64,000 nucleotides of DNA from Terriglobia bacterium (lineage in GTDB: Bacteria; Acidobacteriota; Terriglobia; Terriglobales; Acidobacteriaceae). The notes under the pieces were generated by a model. That model was not told the origin of the DNA. It did not search any database and saw only the letters and a program-made list of their open reading frames with translations. The translations under genes and the position numbers were made by a program. Positions 1 to 64,000 of this stretch are shown here, piece after piece. Position 1 is the first letter of the stretch; the number at the start of each line of letters is the position of its first letter. The stretch covers positions 62,001-126,000 of the forward strand of contig JAIQFA010000003.1 of the NCBI GenBank assembly GCA_020073525.1, given 5' to 3'.

Positions 1-1913
1 CTTTCCGTTGCTTCATTAACGTCAGTGATCTTACCTTCCCGACTGATGGTTACGAGCGGGTCTAGACTGGCCTCAATCAAAGTGCGGGTGTAGCGAGAAG
101 CTTGCCGAACCGCTTCCTCGGCCCGCTTGCGCTGAGTGATGTCGCGGGCGGCGGCGAACACACCCTCCACTTCCCCCGCCTCGTTCTTGAACACAGTTGC
201 GTTATAGAGGACGTCGATTACCGCGCCCGATGCACCATGGATAGCTAGCGGATAATCTCGGACTGAGCCTTCGGCGAAGACTCGTTCGTAGCCTTGTCGC
301 GCCTTCTCCGGCTCGGTGAAGTAGTCACAGAAGTCACTACCGATCAGTTGCTCACGAGAAAGCCCCGTCACGCGCTCCGTGGCATTGCTGACGTCAGTGA
401 TCTTGCCTTCACGGCTGATGGTGACCAGCGAGTCGAGACTCGCCTCAATCAGAGTGCGCGTATAGCGGGAGGCTTGCCGCGCTGCCTCCTCGGTCCGCTT
501 GCGCTCGGTGATGTCGCGAATGACGTGAACACAACCACGCAGGGTTTCGCCATCCCGCAAAGGAGTGGCGCTCACATCGAAGACCTTGCTCAGTCGGGGC
601 TCGGCCACTTCCCGCTGTTCTTCCTTGCCGCTCTGCAGCATGCGCCGCAGGGGACAGTCGGGCGCGGGAGTAGAAAGCGCGTGCACCAGCTCAAAGCACT
701 GCCGGCCCTGGATGGCATCGGCTTCGAGCCCGACCAATGCCAGCATGGCGCGGTTGGCACGCTGGATCCGGAAGTTCGTATCCAGCATCATCACCGCCTC
801 GGGGACAGAATCAAAAGTGAGTTTCCAGTCGTCCCTGGCCTTGCGTAGTTCACCCGCCGCTTCTTCCCGTGTGCGATCAACCATGCTGGCCAGCCAACTG
901 ATGGCCATGCAAATAGCGGAGAACATCAGCAATCCCAGCAGGTCCGGGCCGCTCTTAAACCCAAACTGCCCCACGGGTTGGAGAAAGAAGTAGTCGGCAC
1001 AGGCAGCCGAGAGGAAAGTACCCAGAATGCCTGGGCCAAGACCGCCGACCAGTGCAGCGATCATCACCGCTGGATAGAAGGTCAGGTAAATCTGATTTGT
1101 CGGAAGAAGTCCTCTGGTCAGATGGCGAAGCAGAGCGGCCGCCGCGACCAGCAACACCGTCAGCCCGTATTGTCGAAGCCAACTCCGCGCCACGCCAGCG
1201 CCGGCCGCCGGGGCTAGGAGGTCCCGAAGCAGCGTTCTTTTCAGACCGGAGCCGATGACCACACCACCCAGAGCCCGTTCTGGACGAGCACACATCACCG
1301 CGAATGAGAACACAGAGAGTACGGTGACCGTCGACAGCGCAATGTGCGTGTGAAAGGCGTGGGGGCTGATAACAACATCGAGCAGCGTGAAAAGAGCAAT
1401 GATTCCGGCGACAAGAGAGAAAACCTGAGACGGCCAGAAATGCCTGCGAGTCGTCCAGTCCAGAAACAGCAGGGCCAATCCCAGCAGGACCAGATCCAAT
1501 GCCGTGACCGGAGACATGAGTCCGGGACGCACGCTGCCGACTGCTCCGGATGCGGTCTCGGTAAACAGTAGTTGATCGACGCCAAAGTTCCAGTTACCCA
1601 GGAACTCAACGAGCGACAGCAGGCCTACCAAGACAGCGATGGCAGCGGTTGTCTTTCCTAGCCATTTCGTGGCCGAGACGGTTGTGGATTTGTCCTGCTC
1701 TCGGAGGCACCAGAGAGAAAGACCAATCAAGATCAAACAGACCGCCGTATTCGCTTTGATCGCGATCAGGCCGGGCAGAACTGTTCTCAAGAGCAGGAGG
1801 TGAAACAAGCACCCCGCCAAGCCGACGAGTCCAACCCCAATCGAGAATAGGCTGGAGAAGGCAACGAACCGACCCACTCGGTGCGAATTGCGAGGGTCCA
1901 AGGGAGGTGTCAT
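1..1913 (-). CDS. Membrane multi-PAS sensor protein, C-terminus outside window
   Basis: Reading the minus strand from the ATG at 1913 gives an uninterrupted frame to the window edge (637 codons). The first ~250 residues contain about six hydrophobic segments. A further membrane block with YLTFYPAVMIAALVGG and GPGILGTFLSA follows, resembling the DUF4118 (KdpD-type) four-helix domain. After it come a PAS domain (LRGCVHVIRDITERKR end), a second PAS (ASRYTRTLIEASLDSLVTIS start, FAAARDITQRKR end) and the beginning of a third nearly identical PAS. The output domain, probably a histidine kinase or diguanylate cyclase, lies outside the window. The ATG was chosen because an in-frame stop lies ~50 bases upstream with no other start; no clear Shine-Dalgarno is seen. 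A TATAAT-like box on the minus strand (1958-1963) sits upstream without a good -35. Confidence 0.85.
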   Translation of the reverse strand, partial: MTPPLDPRNSHRVGRFVAFSSLFSIGVGLVGLAGCLFHLLLLRTVLPGLIAIKANTAVCLILIGLSLWCLREQDKSTTVSATKWLGKTTAAIAVLVGLLSLVEFLGNWNFGVDQLLFTETASGAVGSVRPGLMSPVTALDLVLLGLALLFLDWTTRRHFWPSQVFSLVAGIIALFTLLDVVISPHAFHTHIALSTVTVLSVFSFAVMCARPERALGGVVIGSGLKRTLLRDLLAPAAGAGVARSWLRQYGLTVLLVAAAALLRHLTRGLLPTNQIYLTFYPAVMIAALVGGLGPGILGTFLSAACADYFFLQPVGQFGFKSGPDLLGLLMFSAICMAISWLASMVDRTREEAAGELRKARDDWKLTFDSVPEAVMMLDTNFRIQRANRAMLALVGLEADAIQGRQCFELVHALSTPAPDCPLRRMLQSGKEEQREVAEPRLSKVFDVSATPLRDGETLRGCVHVIRDITERKRTEEAARQASRYTRTLIEASLDSLVTISREGKITDVSNATERVTGLSREQLIGSDFCDYFTEPEKARQGYERVFAEGSVRDYPLAIHGASGAVIDVLYNATVFKNEAGEVEGVFAAARDITQRKRAEEAVRQASRYTRTLIEASLDPLVTISREGKITDVNEATE

Positions 1914-2159
1914 GGAAGTCTTCGAGCGTGTTTGGCTGCCAACACACTCACGAGTTGATTATAGGAAGGGAGTCCCTGAGGGAAGATGACGCCCATCACA
2001 CGAAGGGCGGTAGGTTTCCCGAAATGGAAATTGCGCACGGGCCGCACGGCACAACGCAGCCTTTGGTTTCGGGTACAGCTTGCTGCTTAATTTAACCACC
2101 GTCTAGTGGTTGGCAACTTTTGCGCTGGGCGCCCTCGATTTCCTATGCGATCGCGCTTC

Positions 2160-2558
2160 TCACGACGGCAGAGTCGTTCCCATCGCGGTTTTTGGCAGGG
2201 TCGCGCGAATTACTTCGAGCAACTCGGCGTTATCCGCCGGCTTTTGAAAAAACGCAGCCGCGCCGGCCTGCAGCGCACGCTGCTCGTTGCCTTGAGGGTC
2301 GCGGGCGGTTAACACGATCACCGGGATGCTGGAAAGCTTGTCGTCGCGTTGCAGCCGATCGAGTACGACAAAACCGTCTCCGGCGGGCAGGCCGAGATCG
2401 AGAATGATCAGATTCGGATGCTCCTTGTGAGCCAGTGCGATTGCCGAGTATCCATCGACCGCATTCACCGTATCGTAATGGTTCGCTCGCAGACGCAGTT
2501 TCAAGGCCTGTCTCAGGTCGGGGTCATCGTCAACGATCATGATTTTTGAATTCTCCAT
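2160..2558 (-). CDS. CheY-like single-domain response regulator
   Basis: This 132-residue protein is one receiver domain with no output domain. Acidic pocket D10-D12 (IVDDD), phospho-acceptor D54 (ILDLGLPAGDG), switch T84 (VLTARD) and K106 (FFQKP) are all present, so it should be phosphorylatable. A GGAGAAG Shine-Dalgarno lies just before the ATG. It starts 45 bases after the receiver-histidine kinase gene on the same strand, so it is likely the last gene of a four-gene phosphorelay set (5747 down to 2160) and may take phosphoryl groups from those kinases. Partner assignment is inferred from position only. It could equally act as the diffusible regulator of the divergent che cluster, which has no cheY of its own. 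Confidence 0.93.
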   Translation of the reverse strand: MENSKIMIVDDDPDLRQALKLRLRANHYDTVNAVDGYSAIALAHKEHPNLIILDLGLPAGDGFVVLDRLQRDDKLSSIPVIVLTARDPQGNEQRALQAGAAAFFQKPADNAELLEVIRATLPKTAMGTTLPS

Positions 2559-2603
2559 TGCACTTCTCCATTTCCGAGATTCACGCCGATAGTCGCGTGC
2601 GCC

Positions 2604-4187
2604 TCACTTCTTCTCTACAGAACTAGAATTCCGCTCCGTTGATAACTCCAGCCGAGCCATTTCGGTAACGCGGTCGGCAACTTCCCGCACCTGTTCTTCT
2701 AACTTTTGGCCCGCCGCCGGGTCGGGGAGAGCCACCGCCGAGGCTGAGACCTCGAGATCACCGCTGGCCTTCAAGTCAGGCAACTTCCCCAACTGCTCGC
2801 GAATCCGCGTCATCATGATTTCTGCCCGGGTGAGATCGGTGGAGGCAACCACGAAGAAGGTCTGCACCGGCCCCGGAGTTGTCATCGGAGGCAGGACCAG
2901 ATCCTTGTCAAGATAGACGCATCGTTGCAGGATTTCCAGGCAGCGCCGGCAAGTTTCTTTCCAGTTTCCGCGCGGAGACTTGGACCGCGACGTCAAGTTG
3001 ATCTTCACCAGGACGATGGCATCCCGCAGGGCGTCGTCTTTCACAATTACCGGGAACATCAGATTGGCCAGAGAATACAGAGGCAGAGTAAAGGAGAACG
3101 TGCTGCCGTGGCCCGGTTCGCTGGCGACCCATATCCGTCCTCCGTGGAGCGCCACCAGTTCCTTCGCGATATACAAGCCCAGTCCCAACCCCTTGCGGCT
3201 GTTGTCGATGGAATTCGGATCCTGATACATGCGTTCGAAGATCAGCGCTTTGGCCGCGGGGTCGATGCCACAACCGGTATCTGCCACCGAGACATAGACA
3301 AAGTCCGGGTCTGTCTGCGCCAGGCACGCTTGCACGGTGATGGCTCCGCCGGAAGGGGTGAACTTGATGCCGTTGTCGATGAGATTGATCAGTACTTCCA
3401 GAATGCGGTCGGGATCTCCGTGGACGAACGGGATCCGGGTATCCACGCCCACCTCCAGGCCGACGTGTTTTTTGCCCGCGACGGAGCGCGTCATGGAGAC
3501 GGCCAGCCGGATCAGATCGCCGATGGAGACACAGTGCGGTTCGATCCTTAACTTCTTGGCCTCGGCGCGGCTCGCTTCCAGCAGATCGCGCACCATGGCT
3601 CCTAGCTGGTTCACACTCTTCAGAATAGTTTCGAGGTGGTCGCGCTGCTCGGAGCTGATCTCCCCGGCTAGGCCATCGAGCAGGATGGTGGCAAATTGGT
3701 GAATGCAGGTCAGGGGCGTGCGCAGTTCATGCGAAACATGCGACAGGAACTGGTTCTTGAACTCCAGTTGCTGTTTGCGACTCATCTCCAAGGAATGGAG
3801 GAGCGCCTGCCGTTCGACGGCGTAACGCATGGCCCGATCCAAACTGCTGCTGGAGATGGAGCCTTTTACGAGATAGTCCTGCACGCCCTGATGCAGGGCC
3901 TTCATCGCCAGGGCTTCATCGTCCTGCCCCGACAGGATGACGATGGGTACGTCCGGCGCCTTCTCCAACACTTTGCGAAAGGTTTCCGCCCCCTGGCTAT
4001 CCGGCAGGTTCAGGTCCAGCAAGATGACTGCGGGCAGCTTTTCCTGGAGCGAGGCCAGTCCGTCAGACAAACGGTTGACGCAGCTCAAGTCGACTGTAGA
4101 CTTGCCTTCCACCAGCCGCAACCGAACCAGATCAGCGTCTCCGGGGTTATCTTCGATCAGTAACACGTGCGTCGATTGGCCGTTCAT
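2604..4187 (-). CDS. Receiver-histidine kinase with unusual C-terminal extension
   Basis: This is a 527-residue protein. Residues 1-125 are a receiver (IEDNPGDADL; phospho-acceptor D58 in LLDLNLPDSQG; K108 in YLVKGS). It is followed by HisKA with H153 in LSHVSHELRTPLT and a HATPase_c domain with N box LINLIDNGIKF, G1 DTGCGI and G2 GLGLGLYI. There is no membrane segment, so it is a cytoplasmic kinase. About 130 further residues follow the kinase core and resemble a degenerate GGDEF fold without the GG(D/E)EF signature. The start is MNGQSTH at 4187: its ATGA overlaps the stop of the upstream regulator by four bases and AAGGAGAAACG precedes it. A longer frame from 4226 is open but would overlap that gene more. 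Translational coupling to the Rcp1-type regulator suggests they work together. Confidence 0.92.
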   Translation of the reverse strand: MNGQSTHVLLIEDNPGDADLVRLRLVEGKSTVDLSCVNRLSDGLASLQEKLPAVILLDLNLPDSQGAETFRKVLEKAPDVPIVILSGQDDEALAMKALHQGVQDYLVKGSISSSSLDRAMRYAVERQALLHSLEMSRKQQLEFKNQFLSHVSHELRTPLTCIHQFATILLDGLAGEISSEQRDHLETILKSVNQLGAMVRDLLEASRAEAKKLRIEPHCVSIGDLIRLAVSMTRSVAGKKHVGLEVGVDTRIPFVHGDPDRILEVLINLIDNGIKFTPSGGAITVQACLAQTDPDFVYVSVADTGCGIDPAAKALIFERMYQDPNSIDNSRKGLGLGLYIAKELVALHGGRIWVASEPGHGSTFSFTLPLYSLANLMFPVIVKDDALRDAIVLVKINLTSRSKSPRGNWKETCRRCLEILQRCVYLDKDLVLPPMTTPGPVQTFFVVASTDLTRAEIMMTRIREQLGKLPDLKASGDLEVSASAVALPDPAAGQKLEEQVREVADRVTEMARLELSTERNSSSVEKK

Positions 4188-4624
4188 CGTTTCTCCTTCT
4201 GCGGCAGACTGGCGAAGCCCAGCCAAAAATCCGCCATCGATTGGACCACCGCCACGAAGTCCGGAAGATTCCCCGGCTTTCTGAGATAACAGTTCGCTCC
4301 CAGTTCGTAACTGCGGGCGATGTCAGAGTTCGCCTGGGACGAGGTGAAAATGACGACCGGAATCTTCGCCAGCGCAGGATCCGCCTTGATGTCAGCAAGC
4401 ACGTCGCGACCATCCTTGCGCGGCAGGTTCAGGTCGAGGACAACCAAGTCCGGAGATGGGGCCTCCACATATTTTCCCTGGCAACGTAAAAAGGAAATTG
4501 CTTCCGCGCCGTCGGTCACAGTATTGACGTGAAAGCGCCGTTTGCTCTTAGCCAGTACGTCGCGGGTCAGATCGATATCAGCGGGATTGTCGTCGACCAA
4601 TAAGACTTCAAAGGTGGTTTTCAT
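4184..4624 (-). CDS. Rcp1-type single-domain response regulator
   Basis: A 146-residue receiver of the Rcp1 subclass, the usual partners of phytochrome-type histidine kinases. It has VDDNPADIDLTRD at the N-terminus, phospho-acceptor D64 (VVLDLNLPRKDG), the FTSS switch around residue 94 and K116 in NCYLRKP. The real start is MKTTFEVLL at 4624, because the longer open frame to 4894 lies inside the upstream kinase gene. The chosen start overlaps that kinase by 17 bases and the stop overlaps the next gene as ATGA, so the three genes are probably one translationally coupled unit. Its kinase is likely the upstream SHDLQEPLR-type protein. Confidence 0.93.
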   Translation of the reverse strand: MKTTFEVLLVDDNPADIDLTRDVLAKSKRRFHVNTVTDGAEAISFLRCQGKYVEAPSPDLVVLDLNLPRKDGRDVLADIKADPALAKIPVVIFTSSQANSDIARSYELGANCYLRKPGNLPDFVAVVQSMADFWLGFASLPQKEKR

Positions 4625-5747
4625 CGGCGTCAGCGTGTTCCCCCTCCGGTTGCGTGGCAGGTAACGTGAATTTGAAGGTGGACCCGTGTCCAAGTTGGGA
4701 TTCCACCCAGATTTTGCCGCCTTGCTGCTCGATGATTTTCTTGCAGATCGCGAGACCAATCCCGCTGCCCGGGTATTCCTCGCGAGTATGCAAACGTTTG
4801 AAAATGACGAAGACAATCTCGGCATGCTCGGGAGCAATGCCAATGCCGTTGTCCGCCACCGAGAAAAGCCATTCCCTATCCTTCGCACTGGCACTCACGC
4901 GAATGACGGGCGGCTGCGAACCGCGAAACTTGATCGCGTTTCCGATCAGGTTCTGGAAAACCTGCAGCAATTGCGAGGCGTCCACAACCACATCGGGGAG
5001 ATGGTCGTGCGTGACTTGCGCCCCACTCTCCTCAATGGCGGCTTGCAGATTTTGCACTGCCGTCTCCATCACGGCGTTGCAGTCGGTGCTCTGTGGATTC
5101 GTGCCCTGGCGTCCGACCCGCGAAAAGGCCAGCAGGTCTTGCACCAGCGTTTGCATGCGCAGGGCGCCGTCGACTGCGTAGTGGATGTACTTGTCGGCGT
5201 CGCCGTCAAGCTTGCCGCGATAGCGTTCTGCCAAGAGCTGGCTATAGGTCGCAACCATGCGCAGGGGTTCCTGCAGGTCGTGGGAGGCTACGTAGGCAAA
5301 CTGCTCGAGGTCGCGGTTGGAACGGGCCAATTCTTCTTGCGCCCGCTTGTTCTCCTCGCGCAATTTTTTCTCCCGCATAGCTCGACGTACCGACTCGGGC
5401 AGGCGCGCCAAGCGGTCTTTCAGGACATAGTCGGCAGCACCTTGCTTGATGCATTCCACGGCGGTGAATTCGCCAAGTGAGCCCGAAACGACGATGACCG
5501 GAATATCCAGTTTTTCCTGGCGCACGACCTCGACCGATTCCACGCCATTCCAGGCCGGCAGTTTGTAATCCGCCAGAATCACGTCGTAGGAGTTCTTCCG
5601 CAGTAGATCGGTGAATTCCTGAGCCGTCTGGGCCACATCTCCGCGGGCGGCAAATCCTGACTGCCTCAGGGCGTGCAACATCAGTTCCGCGTCCGCGGGT
5701 TCGTCCTCCACCAAGAGCACGCGCAACCGGACACTAACTTTGTCCAC
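4608..5747 (-). CDS. Receiver-histidine kinase of phytochrome-like HisKA type
   Basis: A 379-residue cytoplasmic protein counted from GTG 5747. An N-terminal receiver (LLVEDEPADAELM, D60 in VILADYKLPAWNG) is followed by a coiled segment (KKLREENKRAQEELARSN). Then comes HisKA with H156 in YVASHDLQEPLRM, the version found in phytochrome-type kinases, and HATPase_c (NLIGNAIKFRG, DNGIGI, GSGIGLAI). The frame stays open to an ATG at 5990 (460 residues). However, those extra 81 residues translate a palindromic repeat (5779-5840) that occurs elsewhere between genes, so GTG 5747 with GAGG upstream is preferred. It is the first gene of the phosphorelay set that includes an Rcp1-type regulator. Confidence 0.88.
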   Translation of the reverse strand: MDKVSVRLRVLLVEDEPADAELMLHALRQSGFAARGDVAQTAQEFTDLLRKNSYDVILADYKLPAWNGVESVEVVRQEKLDIPVIVVSGSLGEFTAVECIKQGAADYVLKDRLARLPESVRRAMREKKLREENKRAQEELARSNRDLEQFAYVASHDLQEPLRMVATYSQLLAERYRGKLDGDADKYIHYAVDGALRMQTLVQDLLAFSRVGRQGTNPQSTDCNAVMETAVQNLQAAIEESGAQVTHDHLPDVVVDASQLLQVFQNLIGNAIKFRGSQPPVIRVSASAKDREWLFSVADNGIGIAPEHAEIVFVIFKRLHTREEYPGSGIGLAICKKIIEQQGGKIWVESQLGHGSTFKFTLPATQPEGEHADADENHL

Positions 5748-5778
5748 AGGCCTCGAGGAGGCATCTTTGGGTATATCT

Positions 5779-5840
5779 GTAGAGACGCGGCTTGCCGCGT
5801 CTCCTGCCGCAGAGCAAGACGGGGCAAGCCCCGTCTCTAC
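5779..5840. repeat. REP-like palindromic doublet with GTAG/CTAC ends
   Basis: Two adjacent hairpins: GAGACGCGGCTTGCCGCGTCTC-type, then GAGACGGGGCAAGCCCCGTCTC-type, each self-complementary. They are flanked by GTAG on the left and CTAC on the right, so the unit is an inverted pair of foot-plus-hairpin modules. The same design recurs at 57753-57820 and partly at 47767-47813. It lies in the gap between the kinase gene and cheA. Confidence 0.8.
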
Positions 5841-6307
5841 AGACAGAGACACTTGCGGGTCCGGAGCTTTTGCGTCTGTGGAAAGAGTGGCCGTTGCGGA
5901 CCTCCCATCGGACCGATATCGCGGGTTGCTCAGAAAGGGCTCTCGATATGGGGACGACACTGCGACCCGCGCGTCACCTACATTCGCCATCGGCTTGCGT
6001 CATTGGACCTTGAGTGGAAAACAGTCGCCTCGATTCCCAGACGACACAGTCATCCCTGATCCATCGCCACCGAGGGTGGCGTCTTTCGGCCCTGTCCTTC
6101 CGGGATAAGGGCTGGGAGAGCACATTCCTAAGGACCGACAGCCTTCGGCCTATTTGCCGACCAAGAATTAAGGACCAGCTCACTAATGAAAATGACTTGA
6201 ATCGACGATGGAAAGTTGGAGGGATTGAACTGACCAGGTTTCCACGAGACTCAGAATCCAGTCCCTCAAGGAAGACACCTTCAAGACGCATAAAGAGGAA
6301 GGCAGCG
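5841..6307. other. Divergent intergenic region upstream of cheA
   Basis: This stretch separates the minus-strand kinase set from cheA. It is open in the cheA frame from 6014, but the predicted residues there look like untranslated sequence and have no family resemblance. It presumably carries the promoters of both divergent units. No convincing -35/-10 pair or sigma54 site was recognised. Confidence 0.5.
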
Positions 6308-9085
6308 ATGAGCGACAGCGACATCGTTCAGGAATTTCTGGTCGAGAGTTACGAGAATCTGGACCGGCTGGACCGGGACCTGGTCGGCCTGGAGAAGAAC
6401 CCGGGCGATCGGGACGCGCTGGCGGGCGTGTTTCGGACCATTCACACCATCAAGGGCACTTGCGGATTCCTCGGCTTCAACAAACTGGAAAAGGTCGCGC
6501 ACGTGGGGGAAAACCTGCTGACGCGCCTGCGGGACGGCCAGCTTACACTCAATCCGGAAATCACGACTGCACTGCTGAGCATGGTGGATGCGGTCCGGCA
6601 GATGCTCGCAAAGATTCAATCGACGGGCCAGGATGGCGAAGTCGACTACCCGGAACTGCGGGAAACCCTGACGCGGCTGCAGCAAAGCGCTGCGGCGGCA
6701 ACTCCAGCCGAGCACGTAGCACCGCCGTCCAAGCCGGAGGAAGGGATTAAGACCACAAGTTCGGGAGACATGCCCGCGGAGAACATGGCCTCACCTCCCG
6801 CCCCTGTGTTGGAGAAACCCACAGCCGCGAAAGCACGCAAGAGCGCCAAGGCCCATACCGTCAAGCCAGTCGAGGCCGAACCCGTCCCGACTCAGCCAGC
6901 CTCGATTCAGGCGGCCCAAGTTCAGCCAGCCCCGGGAATCAGCAGTAGCCCGTCGCCGGAACCCGACTCCCGCCATCGGGAAGCGATGGCCGAGACCATC
7001 CGTGTCGGAGTCAATGTGCTGGACAAACTGATGACGCTGGTGGGTGAGCTGGTACTGGCACGCAACCAACTTCTGCAAATCTCGAACATGGTGGAAGACA
7101 CCGGTCTTCAGGCCGTCTCGCAACGGATGAATCTCATCGCCACCGAACTGCAAGAAGAAGTCATGAAGACCCGCATGCAGCCCATCGGCAACATCTGGAA
7201 CCAGTTTCCCCGGACGGTGCGCGATGTCGCTCTCGGTTGCGGGAAGGAAGTGGAAGTCGAGATGGAGGGCAAGGAGACAGAACTCGACAAAACCATCATC
7301 GAGGCGATCAAGGATCCACTCACCCATCTGGTGCGCAATTCCGTCGATCATGGCATCGAAGGTCCCGCCGACCGCGTGAAGGCGGGCAAGGATCGGACCG
7401 GACGCCTGATCCTGCGCGCGTTTCATGAGGGCGGGCAGGTCAACATCGAGATTACCGACGACGGCGCCGGTCTGAACGTAGAGCGCATCCGCAAGAAAGC
7501 GCTCGAACGCGCCGTGATCACGGCTGAACAGTCGGCACGCATGACCGAGCGGGAAATCTTCAATTTGATCTTCCTTCCTGGTTTCTCCACCGCAGAAAAG
7601 GTGACCAACGTGTCCGGCCGCGGTGTCGGTATGGATGTGGTGAAGACAAATGTCGAAAAAATTGGCGGCACCGTGGACGTGCAGTCCACCCTCGGCCGGG
7701 GCACGACGGTCCGGGTAAAGATTCCCTTGACCCTGGCCATCATCCCGGCGCTGGTGGTTACCTACGGCGGCGATCGCTACGCTATTCCCCAAGTCAGCTT
7801 GCTCGAACTGGTGCGCCTGGAGGCTGACGAGGTGGGCAAGGGCATCGAGTTGGTGCATGGCGCACCAGTCTACCGGCTCCGCGGGCGACTCCTGCCTCTC
7901 GTGTATCTGAGCCGGGAACTGAGCGCCACAGGTGTCCAAGGGCAGGGGGTGGGACATCAGTCCACAAATTCCGCTTCAAAATGGCAAATGCTTGACTTCT
8001 CCCAAGCCCGAGTCAAGCACCAGCATTGGTTGGCGCGGTTGCGAGAGGTGCTGGACGACAAAACCAGCATGACTGCGCAACAGGCTGGTTCTCATACCGA
8101 ATGCGCTCTGGGCAAGTGGCTTTATTCCATCGGCCTCAAGAACTACGGAAACCTCGCTGAGATTCACTTAGTCGAAACAACGCACACGGAGTTCCATGGG
8201 CTGGTGGCCAAGATTTTGAGTCTCAAAGACCAGGGCAATCAGGCCGAAGCGGAGCAAGCATTCCGGCAGTTGGGTCCGCTTTCCACCAAGATCATCGCGC
8301 TGCTGACGGAACTGGAAAAGAAGGTTCTCTACAACCTGAGCGTGAACATTGTGGTGCTGCAAGCCGATGATCGGCAATTCGGCTTGGTGGTGGACGAGAT
8401 CAACGACACCGAAGAAATCGTGGTGAAGCCGCTGCGGAAACAGCTCAAGACGGTGAAAACCTTTGCCGGTTCGAGCATCATGGGCGACGGCAAAGTCGCG
8501 CTCATCCTGGATGTGCTCGGTTTGGCGCAGCGGGCCAGCGTGGTCACGGAAACCAAGGACCGTGCGCTGACGGAAAAAACCACGGAAGCAACAGGAACGG
8601 CGATCGACAAACAAACCTTTCTGCTCTTCGCAGGCCCGGGCGATTCCCGCATGGCGATACCTCTCAGCACGCTGGCGCGGCTCGAGGAATTTCCGGCGGC
8701 GCAAGTGGAAATGTCCGGCAGCCAGTGGGTGACGCAGTATCGCGGCCAGATTCTGCCCTTGATTCGCCTCAATGTCGTGCTCGAGGAACGGCGCAACAAG
8801 CTGCGCGCGCTGCAAGGTCCGCCCGCAGCCGATGCAGGACCGATTCAGGTGCTGGTGCTGAACCACGAGGGGCGCTCCTTCGGCCTGGTCGTCGAACGGA
8901 TCCTGGACATCGTCGAAGACCGGGCGGACGTGAAATCGGCAGCCACCCGGGCCTGCGTTCTCTATTCCGTCGTGATCGGGGAGCGGGTCACGGAGTTGCT
9001 CGATATTCCGGCCATTCTGCGCAGCGCGGATGTGAGCGAGGCGCGGCCCAGCCTGGCGGCGAAAGCAGCGGAGGTTGCGAACTAG
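6308..9085 (+). CDS. cheA: Chemotaxis histidine kinase CheA with nested CZB zinc-binding domain
   Basis: A 925-residue kinase that passes phosphate to CheY/CheB in chemoreceptor arrays. Residues 1-110 are the Hpt domain with H46 (RTIHTIKGTCGFLG). About 100 residues of Pro/Ala-rich linker follow where a P2 domain would normally be. The dimerisation domain starts near residue 227, then HATPase_c (NSVDHGIEGP, DDGAGL, GRGVGMDVV) and two CheW-like regulatory domains. The first CheW-like domain is interrupted at about residues 559-675 by a CZB domain with candidate zinc ligands H571 (KHQHW), C599 (ECALGKWLY), H626 and H630 (HTEFH). The CheW fold resumes with FGLVVDEINDTEEIVVKPL. The start MSDSDIVQEF at 6308 has GAGGAAGG upstream; an open extension from 6014 is rejected. 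cheW follows after 3 bases. Confidence 0.95.
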   Translation: MSDSDIVQEFLVESYENLDRLDRDLVGLEKNPGDRDALAGVFRTIHTIKGTCGFLGFNKLEKVAHVGENLLTRLRDGQLTLNPEITTALLSMVDAVRQMLAKIQSTGQDGEVDYPELRETLTRLQQSAAAATPAEHVAPPSKPEEGIKTTSSGDMPAENMASPPAPVLEKPTAAKARKSAKAHTVKPVEAEPVPTQPASIQAAQVQPAPGISSSPSPEPDSRHREAMAETIRVGVNVLDKLMTLVGELVLARNQLLQISNMVEDTGLQAVSQRMNLIATELQEEVMKTRMQPIGNIWNQFPRTVRDVALGCGKEVEVEMEGKETELDKTIIEAIKDPLTHLVRNSVDHGIEGPADRVKAGKDRTGRLILRAFHEGGQVNIEITDDGAGLNVERIRKKALERAVITAEQSARMTEREIFNLIFLPGFSTAEKVTNVSGRGVGMDVVKTNVEKIGGTVDVQSTLGRGTTVRVKIPLTLAIIPALVVTYGGDRYAIPQVSLLELVRLEADEVGKGIELVHGAPVYRLRGRLLPLVYLSRELSATGVQGQGVGHQSTNSASKWQMLDFSQARVKHQHWLARLREVLDDKTSMTAQQAGSHTECALGKWLYSIGLKNYGNLAEIHLVETTHTEFHGLVAKILSLKDQGNQAEAEQAFRQLGPLSTKIIALLTELEKKVLYNLSVNIVVLQADDRQFGLVVDEINDTEEIVVKPLRKQLKTVKTFAGSSIMGDGKVALILDVLGLAQRASVVTETKDRALTEKTTEATGTAIDKQTFLLFAGPGDSRMAIPLSTLARLEEFPAAQVEMSGSQWVTQYRGQILPLIRLNVVLEERRNKLRALQGPPAADAGPIQVLVLNHEGRSFGLVVERILDIVEDRADVKSAATRACVLYSVVIGERVTELLDIPAILRSADVSEARPSLAAKAAEVAN

Positions 9086-9088
9086 ACC

Positions 9089-9547
9089 ATGGCCCACACT
9101 TCACAGTTTTGCACATTCTACTTGGACAAGTTGCTGTTCGGCGTGGAGTTGAAAGGCGTCCAGGAAGTTATCCGCTCGCTGGATATGACGAAGGTTCCGC
9201 TGGCGCCAGGAGTAGTGCGCGGCTTGATCAACCTGCGCGGCCAGATTGTCACGGCGGTCGATCTGCGGCGACGTCTGGAACTGGAACTCCGCCCGGAGGG
9301 CATGCTGGCCATGAATGTGGTGGTGCGCTCTCAGGATGGCGCGGTCAGCCTGCTGGTGGACGAAATTGGCGATGTGGTCGAAGTCGAGGAAGACAGCTTC
9401 GAGCCGCCGCCCGAAACCTTGCGCGGCTCCGTGCGGACCATGATCCTCGGCGTCCACAAACTAAATGACCGGCTGTTGCACGTGCTGGACATTGAAAAAG
9501 CGTGCCAGATGACGGATGTGGCTGAGGCTGCGGCCGTAGGGCGATAG
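9089..9547 (+). CDS. cheW: Chemotaxis coupling protein CheW
   Basis: A 152-residue CheW domain protein that links chemoreceptors to CheA. Features are an N-terminal strand FCTFYLDKLLFGVELKG, the RGLINLRGQIVTAVDLR core, and VVRSQDGAVSLLVDEIGDVVEV followed by VRTMILGVHKLNDRLLHVLD, all standard for the family. Length is normal. It begins three bases after the cheA stop, so it is almost certainly co-transcribed with it. A 222-base gap follows before the next gene, longer than elsewhere in the cluster, which could hold a secondary promoter. No such promoter was identified. Confidence 0.95.
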   Translation: MAHTSQFCTFYLDKLLFGVELKGVQEVIRSLDMTKVPLAPGVVRGLINLRGQIVTAVDLRRRLELELRPEGMLAMNVVVRSQDGAVSLLVDEIGDVVEVEEDSFEPPPETLRGSVRTMILGVHKLNDRLLHVLDIEKACQMTDVAEAAAVGR

Positions 9548-9769
9548 CGGCTGAGTGTACCGGCGTACAGAGTCCCATTTTTCACTTTCCAAAGCAATCC
9601 AGAGAATGGGTGGCCTGGGCTGACTGGTCTGTCCGCGTGCTCAGCGACTCCCGCTAAAGTCTGCGCTTTCCGTGCCGATGGAAAGGATGTTTGAGCGATT
9701 GCTGTTTTGTGAACTGCCCTGCAGCACATGAGGGCGTCCGACACAGCCGACGCGGAAGGCGACGCCACA

Positions 9770-10876
9770 ATGCGCCTCACATGCAGGATCACGATCGAGT
9801 TTCTCGTGCTCTGCTTTGGTTTGTCCACACCGTCAGCCGCATGGGCGGAAGATGCCGGGAATGACAACGCTTCATCGCCGGCGCTGGCAGCCGTCGGCCT
9901 CCTACTCAAGCATCTTCGGTTTCTGGGGGCCGAGAGTGTCGAGCGCTTCCGCTACATCGATAAAGCCAAAGGCAAGGTCACGGACCGTGACCTGCAATAC
10001 CGGCTCAGCACCCGAGTGCAGGTCAATCTGGTGGGCGACGGTACGACCTTCATCCAGGCGCGCGGCGAGTCCGGGCACAACTTAACGGGCAGCTTCGACT
10101 ACGCCGGCCTTGGACGAAACACGGCTTATTGGTCCTTCAATCTCAAATCGTTGTTCCTGGGACAGAAAATCGGGCACCATCTGGAAACTCAGGCCGGGAG
10201 CATTGAGTATGACTGGGGCGCGGGGACGGAAGCCACCTACGCCGACAATGACGCCTGGTTGGAGGGATACCGCTTGCGCTACGCCGGAGCCGGCCAGGGG
10301 GTTCTGCCCGATATAGTCAGTGCCACCATAGGCTACGTGGGCGACTTCCTGCAACCCAACGCGTTTGCCCGCCTGCATCGCATGGGCGAAGAGAACTACA
10401 TTCAGATTCTAGCCTCCAAGAAGCTCGGCGAGTATCGGGATTTCTCCGCCGAATTCGATTCCCTGCAGAGCATTCGCTACACCCGCGAAGCCCTGCGCTG
10501 GCGTAGGCTCCGCCTTTTCGTGGTTGATGAGTTCTCGGTCGAGGCGCTAACCCGCCTCTCCGACGATCGGACGTTTGGATGGTCCAGCAGCGTATTCAGG
10601 ACGCTCGACCGGAAAGGGCGTTTGCGCGCCAGCGTGTTTTACAGCGACATGCCCGCGAAGATCTTCCTGAAGGGCAAGACGCAGGTGCTGCAAAACGGCG
10701 ATTCGTACGCCTTGGGCAAACGGATCGGCCCGACTTTCCGTTGTACGCCATTCAAGGATTTCGAGGTGAGTTTGCTTGGCACGGACCGGTTGGATCGCAC
10801 GCCGGGCCCGCGCTACCGGGGCCAGGTGGCATTTCGCTATCAGTTTGCCAGCCTGCTGAATCGAGCGCTGCGCTGA
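9770..10876 (+). CDS. Putative secreted or outer-membrane beta-barrel protein of unknown function
   Basis: A 368-residue protein starting at ATG 9770 (an in-frame ATG at 9728 would precede a less convincing signal). A signal peptide is visible: positively charged MRLTCR, hydrophobic ITIEFLVLCFGL, and an A-W-A cleavage site before EDAG. The rest is rich in alternating polar and aromatic residues (YRLSTRVQVNL, AYWSFNLKSLFLGQK, QVAFRYQFASLL). It ends near an aromatic strand, the usual pattern of an outer-membrane barrel. I do not recognise a named family. It lies between cheW and mcp in the same direction, an unusual place for an envelope protein. It might be a ligand-access or surface partner of the chemosensory system, but only position supports that. 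Confidence 0.72.
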   Translation: MRLTCRITIEFLVLCFGLSTPSAAWAEDAGNDNASSPALAAVGLLLKHLRFLGAESVERFRYIDKAKGKVTDRDLQYRLSTRVQVNLVGDGTTFIQARGESGHNLTGSFDYAGLGRNTAYWSFNLKSLFLGQKIGHHLETQAGSIEYDWGAGTEATYADNDAWLEGYRLRYAGAGQGVLPDIVSATIGYVGDFLQPNAFARLHRMGEENYIQILASKKLGEYRDFSAEFDSLQSIRYTREALRWRRLRLFVVDEFSVEALTRLSDDRTFGWSSSVFRTLDRKGRLRASVFYSDMPAKIFLKGKTQVLQNGDSYALGKRIGPTFRCTPFKDFEVSLLGTDRLDRTPGPRYRGQVAFRYQFASLLNRALR

Positions 10877-10963
10877 GAAGCCCGACGCAAGACTGGGGGT
10901 CGCACGCGGCCTAAGAAGTATGGCCCACAAGTTCGATTTCACAAATTGTCGGAGGAAAAGGAA

Positions 10964-12625
10964 ATGAAACTCACACTTGGAAAGAAACTGGGACTGGGCT
11001 TTGGCGTGATTCTCGTGCTGATGGTGGTTAGCACCGTGATCAGCTACGTGAAGTTGGCCGACGTCAAGGAAAACCAGGACACCGTATTTGCCTTGCGTTT
11101 CCCCTCGGTCGAAACCGCTAGAAAATTGCAGAGGGACCTGAATCAGGTGGGGAACAAGGGCCGGCAGGCGATCCTCGCGGGAACGGAATCAGGCAAGAAA
11201 GAGGCCATGAAGAAGGTTTCGGACGACGCGTGGAGCGAGGTCGACAAAGATGTCGCCCGCATGGACGAACTGGCGCCCCAGTGGAATCTCCAGGAGAACC
11301 GTGACCGGCTAGCCGAGATCAAGAAGAGCATATCCGCCTTCCGGGACGTTCAGGAGGCAGTGATCGTCCGTGCATTCAGCGGCGAACGGGACGCGGTTTT
11401 GAAAGCCGGGGCTGAGTACGGGGAAAAAGCCACTCCGATCAACAACGGAATCAAGAAATCCCTGGAAGACATGGCTGGCTCCTTCGACAAACTTCTGCAG
11501 CAGAACCACCAAGAGCTGAGTGCGGCGACCAACTCGCTGACCTGGATCCTGATGCTGACCACGCTGGCGGCTTTGGGCGTGGGCATCTTCGTCGCCATTT
11601 TCCTGAGCCGCGCCATTGCGGGTGCGACCCAGTCAGTCCTGATCCAGGCGGAGGCCATCGCAGCGGGGGACTTGACCCGCGACGACCTGAAGGTCCGCAG
11701 CCAGGACGAACTGGGCGACCTGACCACGGCAATCAATAAGATGAGTGGCAGCCTGAAACGCATGATCATAGCCATCACGGAAAATGCGGTGCAGGTGGCA
11801 AGCGCGAGCGAGGAACTGTCCAGCACCAGCCAGCAGATCACGGCGAATTCCGAAGAGACTTCGGCGCAAGCGGACGTGGTTTCGAAGGCGGCACAGACGG
11901 TCAGCCAGAATCTTCAGACCGTGGCCACCGGCGCCGAAGAGATGGGCGCCAGCATCAAGGAAATCGCCAAGAACGCCACCGAAGCCGCCAAGGTCGCTAC
12001 CGGTGCGGTCAAAGTCGCCGAAAATACCACCGCCACCGTTTCCAAGCTGGGCGATTCTTCCACCGAGATTGGCCAGGTCATCAAGGTCATCACTTCGATT
12101 GCCCAGCAGACCAACCTCCTCGCCTTGAACGCCACCATTGAAGCGGCACGAGCCGGGGAAGCCGGCAAAGGCTTTGCCGTCGTAGCGAACGAAGTGAAAG
12201 AACTGGCCAAGGAAACGGCCAAAGCCACCGAAGATATCAGCCGTAAGATCGAAGCCATCCAGACCGACACCAAGGCGGCAGTCGACGCGATTGCGTCGAT
12301 CAGCGGCGTCATCAACCAGATCAACGATATTTCGGGCACCATCGCCACGGCAGTCGAAGAACAGAACGCGACCACCAACGAGATGTCGCGAAACGTGAGC
12401 GAAGCGGCGCACAGCAGCAGCGAAATTACCAGCAATATTGCGGGCGTGGCGCAGGCGGCGGAGTCGACGACGCACGGCGCCACCGATACTCAGAAGGCAT
12501 CGCAGCAACTGGTGGAGACGGCGACCCAGCTGCGCCACCTGGTCGAACAATTCAAGATCAACGCGGGCGAAAGCGCCGCGACCGGCGCTCAGGTCCACCG
12601 CATGGCTGCAGGGGCGGGGAAGTGA
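10964..12625 (+). CDS. Methyl-accepting chemotaxis protein
   Basis: A 553-residue chemoreceptor. It has TM1 at residues ~12-33 ([17 protein letters not shown]), a periplasmic four-helix-bundle sensor (residues ~35-190), TM2 ([20 protein letters not shown]), a HAMP domain, then the long cytoplasmic coiled coil with the hairpin tip [19 protein letters not shown]. The methylation helices are Glu/Gln/Ala-rich. No CheR-tethering pentapeptide (NWETF-like) is seen at the C-terminus, which ends in AAGAGK. The start is MKLTLGKK at 10964 with GGAGG nine bases upstream; the ORF extension MSEEKE is rejected. It is the only receptor in the cluster and presumably the input of the CZB-containing CheA. Confidence 0.95.
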
Positions 12626-12648
12626 GCAGTCGAGGACCGCGAGACAGT

Positions 12649-12665
12649 CCATCGAACACCGATGG
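12649..12665. other. Hairpin downstream of the mcp gene
   Basis: CCATCG and CGATGG form a six-base stem with an AACAC loop, 24 bases after the receptor stop. It has no following T-run, so it is not a convincing intrinsic terminator. It might slow transcription or stabilise the mRNA between mcp and cheB. Confidence 0.4.
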
Positions 12666-12787
12666 ATAGTTCAGGCGGGTTCACATATGCCAATGTCAAC
12701 GGATGAAGAGCATCGTCAACGCCAATTGCGGTGTTCCGGTCGGCGGGCGGGCCGCCGCCATCACGAAACGGATCGATGCAGTTTGTT

Positions 12788-13900
12788 ATGACTCCCATTC
12801 GCATCCTCGTGGTGGACGATTCGGTCGTGATTCGCAAATTGCTTTCGGCCACGTTGTCAGGAGACCCTGCGTTCGAGGTAGTGGGTACGGCCAGCGACGG
12901 GCGCCTTGCCCTGGCCAAGATTCCAGTGCTCAAGCCGGATCTCGTCACCCTCGACGTCGAGATGCCGGTGATGGATGGATTAGAAACGCTGGCGGCGTTG
13001 CGCAAGTCGTATCCCCGCATGCCGGTGATCATGTTCAGCACGCTCACCGAGCACGGGGCGGCGGCGACTCTCGAGGCACTGGCGCTGGGAGCGTCGGACT
13101 ATGCCACCAAACCCAGCAATACCGGCAGTCCTGCGGTTGCGATCGAGCGCATTCGCGTGGAGCTCATCCCTAAGATCAAGGCACTGTGTGGCGCTGCTTC
13201 GTTGAAACTCGTGCCACTGGCCGGGTCACATCCGGCCATGAAAGTGCGATCGCCCTCGAACCCCCGCATCGAAGTGGTTGCGATCGGCACTTCGACGGGC
13301 GGTCCGAATGCCTTGGCGGAAGTCTTGCCGCAGATCCCTAACGACTTTCCCGTCCCCATCGTGGTAGTGCAGCATATGCCGCCGATTTTTACCCGGCTAT
13401 TGGCGGACCGGCTAGCCAAACAATCCGCCATTCTCATCGACGAGGGCCGTGCCGGCGCGATTCTCCGCGCCGGACAGGCCTGGATCGCCCCGGGAGACTT
13501 CCATATGAAGGTATTACGCGCGACCGGGGATTGCCGTCTGACTTTAAATCAGGGACCGCCAGAGAATTCCTGCCGGCCGGCGGTGGATGTTCTGTTTCGC
13601 TCGGTGGCACAGGCCTACGGCGCCAACGTTCTCGCCGTCGTTATGACCGGCATGGGGGCGGACGGCGTGCTGGGAGCGCAAGAGATTCGCAACGCCGGAG
13701 GGAATGTCATTGTGCAGGACGAAGCGTCCTCCGTTGTCTGGGGGATGCCGGGCCTGGTGCATGCCTCCGGACTGGCCGATGCCACCTACCCTCTCGATCG
13801 CCTGGCGACAGAGATCACGCGCCGGGTGCTGCAAAGCCGTAGCTCTCCAGCCGCCGCTGGAGTGAAGAGTTATTCGACGTTGGAGCATCGCGCTCAATGA
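12788..13900 (+). CDS. cheB: Chemotaxis protein-glutamate methylesterase CheB
   Basis: A 370-residue protein that removes methyl groups from (and deamidates) receptor glutamates. Residues 1-120 are a receiver domain (ILVVDDSVVIRKLL; phospho-acceptor D56 in TLDVEMPVMDG). The C-terminal esterase shows the catalytic triad motifs GTSTGGPNAL (Ser), VVVQHMPP (His) and VMTGMGADG (Asp). An in-frame ATG at 12776 (four residues longer) and a GTG at 12731 are alternative starts; none has a strong Shine-Dalgarno. Its stop overlaps the cheR start as ATGA, so CheB and CheR are translated together. Confidence 0.95.
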   Translation: MTPIRILVVDDSVVIRKLLSATLSGDPAFEVVGTASDGRLALAKIPVLKPDLVTLDVEMPVMDGLETLAALRKSYPRMPVIMFSTLTEHGAAATLEALALGASDYATKPSNTGSPAVAIERIRVELIPKIKALCGAASLKLVPLAGSHPAMKVRSPSNPRIEVVAIGTSTGGPNALAEVLPQIPNDFPVPIVVVQHMPPIFTRLLADRLAKQSAILIDEGRAGAILRAGQAWIAPGDFHMKVLRATGDCRLTLNQGPPENSCRPAVDVLFRSVAQAYGANVLAVVMTGMGADGVLGAQEIRNAGGNVIVQDEASSVVWGMPGLVHASGLADATYPLDRLATEITRRVLQSRSSPAAAGVKSYSTLEHRAQ

Positions 13901-14805
13901 CGACGGCCACCTCAACCGCTGCGGCGCGCCCGGCACAGACGAAGACCAACGAACCGCTCGATCTTGTTTACCGGCAAATCCGCGACTTGGTCTACAAGAC
14001 TTCGGGAATATATAAGGCGGAAGAGAAGCTTTACCTTCTAGCCGACGGCTGCGCACGGCGCATGAAGGCGCTGGGCGCGCACTCACCACGCGAGTATTGG
14101 GACCGTCTCTCGGTGGCGCCGGCCCGTGATGCGGAACTCCGGAACCTGCTGAATGAAATCACCATCGGCGAGACCTGTCTTTTCCGCAGCCAGCCGCAAC
14201 TCGACGCGCTGCGGAAAGTCATTCTTCCCGAACTGGTGGCGGAAAAAACCAAGCAGATCACCAAACGCGTGCGTATCTGGAGTGCCGGCTGCTCCACCGG
14301 GGAAGAGGCTTACACCCTGGCGATGAACATGCTCGAAGAGAGCGAACTCTTGCTGAAGGGCTGGACGGTGGAGATTCTGGCCACCGACCTGAACGACCGC
14401 TCCGTGGAAGCCGCGAAGGCGGGCATTTACGGCGACTATGCGCTGCGCTCCACTTCCGAGTATTTCAAGCGCAAATATTTCTCGCCGGTCGACGAAAAGA
14501 AGCTTCAGGTCCGCCCGGAAGTGAAAAAGTTGGTCACGGTCAGCCGTCTGAACCTGCAGGACGACTCCAAGATGCTTTTCATGAAGGGGATGGATCTGAT
14601 TTTCTGCTGCAATGTGCTGATCTATTTTGACGCCGCCTCCAAGGCCAAGGTGGTCAATCATTTTTTCAGCAATCTTAACTTTGGCGGCTATTTTTTTCTC
14701 GGGACCTCGGAATCGCTGATGAATTTGAATGACAAGTTTCACTTGATCCATTTTCCCGGAACCATCGGCTATTGGAAACCGTCCCTGAAAAGTGGAAAAC
14801 TATGA
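13897..14805 (+). CDS. cheR: Chemotaxis protein methyltransferase CheR
   Basis: A 302-residue SAM-dependent methyltransferase that methylates chemoreceptor glutamates. The N-terminal helical domain (residues ~25-95) precedes the Rossmann-like methyltransferase domain with RIWSAGCSTGEEAYTLA (SAM-binding), EILATDLNDRSVEAAKAG, and DLIFCCNVLIYFD. It ends with GYFFLGTSESL. The start overlaps the cheB stop by four bases (ATGA), and its own stop overlaps the next start the same way. There is no extra TPR domain. The receptor in the cluster has no CheR-docking pentapeptide, so methylation probably relies on direct binding. Confidence 0.96.
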   Translation: MTTATSTAAARPAQTKTNEPLDLVYRQIRDLVYKTSGIYKAEEKLYLLADGCARRMKALGAHSPREYWDRLSVAPARDAELRNLLNEITIGETCLFRSQPQLDALRKVILPELVAEKTKQITKRVRIWSAGCSTGEEAYTLAMNMLEESELLLKGWTVEILATDLNDRSVEAAKAGIYGDYALRSTSEYFKRKYFSPVDEKKLQVRPEVKKLVTVSRLNLQDDSKMLFMKGMDLIFCCNVLIYFDAASKAKVVNHFFSNLNFGGYFFLGTSESLMNLNDKFHLIHFPGTIGYWKPSLKSGKL

Positions 14806-15707
14806 CCCAATCCATCGCAACCACGATTCGCGAGCGCGTGCAGCAGATCGAAACCATGCCTGCCATCCCGGCTGTGTTTCAGCCCTTGCTGGAATTGCTG
14901 GGTAATTTGGACGAAGCAAAGGTGGACGAAGTGGCCCGCCTGGTGTCTTATGACAGCGCGATTGCCGCGCAATGTCTGCACATGGCCGCTTCTCCCTTGT
15001 TTGGCCTCTCACAACCTCCAAAATCGATCAAGGGAGCGGTCATCAGCCTGGGGTTGCGCCGAGTCGAAACGATCCTTCTCACTTGTTGTCTGGGACAGGC
15101 GTTTCCCGCTAAGAACTGGCCGATCGATCCCACCATATTCTGGAGGCATTCCCTAGGTTGCGCGTTAGTGTGCCAGAAATTCAGCGAGAAACTAGCCACT
15201 GCCGATCACGAAAAGGCGTACATGGCTGGCCTCCTGCACGACATTGGGTTCATGGTAAATTGCCTGGTTTTTTCCCAGGAATTCGCCACGGCAATGGCGA
15301 CCGCATTCCGCGAAGGAACTTCGCTCGATACTGCGGAACGAGCAACCATGGGATTCACGCACTGCGACGCCGGACAGGCCCTGGCGGAAAAATGGAACCT
15401 GGCCGACGACATCACCGAGGTGATCTCCCATCATCATACGGTCGAGCAAAGCCAGAAATCGCAGGCACTAGTGGCCCTGGTGCATCTGGGCGATCTTCTC
15501 TGCCGTATGCGCGATCTGGGGTATGGCTACTACGAGCGCCACAAGGTGGACTTAATCTCCGATCCTGCATGGGCCATTTTGTCGCGCGAGTATCGCAATC
15601 TGGAAACCGTGGACCTGGTGCGGTTCACCTTTGAACTGGATGAAGCGGTCGAGGAAATCCACGCCCTGGTAGCAGCGGTCTTCGGGTCAACGCCGGCACA
15701 CAGCTAA
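14802..15707 (+). CDS. HDOD domain signalling protein
   Basis: A 301-residue protein with an HDOD domain, the catalytically inert relative of HD phosphohydrolases. It has MPAIPAVFQPLLELLG at the start, SLGLRRVETILLTC in the middle, AYMAGLLHDIGFM (the HD-like pair retained as HD in LLHDIG), and ISHHHTVEQS towards the end. HDOD proteins are frequent at the end of chemosensory and c-di-GMP operons. The start ATG 14802 overlaps the cheR stop (ATGA); a TTG start at 14772 is also open. It is probably the last gene of the cheA-W-mcp-B-R unit; its biochemical role cannot be read from sequence. Confidence 0.92.
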   Translation: MTQSIATTIRERVQQIETMPAIPAVFQPLLELLGNLDEAKVDEVARLVSYDSAIAAQCLHMAASPLFGLSQPPKSIKGAVISLGLRRVETILLTCCLGQAFPAKNWPIDPTIFWRHSLGCALVCQKFSEKLATADHEKAYMAGLLHDIGFMVNCLVFSQEFATAMATAFREGTSLDTAERATMGFTHCDAGQALAEKWNLADDITEVISHHHTVEQSQKSQALVALVHLGDLLCRMRDLGYGYYERHKVDLISDPAWAILSREYRNLETVDLVRFTFELDEAVEEIHALVAAVFGSTPAHS

Positions 15708-15734
15708 GATTTGGTCACCAGATGAGTTCGATCC

Positions 15735-15749
15735 CTTTGTGGCACAAAG
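15735..15749. other. Palindrome in the convergent gap after the che cluster
   Basis: CTTTGTG and CACAAAG are perfect inverted arms around a single G, between the HDOD gene and the convergent barrel gene. It may act as a weak bidirectional terminator or a protein site. There is no T-run on either side. Confidence 0.35.
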
Positions 15750-15830
15750 CCTATTTGGACGCGGTTGAGAACGCCTTCTGTGCAAATCTTTCTGACCCAC
15801 TACCCAATCCGCGGCGGCGAAGGCTTGCCT

Positions 15831-16493
15831 TCACCAGCGCAGTCCGATCGTGATCGGCCATACGATCGTCTTGCCGTCGCTCTGATAAGCGCGATGGTAG
15901 CGGTATTCGATGTAGACTTTGGAATTGTGAAGATGGTTCAGACGGTAGGTAACTCCTCCGCCGTAGTTGAAACCGCCGGCATCCTTGGAATTCGAGGACA
16001 TATTCTGCGCGTTCAGTTGGCCCCCGGGAATATTGTTGACCCAAGTCAGGTCCCACCATCTCCACGCAGGCTGGTAAGTTGTGCCAGCTTGCAGGAAGCG
16101 GTTGGGTATTGAAACTCTGCGTCGATAGAAACCCACACCGAAAATTCCGTACGCGCCCAATTTGCCATAATGGCGCGGCACCGTGACGATGCCGTTCAAG
16201 CTAATCGATTGCATCTGTCCGCTTTGGTCTGACAGGCTCTGGCTCTGCATCACGCTGGGTCTGAAATTGAGGTTGTAGTACATGTATTCGGCGTCGATGC
16301 CGAACAGGCGGCTGAAGTTCACTCCGCCTCCAACCACCCCATGATCGGAGGCGCCGACAAAGCTAGCGACATCGCCGCGGCCGATGCCGTATCCACCGCC
16401 CACAGTAAAGTTAAAACGGTTGAAATCTGATTGCGCCGAAGCCGAGGCCGCGATTCCGCAAAAAACCAGTAACAAAAATATCCGATTGCTCAA
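15831..16493 (-). CDS. Outer-membrane beta-barrel protein, OmpA/porin-like, unknown function
   Basis: A 220-residue protein if started at TTG 16493, which has AGGAG eight bases upstream and gives a compact signal peptide (NRIFLLLVFCGIAASASAQ). A longer frame to 16619 is open but would put 42 unlikely residues before the signal. The mature part is strongly barrel-like: FNFTVGGGYGIGRG, GGGVNFSRLFGIDAEYMYYN, FGVGFYRRRV, FNYGGGVTYRLNH, VYIEYRYHRAY and a C-terminal ITIGLRW ending in an aromatic residue. This matches the small 8-stranded barrel folds common in Acidobacteriota. Function is unknown. It converges on the end of the che cluster but is not part of it. Confidence 0.75.
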   Translation of the reverse strand: MSNRIFLLLVFCGIAASASAQSDFNRFNFTVGGGYGIGRGDVASFVGASDHGVVGGGVNFSRLFGIDAEYMYYNLNFRPSVMQSQSLSDQSGQMQSISLNGIVTVPRHYGKLGAYGIFGVGFYRRRVSIPNRFLQAGTTYQPAWRWWDLTWVNNIPGGQLNAQNMSSNSKDAGGFNYGGGVTYRLNHLHNSKVYIEYRYHRAYQSDGKTIVWPITIGLRW

Positions 16494-16633
16494 TCTCGAT
16501 TCTCCTGTTTCGCAGAACGGCGAACGTACAGCCACCATCGTAAAGCATGGTTGTGCAGGATTCTGGCCGGATCGCTGTTTTTCACTTAGATGCGCGCCCA
16601 AAGAACTCGCAAGGCGCATTTTTCTGCCCGTGC

Positions 16634-17455
16634 TTAGTTGTTACCGGCGACACGCCGGGAGGAGTGGTTGATCTTCCCGTAGAACACTGGCCAGTATTCG
16701 CGGAGCATATTTCCCCCCGCCCGGGTTGCAATATCCAGACCAAAGCGCAGGAACGTATCTCCGACGCTGCGATTGCGCTCTGGCCAGTAGACGTTCGCCA
16801 GCCCCTCGGACATCAGGGGCCCCGCCAGCCCCGACCAGTTGGTGACATCGCGCCCGTCATCGGTGCGCGTGACAAACACCCGCTGCACCGAATACTTCAC
16901 AGCGTGGCCGAAACTGGGATTGACCTCGGGATAGAACCGAGGATCCTGGTGCAGCGCGGACGCCAGCACGAACTCCCCAAAGAAATTGCTGGAGGCCTGG
17001 CGTGCCATGGACGAACCGAAGCGCTTGGCATATGCATCCCAACCCTGCCCGAAGCCAGTGGGAGAGTTATCCGCCTGGCCGATCGACGATCCCAGTGCCG
17101 CCCATGTGATGGTGTGCACCGAAATGCTGTCATCCGCGAACAGTTTAAATTTTTCCGTCGTCGAAAGGCGTTCTGTGCTGGACGCGATGTTGGGGAAAAC
17201 GATTGATTTCTTCTGCAGCAGGTTGTACAAGGCTGCGCCGGGGACTTTCGACGGGGCACTTGGAGCCTGACCAGCGGAGGAAGTGCCGACCTGAGTCTGC
17301 GGCTTTGTTTCCTGGGCAACGGCGGCGGTGGTCGAGCCGCACGCGATCACTCCGTAAAAAAGCAACGCGCACATCAGGTTCAGGAAAGAGAACGTCCGGT
17401 TGGACTGCGCGACGGGCAGCGTTCCAGAGATGCTGCTTTCTCGGCGAATCGGCAT
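16634..17455 (-). CDS. Conserved exported protein of unknown function
   Basis: A 273-residue protein. A hydrophobic export signal lies at residues ~22-47 (LNLMCALLFYGVIACG). It contains a perfect lipobox VIAC with C39, and alternatively a type I site after AVAQ, so it may be a lipoprotein or a soluble periplasmic protein. The mature region includes ALYNLLQKKSIVFPNIA, SMARQASSNFFGEFVLAS, LHQDPRFYPEVN and NVYWPERNRSVGDTFLRFG. This pattern recurs in uncharacterised Acidobacteriota exported proteins. No enzymatic motif was recognised. It is on the same strand as the barrel gene downstream, with a 140-base gap. Confidence 0.7.
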   Translation of the reverse strand: MPIRRESSISGTLPVAQSNRTFSFLNLMCALLFYGVIACGSTTAAVAQETKPQTQVGTSSAGQAPSAPSKVPGAALYNLLQKKSIVFPNIASSTERLSTTEKFKLFADDSISVHTITWAALGSSIGQADNSPTGFGQGWDAYAKRFGSSMARQASSNFFGEFVLASALHQDPRFYPEVNPSFGHAVKYSVQRVFVTRTDDGRDVTNWSGLAGPLMSEGLANVYWPERNRSVGDTFLRFGLDIATRAGGNMLREYWPVFYGKINHSSRRVAGNN

Positions 17456-17503
17456 CGCTAGAGATTACTCAATCGCGAGCGCGGCGGCAAACGCTTGGAC
17501 CCC

Positions 17504-17527
17504 AGGTCTCAGGTCTTAGGTCTCAGG
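17504..17527. repeat. Short tandem heptamer repeat (three units)
   Basis: Three tandem copies of AGGTCTC/AGGTCTT/AGGTCTC occupy 17504-17524, followed by AGG. They lie in the gap between two minus-strand small genes. Nearby, GAGTTTC (17540s) and GAAACTC (17570s) form a loose inverted repeat. Confidence 0.6.
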
Positions 17528-17600
17528 GTTTCAAGAGTTTCACCAGCGCTCGAAGGGGTTCAGACCTTGAAACTCTGGAACTTTGCCACATGGCTCTGCT

Positions 17601-17822
17601 TCACGCGACCTCTCCGGAACGAGCCGCCAGGTACTCCAGCAGTTCGCCGACGGTCAGACCCGATTTCAGCAACTCAATCATTTGATCGGGAGTGACGCCG
17701 GTCTGCGCCCCCAACGCAACTATCTTGGCAACCGCGCGCTGCAACGCTTCTTTCTGTTCCGGAGTGAGCGACTCGACCGGATCATGGCTTGCGGCGGCGA
17801 GCAGGTTCAGGTCTATTCCCAT
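17601..17822 (-). CDS. Small hypothetical protein
   Basis: A 73-residue acidic, helical protein beginning MGIDLNLLAAASHDPV and containing LTPEQKEALQRAVAKIV and TPDQMIELLKSGLTVGELL. It looks soluble, with amphipathic helices and no signal or membrane segment. GGAG lies seven bases before the ATG, and the composition (Leu/Ala/Glu-rich, few Arg/Ser) is that of a real protein rather than a shadow frame. No family was recognised; the C-terminal helix pair vaguely recalls small helix-hairpin proteins. It is divergent from the DUF5916 gene. Confidence 0.6.
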   Translation of the reverse strand: MGIDLNLLAAASHDPVESLTPEQKEALQRAVAKIVALGAQTGVTPDQMIELLKSGLTVGELLEYLAARSGEVA

Positions 17823-18003
17823 TCGAATGCTCCGCGTCTTTGCACAGCCCTTGCTAGGATTCCGGTATGGTCAAATCGTGCCCAAAACCGGAATCCGGCC
17901 AGGATTGCTCTTTCTGGCACGACTTGCGGCATCGATTGGTCACTATGATCCGACAATCGAACCGGTCCGCGCTGTGACGACGCTTACTTGTATTTGTGAT
18001 GGA

Positions 18004-20439
18004 ATGGATGGCCGGGCTGCCCCTGTGGCCGGAATGCTCACCGAGGGCACGCTCCACCGTCTAAGTAGGCGACGGAAGCTAAAGAACACGTTGCTCGCGA
18101 GAACAAGCTATCGACGGCTGTTGCTGCTGCTGGTGTACGCCGTGCCTCGCCTTTTTCTCGCCCAGGCGATTCCTGCTCAATCCCCTGAATTCGCCACCAT
18201 CCACATCCCTCGCGTTGCCAGCCCACCGAAACTGGAGGACTTCCTGACGATGGAGCCCTCGCCTGCCTGGCAAGGCAAACTGCGGATGGTGGAAGGCCTT
18301 CGCCAACGCGTACCGACCGATGGTGCTCCGATTTCGCAGCGGACCCAAGTGTACTTGGGATACGACGACAAGAATCTTTACGCTGTTTTCGTGTGCTTCG
18401 ACCACGAGCCACAGAAAATTCGCGCACGGCTTTCGCGGCGCGAGGACGTTTTCGACGACGATACCGTCGAGATCATGCTCGATACCTTTCACGACCATCG
18501 CCACGCCTACGCCTTCAATGCAAATCCTCTGGGTGTGCAGGCGGATTCCATTTGGACCGAGGGCCAGGATTTCGATCCGTCATTCGACACGGTGTGGAAC
18601 TCGGCAGGAAAGTTGACTGATCGCGGCTTCGTTGTGTGGATCGCCATTCCGTTTCGCAGCCTCCGCTTCGCCTCGAGTGACCCGCAAACCTGGGGGATAC
18701 TGCTAAACCGAGAAATTCCGCGCTCCAGTGAAGACGCTTTCTGGCCGCCCTATTCGAGTCGCATCCAGGGACGCCTCAATCAGGAAGGCACAGCGACCGG
18801 TTTGGAGAAGATCTCACCCAGCCACAACGTGCAACTTATTCCTTACGGCATCGCGCGCTCGTTCAAGGAAATTGACGCGAATAATCCGAGCGATGTTTTC
18901 TACTCACGGCGATCTGCGTTCGGGCAGATGGGCCTGGACGCCAAGCTGGTGCTGAAAGATAAATTCGTCATCGACGCGACGGCCAATCCCGACTTCAGCC
19001 AGATCGAATCCGATCAACCGCAGATCACGGTGAACCAGCGCTTTGAAGTCTTCTTTCCCGAAACGCGGCCGTTTTTTCAAGAAAACGCAAATTATTTCCA
19101 GACCCCCATCGACCTTGTCTTCACGCGCCGCATTGCCGACCCGAAATGGGGCGTGCGCATGACGGGTAAGGACGGTCCGTGGGCAGTCGGATTGCTCGTG
19201 GCCGACACCGCCTCGCCGGGAGAGCAGGTAGCGTCGAACAATCCGTTGTTCGAACAGCACGCCCTTTTTTCCGTTGCCAGGGTCAACCACGATATCGGCA
19301 ATCAATCTTCGATCGGAGTACTGTATGCCGACCGCGAGGTCAACGGATTCTACAACCGGGTGGGCAGCGTTGACGGACGCTTCAAGCTGAATGATCACTG
19401 GACCCTGAATGCGCAGGGGGCGTTCAGTGCCACCATCAACCCGGCGGACGGCACCTTCAACCAGTTCGCCACGACTGGAGGCTATCAGTCGGGCAGTGCC
19501 GCGGAAGTGATCTTGCAGCGCGATGGGCTCAAACTGCATTACCAGCTGGACTATTCCGACCGCAGTCCCAATTTTCGGACGCTCACGGGCTTCGATCCAC
19601 AACCGGACATCCACAACCTCTATCAAAGGCTGCAGTACACTTTCCGCCCCGAAGGCAAACGCCTGATCTCCTGGGGACCGGTGGTAGAGACATACCAAAC
19701 GTACGACCACGAAGGAAACCGCATTAATTCAGGGTACATGCCTTCGATGAAGGTGGAGCTGATCGGCCAGACGTTTCTGACCGCCTTGTATGCGCAAGAA
19801 ATGGAACGGCTGCGCCCGCAGGATTTCTCAGCGCTGACCAGCATCCAGAAATACGTGCGGCACACGACCGAGTTCGCCATTGATTCGAACCATTTCCAGA
19901 AAGTGATTTTGCATGCCGACTACCGCTTTGGCACACGGGTGAACTACGATGCGCCGAATCTGCAGGTTCTGCCCGAATTTCCTATCACTCCGTTTCTCGC
20001 ACGACGCATGAGCGCCAACGCGACCATCACGGTCCGGCCGACCCGGGCGCTGAAAGTCGACAATACCTACATCATGTTCCGTCTGCATAGTAGGGATAGT
20101 TCGTTCGGCGCCATGAACAATCACATCCTGCGGAGCAAATGGAATTATCAGTTCACCAAGGAACTTTCCTTCCGCTTCATCGGCCAGTACGGTACGGTGC
20201 TGTCGAATCCATATTTCACGAACCTGCAGACCACGAAAAACTTCAACGCTGATTTCCTGATCACGTATCTCGTGCACCCAAGCACAGCCGTTTACGTCGG
20301 CTACAACAGCAACCTCGAGAATCTCATGTTGCCCTTGGGAACGGACATCAATGGAGAACTGCGACACGCCGAAGGCGGACCGTTGCTCAACGACGGCAGG
20401 AATTTCTTCGTGAAGGCTTCGTACTTGTATCGATTTTAA
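18004..20439 (+). CDS. DUF5916 family protein with CBM9-like N-terminal domain
   Basis: An ~811-residue exported protein. After a basic and hydrophobic leader (TSYRRLLLLLVYAVPRLFLAQA) comes a CBM9-type beta-sandwich (YLGYDDKNLYAVFVCFD, DDDTVEIMLDTFHD, FVVWIAIPFRSLRF, residues ~70-260). The C-terminal ~550-residue region is typical of DUF5916, rich in barrel-like strands (FEVFFPETRPFFQENANYF, RLQYTFRPEGKRLISWG, ending in SYLYRF with a terminal Phe). It is therefore probably an outer-membrane protein that binds a carbohydrate or peptide ligand; no enzyme activity can be stated. The open frame reaches back to 17692. ATG 18004 and ATG 18034 are the plausible starts and neither has a good Shine-Dalgarno. 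Confidence 0.82.
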   Translation: MDGRAAPVAGMLTEGTLHRLSRRRKLKNTLLARTSYRRLLLLLVYAVPRLFLAQAIPAQSPEFATIHIPRVASPPKLEDFLTMEPSPAWQGKLRMVEGLRQRVPTDGAPISQRTQVYLGYDDKNLYAVFVCFDHEPQKIRARLSRREDVFDDDTVEIMLDTFHDHRHAYAFNANPLGVQADSIWTEGQDFDPSFDTVWNSAGKLTDRGFVVWIAIPFRSLRFASSDPQTWGILLNREIPRSSEDAFWPPYSSRIQGRLNQEGTATGLEKISPSHNVQLIPYGIARSFKEIDANNPSDVFYSRRSAFGQMGLDAKLVLKDKFVIDATANPDFSQIESDQPQITVNQRFEVFFPETRPFFQENANYFQTPIDLVFTRRIADPKWGVRMTGKDGPWAVGLLVADTASPGEQVASNNPLFEQHALFSVARVNHDIGNQSSIGVLYADREVNGFYNRVGSVDGRFKLNDHWTLNAQGAFSATINPADGTFNQFATTGGYQSGSAAEVILQRDGLKLHYQLDYSDRSPNFRTLTGFDPQPDIHNLYQRLQYTFRPEGKRLISWGPVVETYQTYDHEGNRINSGYMPSMKVELIGQTFLTALYAQEMERLRPQDFSALTSIQKYVRHTTEFAIDSNHFQKVILHADYRFGTRVNYDAPNLQVLPEFPITPFLARRMSANATITVRPTRALKVDNTYIMFRLHSRDSSFGAMNNHILRSKWNYQFTKELSFRFIGQYGTVLSNPYFTNLQTTKNFNADFLITYLVHPSTAVYVGYNSNLENLMLPLGTDINGELRHAEGGPLLNDGRNFFVKASYLYRF

Positions 20440-20442
20440 GGG

Positions 20443-20499
20443 TGTGTGGTGACGGGGGCTTTGCCCCGTCCAAGCGGGGCCAAGCCCCGCTTCCACACA
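20443..20499. repeat. REP-like palindromic doublet with TGTGTGG/CCACACA ends
   Basis: Ends TGTGTGG and CCACACA are inverted. Inside are two hairpins, GACGGGG-CTTT-CCCCGTC-like and AAGCGGGG-CCAA-CCCCGCTT. It sits three bases after the DUF5916 stop and abuts the bacilliredoxin stop, so it may also act as a bidirectional terminator between the convergent genes. Confidence 0.75.
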
Positions 20500-20501
20500 A
20501 G

Positions 20502-20933
20502 CTAGTGCGCAGCGGTGGCGGCGCAGTGCTGATCGAAAGCAGCTTTCAGGTCGGCAGCGATGGCGGCGGCATCGCGGGTTTCGATCTGGTGGCGGTGCAT
20601 CATGTAGATCACCTGGCCGTCGCGCAGAATCGCGATCGATGGCGACGACGGCGGATATCCGGTGAAATAGGAGCGGGCGCGCGCCGTGGCTTCCGTGTCC
20701 TGCCCGGCAAATACGGTTCCGATCTTGCCGGGCTTGGTCGCATTCTGCAACGCCAGGCGCACGGCGGGACGCATGCGGCCGGCCGCGCATCCACAGATGG
20801 AATTTACGACCATCATGGTTGTGCCGGATTCGTTCTGCACAAAGCGGTCAACGTCAGCGGCGCTGCGTAGCTCTTCAATTCCAAGGCGCGTCAGTTCTTC
20901 GCGCATCGGGATCACCATTATTTCGGGATACAT
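20502..20933 (-). CDS. BrxA/BrxB family bacilliredoxin
   Basis: A 143-residue protein of the YphP/YqiW family, thiol-disulfide proteins that remove bacillithiol from proteins in Firmicutes. The Cys-Gly-Cys active site is at C47-G48-C49 in MVVNSICGCAAG, followed by RPAVRLALQN, YPPSSPSIAILRDGQVI and MMHRHQIE, all diagnostic. The start is MYPEIMVIPMREE at 20933 with AGGAG upstream; the open extension to 20969 is rejected. Acidobacteria are not known from this window to make bacillithiol, so the physiological low-molecular-weight thiol is open. It stands alone, convergent with the DUF5916 gene. Confidence 0.93.
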   Translation of the reverse strand: MYPEIMVIPMREELTRLGIEELRSAADVDRFVQNESGTTMMVVNSICGCAAGRMRPAVRLALQNATKPGKIGTVFAGQDTEATARARSYFTGYPPSSPSIAILRDGQVIYMMHRHQIETRDAAAIAADLKAAFDQHCAATAAH

Positions 20934-21096
20934 GAACTCTCCTGTGATTTCGATTTCAACATCGCCCACTTTGTCATCCTGAGCGAAGCGAAGGATGACA
21001 AACTCTAGGAAGCCCTTCTAAATGTAGCTGCGTTCTCAATATGCCTTCGCAGGCAGACGTGAGATGCTCAATGCGATATAGAGCGACATTGGATTG

Positions 21097-22149
21097 ATGA
21101 CGATTCAGGAAAACATTCCGCTCGCTCCCTTGACCACCTTGCAGGTAGGAGGGAAGGCGCGTTACTTTGCAGAACTGAAGAGAGAAGACGAAGTTCGCGA
21201 GGCCGCGCAGTTCGCGAAAACCCGCGACCTGCCTCTGTTTGTGTTGGGTGGCGGAAGCAACCTGGTGGTCGCCGACTCCGGCTGGCCGGGGCTGGTGCTG
21301 AGAATTGCGATCGGTGGAATCACTAGCTCCAATGCTAATGATGGCAAGGCGGTGCTCTTTAGCGTGGGCGCCGGCGTCAACTGGGATGACTTCGTGGCGC
21401 AGGCGGTGGTGCAGAATTGCGCCGGCGTCGAATGCCTGAGCGGGATTCCGGGGAGCGTCGGGGGCACGCCGGTGCAAAACGTCGGCGCCTACGGGCAGGA
21501 GGTCGCCAACACGATCGAGTCGGTACGCGCACTGGACTTGAAAGATGACCGCACTGTGGTCTTGCCCAAACCAGCGTGCGGGTTCCGGTATCGCGCGAGC
21601 ATCTTCAACACCACGGAACGTGGGCGGTACATCATCTTGCGGGTGAATTACCGGTTGAAGAGGGGCGGTGCTCCGAGTCTGAAGTACGCCGATCTGCAAG
21701 AACAGTTTCCCGACAGGAAAGCGCCGCCGTCTCTCGCCGAAGTACGCGAGGCGGTGCGCGCAATACGGCGCAGCAAGGGCATGCTGATTGTTCCCGGAGA
21801 CGACGATTGCCGCAGTGCTGGATCATTCTTCAAGAATCCCGTGCTCGGGGATGCAGAGTTCAAAGCGCTGGCCGAACGCGCCGCAGCGAAGGGACTCGAG
21901 ATTCCCAGCTACCCGGCGCTCCATGCGCAACGCAAAGTTTCGGCGGCATGGCTCGTGGAGCACTCGGGCTTTTCCAAGGGATATGCGGCAGGAGCGGCCG
22001 GCATCTCGCACAAGCATGCCCTGGCGTTGATCAATCGTGGGGATGCGAAGGCCAGCGACATTGTCGGACTCAAGGATGCAATCCAGAAGGGCGTGCAGGA
22101 AGCATGGAACATTCTGCTCGAACCCGAACCCGTGTTCGTAGGGTTCTAA
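21097..22149 (+). CDS. murB: UDP-N-acetylenolpyruvoylglucosamine reductase MurB
   Basis: A 350-residue FAD-dependent reductase of cytoplasmic peptidoglycan precursor synthesis, converting UDP-GlcNAc-enolpyruvate to UDP-MurNAc. FAD-binding motifs are VLGGGSNLVVAD and GIPGSVGGTPVQNVGAYGQE. The catalytic region is SAGSFFKNP, and the C-terminal substrate domain has HSGFSKGYAAGAAGISHKHALALIN and LLEPEPVFVG-like ends. Length and motif order fit the E. coli-like (type I) enzyme. ATG 21097 is preferred over the overlapping TTG 21094. It is isolated from other mur genes here. Its stop is only six bases from the stop of the convergent membrane protein gene. Confidence 0.96.
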   Translation: MTIQENIPLAPLTTLQVGGKARYFAELKREDEVREAAQFAKTRDLPLFVLGGGSNLVVADSGWPGLVLRIAIGGITSSNANDGKAVLFSVGAGVNWDDFVAQAVVQNCAGVECLSGIPGSVGGTPVQNVGAYGQEVANTIESVRALDLKDDRTVVLPKPACGFRYRASIFNTTERGRYIILRVNYRLKRGGAPSLKYADLQEQFPDRKAPPSLAEVREAVRAIRRSKGMLIVPGDDDCRSAGSFFKNPVLGDAEFKALAERAAAKGLEIPSYPALHAQRKVSAAWLVEHSGFSKGYAAGAAGISHKHALALINRGDAKASDIVGLKDAIQKGVQEAWNILLEPEPVFVGF

Positions 22150-22155
22150 AGCCGA

Positions 22156-22602
22156 TCAGGCTACGTCAGCAGCCACGACGCGTTCCATTCCCAGCGCACT
22201 CCGCAGCAAGACGATCCCCATCAGCAGGATCAGCGGTGCGCTGTACACTCCCGGCATGAGCCGGCGCAGGTAAATCGAAGACAGAATGTGGCCCAGGGCA
22301 TTGCCAATCCCCACCAGAATTGCCACGGGAATCGCCAGCCTTCGCAGCCATTTGGGTCCGCGGAATGCCAACGGAGCCAGCGCCAGCCAAACCGCCAGGC
22401 CGCACGCAAGACTGCCGATCCATTGCCGAAACGTAAAGACGGGCACCGGGAGAAATGGCAGGACCCGGCGAATAGCAAGCGCGTTCGGGTTATAAACCGA
22501 GAGAAAGTCATGCCCGGCTTCGTCCAGAACGTGCAGTGCCAGAGTGTAGCCGAATGCCAGCCAGTAGATTCCGAAACGCTGGTTGGAGCCTCCGAGGTTC
22601 AC
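22156..22602 (-). CDS. HXXEE-like small integral membrane protein
   Basis: A 148-residue protein with about four membrane helices (YWLAFGYTLALHVLDEAGH, IGSLACGLAVWLALAPLAF, LRRLAIPVAILVGIGNALGH, YSAPLILLMGIVLLRSALG). The first helix carries a histidine followed by acidic residues (HVLDEAGHDF) and the third carries GNALGH. Both resemble the HXXEE membrane family, whose conserved His/Glu residues suggest metal or proton chemistry, but the canonical HxxEE spacing is not exact. Function is unknown. It converges on murB with a six-base gap. Confidence 0.7.
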   Translation of the reverse strand: MNLGGSNQRFGIYWLAFGYTLALHVLDEAGHDFLSVYNPNALAIRRVLPFLPVPVFTFRQWIGSLACGLAVWLALAPLAFRGPKWLRRLAIPVAILVGIGNALGHILSSIYLRRLMPGVYSAPLILLMGIVLLRSALGMERVVAADVA

Positions 22603-22864
22603 GGATCCTCCGGGCTGAGGCGCAAGGGAATGCCTTCCTTCCGATACCCGGAGTTATATCACCAAAGTTAGACTCCCACTGTCGAAATTGAAGTAAAGAA
22701 AGGGCGGCGCATCCCGGAGCAAACGGGGCCCCTATGCCGGCCAAGAGGTGCCCGTTACCGCGAGATCCGCCCCATTACCCTATCGGCACACCGGCCAATC
22801 TTCTTTAGCAGATTTTTTGCGAACGAACTCCCCTCGCCAGCGTTCTTTAGGAACAGGAGCAAGC

Positions 22865-23020
22865 GTGATTGCAGAATCCGCAATGGCGAGCGAGGCCTTG
22901 GCAGTGGCGCAGCAAGAAGAGGTAGCGCCTGCCGGAAAATCGACAGTGGTTGGCGTCGTGGACGATCCCAATTCCAAACGCCAATTCCAGCTGGAAGTGA
23001 CCGTCACAAAACTCAAGTAG
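22865..23020 (+). CDS. Small hypothetical protein
   Basis: A 51-residue frame from GTG 22865, preceded by AGGAGC at a good distance. The frame is open back to 22748, but the upstream residues look non-coding. The C-terminal part STVVGVVDDPNSKRQFQLEVTV has hydrophobic/polar alternation like a small beta structure, and the composition is acidic and Ala/Glu-rich. No family is recognised. It could be a real micro-protein or a fortuitous frame between murB's neighbour and the glycosylase gene. Confidence 0.4.
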   Translation: MIAESAMASEALAVAQQEEVAPAGKSTVVGVVDDPNSKRQFQLEVTVTKLK

Positions 23021-23026
23021 CAGACC

Positions 23027-23073
23027 GTAGCACCGGCGTCCCGCCGGCTGTCGGGTGGGCATCCTGCCCACCC
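23027..23073. repeat. REP-like double hairpin with GTAG foot
   Basis: GTAG (23027-23030) is followed by hairpin CCGGCG-TCC-CGCCGG and then hairpin GGGTGGGC-ATCCT-GCCCACCC. It lies between the stops of the small ORF and the convergent uracil-DNA glycosylase gene. A GCTTTCT stretch follows on the plus strand, so it might also terminate transcription. Confidence 0.7.
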
Positions 23074-23100
23074 GCTTTCTGTCTCCGCGAAACCGAATAT

Positions 23101-23793
23101 CTACTTCCCAGCCAGCCGCCGAGCCTCCTGAAAAATCTCCGCGAACATGGCACGCGTAAGCCTTCCCGTGTTGGTGTTCTGGTTGGAAGGATGATACGAG
23201 GCCAGCAACGTCGTGCCGTTCGGCATCGAGTATGACGCACCGTGTCCGAAGGCATACTGCGCCTTGCTCATGATCAAGCCGCGACGCTTTAAATAGCCCA
23301 GATAAGCATCGAAGCCGATCTTTCCGAGGGCAACCACCACGCGCACCCGTTTCAGTCCCTCCATCTCGCGATCGAGAAACGGAGCGCAGTTCGCCAACTC
23401 TTGCGGCAACGGCTTGTTGTCGGGCGGTGCGCAGCGAGCAGCGGCCGTGATGTAAAGATCGTGCAAAGCCAGCCCGTCGTTCCGGTCGGTCGCCGTCGGC
23501 TGACTGGCAAACCCCGCTTCGTACAACACTGGGTACATGAAGTTGCCGGATGCATCTCCGGTGAAAGGGCGGCCGGTGCGATTGGAGCCGTGGGCGCCAG
23601 GAGCTAGGCCGAGGACGAGAACGCGGGCATTTGGATCGCCGAAGCCGGGAACGGGCTTGCCCCAGTACTCATGGTCATGATAGGCGCGGCGCTTCTCGCG
23701 GGCGACAAGCTCGCGGTATTCGACGAGGCGCGGACAGCGGATGCAGGCGGTAACTTCGGCGTTGAGAACCTTGAGCCAGTTGGGAAGGGCCAT
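23101..23793 (-). CDS. Family 5 (UDGb-type) uracil-DNA glycosylase
   Basis: A 230-residue DNA repair enzyme that excises uracil and possibly other deaminated bases. Motif 1 is GLAPGAHGSNRTGRPFTGD (residues 62-80), in which the family 5 'APxAHG' form replaces the Asp/Asn of other families. Motif 2 is HPSNQNTNTGR (residues 201-211). Four cysteines, C17, C20, C121 and C136, are placed for a 4Fe-4S cluster. Both motifs match the Thermus UDGb group rather than family 4. It is a single-gene unit on the minus strand. The 306-base gap to trigger factor carries a repeat and the putative promoter of the divergent chaperone-protease genes. Confidence 0.93.
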   Translation of the reverse strand: MALPNWLKVLNAEVTACIRCPRLVEYRELVAREKRRAYHDHEYWGKPVPGFGDPNARVLVLGLAPGAHGSNRTGRPFTGDASGNFMYPVLYEAGFASQPTATDRNDGLALHDLYITAAARCAPPDNKPLPQELANCAPFLDREMEGLKRVRVVVALGKIGFDAYLGYLKRRGLIMSKAQYAFGHGASYSMPNGTTLLASYHPSNQNTNTGRLTRAMFAEIFQEARRLAGK

Positions 23794-23812
23794 TGGCCTT
23801 CATTGTATTTGG

Positions 23813-23945
23813 TTGTGTGGCGCGGACGCCCCGTCCGCGGCCTTTGCTTTTGCTCTTGTCTTTTGTGTGTAGCGAGACTCTCTTATCGCCCCAGGAAGCT
23901 TCTTCGCTGCACGCTTTCGCGGACGGGGGCGCCCGCGCCACACAA
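23813..23945. repeat. Large REP-like inverted pair with TTGTGTGG/CCACACAA ends
   Basis: Left arm TTGTGTGGCGCGGACG with hairpin GCGGACGCCCCGTCCGC; right arm is its near-exact inverse (CGCGGACGGGGGCG... CGCGCCACACAA) 75 bases away. The two arms differ by two or three bases. It sits in the divergent gap between the glycosylase gene and tig. The foot resembles that of the element at 20443-20499. Confidence 0.75.
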
Positions 23946-23991
23946 AAGCCCGGGCCGTTACTTTGGTGGGTAGAACCTCCCTCTCCCCCGT

Positions 23992-24021
23992 TTGACGTTG
24001 CTCTTCCAGAGTCTTTACACT
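23992..24021 (+). promoter_or_regulatory. Candidate sigma70 promoter for tig-clpP-clpX-lon
   Basis: TTGACG (23992-23997) and TACACT (24016-24021) are separated by 18 bases, a good -35 and a moderate -10. They lie 79 bases before the trigger factor start and point along the four-gene chaperone-protease block. This is motif matching only. Confidence 0.4.
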
Positions 24022-24099
24022 CAAGCGTACGGACAGGCATCGCAGCGGAGCCAACTTCCCTCCCGGCTCGGTTGAGGCTGTCGCTTTGGAAAGGTAACT

Positions 24100-25371
24100 G
24101 TGAGCCCCACGGAAACAAAAGAAAGCAGCACTAAGCGCGAGATTGAGGTTGAGATTCCGGTCGAGGACGTCAACCGGCAGACCGACTCGCTGATCCAGAA
24201 ATATCAGAAGGTTGCGCGCATTCCCGGGTTCCGGCGCGGCCATGTTCCGGCATCGATTATTCGCCAGCGCTTCTCCGAAGAGATCAAGACCGACATGGTC
24301 GAGGCGCTGATTCCCCAGTTTTTCCGCCGGGAAGCAGAACGGTTAAGCCTGCATCCCGTATCCCAGCCGCGTGTCACCGACCTGCACCTGCACGATGGCG
24401 AACCGCTGCGTTTCAAGGCTGCCTTCGAGGTGCTGCCGGAAATCAAACTGTCTGGCTACAAAGAGTTGCGTGCCGAGAAGCCGGAAATTGCGGTTCCCGA
24501 GGCCGATGTGGAGCAGGCGCTCGCCGATCTGCGCGAGCGGCATGCCAGTTTCAATCCGGTAGAGGGCCGCGCCCTCGCCGATGGCGACTTCGCCCAGGTC
24601 TCGCTCGATGGCACTCCCAAGACCGGTGAAGGTCAGCCGGTTCACATGGATGAAGTGCTGGTCGAAATCGCCGGCCAGAACACGATGCCCGAATTCACCG
24701 AGCACCTGCGCGGAACCAGCGCCGGAGATGAGCGAACTTTCGACGTGAACTATCCCGAAGACACGCAGGACAAGCGCCTCGCGGGGAAGACGTTCAGCTA
24801 TGCGGTCAAGGTGCAGTCGATCAAACAGAAGAGCCTGCCGGAATTGAACGACGAGTTCGCGAAGACACTGGGCGAATTCCAGACGGTAGACGATGTGCGC
24901 AAGACGGTCCGCGAGCAGATGGAATCGGAGCGCAAACACCAGGCAGAACACGATGCCAAGGACAAGCTGGTCGGCGAACTGATCCAGGGAAACGATTTTG
25001 AAGTTCCCGATTCGCTCATCGAACAGCAGGTTGACATACGGATCGAGCGGGGACTGCGGGCGCTGGCGGCGCAGGGTCTGACCGCCGAGCAGATGAAGAA
25101 AATGGATTTAAACCGTCTGCGCGCGGGACAACGCGATCAGGCGGTTCACGATGTAAAAGCTGCGCTGCTGCTCGAAAGAGTGGCGGAGGAAGAGAATATT
25201 CAGGTCAGCGACGAAGAGTTCAATCAGGAACTGGAATCGCTGGCCAGGCAATCAAAACAGACGTCCGAAGCCGTACGTGCTCGTTTGACACGGGATGGGG
25301 GCCTCGATAGGATACGGACACGAATCCGCAACGAGAAGACCCTCGATTTTCTGTATCACCAGTCCGCATAA
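24100..25371 (+). CDS. tig: Trigger factor
   Basis: A 423-residue ribosome-associated chaperone and peptidyl-prolyl isomerase. The N-terminal ribosome-binding domain holds the signature IPGFRRGHVP (canonical GFRxGxxP). The middle FKBP-like domain runs from about residue 150 (GDFAQVSLDGTP, GTSAGDERTFDVNYPED). The C-terminal helical arms include ELNDEFAKTLGEF and VPDSLIEQQVDIRIERGL. It begins at GTG 24100 with GGAAAGG upstream. It is the first gene of the conserved order tig-clpP-clpX-lon, coupling folding of nascent chains to proteolysis. Confidence 0.97.
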   Translation: MSPTETKESSTKREIEVEIPVEDVNRQTDSLIQKYQKVARIPGFRRGHVPASIIRQRFSEEIKTDMVEALIPQFFRREAERLSLHPVSQPRVTDLHLHDGEPLRFKAAFEVLPEIKLSGYKELRAEKPEIAVPEADVEQALADLRERHASFNPVEGRALADGDFAQVSLDGTPKTGEGQPVHMDEVLVEIAGQNTMPEFTEHLRGTSAGDERTFDVNYPEDTQDKRLAGKTFSYAVKVQSIKQKSLPELNDEFAKTLGEFQTVDDVRKTVREQMESERKHQAEHDAKDKLVGELIQGNDFEVPDSLIEQQVDIRIERGLRALAAQGLTAEQMKKMDLNRLRAGQRDQAVHDVKAALLLERVAEEENIQVSDEEFNQELESLARQSKQTSEAVRARLTRDGGLDRIRTRIRNEKTLDFLYHQSA

Positions 25372-25425
25372 TGCGGACCATTTCGATCCTCCCCTGAGCG
25401 CCAATATCGACTGCAGGGTGGGAGT

Positions 25426-26028
25426 GTGGAAAGGGTGAACTTAATGCTGGTACCGATGGTAATCGAGTCGACGGGCCGGGGTGAACGGGCCTATGACATC
25501 TACTCCCGTCTGCTTCGCGACAACATCATCTTTATTGGCACGCCGATTGACGACAATATTGCCAACCTGGTCATCGCCCAGATGCTGTTCCTGGCGCAGG
25601 AAGACCCGGAGAAAGACATCCAGCTCTATATCAACTCGCCGGGCGGGTCGATCACGGCGGGCATGGCGATCTACGACACGATGCAATACGTAAAGAACGA
25701 CGTGACCACGATCTGTATTGGCCAGGCCGCCTCGATGGCGGCGCTGCTGCTTTCGGCGGGCGAAGCCAAGAAACGGTTGGCGCTGCCGAATTCGCGCATC
25801 CTGATCCACCAGCCGTCGATGGGCGGACTGTCGGGTCAGGCGACCGACATTGACATTCATGCCCGCGAGATTCTGCGCATGCGGGAGATTACTAATCAGT
25901 TACTGGCCAAGCACAGCGGCCAGAAGCTGGATAAAGTGGAGAAGGACGTGGAGCGCGACTTCATCATGAATTCGCAGCAGGCCAAGGAATACGGAATCAT
26001 CGACGATATCATCTATAAGACGAGATAG
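25426..26028 (+). CDS. clpP: ATP-dependent Clp protease proteolytic subunit ClpP
   Basis: A 200-residue serine peptidase that assembles into the ClpP barrel. Catalytic residues are Ser103 in [10 protein letters not shown] and His128 in [11 protein letters not shown]; the Asp lies in the VEKDVERD stretch. The oxyanion glycine motif [11 protein letters not shown] and the YDIYSRLL axial region are typical. The start is GTG 25426 with GGGTGGGAG before it; GTG 25435 is also possible and would give the shorter [11 protein letters not shown]. It is 54 bases after tig and 136 bases before clpX, its ATPase partner. Confidence 0.97.
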
Positions 26029-26164
26029 AGGGTATGATCGGCAGTTTACAAGCGATCCGTGCCAATGGGTCTCGGCGCGTTAGCGGAGCCGGCCGTGGGC
26101 TGAAAGGCAAAGCCTGGAGAAGGATCGAGCAGCGGCCAGGCGACCAGAAAAGGAGTAAGGCCGA

Positions 26165-27445
26165 GTGAAAACCAGATCGGGTTCGGATGAGATGTTGCGC
26201 TGCTCGTTCTGCCACAAATCGCAGGACGCGGTGGCAAAGCTGATCTCGTCGCCCAGCGACTATCCCCGGGCATACATCTGCGACGAGTGCGTAGCGGTCT
26301 GCAACTCGATCCTCGAAGACGACCGCACCGCGACGCCTACTGCTGCGGTCCCGAACCAACTCCCCAAGCCGCAGGAAGTGAAGACGTTCCTCGACGAGTA
26401 CGTCATCGGGCAGGAGCAGACCAAGAAGAAGCTGGCCGTCGCCGTTTATAACCATTACAAGCGCATCTACATGAACCGCCAGCGCACCGGCGATGGCGTG
26501 GAACTGACCAAGTCGAACATCCTGCTGATCGGCCCGACCGGCACCGGTAAAACCCTGCTGGCACAAACCCTTGCCCGCATGCTCGATGTGCCCTTCGCCA
26601 TCGTGGACGCGACCACGCTCACCGAAGCCGGCTACGTCGGCGAAGACGTAGAGAACATCATTCTGAAACTCCTGCAGTCGGCCGAAGGCGACGTGAGCCG
26701 CACCCAGACCGGCATCATCTATATTGACGAAATCGACAAGATCGGGCGCAAGGACGAGAACCCTTCGATTACCCGAGACGTTTCCGGCGAAGGCGTGCAG
26801 CAGGCCCTCCTCAAGATTCTGGAAGGAACGATTGCGAACGTTCCGCCGCAGGGTGGACGCAAACATCCGCACCAGGAATTCACGCCGGTCGATACCACCA
26901 ACATCCTCTTTATTTGCGGCGGCGCCTTTGTCGGCCTCGAGAAGATTATCGGGCGGCGCGTCGGCAAGAAGGCTCTAGGCTTCCGCACCGGAGCAGAAGA
27001 GGAAACCGAGCAGACGGTTGCGTCATCAAAACGGAACTTTGAGCTCGTTTCCGAGGCGCAGCCCGAAGATCTGATCAAGTTTGGGCTGATCCCAGAATTT
27101 GTCGGACGGCTCCCGGTGATGGGCGTGCTGCAGCAACTCGACGAGAACGCTCTGGTCGAAATTTTGACGCGCCCGAAGAATGCGATTGTGAAACAATACC
27201 AGCGCCTGTTCGAGTTTGAGAACGTGCGGCTGAAGTTCAGCGACGACGCCAACCGGGCAATTGCGCGCCAGGCCATGGCCCGCAAGGTGGGCGCCCGCGG
27301 TTTGCGCATGATTCTGGAAGAGCTCATGCTCGAGCTGATGTACAGCCTGCCCAGTCAGAAAAAGGTTAAGGAATTTGAAGTGACCCGCGAGATGGTGGAA
27401 AAACGGAACGTCTCGCTGTCGATGATCGAGAAAGCGGCAAGTTAG
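26165..27445 (+). CDS. clpX: ATP-dependent Clp protease ATPase subunit ClpX
   Basis: A 426-residue AAA+ unfoldase. The N-terminal zinc-binding domain has C13, C16, C39 and C42. Then come Walker A at residues 123-130 (GPTGTGKT), pore loop GYVGED, Walker [10 protein letters not shown], the ClpP-binding LGF loop (canonical IGF), and sensor 2 GARGLR. It starts at GTG 26165 with AGGAG upstream. It feeds unfolded substrates to ClpP, encoded just upstream. After it comes a 171-base gap with a GTAG-foot palindrome before lon. Confidence 0.98.
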
Positions 27446-27471
27446 AACGTGTTTCACAGACTGGGTTTAGG

Positions 27472-27531
27472 GTAGGGCACGGCTTTAGCCGTGCCGATTA
27501 GAGCCTTAGAAATGCGGGCTTTAGCCCCTGG
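27472..27531. repeat. GTAG-foot palindrome pair between clpX and lon
   Basis: GTAG (27472-27475) directly precedes a 20-base near-palindrome, GGCACGGCTTTAGCCGTGCC (27476-27495). About 20 bases later a second small palindrome GGGCTTTAGCCC follows (27516-27527). The CGGCTTTAGCCG core recurs inside the element at 43472-43616. Confidence 0.75.
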
Positions 27532-27616
27532 GGGACGCGCTCTCCAAGCTGAACGAGATTTGTGGAACACACTCTAAAAAGCTGCAAGCTAAACGGACCA
27601 GAGACGGGAGACTGAG

Positions 27617-30028
<2,412 letters not shown>

Positions 30029-30057
30029 CCTGGAACAGACTTCATTCGGATTTTACT

Positions 30058-30075
30058 CGCCCCTGCCTCGGGGCG
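30058..30075. terminator. GC hairpin between convergent genes
   Basis: CGCCCC and GGGGCG pair around a six-base loop in the 49-base gap between the lon stop and the convergent winged-helix-TPR gene stop. The position suits a shared terminator, but no T-run follows on either strand. Confidence 0.35.
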
Positions 30076-30077
30076 GT

Positions 30078-31952
30078 TCAGCCGACGCCTAGACGGTGAA
30101 CGATCGCCTGGAACCGCGGATCGGAGCGGATTGCGTCATACTCCGGGTCGACGTTGATGAATAACATCCAGTAGTCGTGATGCTGATACGACTTTTCCAG
30201 CCAGTCGAGCGCGAGGGAGCGGTTCCCTGCCACCAGTGCGAAGTGCCCAACGTCATACGGCCGACGAGCGCCGGCCTTGGCTCCGTCCATCACTTTGCGT
30301 AAAGCACGCTCGATTTCGTCAGGATGCCCGTTCGCCATTGCGTGCCAGAACTCTCCCTGGGAATGTTTCGCGGCGGCGGCCCGCCAGTCATCCCAGCGGC
30401 GTTCGCAATAGTAGCCCGTGGTGAGCATGCTGTAACCAAGATGGTAGTTGGGGTCTCGTTGCAGGATGTTTTTCGAGACGTCAATTACGCCGTCGAAATC
30501 GCGCTGGAACTTGCGCAGCAGAGCAAGATCGACGTCCACAATGAGCGCAAGAGGATCGAGACGGCGGGCGGTCTCCAGTTGCGCGTTGGCTTCCGCAAAG
30601 CGGCCGTGAGCCATCAGGCCGAGAGCGTAGTACTGATGCGCGCTCGCATAGCTGGGGTTCAACTCGAACGCCTTCTTGTATTCGCGCTCGGCGGTGGGCC
30701 AGTCGTAGTCGTAATGGCAGGCAACCATCCCCAGGGCGGCGTGCGGTTCGGCAAGCGATGGGTCGAGTTGCAGCGCCTTGAGAGCGGCGTCACGGGCCCG
30801 CGGCAGATACGCGGCTGGATCCACTTCTTCGACGTCGCCGATGGCAATCAAAGAATCAGCCAGGCCAGCCCATGCCAAAGCATAGTTAGGGTCGCGTGTG
30901 ATCGCCTGTTGCAGTAGATCCACGCTCTTAAGTTCGGCGGGGTAGTTTCGCTGGTTCCATAGATAGCGCGCTTCCAGGTACAAAGCGTGGGCTTCGGGGT
31001 CGCGGGCGGCCGGGGCACCCTTGGGAGAAATCTTGCGTGCCAGGGCCCCCGCAATCGAGCTGGCGACCTGCGATTCAATCTGCATCCAGTCGCTAGTTGT
31101 GCCGTCGTAAGTCTGGCTCCAAATCGTGAACCCGTCGCGAGTACGATTCAGTTCCACGGTGACATGGGTGCGATCGGCGGCGCGCTGCACACTGCCTTCC
31201 ACCACGGCCTCGACATTCAAGCGTGAACCGATGTCCCGCAGGTCGTCGTGCTTGCCTTTGAACACATACGCGGAGCGGCGCCCTGCCACTCGGACGCCAT
31301 CCAGATGGGAAATGGAAGCTGCGATTTCGTCCGTCAATCCGTCACTGAATGCGTCATTGAAAGACGGAGCACTAAGATTGTCGAACGGAAGAACTGCAAT
31401 CGATGAAATCGGAGTGGGCCGCCGCCACCGCCATGGAAAAAATCCAGCCAAGGCCACTACGGCTACGGCGAAGACTGCCGCAGCCAGCAACAGACGCACC
31501 TGTGAGCCGCGCTTCGGGGCGGGTGCCGTCAATCCAATCTCATAGCGCGCCGTAAAATCCCGGCTCTCCGGCTCCGCCACCGGGGCTTGATCCGGAACGA
31601 CCGGTTCCAGGGTTTGGCTGAGTATCGGTCCAATCCAGCGGTAGCCGCGACGTTCAATGGTCTGAATAAAAATCGGGTTATCGGCAGAGTCTCCCAGCGC
31701 GTCGCGTAGGCGCATGACGGCGCTGCTGATGCTCTGCTCAAAATCCACGAAGACGTCTGCAGGCCACAGCGCCTGGCGAAACTCATCGCGCGTGATTACT
31801 TCGCCGGGACGGCTCAGCAATAGCGCCAGCATTCGGAAGGGCAAATCTTGAAGACGAACCCGAACTCCGTTCCGCCGGAGTTCGCCAGCACGGAGGTCGG
31901 CCTCGAACACACCGAAACGAACGAGAGCCAGAGGCGCCTGTGCAGATCCCAT
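30078..31952 (-). CDS. OmpR-type winged-helix regulator with membrane segment and TPRs
   Basis: A 624-residue protein of the CadC/ToxR style. Residues ~10-110 are a winged-helix DNA-binding domain ([60 protein letters not shown]). One membrane helix follows ([19 protein letters not shown]). Then an FlgO-like region ([29 protein letters not shown]) and at least five TPR repeats ([25 protein letters not shown] and others) extend to the C-terminus. The start is [13 protein letters not shown] at 31952; an upstream frame to 32048 is open. It is divergent from the large FG-GAP protein gene and is a candidate regulator of it. Confidence 0.9.
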
Positions 31953-32230
31953 AACTAATGATTGGTGGGGGAGCCTGTAGTTTACCACCGGACCTAACCC
32001 GTCGGGGAAAACCGAACTGAGCCTCCCCGAAAAGATTCGTTCTGCCAAGTAATAAGTCCGCCGATCTATCTGTAAATAAATACCTTATCTCGCCAGACAC
32101 GCACCAGACTGCCGCCATCTGCCGCCCATTGACCGCAAAGCGTTTCCGGGCGAAAGTCGCCGACGATGTGAAGGCAGTTCCCCCTAGAAAGAAGCCTTTA
32201 CACGAAACCCATTCTCAGGAGACGACCCAA
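31953..32230. promoter_or_regulatory. Divergent promoter region
   Basis: This 278-base gap separates the winged-helix-TPR regulator from the FG-GAP protein gene and must contain both start regions. It is A/T-richer near 32070-32100 (TAAATAAATACC). No exact -35/-10 pair or operator palindrome was identified. Confidence 0.4.
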
Positions 32231-34873
32231 ATGAGTTCGGATCATCGGCAAGATAGGCGCTCGGGCATGAGGGCACAAGTGCTCACCGTGATCGCCGCTG
32301 TGGTTATGTTCGCCGGAGTCGTGGCTTCGGCGTCGGCACAAACCTCTCCCATCGCCTTTCCCGCGCCCACAACTTTCGCCTTAGGCCCGTTCCCCGCTAG
32401 CTCCGCTGTGGCCGTCGCTACCGGAGACTTCAACGGAGACGGCAAGCTGGATGTCGTCAATATTGATTACAGTTCCGATCTCAATGTGATCTTAGGCAAG
32501 GGGGACGGCACGTTCCAGGCGCCGATCACACTCAATATCGCGAACGGCGTCAACGTGTACTACGCCCTCGCCGTGGGCGACTTTAATGGCGACCACCTGC
32601 TCGATGTCGCCTTATGGGCCATCAGTCAGACCACGGGCAATATGGAGGTCCTCATTTACCTGGGTAACGGCGCGGGCGGTCTTGCGTTGAGCGGCGGCTA
32701 CGGGGCTCCAAACAGCAGCACCTTCTCTCCCGGCCCGAATAGCATCGTCGCTGCCGACGTCAACGGCGACGGCAAGCTGGACCTGGTCGCAGCTACCCAG
32801 AACAACGGCGTTTTTGTTTTCTTCGGCAACGGCGACGGCACCTTCCAGACCCCGGCAAATTACAGTTACGCTCGCACCTCCGGATGTTGCACCGGGCTCG
32901 CCGTCGGCGATCTGAACGGCGATGGTAAACCCGACCTCGCACTTTCAGTAAACGATGGAATGAGCGTTCTGCTGAACAATGGCAATGGCACATTTGCAGC
33001 GGCGACCTACTACGCCTCCGGCGTCGCGGGTTCTGCGCCCGGTGGCGGCATCGCCATCGGTGACCTGAACGGCGACAAGAAACCGGACGTCGTCGTCACC
33101 AACGAAACTTTTGGCGTCATTGTCTATCTGAACCAGGGCAGCGGCACCTTCGCCGTAAAAGGCACAGTCAACGGCGTTCTCGTTGGCGCCACGAATAACG
33201 TGGTGCTTGCCGACATCAATAACAACAAGAAGCTGGACATCATTATCCCCGACGGTGCCGGAGATGTTTTCACGTTCTACGGCAAAGGCAATGGCACCTT
33301 CACCGCTGGGCCCGCGTACCCTCTGCAGGCTCAGAACAACGGCGGCAATTCTCTGGTCGCTGTCGGCGATTTCAACGGTGACGGTACGCTCGACCTGCTC
33401 GATACCAACGGCTTAGAGACCAACACAGTATCGCTCGGCCGCGGCGATGGAACCTTCCAGACGAATCAGATTTACGCCTACAACACGAGTCTGGTAGCAA
33501 ACAACATCGCGACCGCCGATTTTAACGGAGATGGATTCCCCGACACCGCGCAATCGCTGGCCGGCGGGAAGATTGGGATCAACCTGGGCAGTTCGCATGG
33601 CGTGTTGGGAACCGCGACGCTGGCGACGGCGAGCACTTGTGCCAACAATGCCGTCGAGTGGGTTGCCACCGGCGATGTGAATGGCGATGGCAAAGCCGAT
33701 ATCGTTGCCACCTTGCAGGACGCAACCTTCGCAGGCTGCCAGAACAACACCGTTGCCGTGTTGACCGGCAAAGGAACAGGAAAATTCAACAAGGCCGTGT
33801 ACTATCCCACCGGTTCGACAGCCCAGGAGGGGATTGTTTACTTGGTGGACATCAACGGCGATGGCAAGCTCGACATCGTCACGGAGAATGCCGATGGCAC
33901 CATCAGCGTCCTGCTCAACAAAGGCAACGGAACCTACAATGCGGGAACGCTGATCACCAGCATTGCCGCGATCAACTCGTTCCCCAACTATCTGACATTC
34001 GCCGATTTCAACGGCGATGGCAAGATGGACATCGCGGTCGCGACCAAAGGCAACGTTAGTGCCGTCTATGTGCTGCCGGGGAAGGGCGACGGAACTTTTG
34101 GCGCTCCCGTCCCGACTGCAACACCGTATTATCCGATCGCGCTGGCCGCCGCCGACTTCAACAAGGACGGAAAAGCGGACTTGCTGGTCACCACCACGGC
34201 CAACGGCTGCACAAATAACTACCGTGGCTACGCCTTCCTTAAAGGAAATGGCGACGGCACGTTCACGTCCGGCTCGCTCAACTGCTTGCCCTATCAGAGC
34301 CCCTTAATTCCAGTTGTCGCCGACCTCAACGGAGACGGGAAACTGGATGTAGTCATTCCCTACTACGGGAGCATTCCCACCGGTCCCGAGGTACTCCAGG
34401 GCAATGGCGATGGCACGTTCACCACTGCTCCGTTCTTGTATTCCGGACAGGCTGCCGGCAGCGCCGTAGTCGCCGACTTTAACGGTGACGGAACACCGGA
34501 TATCGCAGTGCTAAACTCTGCCGCTTTTACCACCGACTACCTCACCGTGATGTTCAACAGCTCGCAGCCAGTGAGTGTTTCGCCGCTGAACGTGAACTGT
34601 GGAACGGTCGCGGTGGGCGCGAAGAAAGCCGAGACCGTGATTCTCACCAACAATCAGAAGACGTCGTTGGCGATCACCAGCATCACGCTGGGCGGCACGG
34701 ACCCGGGAGACTTCACCGAGAAGTCCACCTGCGGATCCAGCCGCAAAGCGGGCTGGGACTGCACCATCACCGTAACGTTCAAGCCCACGGTCACCGGCGC
34801 GCGTACCGCGACTTTGAACATCAAAGACGCGGTGGGCACGCAGGTCGTACAACTCAGCGGAACCGGCAAGTAA
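32231..34873 (+). CDS. Secreted FG-GAP/VCBS repeat protein with C-terminal ASH (choice-of-anchor) domain
   Basis: An 880-residue exported protein. The signal peptide is MRAQVLTVIAAVVMFAG with ASA cleavage. Fourteen FG-GAP/VCBS units follow, each with a calcium-loop motif of the DxNxDGxxD type (for example DFNGDGKLD, DLNGDGKPD, DINGDGKLD) and a GNGDGTF turn, building beta-propellers. The last ~110 residues form an ASPM/SPD-2/Hydin-type sandwich (VSVSPLNVNCGTVAVG, ITLGGTDPGDF, CTITVTFKPTVTGARTA). This is a surface or extracellular binding protein. It starts at ATG 32231 with AGGAG upstream; the frame is open to 32129. Ligand unknown. It is divergent from the winged-helix-TPR regulator. Confidence 0.9.
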   Translation: MSSDHRQDRRSGMRAQVLTVIAAVVMFAGVVASASAQTSPIAFPAPTTFALGPFPASSAVAVATGDFNGDGKLDVVNIDYSSDLNVILGKGDGTFQAPITLNIANGVNVYYALAVGDFNGDHLLDVALWAISQTTGNMEVLIYLGNGAGGLALSGGYGAPNSSTFSPGPNSIVAADVNGDGKLDLVAATQNNGVFVFFGNGDGTFQTPANYSYARTSGCCTGLAVGDLNGDGKPDLALSVNDGMSVLLNNGNGTFAAATYYASGVAGSAPGGGIAIGDLNGDKKPDVVVTNETFGVIVYLNQGSGTFAVKGTVNGVLVGATNNVVLADINNNKKLDIIIPDGAGDVFTFYGKGNGTFTAGPAYPLQAQNNGGNSLVAVGDFNGDGTLDLLDTNGLETNTVSLGRGDGTFQTNQIYAYNTSLVANNIATADFNGDGFPDTAQSLAGGKIGINLGSSHGVLGTATLATASTCANNAVEWVATGDVNGDGKADIVATLQDATFAGCQNNTVAVLTGKGTGKFNKAVYYPTGSTAQEGIVYLVDINGDGKLDIVTENADGTISVLLNKGNGTYNAGTLITSIAAINSFPNYLTFADFNGDGKMDIAVATKGNVSAVYVLPGKGDGTFGAPVPTATPYYPIALAAADFNKDGKADLLVTTTANGCTNNYRGYAFLKGNGDGTFTSGSLNCLPYQSPLIPVVADLNGDGKLDVVIPYYGSIPTGPEVLQGNGDGTFTTAPFLYSGQAAGSAVVADFNGDGTPDIAVLNSAAFTTDYLTVMFNSSQPVSVSPLNVNCGTVAVGAKKAETVILTNNQKTSLAITSITLGGTDPGDFTEKSTCGSSRKAGWDCTITVTFKPTVTGARTATLNIKDAVGTQVVQLSGTGK

Positions 34874-34888
34874 ATAAGAAGCGGGTGC

Positions 34889-34915
34889 CCCACCCTTCGT
34901 CTTTTGAAGGGTGGG
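34889..34915. terminator. Strong hairpin after the FG-GAP gene
   Basis: CCCACCCTTC and GAAGGGTGGG form a perfect ten-base stem with a GTCTTTT loop, 15 bases after the stop. Downstream sequence is only modestly T-rich, so it is either an intrinsic terminator or a member of the intergenic palindrome set. Confidence 0.5.
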
Positions 34916-35143
34916 ATTCCACTCCTGCCGACCCTTCTTAGGATTTTGAAGTTGTTATTAAGGTATCTCTCGACCTTGTCCTGGAGTGAAGCGCTGGCTC
35001 ATCCGATTCTCGCGGTGTGGGCCACACCAATTTCAAGGTAAAACTTTACCCGCAGCCAGTCTCCTGGGTGCAGGTGCCGGAGCGCGATTTAGGGGATTCG
35101 CGCTCCGGGTTTTCTTCTTTTCACATCGCGGGCGGATTAACGC

Positions 35144-36775
35144 CTACTTGTCGGTTCTGATTCCCGCTCCCACCATGACCAATCCATGCGGGTCATTTTG
35201 GATAAATAAGCCGGGAGTGTACATGTCCGAACCCGGAGGAGCCAATACCTGCCTCCGAACGCCCTCCTCCACCAACACTAACCCCTCTGGCGTATCCACG
35301 AGAATACCGCCTCCCCCGGTGGCCATGTTGACCTTAACCTCTGGTATTCCGGAATCCCAACGCCAGACCTCGCTTCCGTCGCGCACATTGAAGGCGATGA
35401 GCATGCTACCGCGAGTAGCAAATCCTAATTCTTGCTCTCCTAAAACCATTTCGTCATGCAAGTGACCTGCATATCTTGGCAACGGAAACTTATATGCCAG
35501 CTCGCCGCTTTCTGTGACTCGATAGACGAATTCGTCGGACAGACTCCCCGCTTTCTGTATTACCTCCCTGGGGGACGAGCGAATCGAAAGGAGAATGCCA
35601 CCGAAGCCGTCGGGAATGATGTCTCCAGTCGGCGTTATGGCGCTCATGGGAGTCGAGAACGATAAACGATCTTGCTTGGATGCATCGACGATGGTGTCTC
35701 GGTGCGATCCGTCAGATTGAATACGCCACAGCACGAGTTGATCGTCGCGGGAAAAGTAGACCTTTTGCGGATCAACCACGGAGCCGTCCGTACACTTCTC
35801 AGTTCCTACGGTCCAGTGCTTCTGGGCAAAAGCGGCGTAGGCATCGCCATCGGTATTCACAAAGAGGCCGCTGGTGACTGTAGGCAATGCGTGTGAGATG
35901 GCGCTACCGGGAGCACAAAAAACTTTGTCGCCAGATCTCCGAACATTGACTTCATTTTCGTAGGAAGCCGGGATTTTCAGTTCAAACTTTTTGACCCCAG
36001 TGGACCCGTCCCAACCGCTCACCGTAGCCGAAGTCCCGTCCACCGATTGATTGATCAAGTGAACTAAGTTACTGGCGTTAAGCGCATACCCTTTGCGCAC
36101 TCCCTCAAACTTGTGCCGCCAGCTGAGTTTCCCGGTCTTGCCTACCACATACAAAGTGTAGGAGTCGGAGCGAGTGACAGTTACGACGGCGCCTCCCATA
36201 TTGTCACCGCACACCAGTTCGACATCGCCATTCGACTCTGGCACGGTCCACATCCAGATCTGCAGCCCGTGGTTGGTAAATGCGCGAACGTAGGTACCCT
36301 TGTCATTTCGGTCGAGAGTGAAAATGTCAGGTCCATCACTGGTGGGAGCAGCCTGCAAGGCTGCTGATTGGCGACCGGTGGATGGAACGGCCCAATGAGG
36401 GCCTCCGATCCACATCCCAGTCTCCAGCTTCCAGATCTTAATCTCCCGTGTGAGCGCCGTTCCCTCAAGCATCGCGACAACGCGGACGACTCCAGCAGCT
36501 TTCGGATAAAGAACGGCTTGCCCGAATTCTTCCTTGATTTCGGCAAGGTCCGAACTGTCGACAGACCAACTGCTGGAGTGAAACTCCTTGCCGCGGGCAT
36601 CGAGGATCTGCAAGGGTTGCATCTCTCCGACCTGAACATTGATCACCATCGGAGAAATGTGTAATCCCGAATCTTCCTGTGCGGTGAGCAGAAGCGGGAC
36701 TGCCAAAGCCAGGAAGAGAACGAGAGGAACGGAAAAGTTGCGAGGAACGCACACCGGGAAATTCACCCTCAACAT
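35144..36775 (-). CDS. Exported beta-propeller (PQQ-like) protein of unknown function
   Basis: A 543-residue protein. The signal peptide is at residues 1-32 (FSVPLVLFLALAVPLLLTAQ). Residues ~35-110 resemble an Ig-like BIG2 domain (INVQVGEMQPLQIL, SSWSVDSSDLAEI, VLYPKAAGVVRVVA). The remainder is a propeller with PQQ-like blade endings (GKTGKLSWRHKF, GWDGSTGVKKFELKI, NVRDGSEVWRWDSG). No catalytic residues are evident, so it is probably a periplasmic or surface binding/assembly protein. It stands alone; a 673-base non-coding stretch lies upstream of its start and its stop faces a hairpin-containing gap. Confidence 0.82.
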   Translation of the reverse strand: MLRVNFPVCVPRNFSVPLVLFLALAVPLLLTAQEDSGLHISPMVINVQVGEMQPLQILDARGKEFHSSSWSVDSSDLAEIKEEFGQAVLYPKAAGVVRVVAMLEGTALTREIKIWKLETGMWIGGPHWAVPSTGRQSAALQAAPTSDGPDIFTLDRNDKGTYVRAFTNHGLQIWMWTVPESNGDVELVCGDNMGGAVVTVTRSDSYTLYVVGKTGKLSWRHKFEGVRKGYALNASNLVHLINQSVDGTSATVSGWDGSTGVKKFELKIPASYENEVNVRRSGDKVFCAPGSAISHALPTVTSGLFVNTDGDAYAAFAQKHWTVGTEKCTDGSVVDPQKVYFSRDDQLVLWRIQSDGSHRDTIVDASKQDRLSFSTPMSAITPTGDIIPDGFGGILLSIRSSPREVIQKAGSLSDEFVYRVTESGELAYKFPLPRYAGHLHDEMVLGEQELGFATRGSMLIAFNVRDGSEVWRWDSGIPEVKVNMATGGGGILVDTPEGLVLVEEGVRRQVLAPPGSDMYTPGLFIQNDPHGLVMVGAGIRTDK

Positions 36776-37448
36776 TAAAAGACTGCATGGCCTTCAACAA
36801 ATTACGGATGTAACGATTACCCTTCCAGCGCATCGGCAACTTGAAAATCTAGGAATCTGCGCGTAGTTGGCGGCACGTTCGAAATCTGGAGGCGTGCCCC
36901 GTCCAAAGCTCTGCTTAGGGCGAGGATTTTGACTGACTATCGCAGCGTGTCTCCCGTCTCGGGTGCGACACTTGGACGCAACCCGCAATCTCAGCTCTGC
37001 TTTTTCATCACAAACACGCTGTACGTAGCATCACAGACTTCTACCCAGCCATCGGCGACAATAGGGTCGACCTGTGTGTCAGGGGTCGCGGTGTGTCCGT
37101 CTCCCAAGACGGCCCTCGAAGGTGCATCCCCATTTGTCGGTGCTCTTTGAAAACAAAAGTTCAGTCGATCAGCGGGGTGTCAGCCCTGCCGCCGAAATCT
37201 TGCGCAAAACGAAAAAATGCGAGCTAAGTCCTTATTCCGGAATATTTTCCATATAAGCCCTTTAAACTCAAAGATTTTGCGGGAATTTCTCGCTAACCCT
37301 ATGATTCCAATAGATAGGGGGGAGGGGGGTACCCATAAACGTTGGACTAATACCTTCGAAGTGAACAGGAAAACTGTCCACTCTCGCGCTCCGTCGGTAG
37401 CCCACCGTTGATTCCACGCGAGCTATGAAGCGGCGCTAAAATAAAGTC
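36776..37448. other. 673-base intergenic stretch without recognised gene
   Basis: No frame here has protein-like composition and no RNA family was recognised. It contains a perfect palindrome ATTCCGGAAT (37234-37243), an A/T-richer block (37230-37315) and a six-G, A, six-G tract (37317-37329). It may hold long leaders or an unrecognised RNA. Confidence 0.5.
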
Positions 37449-37679
37449 ATGGTACCGGAATCTGGCGGCCGGTTTAGATTCAGCCTGAAGGGATCGGCGG
37501 GTCTCGTCGTCGCGATTTTAGTTGTAGCAATTCTGCTGATTGCGCTGCCAGCGTATCGCCTGTTTTTTCTGATCAGCGTTCTCATCGGACTCATCATCGC
37601 GGGTGGGCTCACCGTCTGGCACAGGCTGCATCCGATCGAGGATCAGGACGTCGAAAACAAACGTCCCCTCGGACTCTAG
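37449..37679 (+). CDS. Small two-helix membrane protein
   Basis: A 76-residue protein with two adjacent hydrophobic helices (AGLVVAILVVAILLIALPAY and LFFLISVLIGLIIAGGLTVW) and a charged C-terminal tail (HPIEDQDVENKRPL). The tight helical hairpin and charged flanks look like a real small membrane protein. The start ATG at 37449 lacks a strong Shine-Dalgarno. It ends 70 bases before the engB start on the same strand, so the two may be co-transcribed. No family recognised. Confidence 0.65.
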   Translation: MVPESGGRFRFSLKGSAGLVVAILVVAILLIALPAYRLFFLISVLIGLIIAGGLTVWHRLHPIEDQDVENKRPLGL

Positions 37680-37749
37680 CGAACTTTTCAGCGAAGTTAT
37701 TTTTTCTCCGCGCTTGCCATCCGCGACCCAAACACTGGAAACTGTCTGC

Positions 37750-38352
37750 ATGCGGATTCTGGCCCGATTTATGCTGTCGGCGAGCGACCTGACGCACTTC
37801 CCTCCTCCGGGCGTGCCGGAAATCGCCTTTCTGGGACGGTCCAACGTCGGCAAATCGAGCGTGATCAACTCGCTGGTCGGTTCCAAGCTGGCCCGCACCA
37901 GCAACACTCCCGGGCGCACGCGCAGCATCAACTTTTACGAAGTCCGGCGAGCAGGTCAGCCCAGGCCCGAGATGCTGTTCGCCGATCTGCCAGGATACGG
38001 CTACGCCAAGGTCTCGCGCGAGATTTCCGCGGACTGGTCCCGGTTCGTGGATCCTTATCTCCACCAGCGCCCGAGTTTGGCGCTGTGTGTGGCTCTCGTC
38101 GATTCGAATATTCCTCCGCAGGAAAGCGATGGCCAGTTGCTGGAATTCCTGGCCGCCAGAGGACGGCCGCACGCGATTGTAGCCACGAAGTGTGACCGGC
38201 TGTCCGGCAACCAACTGCAGCAGGCTATGCGCGCGCTCGGGCAAGCTTATGGCGGAGTGCCCATCGTCGGGTTTTCGGCGAAAACCGGCGCGGGTAAAGA
38301 AGAACTCTGGCAGCAGATTCGCGCTTCCCTGTCGCAATTCCCTGCGGTCTAA
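37750..38352 (+). CDS. engB: Ribosome biogenesis GTPase EngB (YihA/YsxC)
   Basis: A 200-residue GTPase needed for large-subunit assembly. Motifs: G1 GRSNVGKS (residues 29-36), G2 TRSINFY region, G3 DLPGYGYAKVS, G4 ATKCD, G5 FSAKTG. This set is diagnostic for the TrmE-Era-EngA-YihA group member EngB. The start is taken at ATG 37750 (MRILARFMLSASDL); another ATG lies at 37771. The frame is open to 37603, but those residues overlap the small membrane protein gene. Length is normal. Confidence 0.95.
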   Translation: MRILARFMLSASDLTHFPPPGVPEIAFLGRSNVGKSSVINSLVGSKLARTSNTPGRTRSINFYEVRRAGQPRPEMLFADLPGYGYAKVSREISADWSRFVDPYLHQRPSLALCVALVDSNIPPQESDGQLLEFLAARGRPHAIVATKCDRLSGNQLQQAMRALGQAYGGVPIVGFSAKTGAGKEELWQQIRASLSQFPAV

Positions 38353-38381
38353 AGTTTTTCCGAAATGTGCCGATCATACTT

Positions 38382-39074
38382 ATGAGCAGCACCTTGTCGG
38401 AGGCGCCCGTGGACCCGGATATCTATCCCGCACAGCCTGGCTTGCCACAGGACCCAAGCAACGATGAGGAGACTGCCAACTATCTTCGGCGTCTAAAAGG
38501 ACCCGAGGCGAAAGGTGCGCCCGCCGATAGTGATACCCAGCACGCCGGCAAAGTGGCGGCAGCCATGGTCACCCTCGGCCTTCGCGAGCGGCGCGCCACC
38601 CCGCGCCTTCGCTGTTCAGGTAGCGTGGAGTTTCAAGCCGAGGGCAGTGACGTGCGCCTGTGGGGAACTCTCACCGACCTCAGCCTGCGTGGATGCTACG
38701 TGGAAATGAGTACTACGTACCCCGTCGAGACGAAAGTGCGCCTTGTCTTCAAATCATGCGGCGTGCGGATTCAGACTGCGGGCAGGGTTCGCGCTACGTA
38801 CCCCGCATTGGGCATGGGCATCTGCTTCACGGACATCGAACCAGCAGAACAACTCCATTTGAAGGAGCTCCTCGCGATACTGACTGGGCGCAGTTCCGTA
38901 AATCATGGGGCGGTGCAGGAGAGCCGCGAGCAGCAGGAGACCCTCATGAAGAGTACCCTCGAATCAGCCGACCCGAAGGCTGTTCTCGATGGGATTAAGG
39001 AGTTCTTTCAGAAGAACCATTTGCTCTCCCGAGACGAATTCCACGAGATCGCCAAACGGGTCCGCCGGATCTGA
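38382..39074 (+). CDS. PilZ domain protein
   Basis: A 230-residue cytoplasmic protein. The PilZ domain spans about residues 65-170, with the c-di-GMP binding motifs RRATPRLRCSG (RxxxR type) and TDLSLRGCYVE (D/NxSxxG type), so it should bind c-di-GMP. An acidic N-terminal ~60 residues and a C-terminal ~60 residues (SADPKAVLDGIKEFFQKNH, SRDEFHEIAKRVRRI) flank it and have no recognised domain. ATG 38382 is preferred over GTG 38367. It follows engB by 29 bases, but functionally it is more likely tied to surface or motility signalling; two other PilZ-type or GAF proteins lie within 11 kb. Confidence 0.9.
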   Translation: MSSTLSEAPVDPDIYPAQPGLPQDPSNDEETANYLRRLKGPEAKGAPADSDTQHAGKVAAAMVTLGLRERRATPRLRCSGSVEFQAEGSDVRLWGTLTDLSLRGCYVEMSTTYPVETKVRLVFKSCGVRIQTAGRVRATYPALGMGICFTDIEPAEQLHLKELLAILTGRSSVNHGAVQESREQQETLMKSTLESADPKAVLDGIKEFFQKNHLLSRDEFHEIAKRVRRI

Positions 39075-39129
39075 AGGCTCGCTTCGAGAGTGAGCGGCGG
39101 GCGGTACTGGGTCAATATGCGAAACCGTT

Positions 39130-39199
39130 AACCACCAAGGCCACGAAGGAAGCGACTGAGACCAAAAAAGCTTCGTGATACTTCGTGTCCTTGGTGGTT
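39130..39199. repeat. Long imperfect inverted repeat
   Basis: Arms AACCACCAAGG-CCACGAAG (39130-39148) and CTTCGTG-TCCTTGGTGGTT (39181-39199) are complementary over 19 bases with one mismatch, separated by 32 bases. It is located between a PilZ gene and the epimerase gene. The arms resemble a dispersed bacterial intergenic element rather than a terminator. Confidence 0.7.
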
Positions 39200-39339
39200 C
39201 AGGGGTTTTATCGGTTGCCTCGTAAAACTGATCCACTACCCAGCTGGCGGCCCGTTTGGCGGGCTCCGGAATGAAAGTTACTGTGGTGACAGCGGCCCAA
39301 TCCCAGGCGGGCCATCGATCCGTTATCATTGAATGCATT

Positions 39340-40296
39340 ATGGCGAAATATCTCGTGACCGGCGCTGCCGGCTTCATCGGGTCCTCGCTGGTGCGCGCCC
39401 TTTTAGAACGCGGCGAACAGGTCCGGGGCATCGATAACTTTTCCACCGGCAAGCGCGAGAACCTCACCGAAGTGCTGCACCGGATGGACTTCCGGGAAGC
39501 GGACATTCTCGATCTGGATGCGATGCACCAAGCGTGCGACGGCGTGGACTACGTGCTGCACCAAGCGGCCATTCCTTCGGTGCCGAAATCGGTGATCGAC
39601 CCTCTGGGCAGCAACCGTGCCAACGTCGACGGCACAGTCAATGTTCTGATCGCGGCGCGCGATGCCAAGGTGAAGCGAGTGGTTTACGCCGCCTCATCCT
39701 CAGCGTACGGGGACACGCCGACACTTCCGAAGCATGAAGCCATGAGCCCGAACCCGATCTCGCCCTACGCTGTGGCCAAGCTGGCGAGCGAGCTTTACAT
39801 GGTGTCGTTCTATCGTTGCTATGGCCTGGAGACGGTTTGCCTGCGCTACTTCAATATTTTCGGGCCGCGGCAAGATCCTTCTTCGCCATACTCCGGCGTG
39901 CTCGCGAAGTTCAGCATGCAGATGCTGCGTGGGGAACAACCCACGATTTTCGGCGACGGCGAAACCAGCCGTGATTTCACTTTCATCGACAACGCGGTCT
40001 CGGCCAACCTGCTGGCCTGCGTGGCTCCGGCGGCGGAGTGCGCCGGGCGCGTATTCAACTGCGCAACCGGCCGGCGGATCACACTGAATGAAACGTTCGC
40101 TGCGTTGAAACCACTCACCGGGTACAAAGGCGCGGCGAAATATGGTCCGGAGCGCAGCGGCGACATCAAGCATTCGCTGGCGGACATCACGCTGGCACAG
40201 AAGCATCTCGGATACAAGGTGCTGGTGAACTTCGAAGACGGCCTGCGCCGTACAGTGGAGTGGTACAAGAGCCAGGGGCAGCCAGTCGCGGTCTAA
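39340..40296 (+). CDS. NAD-dependent UDP-sugar 4-epimerase/dehydratase (extended SDR)
   Basis: A 318-residue extended short-chain dehydrogenase. The NAD-binding motif VTGAAGFIGS (residues 6-15) opens the Rossmann fold. The catalytic triad is Ser119-121 region (AASSSAYGD), Tyr143 and Lys147 (SPYAVAKL). IDNFSTGKRENL and ALLERGEQVRG are typical of WbpP/GalE-type UDP-hexose or UDP-HexNAc 4-epimerases. The start is MAKYLVTG at 39340; the open extension to 39256 is not credible. It could provide UDP-GalNAc or UDP-Gal for the exopolysaccharide cluster 10 kb away; this is inferred. Confidence 0.9.
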   Translation: MAKYLVTGAAGFIGSSLVRALLERGEQVRGIDNFSTGKRENLTEVLHRMDFREADILDLDAMHQACDGVDYVLHQAAIPSVPKSVIDPLGSNRANVDGTVNVLIAARDAKVKRVVYAASSSAYGDTPTLPKHEAMSPNPISPYAVAKLASELYMVSFYRCYGLETVCLRYFNIFGPRQDPSSPYSGVLAKFSMQMLRGEQPTIFGDGETSRDFTFIDNAVSANLLACVAPAAECAGRVFNCATGRRITLNETFAALKPLTGYKGAAKYGPERSGDIKHSLADITLAQKHLGYKVLVNFEDGLRRTVEWYKSQGQPVAV

Positions 40297-40350
40297 GGCG
40301 CGAAGGGGGAAACGCCGGACGCTGAGCTGCCGCTCCCTCCATCGCTCAGA

Positions 40351-40665
40351 TTAGTGCGGCAAATCCGATCCTAGAGGGGCATGCCCTTTCGCAGACTGCT
40401 TCCATGCAATGAGTTGATCCAAGTCATAGCGGAATGGGCCGTAGGCGCGGAAAGTAGTCTCGTCGAAGAGCCGCACGGCGCCACACTTCAGGCACACCTG
40501 ATAGGAATATCCGCGCCCCGCAACCGGCCAGCTCATCTTTCCGTGCCAGCACCCTCGGAAGACCATTACTGCGGCTCCTGCGAGACTGGTAGCCACTACT
40601 CCTGGCCACCACCAGTTAAGTTTCTTGTGTTTTGCTGATCTTTCGTGCAATACCGGGTCGAACAT
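40351..40665 (-). CDS. Small membrane protein with zinc-ribbon-like cysteines
   Basis: A 104-residue protein starting at ATG 40665 with GGAG five bases upstream. One hydrophobic segment (WWWPGVVATSLAGAAVMVF) is followed by CWHGKMSWP and VCLKCGAVRLFD, a Cys-x-His plus CxxC set that could hold a metal. Similar C-W-H...C-x-x-C-G proteins occur in Acidobacteriota as uncharacterised genes, from general recollection rather than a search. It converges with the epimerase gene. Confidence 0.62.
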   Translation of the reverse strand: MFDPVLHERSAKHKKLNWWWPGVVATSLAGAAVMVFRGCWHGKMSWPVAGRGYSYQVCLKCGAVRLFDETTFRAYGPFRYDLDQLIAWKQSAKGHAPLGSDLPH

Positions 40666-40668
40666 CAC

Positions 40669-40977
40669 TTCTCCGTCTGGCTTTGGGCTTGTTTCTTAAC
40701 GATAGGACGAAAGGCGGCGGAGGGCAAAATCTGAAGGGTCGTAGGGTCGGAAGGGCGAGTCGGGGAGTTGAAAGCGGCGAAACCCCATGCCGCAAAAGGA
40801 CGTGTACTAATGGACATTGCGGCACCCACCCAAAGACTATTACGCTCACAGTTGAGGTGCTGTTTTTGCACCGCTGCCGTCTGGCCCGCTGATCTGCTTG
40901 AACCAAAAGCGGCAACGAGCCATCCGACAAGCCTGGCAACGATGAATCCAGGGGTTTCAGGATCCTGAACGCGCAAG
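40669..40977. other. 309-base gap upstream of the amidase gene
   Basis: This divergent gap separates the small membrane protein gene from the GAF-amidase gene. No gene or clear promoter hexamers were recognised; the open frames inside it have shadow-like composition. Confidence 0.4.
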
Positions 40978-43467
40978 ATGAGTGCCAATCCAACCCGAGT
41001 TGACTGGGGCGCAACGGTGACGGCCGACCCCGGCTCGCCGCTGCAGGAGGGCAACCGCGTCCTCGAATCGATCGCGCAGCGGGAAGCCCTGTGCGCATTG
41101 CTCGCCTTCTCCGACCTCCACGAGCAGATACGGAACCGGCGCCTGGTCGCGGTCCGCGATGCCGATCGCGACTTGTTTGAGACGGAACGCTTCATCCTGG
41201 ACGAAGTGCTGCAATTGATCTGTGACCGTGCTCAGGCCATCACCCAGGCAGACGGCGTCGTGATCGCGCTTGCGGAAAAGTCAGAAACGCTAGGATCGAA
41301 AACAGAAAGACCGAAAGTAGTGTGTCGGGCCTCCGCCGGACTCCTTGTCGTCGAGCGCGGCGTTCGCCTGATGGGAGAATCCGAGTTTCTGCAGGACTGC
41401 CTGGAATCGGGGGCTATTCTTCGTTGCGACGATTGCGACACCGACCCTCGAGTCGAACTGGACCTTGCGCACGCGATTGGAGCGCGCTCTAGCGTGCTGG
41501 TTCCGCTACGCGGCCGGCGCGAACAACTGGGTGTGCTGCAGGCGTTTTCAACAACGGCTCGGGCCTTCAGCGATCACGACATTCGCAGTTTCGACCTGTT
41601 CACGGAACTGGTTCTTTCCGCGCTCAAGCCGGAAGATCAGGATCGACGCATCAATTGGCTCTCGGAGGTGGCGGAAGAGGTCGTGCGGCCGAAACCACCG
41701 GTGGCAGCGCAGGTTGTGGCCACCGCGCCCGTCGACGTTCCCGAAATCGAGCCCGCTAAGGCAGTCCCAGAGACAGAGCCCACCCAAGCTCCCGTGGCCG
41801 CAACCATCTCCGCGCCCTTGGAGGCTCCACCTGCGACTCTTCCGGTACCAGACGTCCCTTCACCGGCACAGCCGTTCGTGTTTCACGCCGCCACTGTCGA
41901 GTCGCCGGAGTTCAGTGTCGGGGAAGAGCCCCTGGAGACTGGCGAGACGTTTGAGTTTGAAGAACATCCGATTGAAACGCCCCGAGTCCTACCCTTTCCT
42001 CATCGCTTTTCGCTTCCCGTCAATTCGCGCCCTGGCTTGAGTGTGGTGATGGGCCTGGTGGCGGTGGCGGGGCTATTTTCGGCGGGCGCGTGGTGGGGGA
42101 TGCAGGTTCACGGAAAAACCGCCACCAAGATCGTAGCCGCAAAGACTGAAACCTCGCCGCAATCGGTAACGACACCGTCCCTGCCTCCGGCGGATGTTCT
42201 ATCTCCTGGAGTCTCCGACAACTTGATGGATCCGGCGAAGGTTGGTTCCGATGCCTCGCCACTCACTGCCGTGGCGGACAACAAGCTGGCAGCGCTGCCG
42301 AAAATCACCGGAGTACGGCACTGGTCTTCGTCGATGGGAAGCACAGTGGTCATCGACATGGAAGACCAGGTTCCGTATGAAGTACATCGTCTGATGTCAC
42401 CGGAGCGGATCTACTTCGATCTGCACGACACGGTTCTGTCTTCCGAACTGGATGGGAAAACGATGGACGTCGGCGACCCCTCGCTGACTCGCGTACGCGT
42501 CGCTCAGCCGGTCGCCGGCGTAACGCGGATCGTACTCGACACGAAAGATGGATCAAACTTCTCCGTCAGCATGGAATCGAGCCCCTATCGCCTGGTGGTT
42601 GAGCTGCGCGGCAATGAGAAAAATTTGGCGGCGAGCTACATGGCTCCGAACCGCACCGCTTCCAGGCAGACGTCCGTGAATGGGGTTCCGGTCCCGATGA
42701 AGGCGGCTCCGGTAGCGGCATTGGCAGCGAGAGCATCGGATGGGCCCTTGCCCGCGAGAAGCGGGAAATTTCGCATCGTACTCGACGCCGGGCATGGCGG
42801 CTGGGACTTGGGTACGGTTGGACGGCAGGGATTGCTGGAGAAAGATCTGGTCCTCGACGTAACCCAGCGGCTGGGCAAATTGCTGCAAACACGTTTGGGG
42901 ATGGATGTAATGTTCACGCGATCGGGTGACAGCTACCTGCCCCTCGATCAGCGCGCTGATTTCGCCAACCAGGCACAAGCGGACTTGTTTGTCTCGGTTC
43001 ACGCCAACTACAGCAGTTCGGCGGCGGCGCGGGGGGTTGAGACTTACTATACGAATCTGTTTTCGGCGCCTGGATCCAAGGAAGTCGAAAAGCACGACGA
43101 TGGAACCTTCGCCAAGTTGACGCCGGTATCGTTATCGGCCGGGGGGTTGCACGAAAAAATCGACGAGTCGCGCCGGCTCGCGGCAAGTGTGCAGCGTGCT
43201 CTTTACGCCACGCTGGCGGAGAACAGCCCCGACATTCGTAACCGTGGCATCAAGGACGCCTCCTACGTTGTGCTGACTGGCACGACCATGCCTGCCATTC
43301 TTACCGAGATTTCTTTTGTGAGCAGTCCCACGGATGAGCGCAATTTGCAGAGCGCGGCTTACCGCCAGCAGATCGCGGAAGCGCTTTACAAGGGCATCGC
43401 GGGATACCAGCAATCGTCTTCGCACCCGAAAGTTGCGCAACTGCAAACGGCCGCGGCGCGGCGATAG
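40978..43467 (+). CDS. N-acetylmuramoyl-L-alanine amidase with N-terminal cytoplasmic GAF domain
   Basis: An 829-residue fusion. Residues ~65-220 are a GAF domain (QADGVVIALAEKSE, CDDCDTDPRVELDLAHAIGARS, GVLQAFSTTARAFS). A Pro/Ala-rich linker follows, then one membrane helix near residue 355 (LSVVMGLVAVAGLFSAGAWW). Next comes an AMIN domain (VVIDMEDQVPYEVHRL, RVRVAQPVAGVTRIVLD). The Amidase_3 catalytic domain has VLDAGHGGWDLGT (zinc His), EKDLVLDVTQRL, SVHANYSSSA and ILTEISFVSS (catalytic Glu). GAF is cytoplasmic and the amidase periplasmic by topology. Septal amidases normally carry only AMIN plus catalytic domains, so the sensor fusion is notable. Confidence 0.93.
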   Translation: MSANPTRVDWGATVTADPGSPLQEGNRVLESIAQREALCALLAFSDLHEQIRNRRLVAVRDADRDLFETERFILDEVLQLICDRAQAITQADGVVIALAEKSETLGSKTERPKVVCRASAGLLVVERGVRLMGESEFLQDCLESGAILRCDDCDTDPRVELDLAHAIGARSSVLVPLRGRREQLGVLQAFSTTARAFSDHDIRSFDLFTELVLSALKPEDQDRRINWLSEVAEEVVRPKPPVAAQVVATAPVDVPEIEPAKAVPETEPTQAPVAATISAPLEAPPATLPVPDVPSPAQPFVFHAATVESPEFSVGEEPLETGETFEFEEHPIETPRVLPFPHRFSLPVNSRPGLSVVMGLVAVAGLFSAGAWWGMQVHGKTATKIVAAKTETSPQSVTTPSLPPADVLSPGVSDNLMDPAKVGSDASPLTAVADNKLAALPKITGVRHWSSSMGSTVVIDMEDQVPYEVHRLMSPERIYFDLHDTVLSSELDGKTMDVGDPSLTRVRVAQPVAGVTRIVLDTKDGSNFSVSMESSPYRLVVELRGNEKNLAASYMAPNRTASRQTSVNGVPVPMKAAPVAALAARASDGPLPARSGKFRIVLDAGHGGWDLGTVGRQGLLEKDLVLDVTQRLGKLLQTRLGMDVMFTRSGDSYLPLDQRADFANQAQADLFVSVHANYSSSAAARGVETYYTNLFSAPGSKEVEKHDDGTFAKLTPVSLSAGGLHEKIDESRRLAASVQRALYATLAENSPDIRNRGIKDASYVVLTGTTMPAILTEISFVSSPTDERNLQSAAYRQQIAEALYKGIAGYQQSSSHPKVAQLQTAAARR

Positions 43468-43471
43468 GCTT

Positions 43472-43616
43472 GGGTGGAGCAGCGCTTCAGCGCTGCATTA
43501 TTCCACGCAAACACTAGCGGCTTTAGCCGCTGAGGGGTTGACATGTCTAACCTCAGCGCCTAACGCCGGTTTTCTTCTTGCGCAGCCTAATGCAGGCCTG
43601 AAGGCCTGCTCCACCC
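43472..43616. repeat. Composite REP-like element with GGTGG/CCACC ends
   Basis: Outer inverted ends GGGTGGAGCAG and CTGCTCCACCC enclose hairpins CAGCGCTTCAGCGCTG, AGCGGCTTTAGCCGCT and CAGGCCTGAAGGCCTG. It begins five bases after the amidase stop. Feet of GTGG type link it to the elements at 20443 and 23813. Confidence 0.75.
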
Positions 43617-43717
43617 TATCAAACGCCACTCACTGAAGAGGAGTACCATACTGCCCTTCTCAAAGAGATAACGCTACGCCTACCTGCCGAGTCGCCTGCG
43701 GTCGTTACCAGGCTTAG

Positions 43718-45892
43718 TTAGTTCCCCACTCCACCGTACTTCGTCAGCCATTTCAATTCTTCGCGCACCTTGATCTTTCCGTGCCAGGGATTCTTCGCGA
43801 GCGAGTGTCCCTCGCCGGGAAAGATCAGCAGGTCACTCGGAATATTCAGTTCGTGCAGAGCGCGATCGAGAAGGTAGTCTTCCGCGACTGCTACCCTGAT
43901 GTCGTCCGCCCCCGCGACCATGTGCGTCGGAGTGCGAACTTTATTGAGCTGGTAAATCGCGCCTTCGCTGCGATAGCGATCGGGAGTTTCCCAGGGCAAG
44001 CCGCCGAGAAAATACGCATCGTCGAAGGTGGTGTCGTCGTTGCCCCAGTTAGCAACGTGTTCGACCGCGCCGGCTCCGGTGACGGCAGCCTTGAAGCGCG
44101 CGGTCTGCGTGATCAGCCAGTTGGTCATGTAACCGCCGTAGCTGTAGCCGCCAATAGCCAACTGGTGGGCGTCCGCAATGCCGTCCTTCACGAGTGCATC
44201 GACACCGGTCAATATATCTTTGCCGGGCCGAGAGACAATTTCCGGAACAATTTGCAGCGCGAACTTGTCTCCGTAGCCGGTTGATCCGCGATAGTTGGGC
44301 TCGAACACCAGCCAGCCGGCCGTAGCGGCCAGGCGATCCCACTGATACCAATCAGCCTCGAAGTGGTTGCCATCGGCATCTTGCGGGCCGCCGTGGATGA
44401 ACACAAACATCGGAAGGTTCTTCGCCTCAAACTTTCCCGGCGGATACATCAGCATGCCTTCCACGGACGTGCCGTCATCGGAGGTCCAGCGATAAGGCTT
44501 GGCCTGGGGCAGGTCGCGCTCGGTGAAGAGCTTGTTGAAAGAAGTGATGGGCCGCGCCTGCGCCAGTTTGTCGGGACCGTCGGCAATGTAAACTTCCGTG
44601 GGCCGTACGGTTGCCGAGTACGCAAATGCCATGCGGGAGCCTTGCGATGCCGCGGCGGGCGCCTCATAGGTTCCAGCCCATCCCTCGCGCCTCACGAGGG
44701 CGGCTTTCGGATTGGCCTGCGACACCAGTTGCACCTCGGTCCCGATGCGGCAGGAGCACACGACTGAGCCATCGGGAAGCGGCGTATAGCGCACGACTTC
44801 GCCGGGGTAGTCCGCGAACCAGCGCTGGACTTCCTTCTTGCCGGCCGGATCGCCGGCGTCTATCCAGTAGAGGCGCGGTTGCGGATCTTCATACTTCCCT
44901 TCCGCCGAGCCGAGGTTAACCTGAAAGAAGAGATGGCGATTATCCCGAGCCCAGTCGAGATTCAGTTCGACGCCTTCGTTGTGGGTCAGGCGGATGGGCG
45001 TGGATTCAGCAGGAGTAGAGGTGAGGTTGACGAGGTAGAGTTCGATGTCCTCGACCTTTTCCTCACGCTCGGACACCGACGAAGTGACGAAGGCCAACCG
45101 CTGGCCATCGTGCGAGATGCTGATTTGATCCACTCGCAGCGGTGTGCGCGCAATGGCGACCACCCCGGGCGTGGCGCCAGAATCTTTTTCCGCGTCGGAG
45201 GTCTCTTTGGAACCAAGCGCGGCGTGGCGTGCCAGGGCATCCACGAGGGTGAGGCGGAAAATCATGTCGCCACGCTCATCGCCGCGGTAACGGACAACGT
45301 CTTTCCACTCTTTTTTATGATCGTCGTTCTGCTGCTTGGTCCAAGGCTGGCGGGTGGCGAAGAAAATTGCCTTCGAGTCCTCGGACCACGCGAAGGCATG
45401 GACTTCTTCCTCGCCTGAGGTGATAGCGAAGGCCTCGCCGCCGCCGGGCGATATCAGGAACAGTTGGGCGACCTCTTTGTCTTTATCACCATCTTTGGCT
45501 TTGCTGTCTCTCGCTTTGCTGTCGCCTTCGTCTCCTTCTTTGGCATCGCCGGTTTTGCGTTCGGAGAGGAATGCGATCCATTGGCCGTCGGGCGACCATT
45601 GCGGCGAAGTTTCATGCCCGGCCTGCGTTAACTGGATCAAGCTCCCGCCGGCGGTCCGGTAGAGCCAGAGTTCTTTGCGGAAGATCTGCTGATCCCAGTC
45701 AGCTTTCTCCGTTTCGATGACAACGGAGTTGCCATCGGGCGAAACTTTCACCGTGGGGAAGCTCACCGAGTTGAAGAATTCATCAAGCGTGAGCTTGGGC
45801 TTTGCGGTTTGAGCGTGGGCCGAGGTCGAATGGGCAAATATCAAAACGGAGATCACGGACCCGAGGGAGACAAACAGGATTGATCGTCGCAT
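43718..45892 (-). CDS. S9 family prolyl oligopeptidase-like serine peptidase, exported
   Basis: A 724-residue protein with signal peptide RRSILFVSLGSVISVLIFAHS (cleavage near AHAQ). The N-terminal ~430 residues form the seven-bladed propeller of acylaminoacyl-peptidase/DPP-IV type (FPTVKVSPDGNSVVIE, SPQWSPDGQWIAFLSE) with an Asp/Lys-rich insert near residue 110. The C-terminal alpha/beta-hydrolase has catalytic Ser in GGYSYGGYMTNW, Asp in GADDIRV and His in GEGHSLAK. It is probably a periplasmic peptide scavenger. The ORF extends 115 residues upstream to 46237, but those have shadow composition; ATG 45892 with GAAAGG is preferred. Confidence 0.92.
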   Translation of the reverse strand: MRRSILFVSLGSVISVLIFAHSTSAHAQTAKPKLTLDEFFNSVSFPTVKVSPDGNSVVIETEKADWDQQIFRKELWLYRTAGGSLIQLTQAGHETSPQWSPDGQWIAFLSERKTGDAKEGDEGDSKARDSKAKDGDKDKEVAQLFLISPGGGEAFAITSGEEEVHAFAWSEDSKAIFFATRQPWTKQQNDDHKKEWKDVVRYRGDERGDMIFRLTLVDALARHAALGSKETSDAEKDSGATPGVVAIARTPLRVDQISISHDGQRLAFVTSSVSEREEKVEDIELYLVNLTSTPAESTPIRLTHNEGVELNLDWARDNRHLFFQVNLGSAEGKYEDPQPRLYWIDAGDPAGKKEVQRWFADYPGEVVRYTPLPDGSVVCSCRIGTEVQLVSQANPKAALVRREGWAGTYEAPAAASQGSRMAFAYSATVRPTEVYIADGPDKLAQARPITSFNKLFTERDLPQAKPYRWTSDDGTSVEGMLMYPPGKFEAKNLPMFVFIHGGPQDADGNHFEADWYQWDRLAATAGWLVFEPNYRGSTGYGDKFALQIVPEIVSRPGKDILTGVDALVKDGIADAHQLAIGGYSYGGYMTNWLITQTARFKAAVTGAGAVEHVANWGNDDTTFDDAYFLGGLPWETPDRYRSEGAIYQLNKVRTPTHMVAGADDIRVAVAEDYLLDRALHELNIPSDLLIFPGEGHSLAKNPWHGKIKVREELKWLTKYGGVGN

Positions 45893-45968
45893 AGGCCTTT
45901 CGCCAACAATTTTCAAGAACTTTGAGATATACACGTTACGCATAGTTAATGGCAAACATTCGCATTTG

Positions 45969-46571
45969 TTACGGTGCCGTCGGTTGAGCGTTGCGCAGCG
46001 CCTCCTCCAGCGTCTGGCTGCTGGAGACGGTTTGTTCCACGACGCGCCATCCGTCGTCGTAGCCACGGAAGGCGACGGTCGAGCGGTAACGCACTCCGCC
46101 GTCGTAAAGCGCAGCGCCCACCTGATTGATAGAGGTCCAATGCCAAATAAACTCAACATCGGCAAAGTTCCCCGCCTTGCTGATTCCGGAAACGCTGAGC
46201 AGTTCCCGGCGCGCCACCTGGATTCCGATCGGGCCATTGTCGGGCAACGCGCTCGAAATCAGGGGGCGTATCGTATCAACTCCGAGCGGAGTGAGCACCA
46301 CATCCCAGCAGGGCGGAGGGTCAACGCCAGCAGGACACTTCTGCTCGGTGCCAATGATCCATCCGCGGCGCTGCAAGACCATGAAGTCGGGTGAACTGAA
46401 ATCCTTGTTGGATACGGTGCCGGATCGAAGCCAGAAAACTTGCGGCGCCTTAAACGCGTCAGAGGCCGAAATTAAGTCGGCGGCTAGCCGGCGCGTCAGG
46501 AAATCGCGCGGAGAACAGCCCAACTCCAGACACAACGAGGCCGCCAACAGCAAGGTTTTTGCGGTGCGCAT
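45969..46571 (-). CDS. Probable lipoprotein or exported protein of unknown function
   Basis: A 200-residue protein. An export signal (KTLLLAASLCLELGC) ends at C19 in an imperfect lipobox, so it may be a lipoprotein. The mature part contains RSGTVSNKDFSSPDF, CPAGVDPPPCWDVVLTPLG (paired cysteines could form a disulfide) and VEFIWHWTSINQVGAALYDGGVRYRST. No family recognised. It starts five bases after the AmrS gene on the same strand, so it is probably co-transcribed with it. An ATG at 46571 is preferred over TTG 46574. Confidence 0.65.
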   Translation of the reverse strand: MRTAKTLLLAASLCLELGCSPRDFLTRRLAADLISASDAFKAPQVFWLRSGTVSNKDFSSPDFMVLQRRGWIIGTEQKCPAGVDPPPCWDVVLTPLGVDTIRPLISSALPDNGPIGIQVARRELLSVSGISKAGNFADVEFIWHWTSINQVGAALYDGGVRYRSTVAFRGYDDGWRVVEQTVSSSQTLEEALRNAQPTAP

Positions 46572-46576
46572 CAAGT

Positions 46577-47713
46577 TTATTGTCGTGAGAGGATTTTAAC
46601 CAATTGCGCGCGCCTACGGTGTAGAAAAGGCGAGGCCGAAATCTGGCCATCAAATTTCTTCGACCAGCGGCCTGGGATCGGCGCGTGGCAGGCCGGGCAA
46701 TCTCCCTGCGGAGTCAGGTTGTACTTTTCGATCGAATATCCACAGCGCTGGATCAGCAATTCGCCACAGTGATGGCAATGCGTGTCCTCCAGACCCTCCA
46801 CCTGCCCGGGCAGATTGCCAGCGTAGACGTAGCCCAGTCCAGCGTTACGGCCGATGGCGGCAGCGCGCTGCAGGTCTTCGGGGCGCGTATCGGCGGGCGA
46901 AGTCATCTTGTAGTCCTGGTGAAAGGCGGTCACGTGCCAAGGGATGTCGGGTGAAACGCTGGCCAGAAATGCGGTCAGCTTCCGCAGTTCGTCGTCGCTG
47001 TCGTTGAAGCCGGGAATCAGCAGGGTGACAATCTCCATCCAAATGCCCATCCTGTGCAAACCGCGGATGGTGTCGAGGATCGGCTGCAGGCGTCCGCCGA
47101 GCTTGCGATAGTGACGATCGTCGAAGCTCTTGAGATCCACCTTGTAGAGATCGATCCAGGGATGGAGATACTCGAGCACCTGCGGAGTTCCGTTGCCATT
47201 CGAAACGTACGCGGTGAGCAAGCCTGCATGGCGCGCCTGGCGGAAAACCGCGACCGCCCACTCGCTGGTGATCAGCGGCTCGTTATAAGTGCTCACCACA
47301 ACCTTTGCGCCTTGAGCCAGCGCGTCTTTGATCAGCAGGTCGGGATGGGCTTCGAGGGGCGGTGAGACGGCGTCCGCATCGCGCAGGGCTTGCGACGTGA
47401 CCCAGTTCTGACAATAGGAACAGTGCAGATCGCAGCCCAGCATTCCGAAACTGTAGGCGAGGGCTCCGGGATAGGCATGGAAAAACGGCTTCTTCTCGAT
47501 CGGGTCACACTGCACTCCGGCGACATAGCCGTAGGGAACAAAGAGCGTGCCACCGTGGTTGAACCGAACTTTGCAAACACCCGGCTGGCCCTCGGGAATC
47601 GGGCAGCAGTGGCCGCAGGCATAGCAGCGCACTCGATTGCGATCCAGCTTTTCCCACAGAGCGGGGTCGCCCTCGCAAACGCGCTCATTCAAAATGTCGC
47701 GCAGCGTGGCCAC
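46577..47713 (-). CDS. amrS: AmmeMemoRadiSam system radical SAM enzyme AmrS
   Basis: A 378-residue radical SAM protein. The cluster-binding motif is CDLHCSYC with C94, C98 and C101 (Cx3Cx2C). N-terminal cysteines C30, C33, C36, C37 and C47 (CYACGHCCPIPEGQPGVC) and C-terminal pairs CHHCG and CPAC suggest extra metal sites. Conserved AmrS features include VSTYNEPLITSEWA, YVSNGNGTPQVLEYL and HVTAFHQDYKM. In many genomes AmrS is encoded with AmrA and AmrB; neither is seen here. The substrate is unknown. It starts at ATG 47713 and is followed immediately by the lipoprotein gene. Confidence 0.93.
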   Translation of the reverse strand: MATLRDILNERVCEGDPALWEKLDRNRVRCYACGHCCPIPEGQPGVCKVRFNHGGTLFVPYGYVAGVQCDPIEKKPFFHAYPGALAYSFGMLGCDLHCSYCQNWVTSQALRDADAVSPPLEAHPDLLIKDALAQGAKVVVSTYNEPLITSEWAVAVFRQARHAGLLTAYVSNGNGTPQVLEYLHPWIDLYKVDLKSFDDRHYRKLGGRLQPILDTIRGLHRMGIWMEIVTLLIPGFNDSDDELRKLTAFLASVSPDIPWHVTAFHQDYKMTSPADTRPEDLQRAAAIGRNAGLGYVYAGNLPGQVEGLEDTHCHHCGELLIQRCGYSIEKYNLTPQGDCPACHAPIPGRWSKKFDGQISASPFLHRRRAQLVKILSRQ

Positions 47714-47766
47714 AATCTCATTCTACGACTGTCGGATTGAGTGTGTCTGTGATTTGTGAGGCCGCG

Positions 47767-47813
47767 TGCAGACGGAACTCCGCCTGCGGAGACGCGGCAA
47801 GCCGCGTCTCTAC
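47767..47813. repeat. REP-like element with CTAC end
   Basis: GAGACGCGG-CAAG-CCGCGTCTC hairpin ending in CTAC (47810-47813) preceded by an imperfect hairpin GCAGACGG-AACT-CCGCCTGC. The right module equals the right end of the doublet at 57753-57820. It lies between the AmrS start and the PilZ-GAF-Sel1 gene. Confidence 0.75.
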
Positions 47814-47831
47814 GGGAAATTAGTTGCCACT

Positions 47832-49613
47832 TTAGTTCGCTTCGGATTTCGCGCTTTGGCTATGGGTGTGGATCCAGGCTTCGGCGCGCTGGCGCGCGAC
47901 GGAGACCTGGGCGCGGGTCATTCTGGAAGCCAAGCCTTCGAGTCGAGCTTTGCTGTTCTTGTCACCCCCGGCAAGCGCGATTTCCGACCACATGTAGGCT
48001 TTGGATAAATCTTCAGGAACTCCGCGTCCCGCCCAGTAGTAGGAGCCCATGGCCGACTGAGCAGCAACATTACCTTGTTCGGCAGCAAGTTGGAACCAGA
48101 GCATGGCTTGCGTATCACTCTGCGGAACTCCATCCCCGTCGTGGTACCGCACAGCCATCTGCCATTGTGCGTCTGCATCGCCCCGGTCGGCGAGTCCCTG
48201 CAATTCTGCCAGCGACTTTGGCGGCGCGTTGTGATCCGCCCCGCTTTGGTCTGAAACCGGCGAGGCCGCCTCGGCTCCCTTGACGAGTGACCGCTGCGAC
48301 GCCTGCGATGAGGCCCTCTTCTCGATCATGGGCCCGACCAAGTAGCCGAGGACAACTGCCACCACGGCAAGCACCAAGCCGAGCAGCGCGCGATAGAGCA
48401 ACCGGGACCGCGCTGCGGGCGCAGGCTCGGGGAGCGGCTCTGGAACCTCATTGGCCTCGACTTGCCCCGGGATCTGCCCCGAGACTTGGTCGATGGCGTC
48501 CGGCTCATCTTCCCATAGGGCCTCGCGCGTGGCATGGAGCGAATCCAGTCCCATCGCACCCACCTTAGAAGGCGGAGGCTGCGACACTTCTACTACCGCT
48601 TGGGGGCCGGGCGTCGTTTCGGGTTTGGGCGATTCCACCTGCGCCTTTCCACTATGGGTTTTGGGAATCATTTCGACCAGACGATCCAAAACCCTGGCAT
48701 GAGCGTTTGTGAAACGGTGTGGATGCGGAGAGAAAATCTCCAGCAAGCCGACCACCCTGAAATCGGAGACGATGGGAGAGGCCATGAGCGAGCCTATGCC
48801 CAGTGCGCGACCGACTTCCGGATCGACGCGCGGATCGTTTTCCGTGTCGTCACACGAGACGAGGAGACCGCTGCGAACGCATTCTCCGGAAATGCCCTGT
48901 TGTATGTCCACCGGAGTTCCGAGCGGCGGAGCGGGTTCACCGGCTCGGGCTCGACAAATCATCTTGTCATCCGTGAGAAAGGCCAGGGCGGCGCCACTTG
49001 CCCCAGTGAGGCTCAGGACGCGTTCGGTGACAGACTGCAGCACGGCATCGAAGTCGTCGCCGATCTCGCGAACTTCGCGGCGAACCGTGTCCAACGAAGA
49101 GGGACTTTCGCTTCGATCAGCAATCGTGGTGAGAGTGCTCGGTTGATGGACCGGCAGCGGCTCGGCTAATTCTTCTTCCTCGCGGCGGGAGAGTTGCTCG
49201 GTTCGAGCTTGATGGTTAGAGCAGCCGATCAGCAGGTTGCCAAAGAGCCATTCTTTGAGTACTTGCTTGGCACTCTCGGGCAGCGCGGAAAAACGGATGC
49301 CTCCCCGGCCCGAGTCATCGCTCCAGATCACCTCGCCGGTGCCATGAATGAAGCTTCTGGTTTCCGGCAGATCGAGGCAGAGAGTTACTGCTCGGTTGGT
49401 CTCCAGGCGCTCGCTGGTTTGGACGGCGAAGCCTTCCTCGTGCAGGTCGAGCAATTCGCTCAGGTCCACGACCATGCCGGTCTGCGGGCCATTGAAACTG
49501 GCATAGACCGGGGTATGGAGTTTTTGGCGAACACAGCGGCGTCGTTCTCCGTTGGGAGCCCCTGCAACTGGATCCGGCAATCGGCGAATGCTCCGATCCA
49601 TGGTTGCCACCAT
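47832..49613 (-). CDS. PilZ-GAF-membrane-Sel1 repeat protein
   Basis: A 593-residue protein. Residues ~20-125 are a PilZ-like domain (RRRCVRQKLHTPVYASF; VVDLSE followed by an insertion then EEGFAVQT, so the second c-di-GMP motif is disturbed). Residues ~185-330 are a GAF domain (LTGASGAALAFLTDDK, SCDDTENDPRVDPEVGRALG). A Pro-rich linker and a single membrane helix (LLGLVLAVVAVVLGYLVG) follow. About three Sel1/TPR-type repeats lie at the C-terminus (DADAQWQMAVRYHDGDG, NVAAQSAMGSYYWAGRG), ending in WIHTHSQSAKSEAN. The GAF resembles that of the amidase gene 5 kb away. ATG 49613 is used; ATG 49601 is also possible. Function unknown, c-di-GMP binding uncertain. Confidence 0.85.
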   Translation of the reverse strand: MVATMDRSIRRLPDPVAGAPNGERRRCVRQKLHTPVYASFNGPQTGMVVDLSELLDLHEEGFAVQTSERLETNRAVTLCLDLPETRSFIHGTGEVIWSDDSGRGGIRFSALPESAKQVLKEWLFGNLLIGCSNHQARTEQLSRREEEELAEPLPVHQPSTLTTIADRSESPSSLDTVRREVREIGDDFDAVLQSVTERVLSLTGASGAALAFLTDDKMICRARAGEPAPPLGTPVDIQQGISGECVRSGLLVSCDDTENDPRVDPEVGRALGIGSLMASPIVSDFRVVGLLEIFSPHPHRFTNAHARVLDRLVEMIPKTHSGKAQVESPKPETTPGPQAVVEVSQPPPSKVGAMGLDSLHATREALWEDEPDAIDQVSGQIPGQVEANEVPEPLPEPAPAARSRLLYRALLGLVLAVVAVVLGYLVGPMIEKRASSQASQRSLVKGAEAASPVSDQSGADHNAPPKSLAELQGLADRGDADAQWQMAVRYHDGDGVPQSDTQAMLWFQLAAEQGNVAAQSAMGSYYWAGRGVPEDLSKAYMWSEIALAGGDKNSKARLEGLASRMTRAQVSVARQRAEAWIHTHSQSAKSEAN

Positions 49614-49706
49614 ATTAACTCAGGGATTGTCGGGAAGGGAGCAAGATCAAACAGGGAGGCAAGCTATGGGGTCTTGTTGAACAATCCCTCGAAGTCTTGA
49701 CCGCTG

Positions 49707-51293
49707 CTAGAGGTTGGCGGCCTGAAACGAGGCATCGCCTCGCACGGCCGGCACGAGGACCGCGGGCATGGTTAGAACTCGATCCAGCGCATCTGCCAGG
49801 GTAGCGGGAAATTCCGAAGTCAGGAGGTTGACGTCCAGTTGGAGGTCACGGTGGATATAGATGCGGTAGACCACGAATGAACCGCGGACTTGGTTCGAAG
49901 TTGTCACCAGGTCCAGCGTCAGCTTCCAGGACGGCTGGCTGGAAATCGCCATCATGTGAGGAAACTTGCTCCAGTGAAAGGCGCGTTTGGATTCGCCAGA
50001 ATCCGATTGGTCGCCGTGGAGCGACTTCCATTGCAGTTCGAACGCGTCAAAATCGTTGTTGTCGAAGGCTGCGACGAGCACACTGCGCACTTGATCGAAA
50101 TCGCGGGCCACCTTCAGTTCCTCAATCGCGCGACGTACGGCAAGATTGTTGATCACGATTTGGCGCTGGTCGATAGTGCGTTGCGCCACTCGCCGTAGTT
50201 CGCCGAACTCCAGGTAGTTGAGATGTTGCACCCCCAGCCAGATGCCGGTGCCCACGACCGCCAGCACCAGTCCCAGGGTGCTGCCCGTCGGCCAAAGCAG
50301 GAACAGGCTGAGCATGGCAAATATGGCGGAAACGGCGTAGAGCACGATCACCACTTGGCGGTGTGTAAAGCCCATCTGCAGCAGCTTGTGATGGATATGC
50401 TCGCGATCGGCGGTGAAAACCGGGCGCCCGCTGATCAGTCGCCGCATGATGGAAAGCAAGGTTTCCAGAATCGGCAATCCGAAGGAAACCACCGGGATGG
50501 CGACGGCCACGAACGTCGGCGCCTTCTGCGCTCCTGCCAGAGCCAGCGCGCTGAGCATGAAACCGATGAACAGACTGCCCGAGTCGCCCAAGAAAATTGT
50601 GGCTGGATTGAAGTTGAAGCGAAGAAACCCCAGGATGGCGCCGGCCAGCGTCACGCTCATCAGGGAGCCGAGCCAGGAATGGTTGACCAGCGAGACGATG
50701 AAAAACACCATCGTGGAAAACAAGGCCGAGCCAGCGGCCAAACCATCCAAGCCATCGATCAGATTGAAGGCGTTGGTGACCGCGACCACCCACAACACCG
50801 TGAGGGGCAAACCGACGAACCAAGGCAGAGAGTGGGAGCCGAAGATCAGCGGCAGATCGAGAACGCGCATTCCGCCGGCAAAAAGCATCGCGGCCGCGAT
50901 GGCCTGCACAATAAATTTCACATACGGCCCGGCGCCGTGCAGGTCATCGTAAATGCCAAGACCAAAAATCAGGCAGGCCGGGACATAAATCCGGAGAAGC
51001 GTGGCGGGAGCAAGTCCAGCGACCAGCCGGGGAAATAGAAGGGAGAGCGCCAGCCAGATGCTCAAGCTGACCGAGAAGGCCAGGAAGATCGCGACACCCC
51101 CCAGACGGGGGAGAGAGGCTTGATGAACATGCCGCCCGCCTTGCGGCACAGAAACCCAGCCGCGGCGGGTTGCCAAATCTCGCACTTCACGCGTAGCCAC
51201 AAACGACAGAGCTAGCGAGAACACGAATAACCCAAAAAACAGGATCGTCAAAATCAGAATTCCCTTCCGGCTGAAACACCCGGCCCTTCCCAC
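49707..51293 (-). CDS. WecA/TagO-like polyprenyl-phosphate sugar-1-phosphate transferase with C-terminal extension
   Basis: A 528-residue integral membrane protein (about eleven helices) of the MraY/WecA superfamily that starts polymer synthesis by placing a phosphosugar on undecaprenyl phosphate. Diagnostic motifs are NAFNLIDGLDGLAAG, FLGDSGSLFIGF and the HIHH loop REHIHHKLL. Residues ~355-528 form a cytoplasmic C-terminal extension without a recognised domain (ELKVARDFDQVRSVLVAAF, SSQPSWKLTLDLVTTSNQVRG). GTG 51293 is the furthest start; a later TTG with GGAAGGG upstream is also possible. It is divergent from the export protein gene, with 260 bases between them that should hold both promoters. 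Confidence 0.9.
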   Translation of the reverse strand: MGRAGCFSRKGILILTILFFGLFVFSLALSFVATREVRDLATRRGWVSVPQGGRHVHQASLPRLGGVAIFLAFSVSLSIWLALSLLFPRLVAGLAPATLLRIYVPACLIFGLGIYDDLHGAGPYVKFIVQAIAAAMLFAGGMRVLDLPLIFGSHSLPWFVGLPLTVLWVVAVTNAFNLIDGLDGLAAGSALFSTMVFFIVSLVNHSWLGSLMSVTLAGAILGFLRFNFNPATIFLGDSGSLFIGFMLSALALAGAQKAPTFVAVAIPVVSFGLPILETLLSIMRRLISGRPVFTADREHIHHKLLQMGFTHRQVVIVLYAVSAIFAMLSLFLLWPTGSTLGLVLAVVGTGIWLGVQHLNYLEFGELRRVAQRTIDQRQIVINNLAVRRAIEELKVARDFDQVRSVLVAAFDNNDFDAFELQWKSLHGDQSDSGESKRAFHWSKFPHMMAISSQPSWKLTLDLVTTSNQVRGSFVVYRIYIHRDLQLDVNLLTSEFPATLADALDRVLTMPAVLVPAVRGDASFQAANL

Positions 51294-51553
51294 GGAGCGC
51301 GCAGGGCGGAAGTTTCAGTCAAAGCTTTCCGACGGGGCTTGCCCATGCAGTAGCACCAGTGACGAATCTAATGTTGATTGTGGTGGAATGATACAACTCG
51401 TAGCCGCCACGATCAACTGTCCTGCTGCACTTCCGAGTAACTTTTTGGTTAATTTCTGATACTCGCCAAGGCCGGGAAACAGAGCGTTCTGCGCGGAAGT
51501 TACTAGGCTGCTTGTGTTAAACTCGTCGCACGCGTAAATCCAGGAGTTTTGGT
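51294..51553. promoter_or_regulatory. Divergent promoter region between the initiating transferase and export genes
   Basis: This 260-base gap separates the minus-strand transferase from the plus-strand export protein gene. A TTAAACT box (51517-51523) could be a -10 for the export gene, but its -35 is poor. No other signal was recognised. Confidence 0.35.
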
Positions 51554-52537
51554 ATGTCAGGGTGGAATCGTCGCTTCCTTCTGCGAAGCGTACCTGTGTT
51601 TTTTTTCGGTTTGTGCAGCCTGAATCTTGTGGCCCAGACACCCGCCACGGGGGAGGCGCCAAAGGCCGCGCCCGTGAATGAAACCGTTGCACCCCAGGCA
51701 CGTGGTCCGCTGGCAAATTCCAACGTGAAACTCGGTGTCGGCGATCTGATCGAACTGACCGTGTTCGGAGTGCCTGATCTCTCGACCAAGACTCGCGTCA
51801 GTGGCTCGGGGGATGTCTATCTTCCCCTGATTGATTACGTTCACATCGCCGACCTGACCACCGATGAAGCGCAGGAGTTGATCCAAAAACGCCTGGAGGA
51901 TGGTGGCTTTGTCCGCAGCCCGCACGTTTCCATTTTCGTGAACGAATCCGCCTCGCAAGCCATCACGCTGCTGGGAGAAATCGCTCGCCCTGGAACATAT
52001 CCTGCGATTGGTGAGCGCCGACTGTTCGACTTGATCTCGGCGGCCGGAGGATTGAGTGAAAAGGCGGGCCGCAAAGTGACCATTGAACGTCGCGGCGATC
52101 CGGGCCACCCCCTTGAGCTTCCGGTATCTTCCAATCTGGCAGAAAATACCGACAGCAACGTCGATGTTTTCCCGGGAGACACGATTATTGTTTCTCGTGC
52201 GGGGATCGTTTACGTGGTGGGCGATGTGCAGCGTCCCAGCGGTTTTCTGATTGAGGACAACTCTCTCAGCGTTCTCAAAGCCCTGGCGCTGGCTGGCGGC
52301 GGCACCAAGACCTCTGCGTTAAGCAAAACCAGGATCCTGCGGCAGACGCCGACTGGGGTCCAGGAAATCCATGTCAACCTTAAGAAAGTTCTCTATGCCA
52401 AGGCTCCGGATATGGCGCTTGTGAAAGGCGACGTTTTGTTCATCCCGGGAAGTGCGGGCAAAGTTGCTGCTTATCGTACTGCGGACGCCGCCATGTCCAT
52501 GTCCACCGCCTTGGCAGTGGTCGCGATTCATCCTTAA
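51554..52537 (+). CDS. Polysaccharide export (Wza-type) periplasmic/outer-membrane protein
   Basis: A 327-residue exported protein. The signal peptide is residues 1-27 (RFLLRSVPVFFFGLCSLNLVAQ; no lipobox Cys at cleavage). The Poly_export domain (residues ~55-130, LGVGDLIELTVFGVPDLS, RVSGSGDVYLPLIDYVHI) is followed by an SLBB domain (QAITLLGEIARPGTYPAIG) and a second SLBB-like domain (VYVVGDVQRPSGFLI). It is smaller than E. coli Wza and lacks its C-terminal alpha-helical ring, ending in MSTALAVVAIHP. ATG 51554 follows AGGAGTTTTGGT. It is the only plus-strand gene of the polysaccharide locus. Confidence 0.92.
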   Translation: MSGWNRRFLLRSVPVFFFGLCSLNLVAQTPATGEAPKAAPVNETVAPQARGPLANSNVKLGVGDLIELTVFGVPDLSTKTRVSGSGDVYLPLIDYVHIADLTTDEAQELIQKRLEDGGFVRSPHVSIFVNESASQAITLLGEIARPGTYPAIGERRLFDLISAAGGLSEKAGRKVTIERRGDPGHPLELPVSSNLAENTDSNVDVFPGDTIIVSRAGIVYVVGDVQRPSGFLIEDNSLSVLKALALAGGGTKTSALSKTRILRQTPTGVQEIHVNLKKVLYAKAPDMALVKGDVLFIPGSAGKVAAYRTADAAMSMSTALAVVAIHP

Positions 52538-52594
52538 GGACTGGTGGGGGGCAGGCGCCTCGCGAACTGCCCTGCGGGCGCACATTCCTTTCTC

Positions 52595-53833
52595 TTATGC
52601 GCCCAGCCCTTCCAGCACCGTGATATAGTCGCGCGCCGTTTTCTCGCGAGAAAGTCTGGTGACGATGTATTGTCGCCCGTTGGCTCCCATCCGTTGTCTT
52701 TGTTCGGGATTTCCAGCCAGTTCGACGATCGCTTTTACCAGTGCGCCGCTATTCTCTGGTTCCACAAAAACACCTCCACCCGCCTCTTCCACAATCTGGC
52801 GAGCCTGCCCATCGACCGCAACGATGACCGGTCGCTGGCACGCCATGTATTCGAGGAGTTTTGTGGGAATCACCGTCTTGAACAGGTCGGTCTTTTTCAG
52901 CATGACCAGGCAGAGGTCGGCAGCCGAAACATAAGCGGGAATACCTTCCCGCGGCTGCTGACCAAGGAACTGAATGTTGGTAAGTCCGCGCGTGGCGGCA
53001 AGTTCCACAATCCGCTCCTTCTCGGCCCCTTCCCCAATCAGTAAGAATTTGGCGCTTGGTAATGCGGTCTGCAGTTCTTCGGCGGCAGCAATCAACGTCT
53101 CCAAGCCGTGCGCGTTGCCCATCGTTCCGATGTAGCAAATCAGAAAGCGATCTTCGACTTTCAATTGTTTTCGGACTTCGGCCGCTGCCGGGTCGGGCCG
53201 GAAAAGTTCAGTCTCCACGCCATTCTCGACAATGGAAATCTTGGCCGCGGAAACATTCCAGTAGCGAATCAGATGGTCCTTGAAGGCTGGCGTCACGACA
53301 ACGATGCGATCCGCACGACGGTACAGAAATCCCGCGATAGCGCCGAGCGTGCGATGGAGCAAGGTGCCTTCGCCGCCCGCTCCGACGGCCGCGAGCGATT
53401 CCGGCCAAAGGTCGCGAACTTCGAAAACGAAGGGGACGCGCTTCGAGAACGCCAGCCACCACCCCGCAAGCGCGCACAGCAACTGGGGAGAGGTCGCGAT
53501 CACAACGTCCGGCTTATCCAGAACCAGCCCACTGATTGCTGCCGAGACGCAAAACGACGCGTAATTGCGGATCCTTTCGTGTGCTTTGCGGTTGGGCAAT
53601 GGCCACAGCCACGTGCGAACGACTTGCACCCCATCGACGGTCTCGGTGTAGCGAAGCTGGCGCAATCGCGAGCGCCATTCTTCGGGCACGATACCGGTCG
53701 GATGATTCGGAAACCCGGTCAGGACCGTCACGTCATGCCCCATCCGCGCCCAATGCCGTGACAACTCCGTGGCACGCGCGGCGGGCGCTCCCATTTCAGG
53801 CGGAAAGTATTGTGAGACGTAGAGAATCTTCAC
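52595..53833 (-). CDS. GT4 family glycosyltransferase (WbuB-like)
   Basis: A 412-residue glycosyltransferase of the GT-B fold. It has KILYVSQYFPPEMGAPAARA at the N-terminus, VFEVRDLWPESLAAVGA, VENGVETELFRPDP and the C-terminal EPENSGALVKAIVELAGNP motif with the GT4 glutamate region. This is most like WbuB-type GlcNAc or GalNAc transferases of O-antigen and capsule clusters. GTG 53833 is used as start because the frame to 53932 overlaps the epimerase gene. It ends the long minus-strand polysaccharide run, 17 bases after the epimerase stop. Confidence 0.92.
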   Translation of the reverse strand: MKILYVSQYFPPEMGAPAARATELSRHWARMGHDVTVLTGFPNHPTGIVPEEWRSRLRQLRYTETVDGVQVVRTWLWPLPNRKAHERIRNYASFCVSAAISGLVLDKPDVVIATSPQLLCALAGWWLAFSKRVPFVFEVRDLWPESLAAVGAGGEGTLLHRTLGAIAGFLYRRADRIVVVTPAFKDHLIRYWNVSAAKISIVENGVETELFRPDPAAAEVRKQLKVEDRFLICYIGTMGNAHGLETLIAAAEELQTALPSAKFLLIGEGAEKERIVELAATRGLTNIQFLGQQPREGIPAYVSAADLCLVMLKKTDLFKTVIPTKLLEYMACQRPVIVAVDGQARQIVEEAGGGVFVEPENSGALVKAIVELAGNPEQRQRMGANGRQYIVTRLSREKTARDYITVLEGLGA

Positions 53834-53850
53834 GATCAGTATTCGAACAG

Positions 53851-54831
53851 TCAGTAATGCAACAGTTTGAAAACGCTTTTCTCGACCAGCGCACGGGCCC
53901 GATTGCTGCGACGCTGCGTATAACCGTCCCACCGTTCGGCAATCTCTGCAAAACGAGCGTCGCCCGTCAACCTCGACATCACGCGCAACTGTACGATATG
54001 CAACCGATGATAGAAAGGGCTGGCCAGCATTTTCAGGCGCGTTCCTGACTGCTCATACAGCGACCAGTACCCGGTATCGAATCGCGACAGATTGTGAACC
54101 AGAGTGTCGACTCCGCGATCGAAGATCTTCTTCGCCAAAGGGTCCGCGCATGCCAGCCAGTAGTCGAAAACGCCCCAGAGCGCCCACATGAATCCGTTCA
54201 GAATGTGCGTTGGAGGACTGACGAGATACTCTTCGATCCAGAGGTTTCTCTCCTCATCCTCAAAAAGCACGCCACCCTGGGCAATGGGCCGCGTCAAGGC
54301 GACAAACGCCTTCTCTGCCGCGCGACGGTACTTCTCGTCCCCAGCGCGTGCATGTGCGCGCAAGAGAAGTGAAACGCCCTGTCCCTGCGCGAGCCCCGAA
54401 TACCATGGTGCCTTGAGCGTGTCGCGATAGTCCCAATCAAAGTGATGGTTCCAGACCCACACCCCGCTAACATTCTGTTCGAGGTTTGAGGCGAGCCACT
54501 CGGCGGCTTTGACAGTCTTCTGCCAGCGCGCTTCGTCACCGGTCTCGTAGAAACAGTTGTAGTTCGCCAGGCCCCACTGCGCAATCGCGATCGGGTTGTA
54601 CTGCAGGCCGATCACTCCGTGGTAGTCGAGCATCGGAATGCCGGCAGGATCGTAATGGCCGGCGTAGTCGGCCTTCTCGCGAAACTTCATGTAGTACTCG
54701 CCAAGCCGGTCGACACTAGCCCTCGGATTGAGCTCCGGCACCTCATGCCAGAAGGTCAACTGGCTTCGTCCGGAACCGAGATATGCGCTGAAGATACGCC
54801 GGTAATAATGCCAACGCGTGGAAAGACTCAT
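53851..54831 (-). CDS. D-glucuronyl C5-epimerase C-terminal domain family protein
   Basis: A 326-residue protein matching the catalytic C-terminal domain of heparosan-N-sulfate glucuronate 5-epimerase (GLCE). Matching landmarks are PWYSGLAQGQGVSLLLRAH (residues 142-160), EEYLVSPPTHILNGFMW with E200/E201/Y202, FDTGYWSLYEQ with Y259, and ASPFYHRLHIVQL with Y274/H275. These tyrosines and the acidic residue are the ones used in the GLCE mechanism. There is no signal peptide, so it appears cytoplasmic. The start is MSLSTRWHYY at 54831, overlapping the upstream stop as ATGA. It probably converts glucuronate to iduronate in a lipid-linked glycan; substrate is inferred. Confidence 0.85.
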   Translation of the reverse strand: MSLSTRWHYYRRIFSAYLGSGRSQLTFWHEVPELNPRASVDRLGEYYMKFREKADYAGHYDPAGIPMLDYHGVIGLQYNPIAIAQWGLANYNCFYETGDEARWQKTVKAAEWLASNLEQNVSGVWVWNHHFDWDYRDTLKAPWYSGLAQGQGVSLLLRAHARAGDEKYRRAAEKAFVALTRPIAQGGVLFEDEERNLWIEEYLVSPPTHILNGFMWALWGVFDYWLACADPLAKKIFDRGVDTLVHNLSRFDTGYWSLYEQSGTRLKMLASPFYHRLHIVQLRVMSRLTGDARFAEIAERWDGYTQRRSNRARALVEKSVFKLLHY

Positions 54832-55880
54832 GTCGACTCGACTTCCCAGAGCGTGGTGACGAGATCGTCCGTCTCGACGGCGATGGTTGTCGCTGCCAGA
54901 TAACGAGTGGCATTTTCGCCATCGGGCAGGAAGGCGTTGCCGTACTGGAGATAACGCATCGGCAAGGCGTCCTTCTTCCATCTAGCGAGCACATGCCAGT
55001 TCTTTCCGTCTCCGGAGCCGACGAGATGAACTTCTCGGCCGGGGTTCGCTGGGCTGGGTTCGACCATTGTCGAAAAAAACGTCGCTCCGCCAACCCGACA
55101 ACCGTAGATCGAAGAGCTGGCGAGATCGCCAACCTGCTCGATGTTCCCTGTTCGATTCAGCCGATAGACGTGGTTCTTCTCAAGCGGCGTGTCGGTCGAA
55201 AGATACAGCCCGTCTTGCGTCGGAATCGCAGCTACGGCGCGGGCTTGCTGGTTCCCTGCCAGCACCACTTCCACCGCGCGAAGGTCGCAGGAAGCACGCA
55301 GCACTTTGCACTCCGCGCCTTCGTCTCCGGTCAGAATCCAAAGGCAATCGCCCCAGCGGTCGTAAACAATGTTGTGAACGTGCCGTATGCTTCCCGCCGG
55401 AAACGTGCAGGCAATCTGCCAGGTGCGTCCGCAGTCGGTCGAAACGTAGATGTGAACTTCGGCCCGCGCGCGATTGTCGAAATACTCGCCCCAGTAAATA
55501 TTTCCCGACGGGACCGCGGTGACATGCAGGGGCCGCGTACCGCGGTAAACTTGATGGGTGACTTGAAATTCGTTGCTGCCTGGGGTCCGCGTTACCAGTG
55601 CGCCCGGAACCGCGCCTACTATCGTCTGGTCGTTTGTCGTACCACCGAGAATGGCCAGCGCATGAAAGCCATCGCGCACCAGTCGATAGCTGAGACTGTT
55701 GCGCGAGGTCACATTCCGCCACCACGCCGGATGGAAGCGCGCAACCGATTCCCATTGCGACGCACCGGCAGGCAGGCGAACAACGTCGTAGCCTCTGCAG
55801 GCGTAGAGAAAATCGTCCGCCCAAGTCAGTACGCGGATGCCACGATAGGCGGCAATGCGCCTGAGTTGCAATGTTTGCAT
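54828..55880 (-). CDS. Sialidase-like beta-propeller protein
   Basis: A 350-residue soluble protein with Asp-box motifs (YVSTDCGRTWQIA, GSGDGKNWHVLARW) and repeated blade-like segments, indicating a sialidase-type propeller. No signal peptide and no recognised sialidase catalytic arginine triad, so it may be a glycan-binding or structural partner rather than a glycosidase. The start MQTLQLRRIAAY at 55880 is preferred; the open frame to 55955 runs into a repeat. Its stop overlaps the start of the C5-epimerase as ATGA, so the two proteins are translated together and may work on the same glycan. Confidence 0.78.
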   Translation of the reverse strand: MQTLQLRRIAAYRGIRVLTWADDFLYACRGYDVVRLPAGASQWESVARFHPAWWRNVTSRNSLSYRLVRDGFHALAILGGTTNDQTIVGAVPGALVTRTPGSNEFQVTHQVYRGTRPLHVTAVPSGNIYWGEYFDNRARAEVHIYVSTDCGRTWQIACTFPAGSIRHVHNIVYDRWGDCLWILTGDEGAECKVLRASCDLRAVEVVLAGNQQARAVAAIPTQDGLYLSTDTPLEKNHVYRLNRTGNIEQVGDLASSSIYGCRVGGATFFSTMVEPSPANPGREVHLVGSGDGKNWHVLARWKKDALPMRYLQYGNAFLPDGENATRYLAATTIAVETDDLVTTLWEVEST

Positions 55881-55895
55881 GAGAGCCACGGTGCC

Positions 55896-55973
55896 GTCCC
55901 TACGGGACTCCATCATTGTCGATTCCGTCCCCGGGCTGACGCCCTGGGCTAACACATGTCGCCCCGGCGGGGC
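55896..55973. repeat. Cluster of three small palindromes
   Basis: GTCCC-TAC-GGGAC (55896-55908), CCCGGGC-TGAC-GCCCTGGG (around 55930-55947) and GCCCC-GGC-GGGGC (55961-55973) lie between the carbamoyltransferase stop and the propeller gene. They look like the dispersed intergenic palindromes seen elsewhere in the window. Confidence 0.6.
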
Positions 55974-55979
55974 TTGGTG

Positions 55980-57713
55980 TCAACTGTCGATTTTGCACGC
56001 GAAAAAAGGGCCAATGGCGAGCACGTCCATCTTAGTTCGCTGGAAGCAATCGATGGCTTCCTGCGGCGTGCATACGATGGGCTCATTCTCGTTGAAGCTC
56101 GTGTTTAGGATCACCGGGATCCCGGTTTTCTTGCTGAACGTATGGATCAGATCGTAGTAGAGCGGATTCTCTTCTCGCGCCACGGTTTGCAATCGTCCGG
56201 TGTTGTCGACGTGGTTCACGGCGCACAGGCTCTTCCGCTTCTCCGGACGAATCTTGTACACGTGCAGCATGTACGGAGACGGATGATCGTGCTCGAAATA
56301 CTCGTGCTGCGCTTCGGCCAGGATCGCGGGCGCAAAGGGGCGGAACCACTCCCGATGCTTGATGCGTGCGTTCAACACGTCTTTCATGTCTGGCAGGCCC
56401 GGGTGGGTTACGATGGAACGATTGCCTAGAGCGCGCGGCCCCCACTCCATGCGTCCCTGAAACCATCCCACCACGTTGCCCTGGACCATCTGATCGGAAA
56501 CCGTGTCGAGCAGCGGCCCCCGCTCCAGTCGCTGATACTTCACGCCTGCGTTTTTCAGTGCGGATTCGATTTGCGGTTCGGAAAACTCTGGCCCGAGATA
56601 GGCATGATCCATCTGCTCGCGGCGCGGTTGTTTCAGCACCGAGTGATAAGTGTGGAGAGCGGCGCCAATCGCCAGGCCTTCATCGCCGGCTGCCGGTTGA
56701 ATCCAAGTGCGCCGAAATGGCGTCCGGGAAAACAGTTTGCCGTTGGCCACGCTGTTGAGCGCGCAGCCTCCCGCCATCGCGAGATTCTCCTCGGGAACGC
56801 GCTTGTACAACTCGTTCGCAAGGTGGAAGAACACTTCCTCGAAACAGCACTGCATGGCATACGCCAGATCCATGTCGCGCTGTGTGATCTCGGCGTACGG
56901 CTCACGGGGTGTGCCAAAAAGCTTTTCCATCTTGTCGGAGAAATGCCGCGCCAGGCGCACCGTTCCGTCGGGCAGCACCTGCATTCCCTGACTGCTGCCC
57001 AGCGGCTTGAAGTAACTCATGTTGAGCTGGAAGCTGCCATTCTTGAGCGTGACAATTTTCCGAATCTCGTCAACATAGATATCTCTTCCGTATGGCGCGA
57101 GGCCCATGACTTTGCCTTCATCGCCATATTTCCGGTAGCCGATGAAATCGCAGATCATGGTGTAGAAGCTGCCCAGCGAGTGCGGCAGGAACACGCGGTC
57201 GAGTACCTGGATTTCAGAGCCCTCGCAGCGCGCCGTCATGGTGGAGACGAAATCTCCCGAGCCGTCGTAGCTGAAGCCCGCCGCCTTTTCCCACGGCGAG
57301 CAGTAGTACGAACTGGCGATGTGGGCGATGTGGTGCTCAAGATGGTGCTCCTGAAACTTCAAGGTGGAGGCATCGACATCGAGCGCCTGCGCCAGCAGCG
57401 AACGCACGTCGCGCATCGACTCTTTGCGCTGCCGCATTTTGATAAAATTCAGGACCTTCGCCGGATTGGCCAGCGCATACTGCACCTTCTTCGCGAGGTT
57501 GGCGTCGCTGTCCTGCCCCACGGCAACGTGCTGAACATCGGTGATCTTCGCGCCCGCCGCATCCAGACAGGCTTTCACTGCGAGTGCAGGAAAACCGCCG
57601 TAATGTTTGTGCCGGTTCAGCCGCTCTTCAGCGACCGCAAAAAGAATCTTTCCGTCTTCGACAATCGCCGCCGAAGAGTCGGCGTGAAACATATTCAGGC
57701 CCAGAATCAACAT
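55980..57713 (-). CDS. NodU/CmcH family O-carbamoyltransferase
   Basis: A 577-residue enzyme that transfers a carbamoyl group from carbamoyl phosphate to a sugar hydroxyl. The N-terminal kinase-like (Kae1/TsaD-type) domain has LGLNMFHADSSAAIVEDG, the metal-binding cluster EHHLEHHIAHIASSYY, FSYDGSGDF and GGCALNSVANGKL. The C-terminal domain has EWGPRALGNRSI and NTSFNENEPIVCTP. It is cytoplasmic, acting on nucleotide or lipid-linked sugars. It follows the oxidoreductase gene by 121 bases, a gap carrying a REP-like doublet, and precedes the propeller-epimerase pair. Confidence 0.93.
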   Translation of the reverse strand: MLILGLNMFHADSSAAIVEDGKILFAVAEERLNRHKHYGGFPALAVKACLDAAGAKITDVQHVAVGQDSDANLAKKVQYALANPAKVLNFIKMRQRKESMRDVRSLLAQALDVDASTLKFQEHHLEHHIAHIASSYYCSPWEKAAGFSYDGSGDFVSTMTARCEGSEIQVLDRVFLPHSLGSFYTMICDFIGYRKYGDEGKVMGLAPYGRDIYVDEIRKIVTLKNGSFQLNMSYFKPLGSSQGMQVLPDGTVRLARHFSDKMEKLFGTPREPYAEITQRDMDLAYAMQCCFEEVFFHLANELYKRVPEENLAMAGGCALNSVANGKLFSRTPFRRTWIQPAAGDEGLAIGAALHTYHSVLKQPRREQMDHAYLGPEFSEPQIESALKNAGVKYQRLERGPLLDTVSDQMVQGNVVGWFQGRMEWGPRALGNRSIVTHPGLPDMKDVLNARIKHREWFRPFAPAILAEAQHEYFEHDHPSPYMLHVYKIRPEKRKSLCAVNHVDNTGRLQTVAREENPLYYDLIHTFSKKTGIPVILNTSFNENEPIVCTPQEAIDCFQRTKMDVLAIGPFFACKIDS

Positions 57714-57752
57714 TTACGGCTCGTTCCCTTCTCTTGTCCCATTTGCTCTCCC

Positions 57753-57820
57753 GTAGAGACGGGGCTTGCCCCGTCTCCGGCGGCGCGGCAACGCCGAGAC
57801 GCGGCAAGCCGCGTCTCTAC
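57753..57820. repeat. REP-like palindromic doublet with GTAG/CTAC ends
   Basis: GTAGAGACGGGG-CTTG-CCCCGTCTC on the left and GAGACGCGG-CAAG-CCGCGTCTCTAC on the right, separated by a GC-rich spacer with a third small hairpin (GGCGCGGCAACGCC). The order of the two modules is reversed relative to the element at 5779-5840. Confidence 0.8.
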
Positions 57821-57834
57821 AGGAAAATCAGCTG

Positions 57835-60063
57835 CTAGGGCGTGAACTTTTCCTGCAGGGCCGCAGCGACGAATTCGCCTAGCTGCACCTTCAGAAGCTG
57901 TCCGGTCTGGCATGCATTCTGCAGCCGCAGGGTCGCGAGCGTCGAGCCCACGACCTGTTCGAACGGAATTGGAGGCGGCGTCTTATTCCGAAGTGCATCC
58001 ACGAATGCCTGCATTTCCGCCTTGTGGCCTTTGTCCTGTTCCCAGCGCGTGCGTGTGATTTGTTTGCGACCGTTGCGAACCAGTTCCAGACGCCGAAAAT
58101 CTTCGAGGATCGCAATCGAGCCACCGCCGAAAACCTCCACGCGTTCCTTCGAAGCCGACTTGTCGCCGTTGGAGAGATAGGTGATCGTCCCCAGCGTACC
58201 GTTCGCGAACTTCAACGTCGCGACGACATTGTCCATGCTGTACTGCCCCGGATTGCCCACGGTCTGCGCCTGCACTTCGGTGGGACACGCGCCCGCGAGA
58301 AAGCAGAGGAAGTCCACAAAATGGCAGACCTCGCCGAGAATGCGGCCACCGCCTTGCTCTGGATCGTTCACCCAATGATCGGCGGGGATGAAACCCGCAT
58401 TCACGCGGTAGTGGATGGCCAGCGGTTCGTGAATCTCTGACACAAACTGTTTCATCTGCACCGCCATCGGCGCGAACCGGCGGTTGAAGCCCACCATCAG
58501 CAGCGGAGCGTCTTCTTCGGTCGAAGCACCCACCAGGGCCGCCAGTTCGCCTTCATTCAAGCACAGAGGCTTTTCGCAGAAGACCGCCTTTCCCGCGCGC
58601 AGGGCGGCAAGCACCTGGGCGGCATGAAGATGATGGCGGGTGGCGATCAGCACTGCTTCGACGTTTGGATCCTGCAGGAGTTCAGCTTCCGAGTTCGAAC
58701 AGTAGGCAAATCCAAATTTCTCGGCCGCATTCCGGCTGCGCGGCCCGGTCGCATTGCAGACACCGATGAAGGAGACGCCCGGAATCTCCTTCAGTGCGGG
58801 CAACAGCGTGTTCTGCGCAAAACTTCCTGCTCCCAGCACCCCCAGGCCTACGGAACCTGACTCGGTCGCAACCGCATTCACCGGAATTTTCTCCGACAGC
58901 ATCGGAGTGATTGCCGACTCGGCTTCGGCATACGTGATCAGGACGCCCAGGAAAAACTCTCGCGTGGATCCCGTAATCAAGTCGTAGGCCTTGGTGCCTT
59001 GATCCATCGGAAAGCGGTGGGTAGTCAGCGACGGCAGATCGAGTTTCCCCTCCGCGATAAATTGGAGAAAAGCTTCCAGGTTGCGCGTCTCCGTCCAGCG
59101 CACATGACCAATCGGGTAATCTCGCCCTTTCTGCTCATACGCAGCGTCATAGCGGCCGGGGCCATAGGAGCGCGAAATCCGAAAATCCAATTCTTTCTCG
59201 TAATAAAGTTTGCGTTGCAGTTCCATGCCGACGGTTCCCACTGCGACCACGATGGCGCGATCACGCGCTAGCTCGGCCGCCAAGTTCACCGGTTCGCTGC
59301 TCGGAGTCTCCGCCGTAATCAGCACCGAGTCCACGCCCGCGCCGCCCGTTTGCTGAAAGCACAGATCGCGGAACTCGCGCGCGCCGGTGCACGTGGCTTC
59401 AGCGCCGCTCAAAGTGGCGAGATCGGCGCGCTGCTGCAACAGGTCCATGCCAAAGACGCGGCAACCCGCGGCTTTCAACAACTGAACGGTAATTTGTCCG
59501 AGCAGTCCCAAACCAATCACTGCGACCGTATCACCGAGGGCAACCTCCGCGGTGCGGATGCCGTGCAGACAAATTGCGCCTACTGTTCCGAACGCGGCCT
59601 CTTCGAAAGAAACTTGCGCCGCTGCCTGTTCGCTGTCGGGAATCTTCGCTACCAGCATGCGCGGCACGCAGGCAAACTCGGCATGCACGGCGAACCCCGC
59701 ACCGGCACATGCGACGCGGTCGCCCACGTTGATGTCAGCGACACCATCGCCAACCGCAACCACCACTCCGGCGCTGCTGTAGCCCACCGATTGCGGCTGA
59801 TCCAGGCGGGAGCGAACGGTCTGCACGGTGGACGCCAGCCCATCGCGTTGCATCTTGGCAATCACATCCCGCACCAGATCAGGACGCGCCTTAGCCTTCG
59901 CCAGCAGATTCTTGCTGGCAAATTCAGCTGAAGCGCGCTCCGTGCCGGCCGACACCAGCGACGCTGCGACTCGTACCAGCACGCAGCCCGGCAACAATTG
60001 CGGCGCCGGAACTTCGGCGACTTTTAACTCACCGGTGCGCGCGTCTTGTAAGAGTTGCTTCAT
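57835..60063 (-). CDS. Bi-domain oxidoreductase: zinc-type alcohol dehydrogenase fused to Gfo/Idh/MocA domain
   Basis: A 742-residue fusion. The N-terminal half (residues 1-375) is a medium-chain dehydrogenase fold (VGYSSAGVVVAVGDGVADI, VAVIGLGLLGQITVQLLKAAG) but lacks the usual structural zinc cysteines. The C-terminal half (about 390-742) is Gfo/Idh/MocA with NAD-binding LGVLGAGSFAQNTLLPAL, CEKPLCLNEGEL (Lys-Pro catalytic region) and GGGRILGEVCHFVDFLCFL. This arrangement is characteristic of polysaccharide clusters with heparinase- or alginate-like enzymes. It probably oxidises or epimerises a nucleotide sugar; the reaction is unknown. Its ATG overlaps the asparagine synthase stop by four bases. 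Confidence 0.9.
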   Translation of the reverse strand: MKQLLQDARTGELKVAEVPAPQLLPGCVLVRVAASLVSAGTERASAEFASKNLLAKAKARPDLVRDVIAKMQRDGLASTVQTVRSRLDQPQSVGYSSAGVVVAVGDGVADINVGDRVACAGAGFAVHAEFACVPRMLVAKIPDSEQAAAQVSFEEAAFGTVGAICLHGIRTAEVALGDTVAVIGLGLLGQITVQLLKAAGCRVFGMDLLQQRADLATLSGAEATCTGAREFRDLCFQQTGGAGVDSVLITAETPSSEPVNLAAELARDRAIVVAVGTVGMELQRKLYYEKELDFRISRSYGPGRYDAAYEQKGRDYPIGHVRWTETRNLEAFLQFIAEGKLDLPSLTTHRFPMDQGTKAYDLITGSTREFFLGVLITYAEAESAITPMLSEKIPVNAVATESGSVGLGVLGAGSFAQNTLLPALKEIPGVSFIGVCNATGPRSRNAAEKFGFAYCSNSEAELLQDPNVEAVLIATRHHLHAAQVLAALRAGKAVFCEKPLCLNEGELAALVGASTEEDAPLLMVGFNRRFAPMAVQMKQFVSEIHEPLAIHYRVNAGFIPADHWVNDPEQGGGRILGEVCHFVDFLCFLAGACPTEVQAQTVGNPGQYSMDNVVATLKFANGTLGTITYLSNGDKSASKERVEVFGGGSIAILEDFRRLELVRNGRKQITRTRWEQDKGHKAEMQAFVDALRNKTPPPIPFEQVVGSTLATLRLQNACQTGQLLKVQLGEFVAAALQEKFTP

Positions 60064-62048
60064 GCAATCGTTAATTGAGGCGCGCCGATTTGCCGCTGCG
60101 CGAACGCTCTGGCGCCGCCATCGAGAAAAAGCTGCATCCAGATTTCCAGCGTCAGCAGTTGCCAGATTTGCATCGACCAGTCTTCCGTGCCGCGGCGGTG
60201 CTCATCGACGTACGCGCGCACGACTTCGGGACGGAACAGTCCCCGGCGCCGCACTTGCGTTTCCGAAAGCAGATCATCCACCATGGGACGCAAATCATGC
60301 GCCAGCCAGTAGTCGACCGGTGCTGCGAAGCCCGCTTTCGGCTGCCGCATGACCTCTTCTGGCAGCATACTACGCACGGCTTCACGGAAAATGTGCTTCG
60401 TCACCGGACGCCATTTCCCTTTCAGCTTCCACTCTGGCTTCACGTTCCAGGCAACGAATTCGGCCAACCCGCGGTCCAGGAACGGCACACGTACCTCGAC
60501 CGACGATGCCATGCTCATCTTGTCGTTGTAGGTCAGGTTTAGCGTGGTCATGAAGATCTTAGTATCCAGATAGAGCATCTGGTTCAGAAAATCCGCGTGC
60601 CGCACTTTGTCGAACGCCGAGAGATGCTGGCCGGCAGGATTGCCGCTCGGGCCCTGCGGCGATTTTAGGGCATATAAGTCGGTCTTCTGCTGCGCATCCA
60701 GATACGTGCAGTTTCTGATGAAAGCTTCCGCCGGGCTGAGAGCCGCGCTGCGCGCCATCTTCTTCGCCAGACGTACGGGGCCTTTCAATCGCGTGCCGCG
60801 CAAAGATGGTAAACCCAGCAGAGCATGCTCGGCGGCGGAACGAGCGAAGCCCGGAATATGCCGATACTCTTCCGCCCACGCGTGCGCGACATGCTTGCGA
60901 TATCCAGCGAAAATTTCATCGCCGCCAACTCCCGACAAAAGCACAGTCGCCTGTTTTCGGGCCTCGTGGCACACCAGATACGCGGTGATGATTGCGGGAT
61001 CGGCCGTTGGCTCATCCATGTGCCAGGCCAGACTCGGCAACAGGCCGACCACATCGGGCTCGACCATGATTTCATGATGTTCGCAGCCGAGCTTGCGCGC
61101 CAGGCGCTGCGGCACGGCAGGATCATCAATTGTTGTCTCGCCCACGCGATACTTTTCGGGAAAGGTAATCGTGTACGTCCGCACCGGCTGCTTTCGCGCC
61201 ATCGCCGCCACGATGCTCGACGAATCCAGCCCCGCGCTCAGAAAGGCCCCAATCGGGACATCGCTCACCATCTGCTGCTCGACTGAGGCGCAGAACCGCG
61301 CTCGGATCTCATCTGCCAGATCCGCTTCCGTCCGTTCGAAGCGATGTTCCGCGGGAGGGAACGTCAAGTCCCAATATTGTTCGATCTTGAACTCGCCGCC
61401 TTGCCAGAGCGCGTAGTGCCCCGCTGGAAGCTTGCGGATGCCCTCGAACATCGTCAACGGATCGGGCACCCAGAGGAATGTCAGGTATTGGTCAAGCGCC
61501 TCCAGGTTCATGCGCGCTTCGATTCCCGGCACTTCGAGCAGCGCTTTGACCTCGGAGGCGAAAGCCAACTTTCCGCCGCGCTCCGAGTAATAGAGCGGCT
61601 TGATTCCAAAATGATCGCGGGCCAGAAACAGCTTCGGAGACGTCCCGCGCAAGTCACAGATTGCGAGTGCAAACATGCCATTCAGACGGTTCAGGCATTC
61701 GACGCCATATTCTTCGTAGAGATGAACGATGGCTTCCGTGTCGGTGTGCGAACGAAAACGATGCGCGTTAGATTTGCCTTCGAGCTCACGGCGCAGATCG
61801 GCGAAATTGTAGATCTCGCCGTTGTACGTGATCCACACCGTGCCATCTTCGTTGCTCATGGGCATGTGGCCATCGGCGGAGAGATCGAGAATGGCCAGGC
61901 GCCGGCTTCCCAGTCCGATGTATCCACCATCGGGGAAACGCCGCTCCCAGAGCCCGGAGTCGTCGGGCCCGCGGTGGGTCTGGACGTTCGTCATCCGGAC
62001 GAGCGTCTCCCGATCGCCGCAATTCACAAGGCCGCTGATGCCGCACAC
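60060..62048 (-). CDS. Asparagine synthase (glutamine-hydrolysing) family protein 1
   Basis: A 662-residue protein. The class II glutaminase domain starts with the nucleophile C2 (MCGISGLVNC) and includes RGPDDSG, VWITYNGEIYNFADLR and GMFALAICDLRG. The synthase domain has the PP-loop SAGLDSSSIVAAM and LSGVGGDEIFAGYRKH. In polysaccharide clusters such proteins amidate sugar carboxylates rather than make asparagine; the context here favours that reading. The stop overlaps the oxidoreductase start (ATGA). The GT2 gene ends four bases before its start. Confidence 0.92.
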   Translation of the reverse strand: MCGISGLVNCGDRETLVRMTNVQTHRGPDDSGLWERRFPDGGYIGLGSRRLAILDLSADGHMPMSNEDGTVWITYNGEIYNFADLRRELEGKSNAHRFRSHTDTEAIVHLYEEYGVECLNRLNGMFALAICDLRGTSPKLFLARDHFGIKPLYYSERGGKLAFASEVKALLEVPGIEARMNLEALDQYLTFLWVPDPLTMFEGIRKLPAGHYALWQGGEFKIEQYWDLTFPPAEHRFERTEADLADEIRARFCASVEQQMVSDVPIGAFLSAGLDSSSIVAAMARKQPVRTYTITFPEKYRVGETTIDDPAVPQRLARKLGCEHHEIMVEPDVVGLLPSLAWHMDEPTADPAIITAYLVCHEARKQATVLLSGVGGDEIFAGYRKHVAHAWAEEYRHIPGFARSAAEHALLGLPSLRGTRLKGPVRLAKKMARSAALSPAEAFIRNCTYLDAQQKTDLYALKSPQGPSGNPAGQHLSAFDKVRHADFLNQMLYLDTKIFMTTLNLTYNDKMSMASSVEVRVPFLDRGLAEFVAWNVKPEWKLKGKWRPVTKHIFREAVRSMLPEEVMRQPKAGFAAPVDYWLAHDLRPMVDDLLSETQVRRRGLFRPEVVRAYVDEHRRGTEDWSMQIWQLLTLEIWMQLFLDGGARAFAQRQIGAPQLTIA

Positions 62049-62052
62049 CGCC

Positions 62053-62973
62053 TCAGTTCCTCCCCGTCTTTAGTTCGTACTTCAGCTCGTAGATTTTGGC
62101 CTTGGAATGGAACATCTGCACCGCTTGAAATGTGCAGTAGATCAAGCCAGGCACGCCGTCGAGAAATCCCAGGCGAAAAATGTAGCGATACAGAAAGAGC
62201 AGAACGGGGGAGCCCGGCAAACGATAGAGATTTCGTTTGAGCCAGCGGCGGCGCTGCGCCTGCGTGCCGAACAGATCGGCGCTCACTTCTTCCGGAGCGC
62301 CTTCCGGCTGCAGAAGCACACGCGCTTCCCAATTCGAGTACTCATTGTGTTTCAGGATGTAGCGCGACAAGGAGTCGACATTATGGTGGACGAGCGAATT
62401 TCTCAGTTCCGCGGTAGGCCCGTCAACCACCACATGTTCGTGGATCTCGATGTCGGCCATCGAGGTATCTTGATCCTTCAGGCGGCATTCAAAACGGCCG
62501 CGCCCTTTGCGGAAGAGCGACAGTTTCCAGAAGCTGGCATCGCAATGTCGCAAGACGCGTCCGAGAAAGTACATCTGCAGCCGGATCGAGTAGCCATCCA
62601 CATCGGGGTTTTGCAGCGCACGCCGAATTTCTTCGACCAGTTCGGGCGTCAGGACTTCATCCGCATCGAGCAGCAGAATCCAGCCGTAGGCGAGCGGCAG
62701 AGTGTCCATAGCCCATTGGCGCTTCTTGGGCCAGCCCCCTGCATAATGAAACTGGACCACTTTCGCGCCGTGCGATTGAGCAATGGCAGCCGTGTCGTCG
62801 GTGCTCTGCGAATCGACGACATACACCTCACCGAAACCGGCCAGCGACTCCAGGCAGCGCGGCAGGTTACGCGCCTCGTTACGGACCGGGACAATCACGC
62901 TCACGGGCAGCGTGGGCACAGCCGGGACTGAGCGCGACACCTCAGGCTCTGATTTTGCTTCGATCAAGTTCAT
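62053..62973 (-). CDS. GT2 family glycosyltransferase (WaaE/KdtX-like)
   Basis: A 306-residue GT-A glycosyltransferase. Features are VSVIVPVRNEARNLPRCLESL at the start (short form VSVIVPVRNE), YVVDSQSTDDTA, the nucleotide-metal motif LLLDADEVLTPELVEEI, and a C-terminal GSPVLLFLYRYIFRLGFLDG membrane-associated helix like WaaE/KdtX enzymes that add glucose to lipopolysaccharide core. The acceptor here is unknown. It is four bases upstream of asparagine synthase 1. A 145-base gap separates it from the next gene upstream. Confidence 0.92.
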   Translation of the reverse strand: MNLIEAKSEPEVSRSVPAVPTLPVSVIVPVRNEARNLPRCLESLAGFGEVYVVDSQSTDDTAAIAQSHGAKVVQFHYAGGWPKKRQWAMDTLPLAYGWILLLDADEVLTPELVEEIRRALQNPDVDGYSIRLQMYFLGRVLRHCDASFWKLSLFRKGRGRFECRLKDQDTSMADIEIHEHVVVDGPTAELRNSLVHHNVDSLSRYILKHNEYSNWEARVLLQPEGAPEEVSADLFGTQAQRRRWLKRNLYRLPGSPVLLFLYRYIFRLGFLDGVPGLIYCTFQAVQMFHSKAKIYELKYELKTGRN

Positions 62974-63118
62974 TCCGTCGGAAGGTAAGGTCCTACTATG
63001 TTAGCTGAACTGCAGGCATTCTTGAATGTAAGATCGTCACGCAAGATTGCTGACGAAGGATCGTTCAACAGCGGTTCCCGCCCGATTTGGCCGGTCAAAC
63101 GGGCGTGGCCGATCCACT

Positions 63119-64000
63119 TCACAGGTTCTGCTCGCACCAACGTTTTAATACGAACAGGGACCACGGACGCGACCAGGACGTCTCGCCCGCAAGAAAGCGA
63201 GTCCACACTTCGCGCACGGCGCTAGCACAGAGAGCAGTCTGATCCCAGTTGCCCTTCAGCAGCGCATCTTCTACCACTGGCCTCATCTCGCCCCGCAGCC
63301 AGCGCTCAAAGGGCAGCGTAAATCCTTGTTTCGGACGATTCACAACCTCACGCGGTAACTCAACGCCAAGACTCGCCAACAGCAGGCTCTTGGGCGAGTC
63401 GCCTTGCAACTTCCGATTTCCAGGGATGCGGAAGCAGGCCTCGACCAGCGTCCGATCGAGAAAGGGCACGCGCAATTCGAGACCGTGCGCCATGCTCATG
63501 AAATCGGAATCGCGAAGCAGCGTGTTGCGCATGTACCAGCGCGACTCAAGGTAGGAAACGCGATTGACTGGATCCAAGGTCGAACTCTGCGCGATAGACT
63601 CCCTTAAAATGCCTTCGAGCGCACTTTCTGAGTCTTTGCAGCCGTGGACCAACACTTCGCGGTCCTCGGCACCAAAGAGCGTCCGCACCAAAAAGTACGG
63701 ATGTACAACCGAGTCATGCCCCTGGGCCAATTCGGCCAGTTTGCGGCTGCGATCTCCCTTGCCTGCAAACAGCGCTACGGAAGCGGAGAGCGATCGCCGC
63801 GCCAATCTTGGCAAACGTCCAAAACGTTTCGCAAGGGCTTCCATCTTAGGCACGCGACGGAAATTCGAGTAGCCCGCGAACATCTCGTCGGCGCCCAAGC
63901 CAGTCAGAGCAACCTTCACCCCCGCCGCCCGCGTCTTGGCAGAGACCAGATACGTATTGATGCCGTCGATGGTCGGCTGGTCCATTGCACATAGAGCTTC
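63119..64000 (-). CDS. Asparagine synthase family protein 2, N-terminus outside window
   Basis: The C-terminal 293 residues of an asparagine synthase-like protein are visible. The frame is open to the window edge: EALCA precedes MDQPTIDGINTYLVSA, so the true start is outside. Motifs are ALTGLGADEMFAGYSNF, MSMAHGLELRVPFLDRTL and a PP-loop-distal helical domain. Residues resemble the second AsnB paralogue common in capsule and exopolysaccharide loci. Together with asparagine synthase 1 it brackets the GT2 gene, suggesting two different amidation steps. Confidence 0.88.
   Translation of the reverse strand, partial: EALCAMDQPTIDGINTYLVSAKTRAAGVKVALTGLGADEMFAGYSNFRRVPKMEALAKRFGRLPRLARRSLSASVALFAGKGDRSRKLAELAQGHDSVVHPYFLVRTLFGAEDREVLVHGCKDSESALEGILRESIAQSSTLDPVNRVSYLESRWYMRNTLLRDSDFMSMAHGLELRVPFLDRTLVEACFRIPGNRKLQGDSPKSLLLASLGVELPREVVNRPKQGFTLPFERWLRGEMRPVVEDALLKGNWDQTALCASAVREVWTRFLAGETSWSRPWSLFVLKRWCEQNL

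Follow-up and report, generated by a model that had tools for sequence, protein, structure and literature searches.

A CheA histidine kinase with a CZB-type zinc-binding domain nested in its P5 domain in an acidobacterium

CZB Proteins and CheA in Described Systems

The CZB family is described as having an ordered, zinc-bound state and a disordered, zinc-free one, with a cysteine that is oxidized by HOCl (available parts of PMC12871147 and PMC8262984). Among its members are the TlpD-like soluble chemoreceptors, which have a 3His-1Cys site in a C-terminal CZB and send their output to CheA. In TlpD, the zinc-bound form is thought to be kinase-on, and the sensor is placed on the receptor, more than 140 Å from the kinase interface (PMC12871147, same parts). 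The DgcZ protein of E. coli has the nearest solved CZB (Protein Data Bank entry 3t9o), and this domain controls an enzyme in cis, as proposed below for CheA. Of the CZBs studied, that of DgcZ works as a dimer and that of TlpD sits astride a coiled coil, according to the same portions of PMC12871147. A survey of 10,140 CZB sequences recognizes seven subgroups, among which the CheW-CZB proteins make up 1.4% and are most abundant in Clostridia; the available text of this survey has neither a CheA group nor a statement that the CZB of CheW-CZB proteins is nested (PMC8262984).

CheA kinases have been surveyed too. An analysis of 13,673 CheA sequences presents CheA as a protein that has no sensor domain and relies on receptors, and its main text contains no occurrence of CZB or zinc (PMC10782961). 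Another study sets aside 75 Pfam architectures as CheAs, as far as its accessible text tells, and a CheA with a CZB may sit unnamed among them (PMC10653840). The titles and abstract openings that the literature searches brought up describe no CZB in CheA, and a search of the literature on acidobacterial chemotaxis found nothing on the subject. Hence, CheA and CZB are both known kinds of proteins, and it is their combination that is not described in the literature searched.

The window analyzed here (64,000 nucleotides of a Terriglobia genome) codes for such a combination. The protein has no Pfam match to MCPsignal, which sets it apart from the TlpD-like class, and its sensor-type domain lies in the kinase and not on a receptor. 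It differs from DgcZ, where the CZB is N-terminal on a diguanylate cyclase, in that its CZB is nested in P5. It has in common with some CheW-CZB proteins (L166 and L171, see following) the site of the CZB in the CheW fold, but these are stand-alone adaptors, whereas the window protein is a kinase.

Architecture of the Window CheA and Its Surroundings

The cheA gene (6308–9085, + strand) codes for 925 amino acids within an open frame spanning 6014–9085, and its product consists of P1 (Hpt), a linker, P3, P4, a P5 split by the CZB, and a second CheW domain (Table 1). The start is placed at 6308 because orthologues have the same MSD/MGD residues there and AGAGGAAGG lies just upstream; the ATG itself is common to cheA orthologues. 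The original prediction was correct on the frame, which is uninterrupted, and on its coordinates. The core domains P1, P3, P4, and P5/CheW are all in one chain, the best solved relatives are CheA chains, and CheW is matched by Pfam in three stretches, the best being 678–742. Judged by its predicted domains and the P1 histidine, the protein is a CheA histidine kinase.

Table 1. Features of the window cheA and of the genes that follow it (residues refer to the 925-residue product)
Feature	Coordinates	Strand	Basis
P1/Hpt domain, residues 5–98	6320..6601	+	Pfam PF01627, 61.5 bits; aligned to E. coli CheA P1
Probable phospho-accepting residue His46, in HTIKG of P1			Alignment to E. coli CheA P1 motif
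P3 dimerization domain (H-kinase_dim), residues 229–288	6992..7171	+	PF02895, 52.1 bits
P4 ATPase domain (HATPase_c), residues 336–475	7313..7732	+	PF02518, 64.4 bits
P5 (first CheW domain), first half, residues 478–540	7739..7927	+	Alignments; beta strands in model
Variable linker, residues 541–560	7928..7987	+	pLDDT <50 at 545–560; 5–67% identity to relatives
CZB module in P5, residues 561–673	7988..8326	+	Pfam, alignments, model, Foldseek
Pfam core of CZB, residues 571–637	8018..8218	+	PF13682
Predicted zinc ligand His571	8018..8020	+	36/36 aligned CZBs; 9/9 CheA-CZBs
Predicted zinc ligand Cys599	8102..8104	+	36/36 aligned CZBs; 9/9 CheA-CZBs
Predicted zinc ligand His626	8183..8185	+	36/36 aligned CZBs; 9/9 CheA-CZBs
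Predicted zinc ligand His630	8195..8197	+	36/36 aligned CZBs; 9/9 CheA-CZBs
P5, second half, residues 678–753	8339..8566	+	CheW profile 68–136 (of 138) at 678–742; alignments; model
Second CheW domain, about residues 770–910	8615..9037	+	Pfam CheW stretch and alignment; limits approximate
cheW	9089..9547	+	PF01584, 98.7 bits
Chemoreceptor (4HB_MCP_1, HAMP, MCPsignal)	10946..12625	+	Pfam
cheB	12731..13900	+	Pfam
cheR	13897..14805	+	Pfam
HDOD-domain gene, end of shared cluster	14772..15707	+	Pfam; cluster comparison

The original prediction had located a CZB at residues ~559–675, inside the first CheW-like domain, with H571, C599, H626, and H630 as its ligands, and all of this agrees with what is found. 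The Pfam match to PF13682 (38.6 bits, E = 1.4e-9) exceeds the cut-off of 29.4, and it is the sole CZB match in this draft genome. It is the core of a complete module of ~113 residues standing between two conserved P5 halves. The four residues fall in the ligand columns of the DgcZ CZB 3t9o (profile E = 5.5e-5). They are invariant in an alignment of eight CheA-CZBs with 28 receptor, CZB-only, and other CZBs, a count that for the cysteine is partly the effect of selection, most rows coming from a scan that used the Cys motif and the domain start as patterns. The complete pattern H-x2-W, C-x-LG-K/Q-W, H-x3-H is present in all nine CheA-CZBs. We take Cys599 to be the oxidizable position of known CZBs. 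The NCBIfam diguanylate cyclase model PRK09894 touches residues 560–674 weakly (22.2 bits, for a cut-off of 256).

Structure prediction gives a concordant picture, for a single chain modeled free of zinc and partners. A first model, made with few P5 rows, resolves the CZB alone (pLDDT 83–96 for the block, <60 for P5), and Foldseek finds no match to it at E ≤ 0.001, the best being 3t9o_B (E = 0.017). A second model (residues 473–753), supplied with the two P5 halves of seven other CheAs as additional rows, has a mean pLDDT of 86.4, a pTM of 0.71, and a pLDDT of 87–97 in the CZB block. In it, P5 strands reach residue 533 and are followed by a short helix that ends at 540; residues 545–560 are disordered, helices occupy 564–676, and P5 strands start again from 679. 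Foldseek matches this model to the P5 of CheA (2ch4, 4jpb, and 1b3q, E from 2.6e-10 to 8.3e-10; 6s1k was matched too) and to the DgcZ CZB 3t9o_B (E = 7.2e-3, probability 1.00, TM 0.69 by target length). The insert is thus predicted to adopt the helix-bundle fold of the DgcZ CZB between the strands of P5. The DosC MID domain and the DgcZ CZB match the second model equally well, so that the fold by itself does not single out a CZB; specificity comes from the Pfam match and the ligands. Chance similarity to CZB is ruled out by the Pfam cut-off, the ligands, and the fold taken together.

Downstream of cheA, a frame of 382 codons between cheW and the chemoreceptor gene (9728–10876) has no Pfam match and no match in the relatives compared. 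Upstream, the products of a divergent block (2160–5990, − strand) include a receiver-histidine kinase and further receiver domains. The genome codes for FliG along with two MCPs and two CheAs; the other CheA adjoins the other MCP and frames that by eye resemble CheW, CheB, CheY, and CheX. With two MCPs and two CheAs, an added kinase input would be a sizeable part of the repertoire. The related cheA of G376, a relative, is close to two frames resembling MotA and MotB by eye, which suggests a flagellar output.

Distribution, Origin, and Loss of Nested CZBs

CheAs with a nested CZB are rare. PF13682 is matched in 8 of 100 genomes of the family and 23 of 200 of the order (own genome included in both), and among the 27 CZB loci from these searches a CheA match is found only in the window gene (L001) and in L024 (genome G221). 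End-to-end P5-CZB matches occur in 3 of 399 genomes of the class (G000, G277, and G361) and in 1 of 396 of the phylum (G000). A scan for the insert in 84,980 species genomes gave 113 confirmed places; among the 80 listed, at least seven are CheAs with a CZB at the same site (L073, L074, L075, L076, L081, L083, and L089), of which L076, L083, and L089 are taken to be the same carriers as G277, G361, and G221 and are counted once. Within the class of G875 (titled Planctomycetota), a search covering 397 genomes found the G875 locus L081 again, along with a second carrier, G1520, whose CheA (L195) is 47% identical to the window CheA over 939 columns. The count of homologues thus stands at no fewer than nine genomes, this one included: seven acidobacterial ones and two from the class of the planctomycete MAG. 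In seven relatives, the insert is 41–81% identical to that of the window and the frames are intact. Among the eight carriers scanned, all drafts, five gave no CZB match besides the CheA insert. The planctomycete CheA (L081, 3829–7059) has two Hpt domains besides the nested CZB.

The CheW-CZB proteins use the same loop in at least part of the cases. PF13682 is matched in 45 of the 391 genomes searched in the class of the Oscillospiraceae MAG G876; 30 loci were fetched from these, and for 15 loci a motif script could resolve which frame has the CZB. Five of these frames are short, with 271–329 residues (L166, L171, L172, L173, and L189). All five have a first CheW half followed by the CZB, and this first half is the only part of CheW found by Pfam. 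With a CheW profile built from 20 CheW proteins, the tail after the CZB resumes the profile at 65–139 in L171 (E = 4.2e-5) and at 66–136 in L166 (E = 0.006), and it matches weakly in the other three (E from 0.11 to 0.77); hhalign of all five tails gives a probability of 27%. For comparison, the second half of P5 starts at positions 61–66 of the profile in the window CheA and in seven of the eight other CheA-CZBs, the exception being L081, where the match starts earlier. By these alignments, at least two of the five clostridial proteins have their CZB in the loop that is interrupted in CheA. Hence, the window CheA is not alone in having a CZB nested in a CheW fold: the placement within a kinase that was originally predicted stands, and the use of this loop by clostridial adaptors had escaped that prediction.

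The two kinds of nested CZBs probably result from separate insertions, to judge from the phylogeny. The clostridial CheW CZBs form a branch separate from the CheA inserts (support 99/98, with two CheW rows flagged as long branches), which favors this scenario, and a joint clade of CheA and CheW inserts is 13.5 log units worse and not rejected (p-AU 0.197). Among the matches listed, the nearest relatives of the insert outside CheA are the C-terminal CZBs of gammaproteobacterial receptors (38–45% identity), along with one acidobacterial CZB-only protein (44%). The trees described below put it among these, with some uncertainty. The receptor identity of two such loci, L077 and L090, is confirmed. 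L077 ends two residues past the stretch equivalent to the insert, which gives the insert the look of an entire C-terminal module. In nine gammaproteobacterial loci (L077, L078, L080, L082, L085, L086, L087, L088, and L093), the gene with the C-terminal CZB is next to a CheW-like frame that either comes directly after its end or overlaps it.

The CheA inserts themselves do not always group together. In trees of 100 and 35 rows, the eight then known do not form one branch, and CZB-only proteins (L098, L100, and L104, from Magnetospirillum-like bacteria and Nitrospirota, plus L103 in the larger tree) fall among them on long branches. In the 35-row tree, L083 and L081 lie outside, and a single clade of CheA inserts is not rejected (p-AU 0.155). 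A third tree, from which these four CZB-only rows were left out and to which CheW and receptor rows were added, places the seven acidobacterial inserts on one branch (98/95) and pairs the planctomycete L081 with the CZB of the gammaproteobacterial receptor L090 (97/85). L195 is in none of these trees.

The insert is dispensable, since near relatives lack it (G028, G376, and G328). The orthologue of G028, from the same genus, is 72% identical to the window CheA up to residue 538 and 81% from residue 678, and has 11 residues in place of 139; its gene cluster has the same order, cheA-cheW-MCP-cheB-cheR-HDOD, with one more receptor-like frame. A quick tree of 43 CheAs, built without the insert columns, cannot separate gain from loss. 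On it, G361, which has the insert, is the sister of G376, which lacks it (SH-aLRT 99), and the presence of the insert needs five changes, for a mean of 7.5 after shuffling and with as few in 7 of 500 shuffles. Losses are suggested by G376, which has a long linker at the insertion site, and by G328, whose CheA (L072, 9612–11753) lacks the CZB and keeps there a short stretch resembling CZB helix 1. Exchange of gene pieces among cheA genes is also possible. Relative to L073, synonymous differences drop at 7988–9037 (pS 0.22–0.37 from the CZB on, 0.39–0.57 in the folded domains before it), and relative to L075 they are lowest in the second CheW domain (pS 0.31 at 8615–9037, 0.59–0.72 in the other domains); these drops in the C-terminal part of cheA look as if gene pieces were exchanged. 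Where the insert is kept, it is under purifying selection, weaker than that on the core, as estimated from its dN/dS of 0.38 relative to L073 and 0.14 relative to L075 (dS near saturation), for 0.08 and 0.13 in P3–P4, with dS values that rest on few codons.

A Possible Sensor within the Kinase

The architecture is well supported, and from it we infer that the CZB would sense zinc and act on the kinase, with the zinc-bound state being either kinase-on or kinase-off. The reading we favor, with some confidence, is that this CheA is a kinase with a cytoplasmic zinc or redox sensor in its receptor-coupling domain. It is suggested by the retention of the ligands in all nine CheA-CZBs, by purifying selection, and by the short joint between helix and strand in the model: hardly any residues separate the last predicted helix of the CZB (to 676) from the P5 strand that follows (from 679), the opposite end of the domain being on a predicted flexible linker. 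The helix bundle would be ordered in the zinc-bound protein and would loosen when zinc is lost or Cys599 oxidized, and the loosening would pass through the joint to P5, altering its coupling to CheW and receptors and thereby the output of the kinase. Such an internal input to the array would bypass the chemoreceptors. The original prediction had proposed control by zinc or hypochlorite at CheA itself. Control by zinc or oxidants at the kinase is indeed the best-supported reading, but hypochlorite is unlikely as an everyday signal if these bacteria live in soil and groundwater, as the record titles of relatives suggest; a better fit would be zinc status or an oxidant of another kind. Against the sensor reading count the absence of the insert from near relatives, its selection being weaker than that of the core, and its place inside P5, unlike the studied CZBs, which work as dimers or on a coiled coil.

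The domain could instead be a structural module that joins neighboring P5 domains or tunes the geometry of the array, with zinc in a structural role and no signaling. The packing of two DgcZ CZBs as a dimer interface (available part of PMC12871147) offers a precedent, the description of CheA as devoid of a sensor domain (PMC10782961, text as above) agrees with it, and the patchy presence of the insert is compatible with a non-essential scaffold. This is rather unlikely, given that the cysteine and all three histidines are kept as in sensory CZBs, and that the insert is nearest to receptor CZBs and CZB-only proteins. A domain absent from the CheA of G028, a member of the same genus, and changing state five times on the CheA tree, with an apparent remnant of helix 1 in G328 and a long linker in G376, might simply be a passenger tolerated in a permissive loop, folding alone, having little function, and being lost. 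One would then hardly expect four ligands to be kept in nine of nine proteins, frames to stay intact as the insert diverges to 41–81% identity, and dN/dS to remain below 1, which makes this quite improbable. Finally, this genome is a draft of 210 contigs with 5.65% contamination and the other carriers are likewise draft or metagenome assemblies, but that an assembly chimaera or misannotation put the CZB within the kinase has a negligible probability, as the frame is single and uninterrupted, the gene order is shared with relatives, and the same nesting with identical junctions in nine genomes rules out an assembly artefact.

If the sensor reading holds, a conserved sensor-type domain in P5 would add another entry point for signals, located where kinase, adaptor, and receptor meet. 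The effect of a change in P5 on kinase output could then be tested with a small defined ligand, zinc, instead of a receptor, and the same-genus orthologue without the insert provides a natural control. More tentatively, sensory domains may find a natural place to dock in the loop between the halves of the CheW fold, a loop that CZBs would have entered independently in clostridial CheW and in acidobacterial (perhaps separately planctomycetal) CheA. If so, core proteins of the array would become sensors in their own right, with no need of a chemoreceptor, contrary to the textbook view of a CheA that lacks an input domain.
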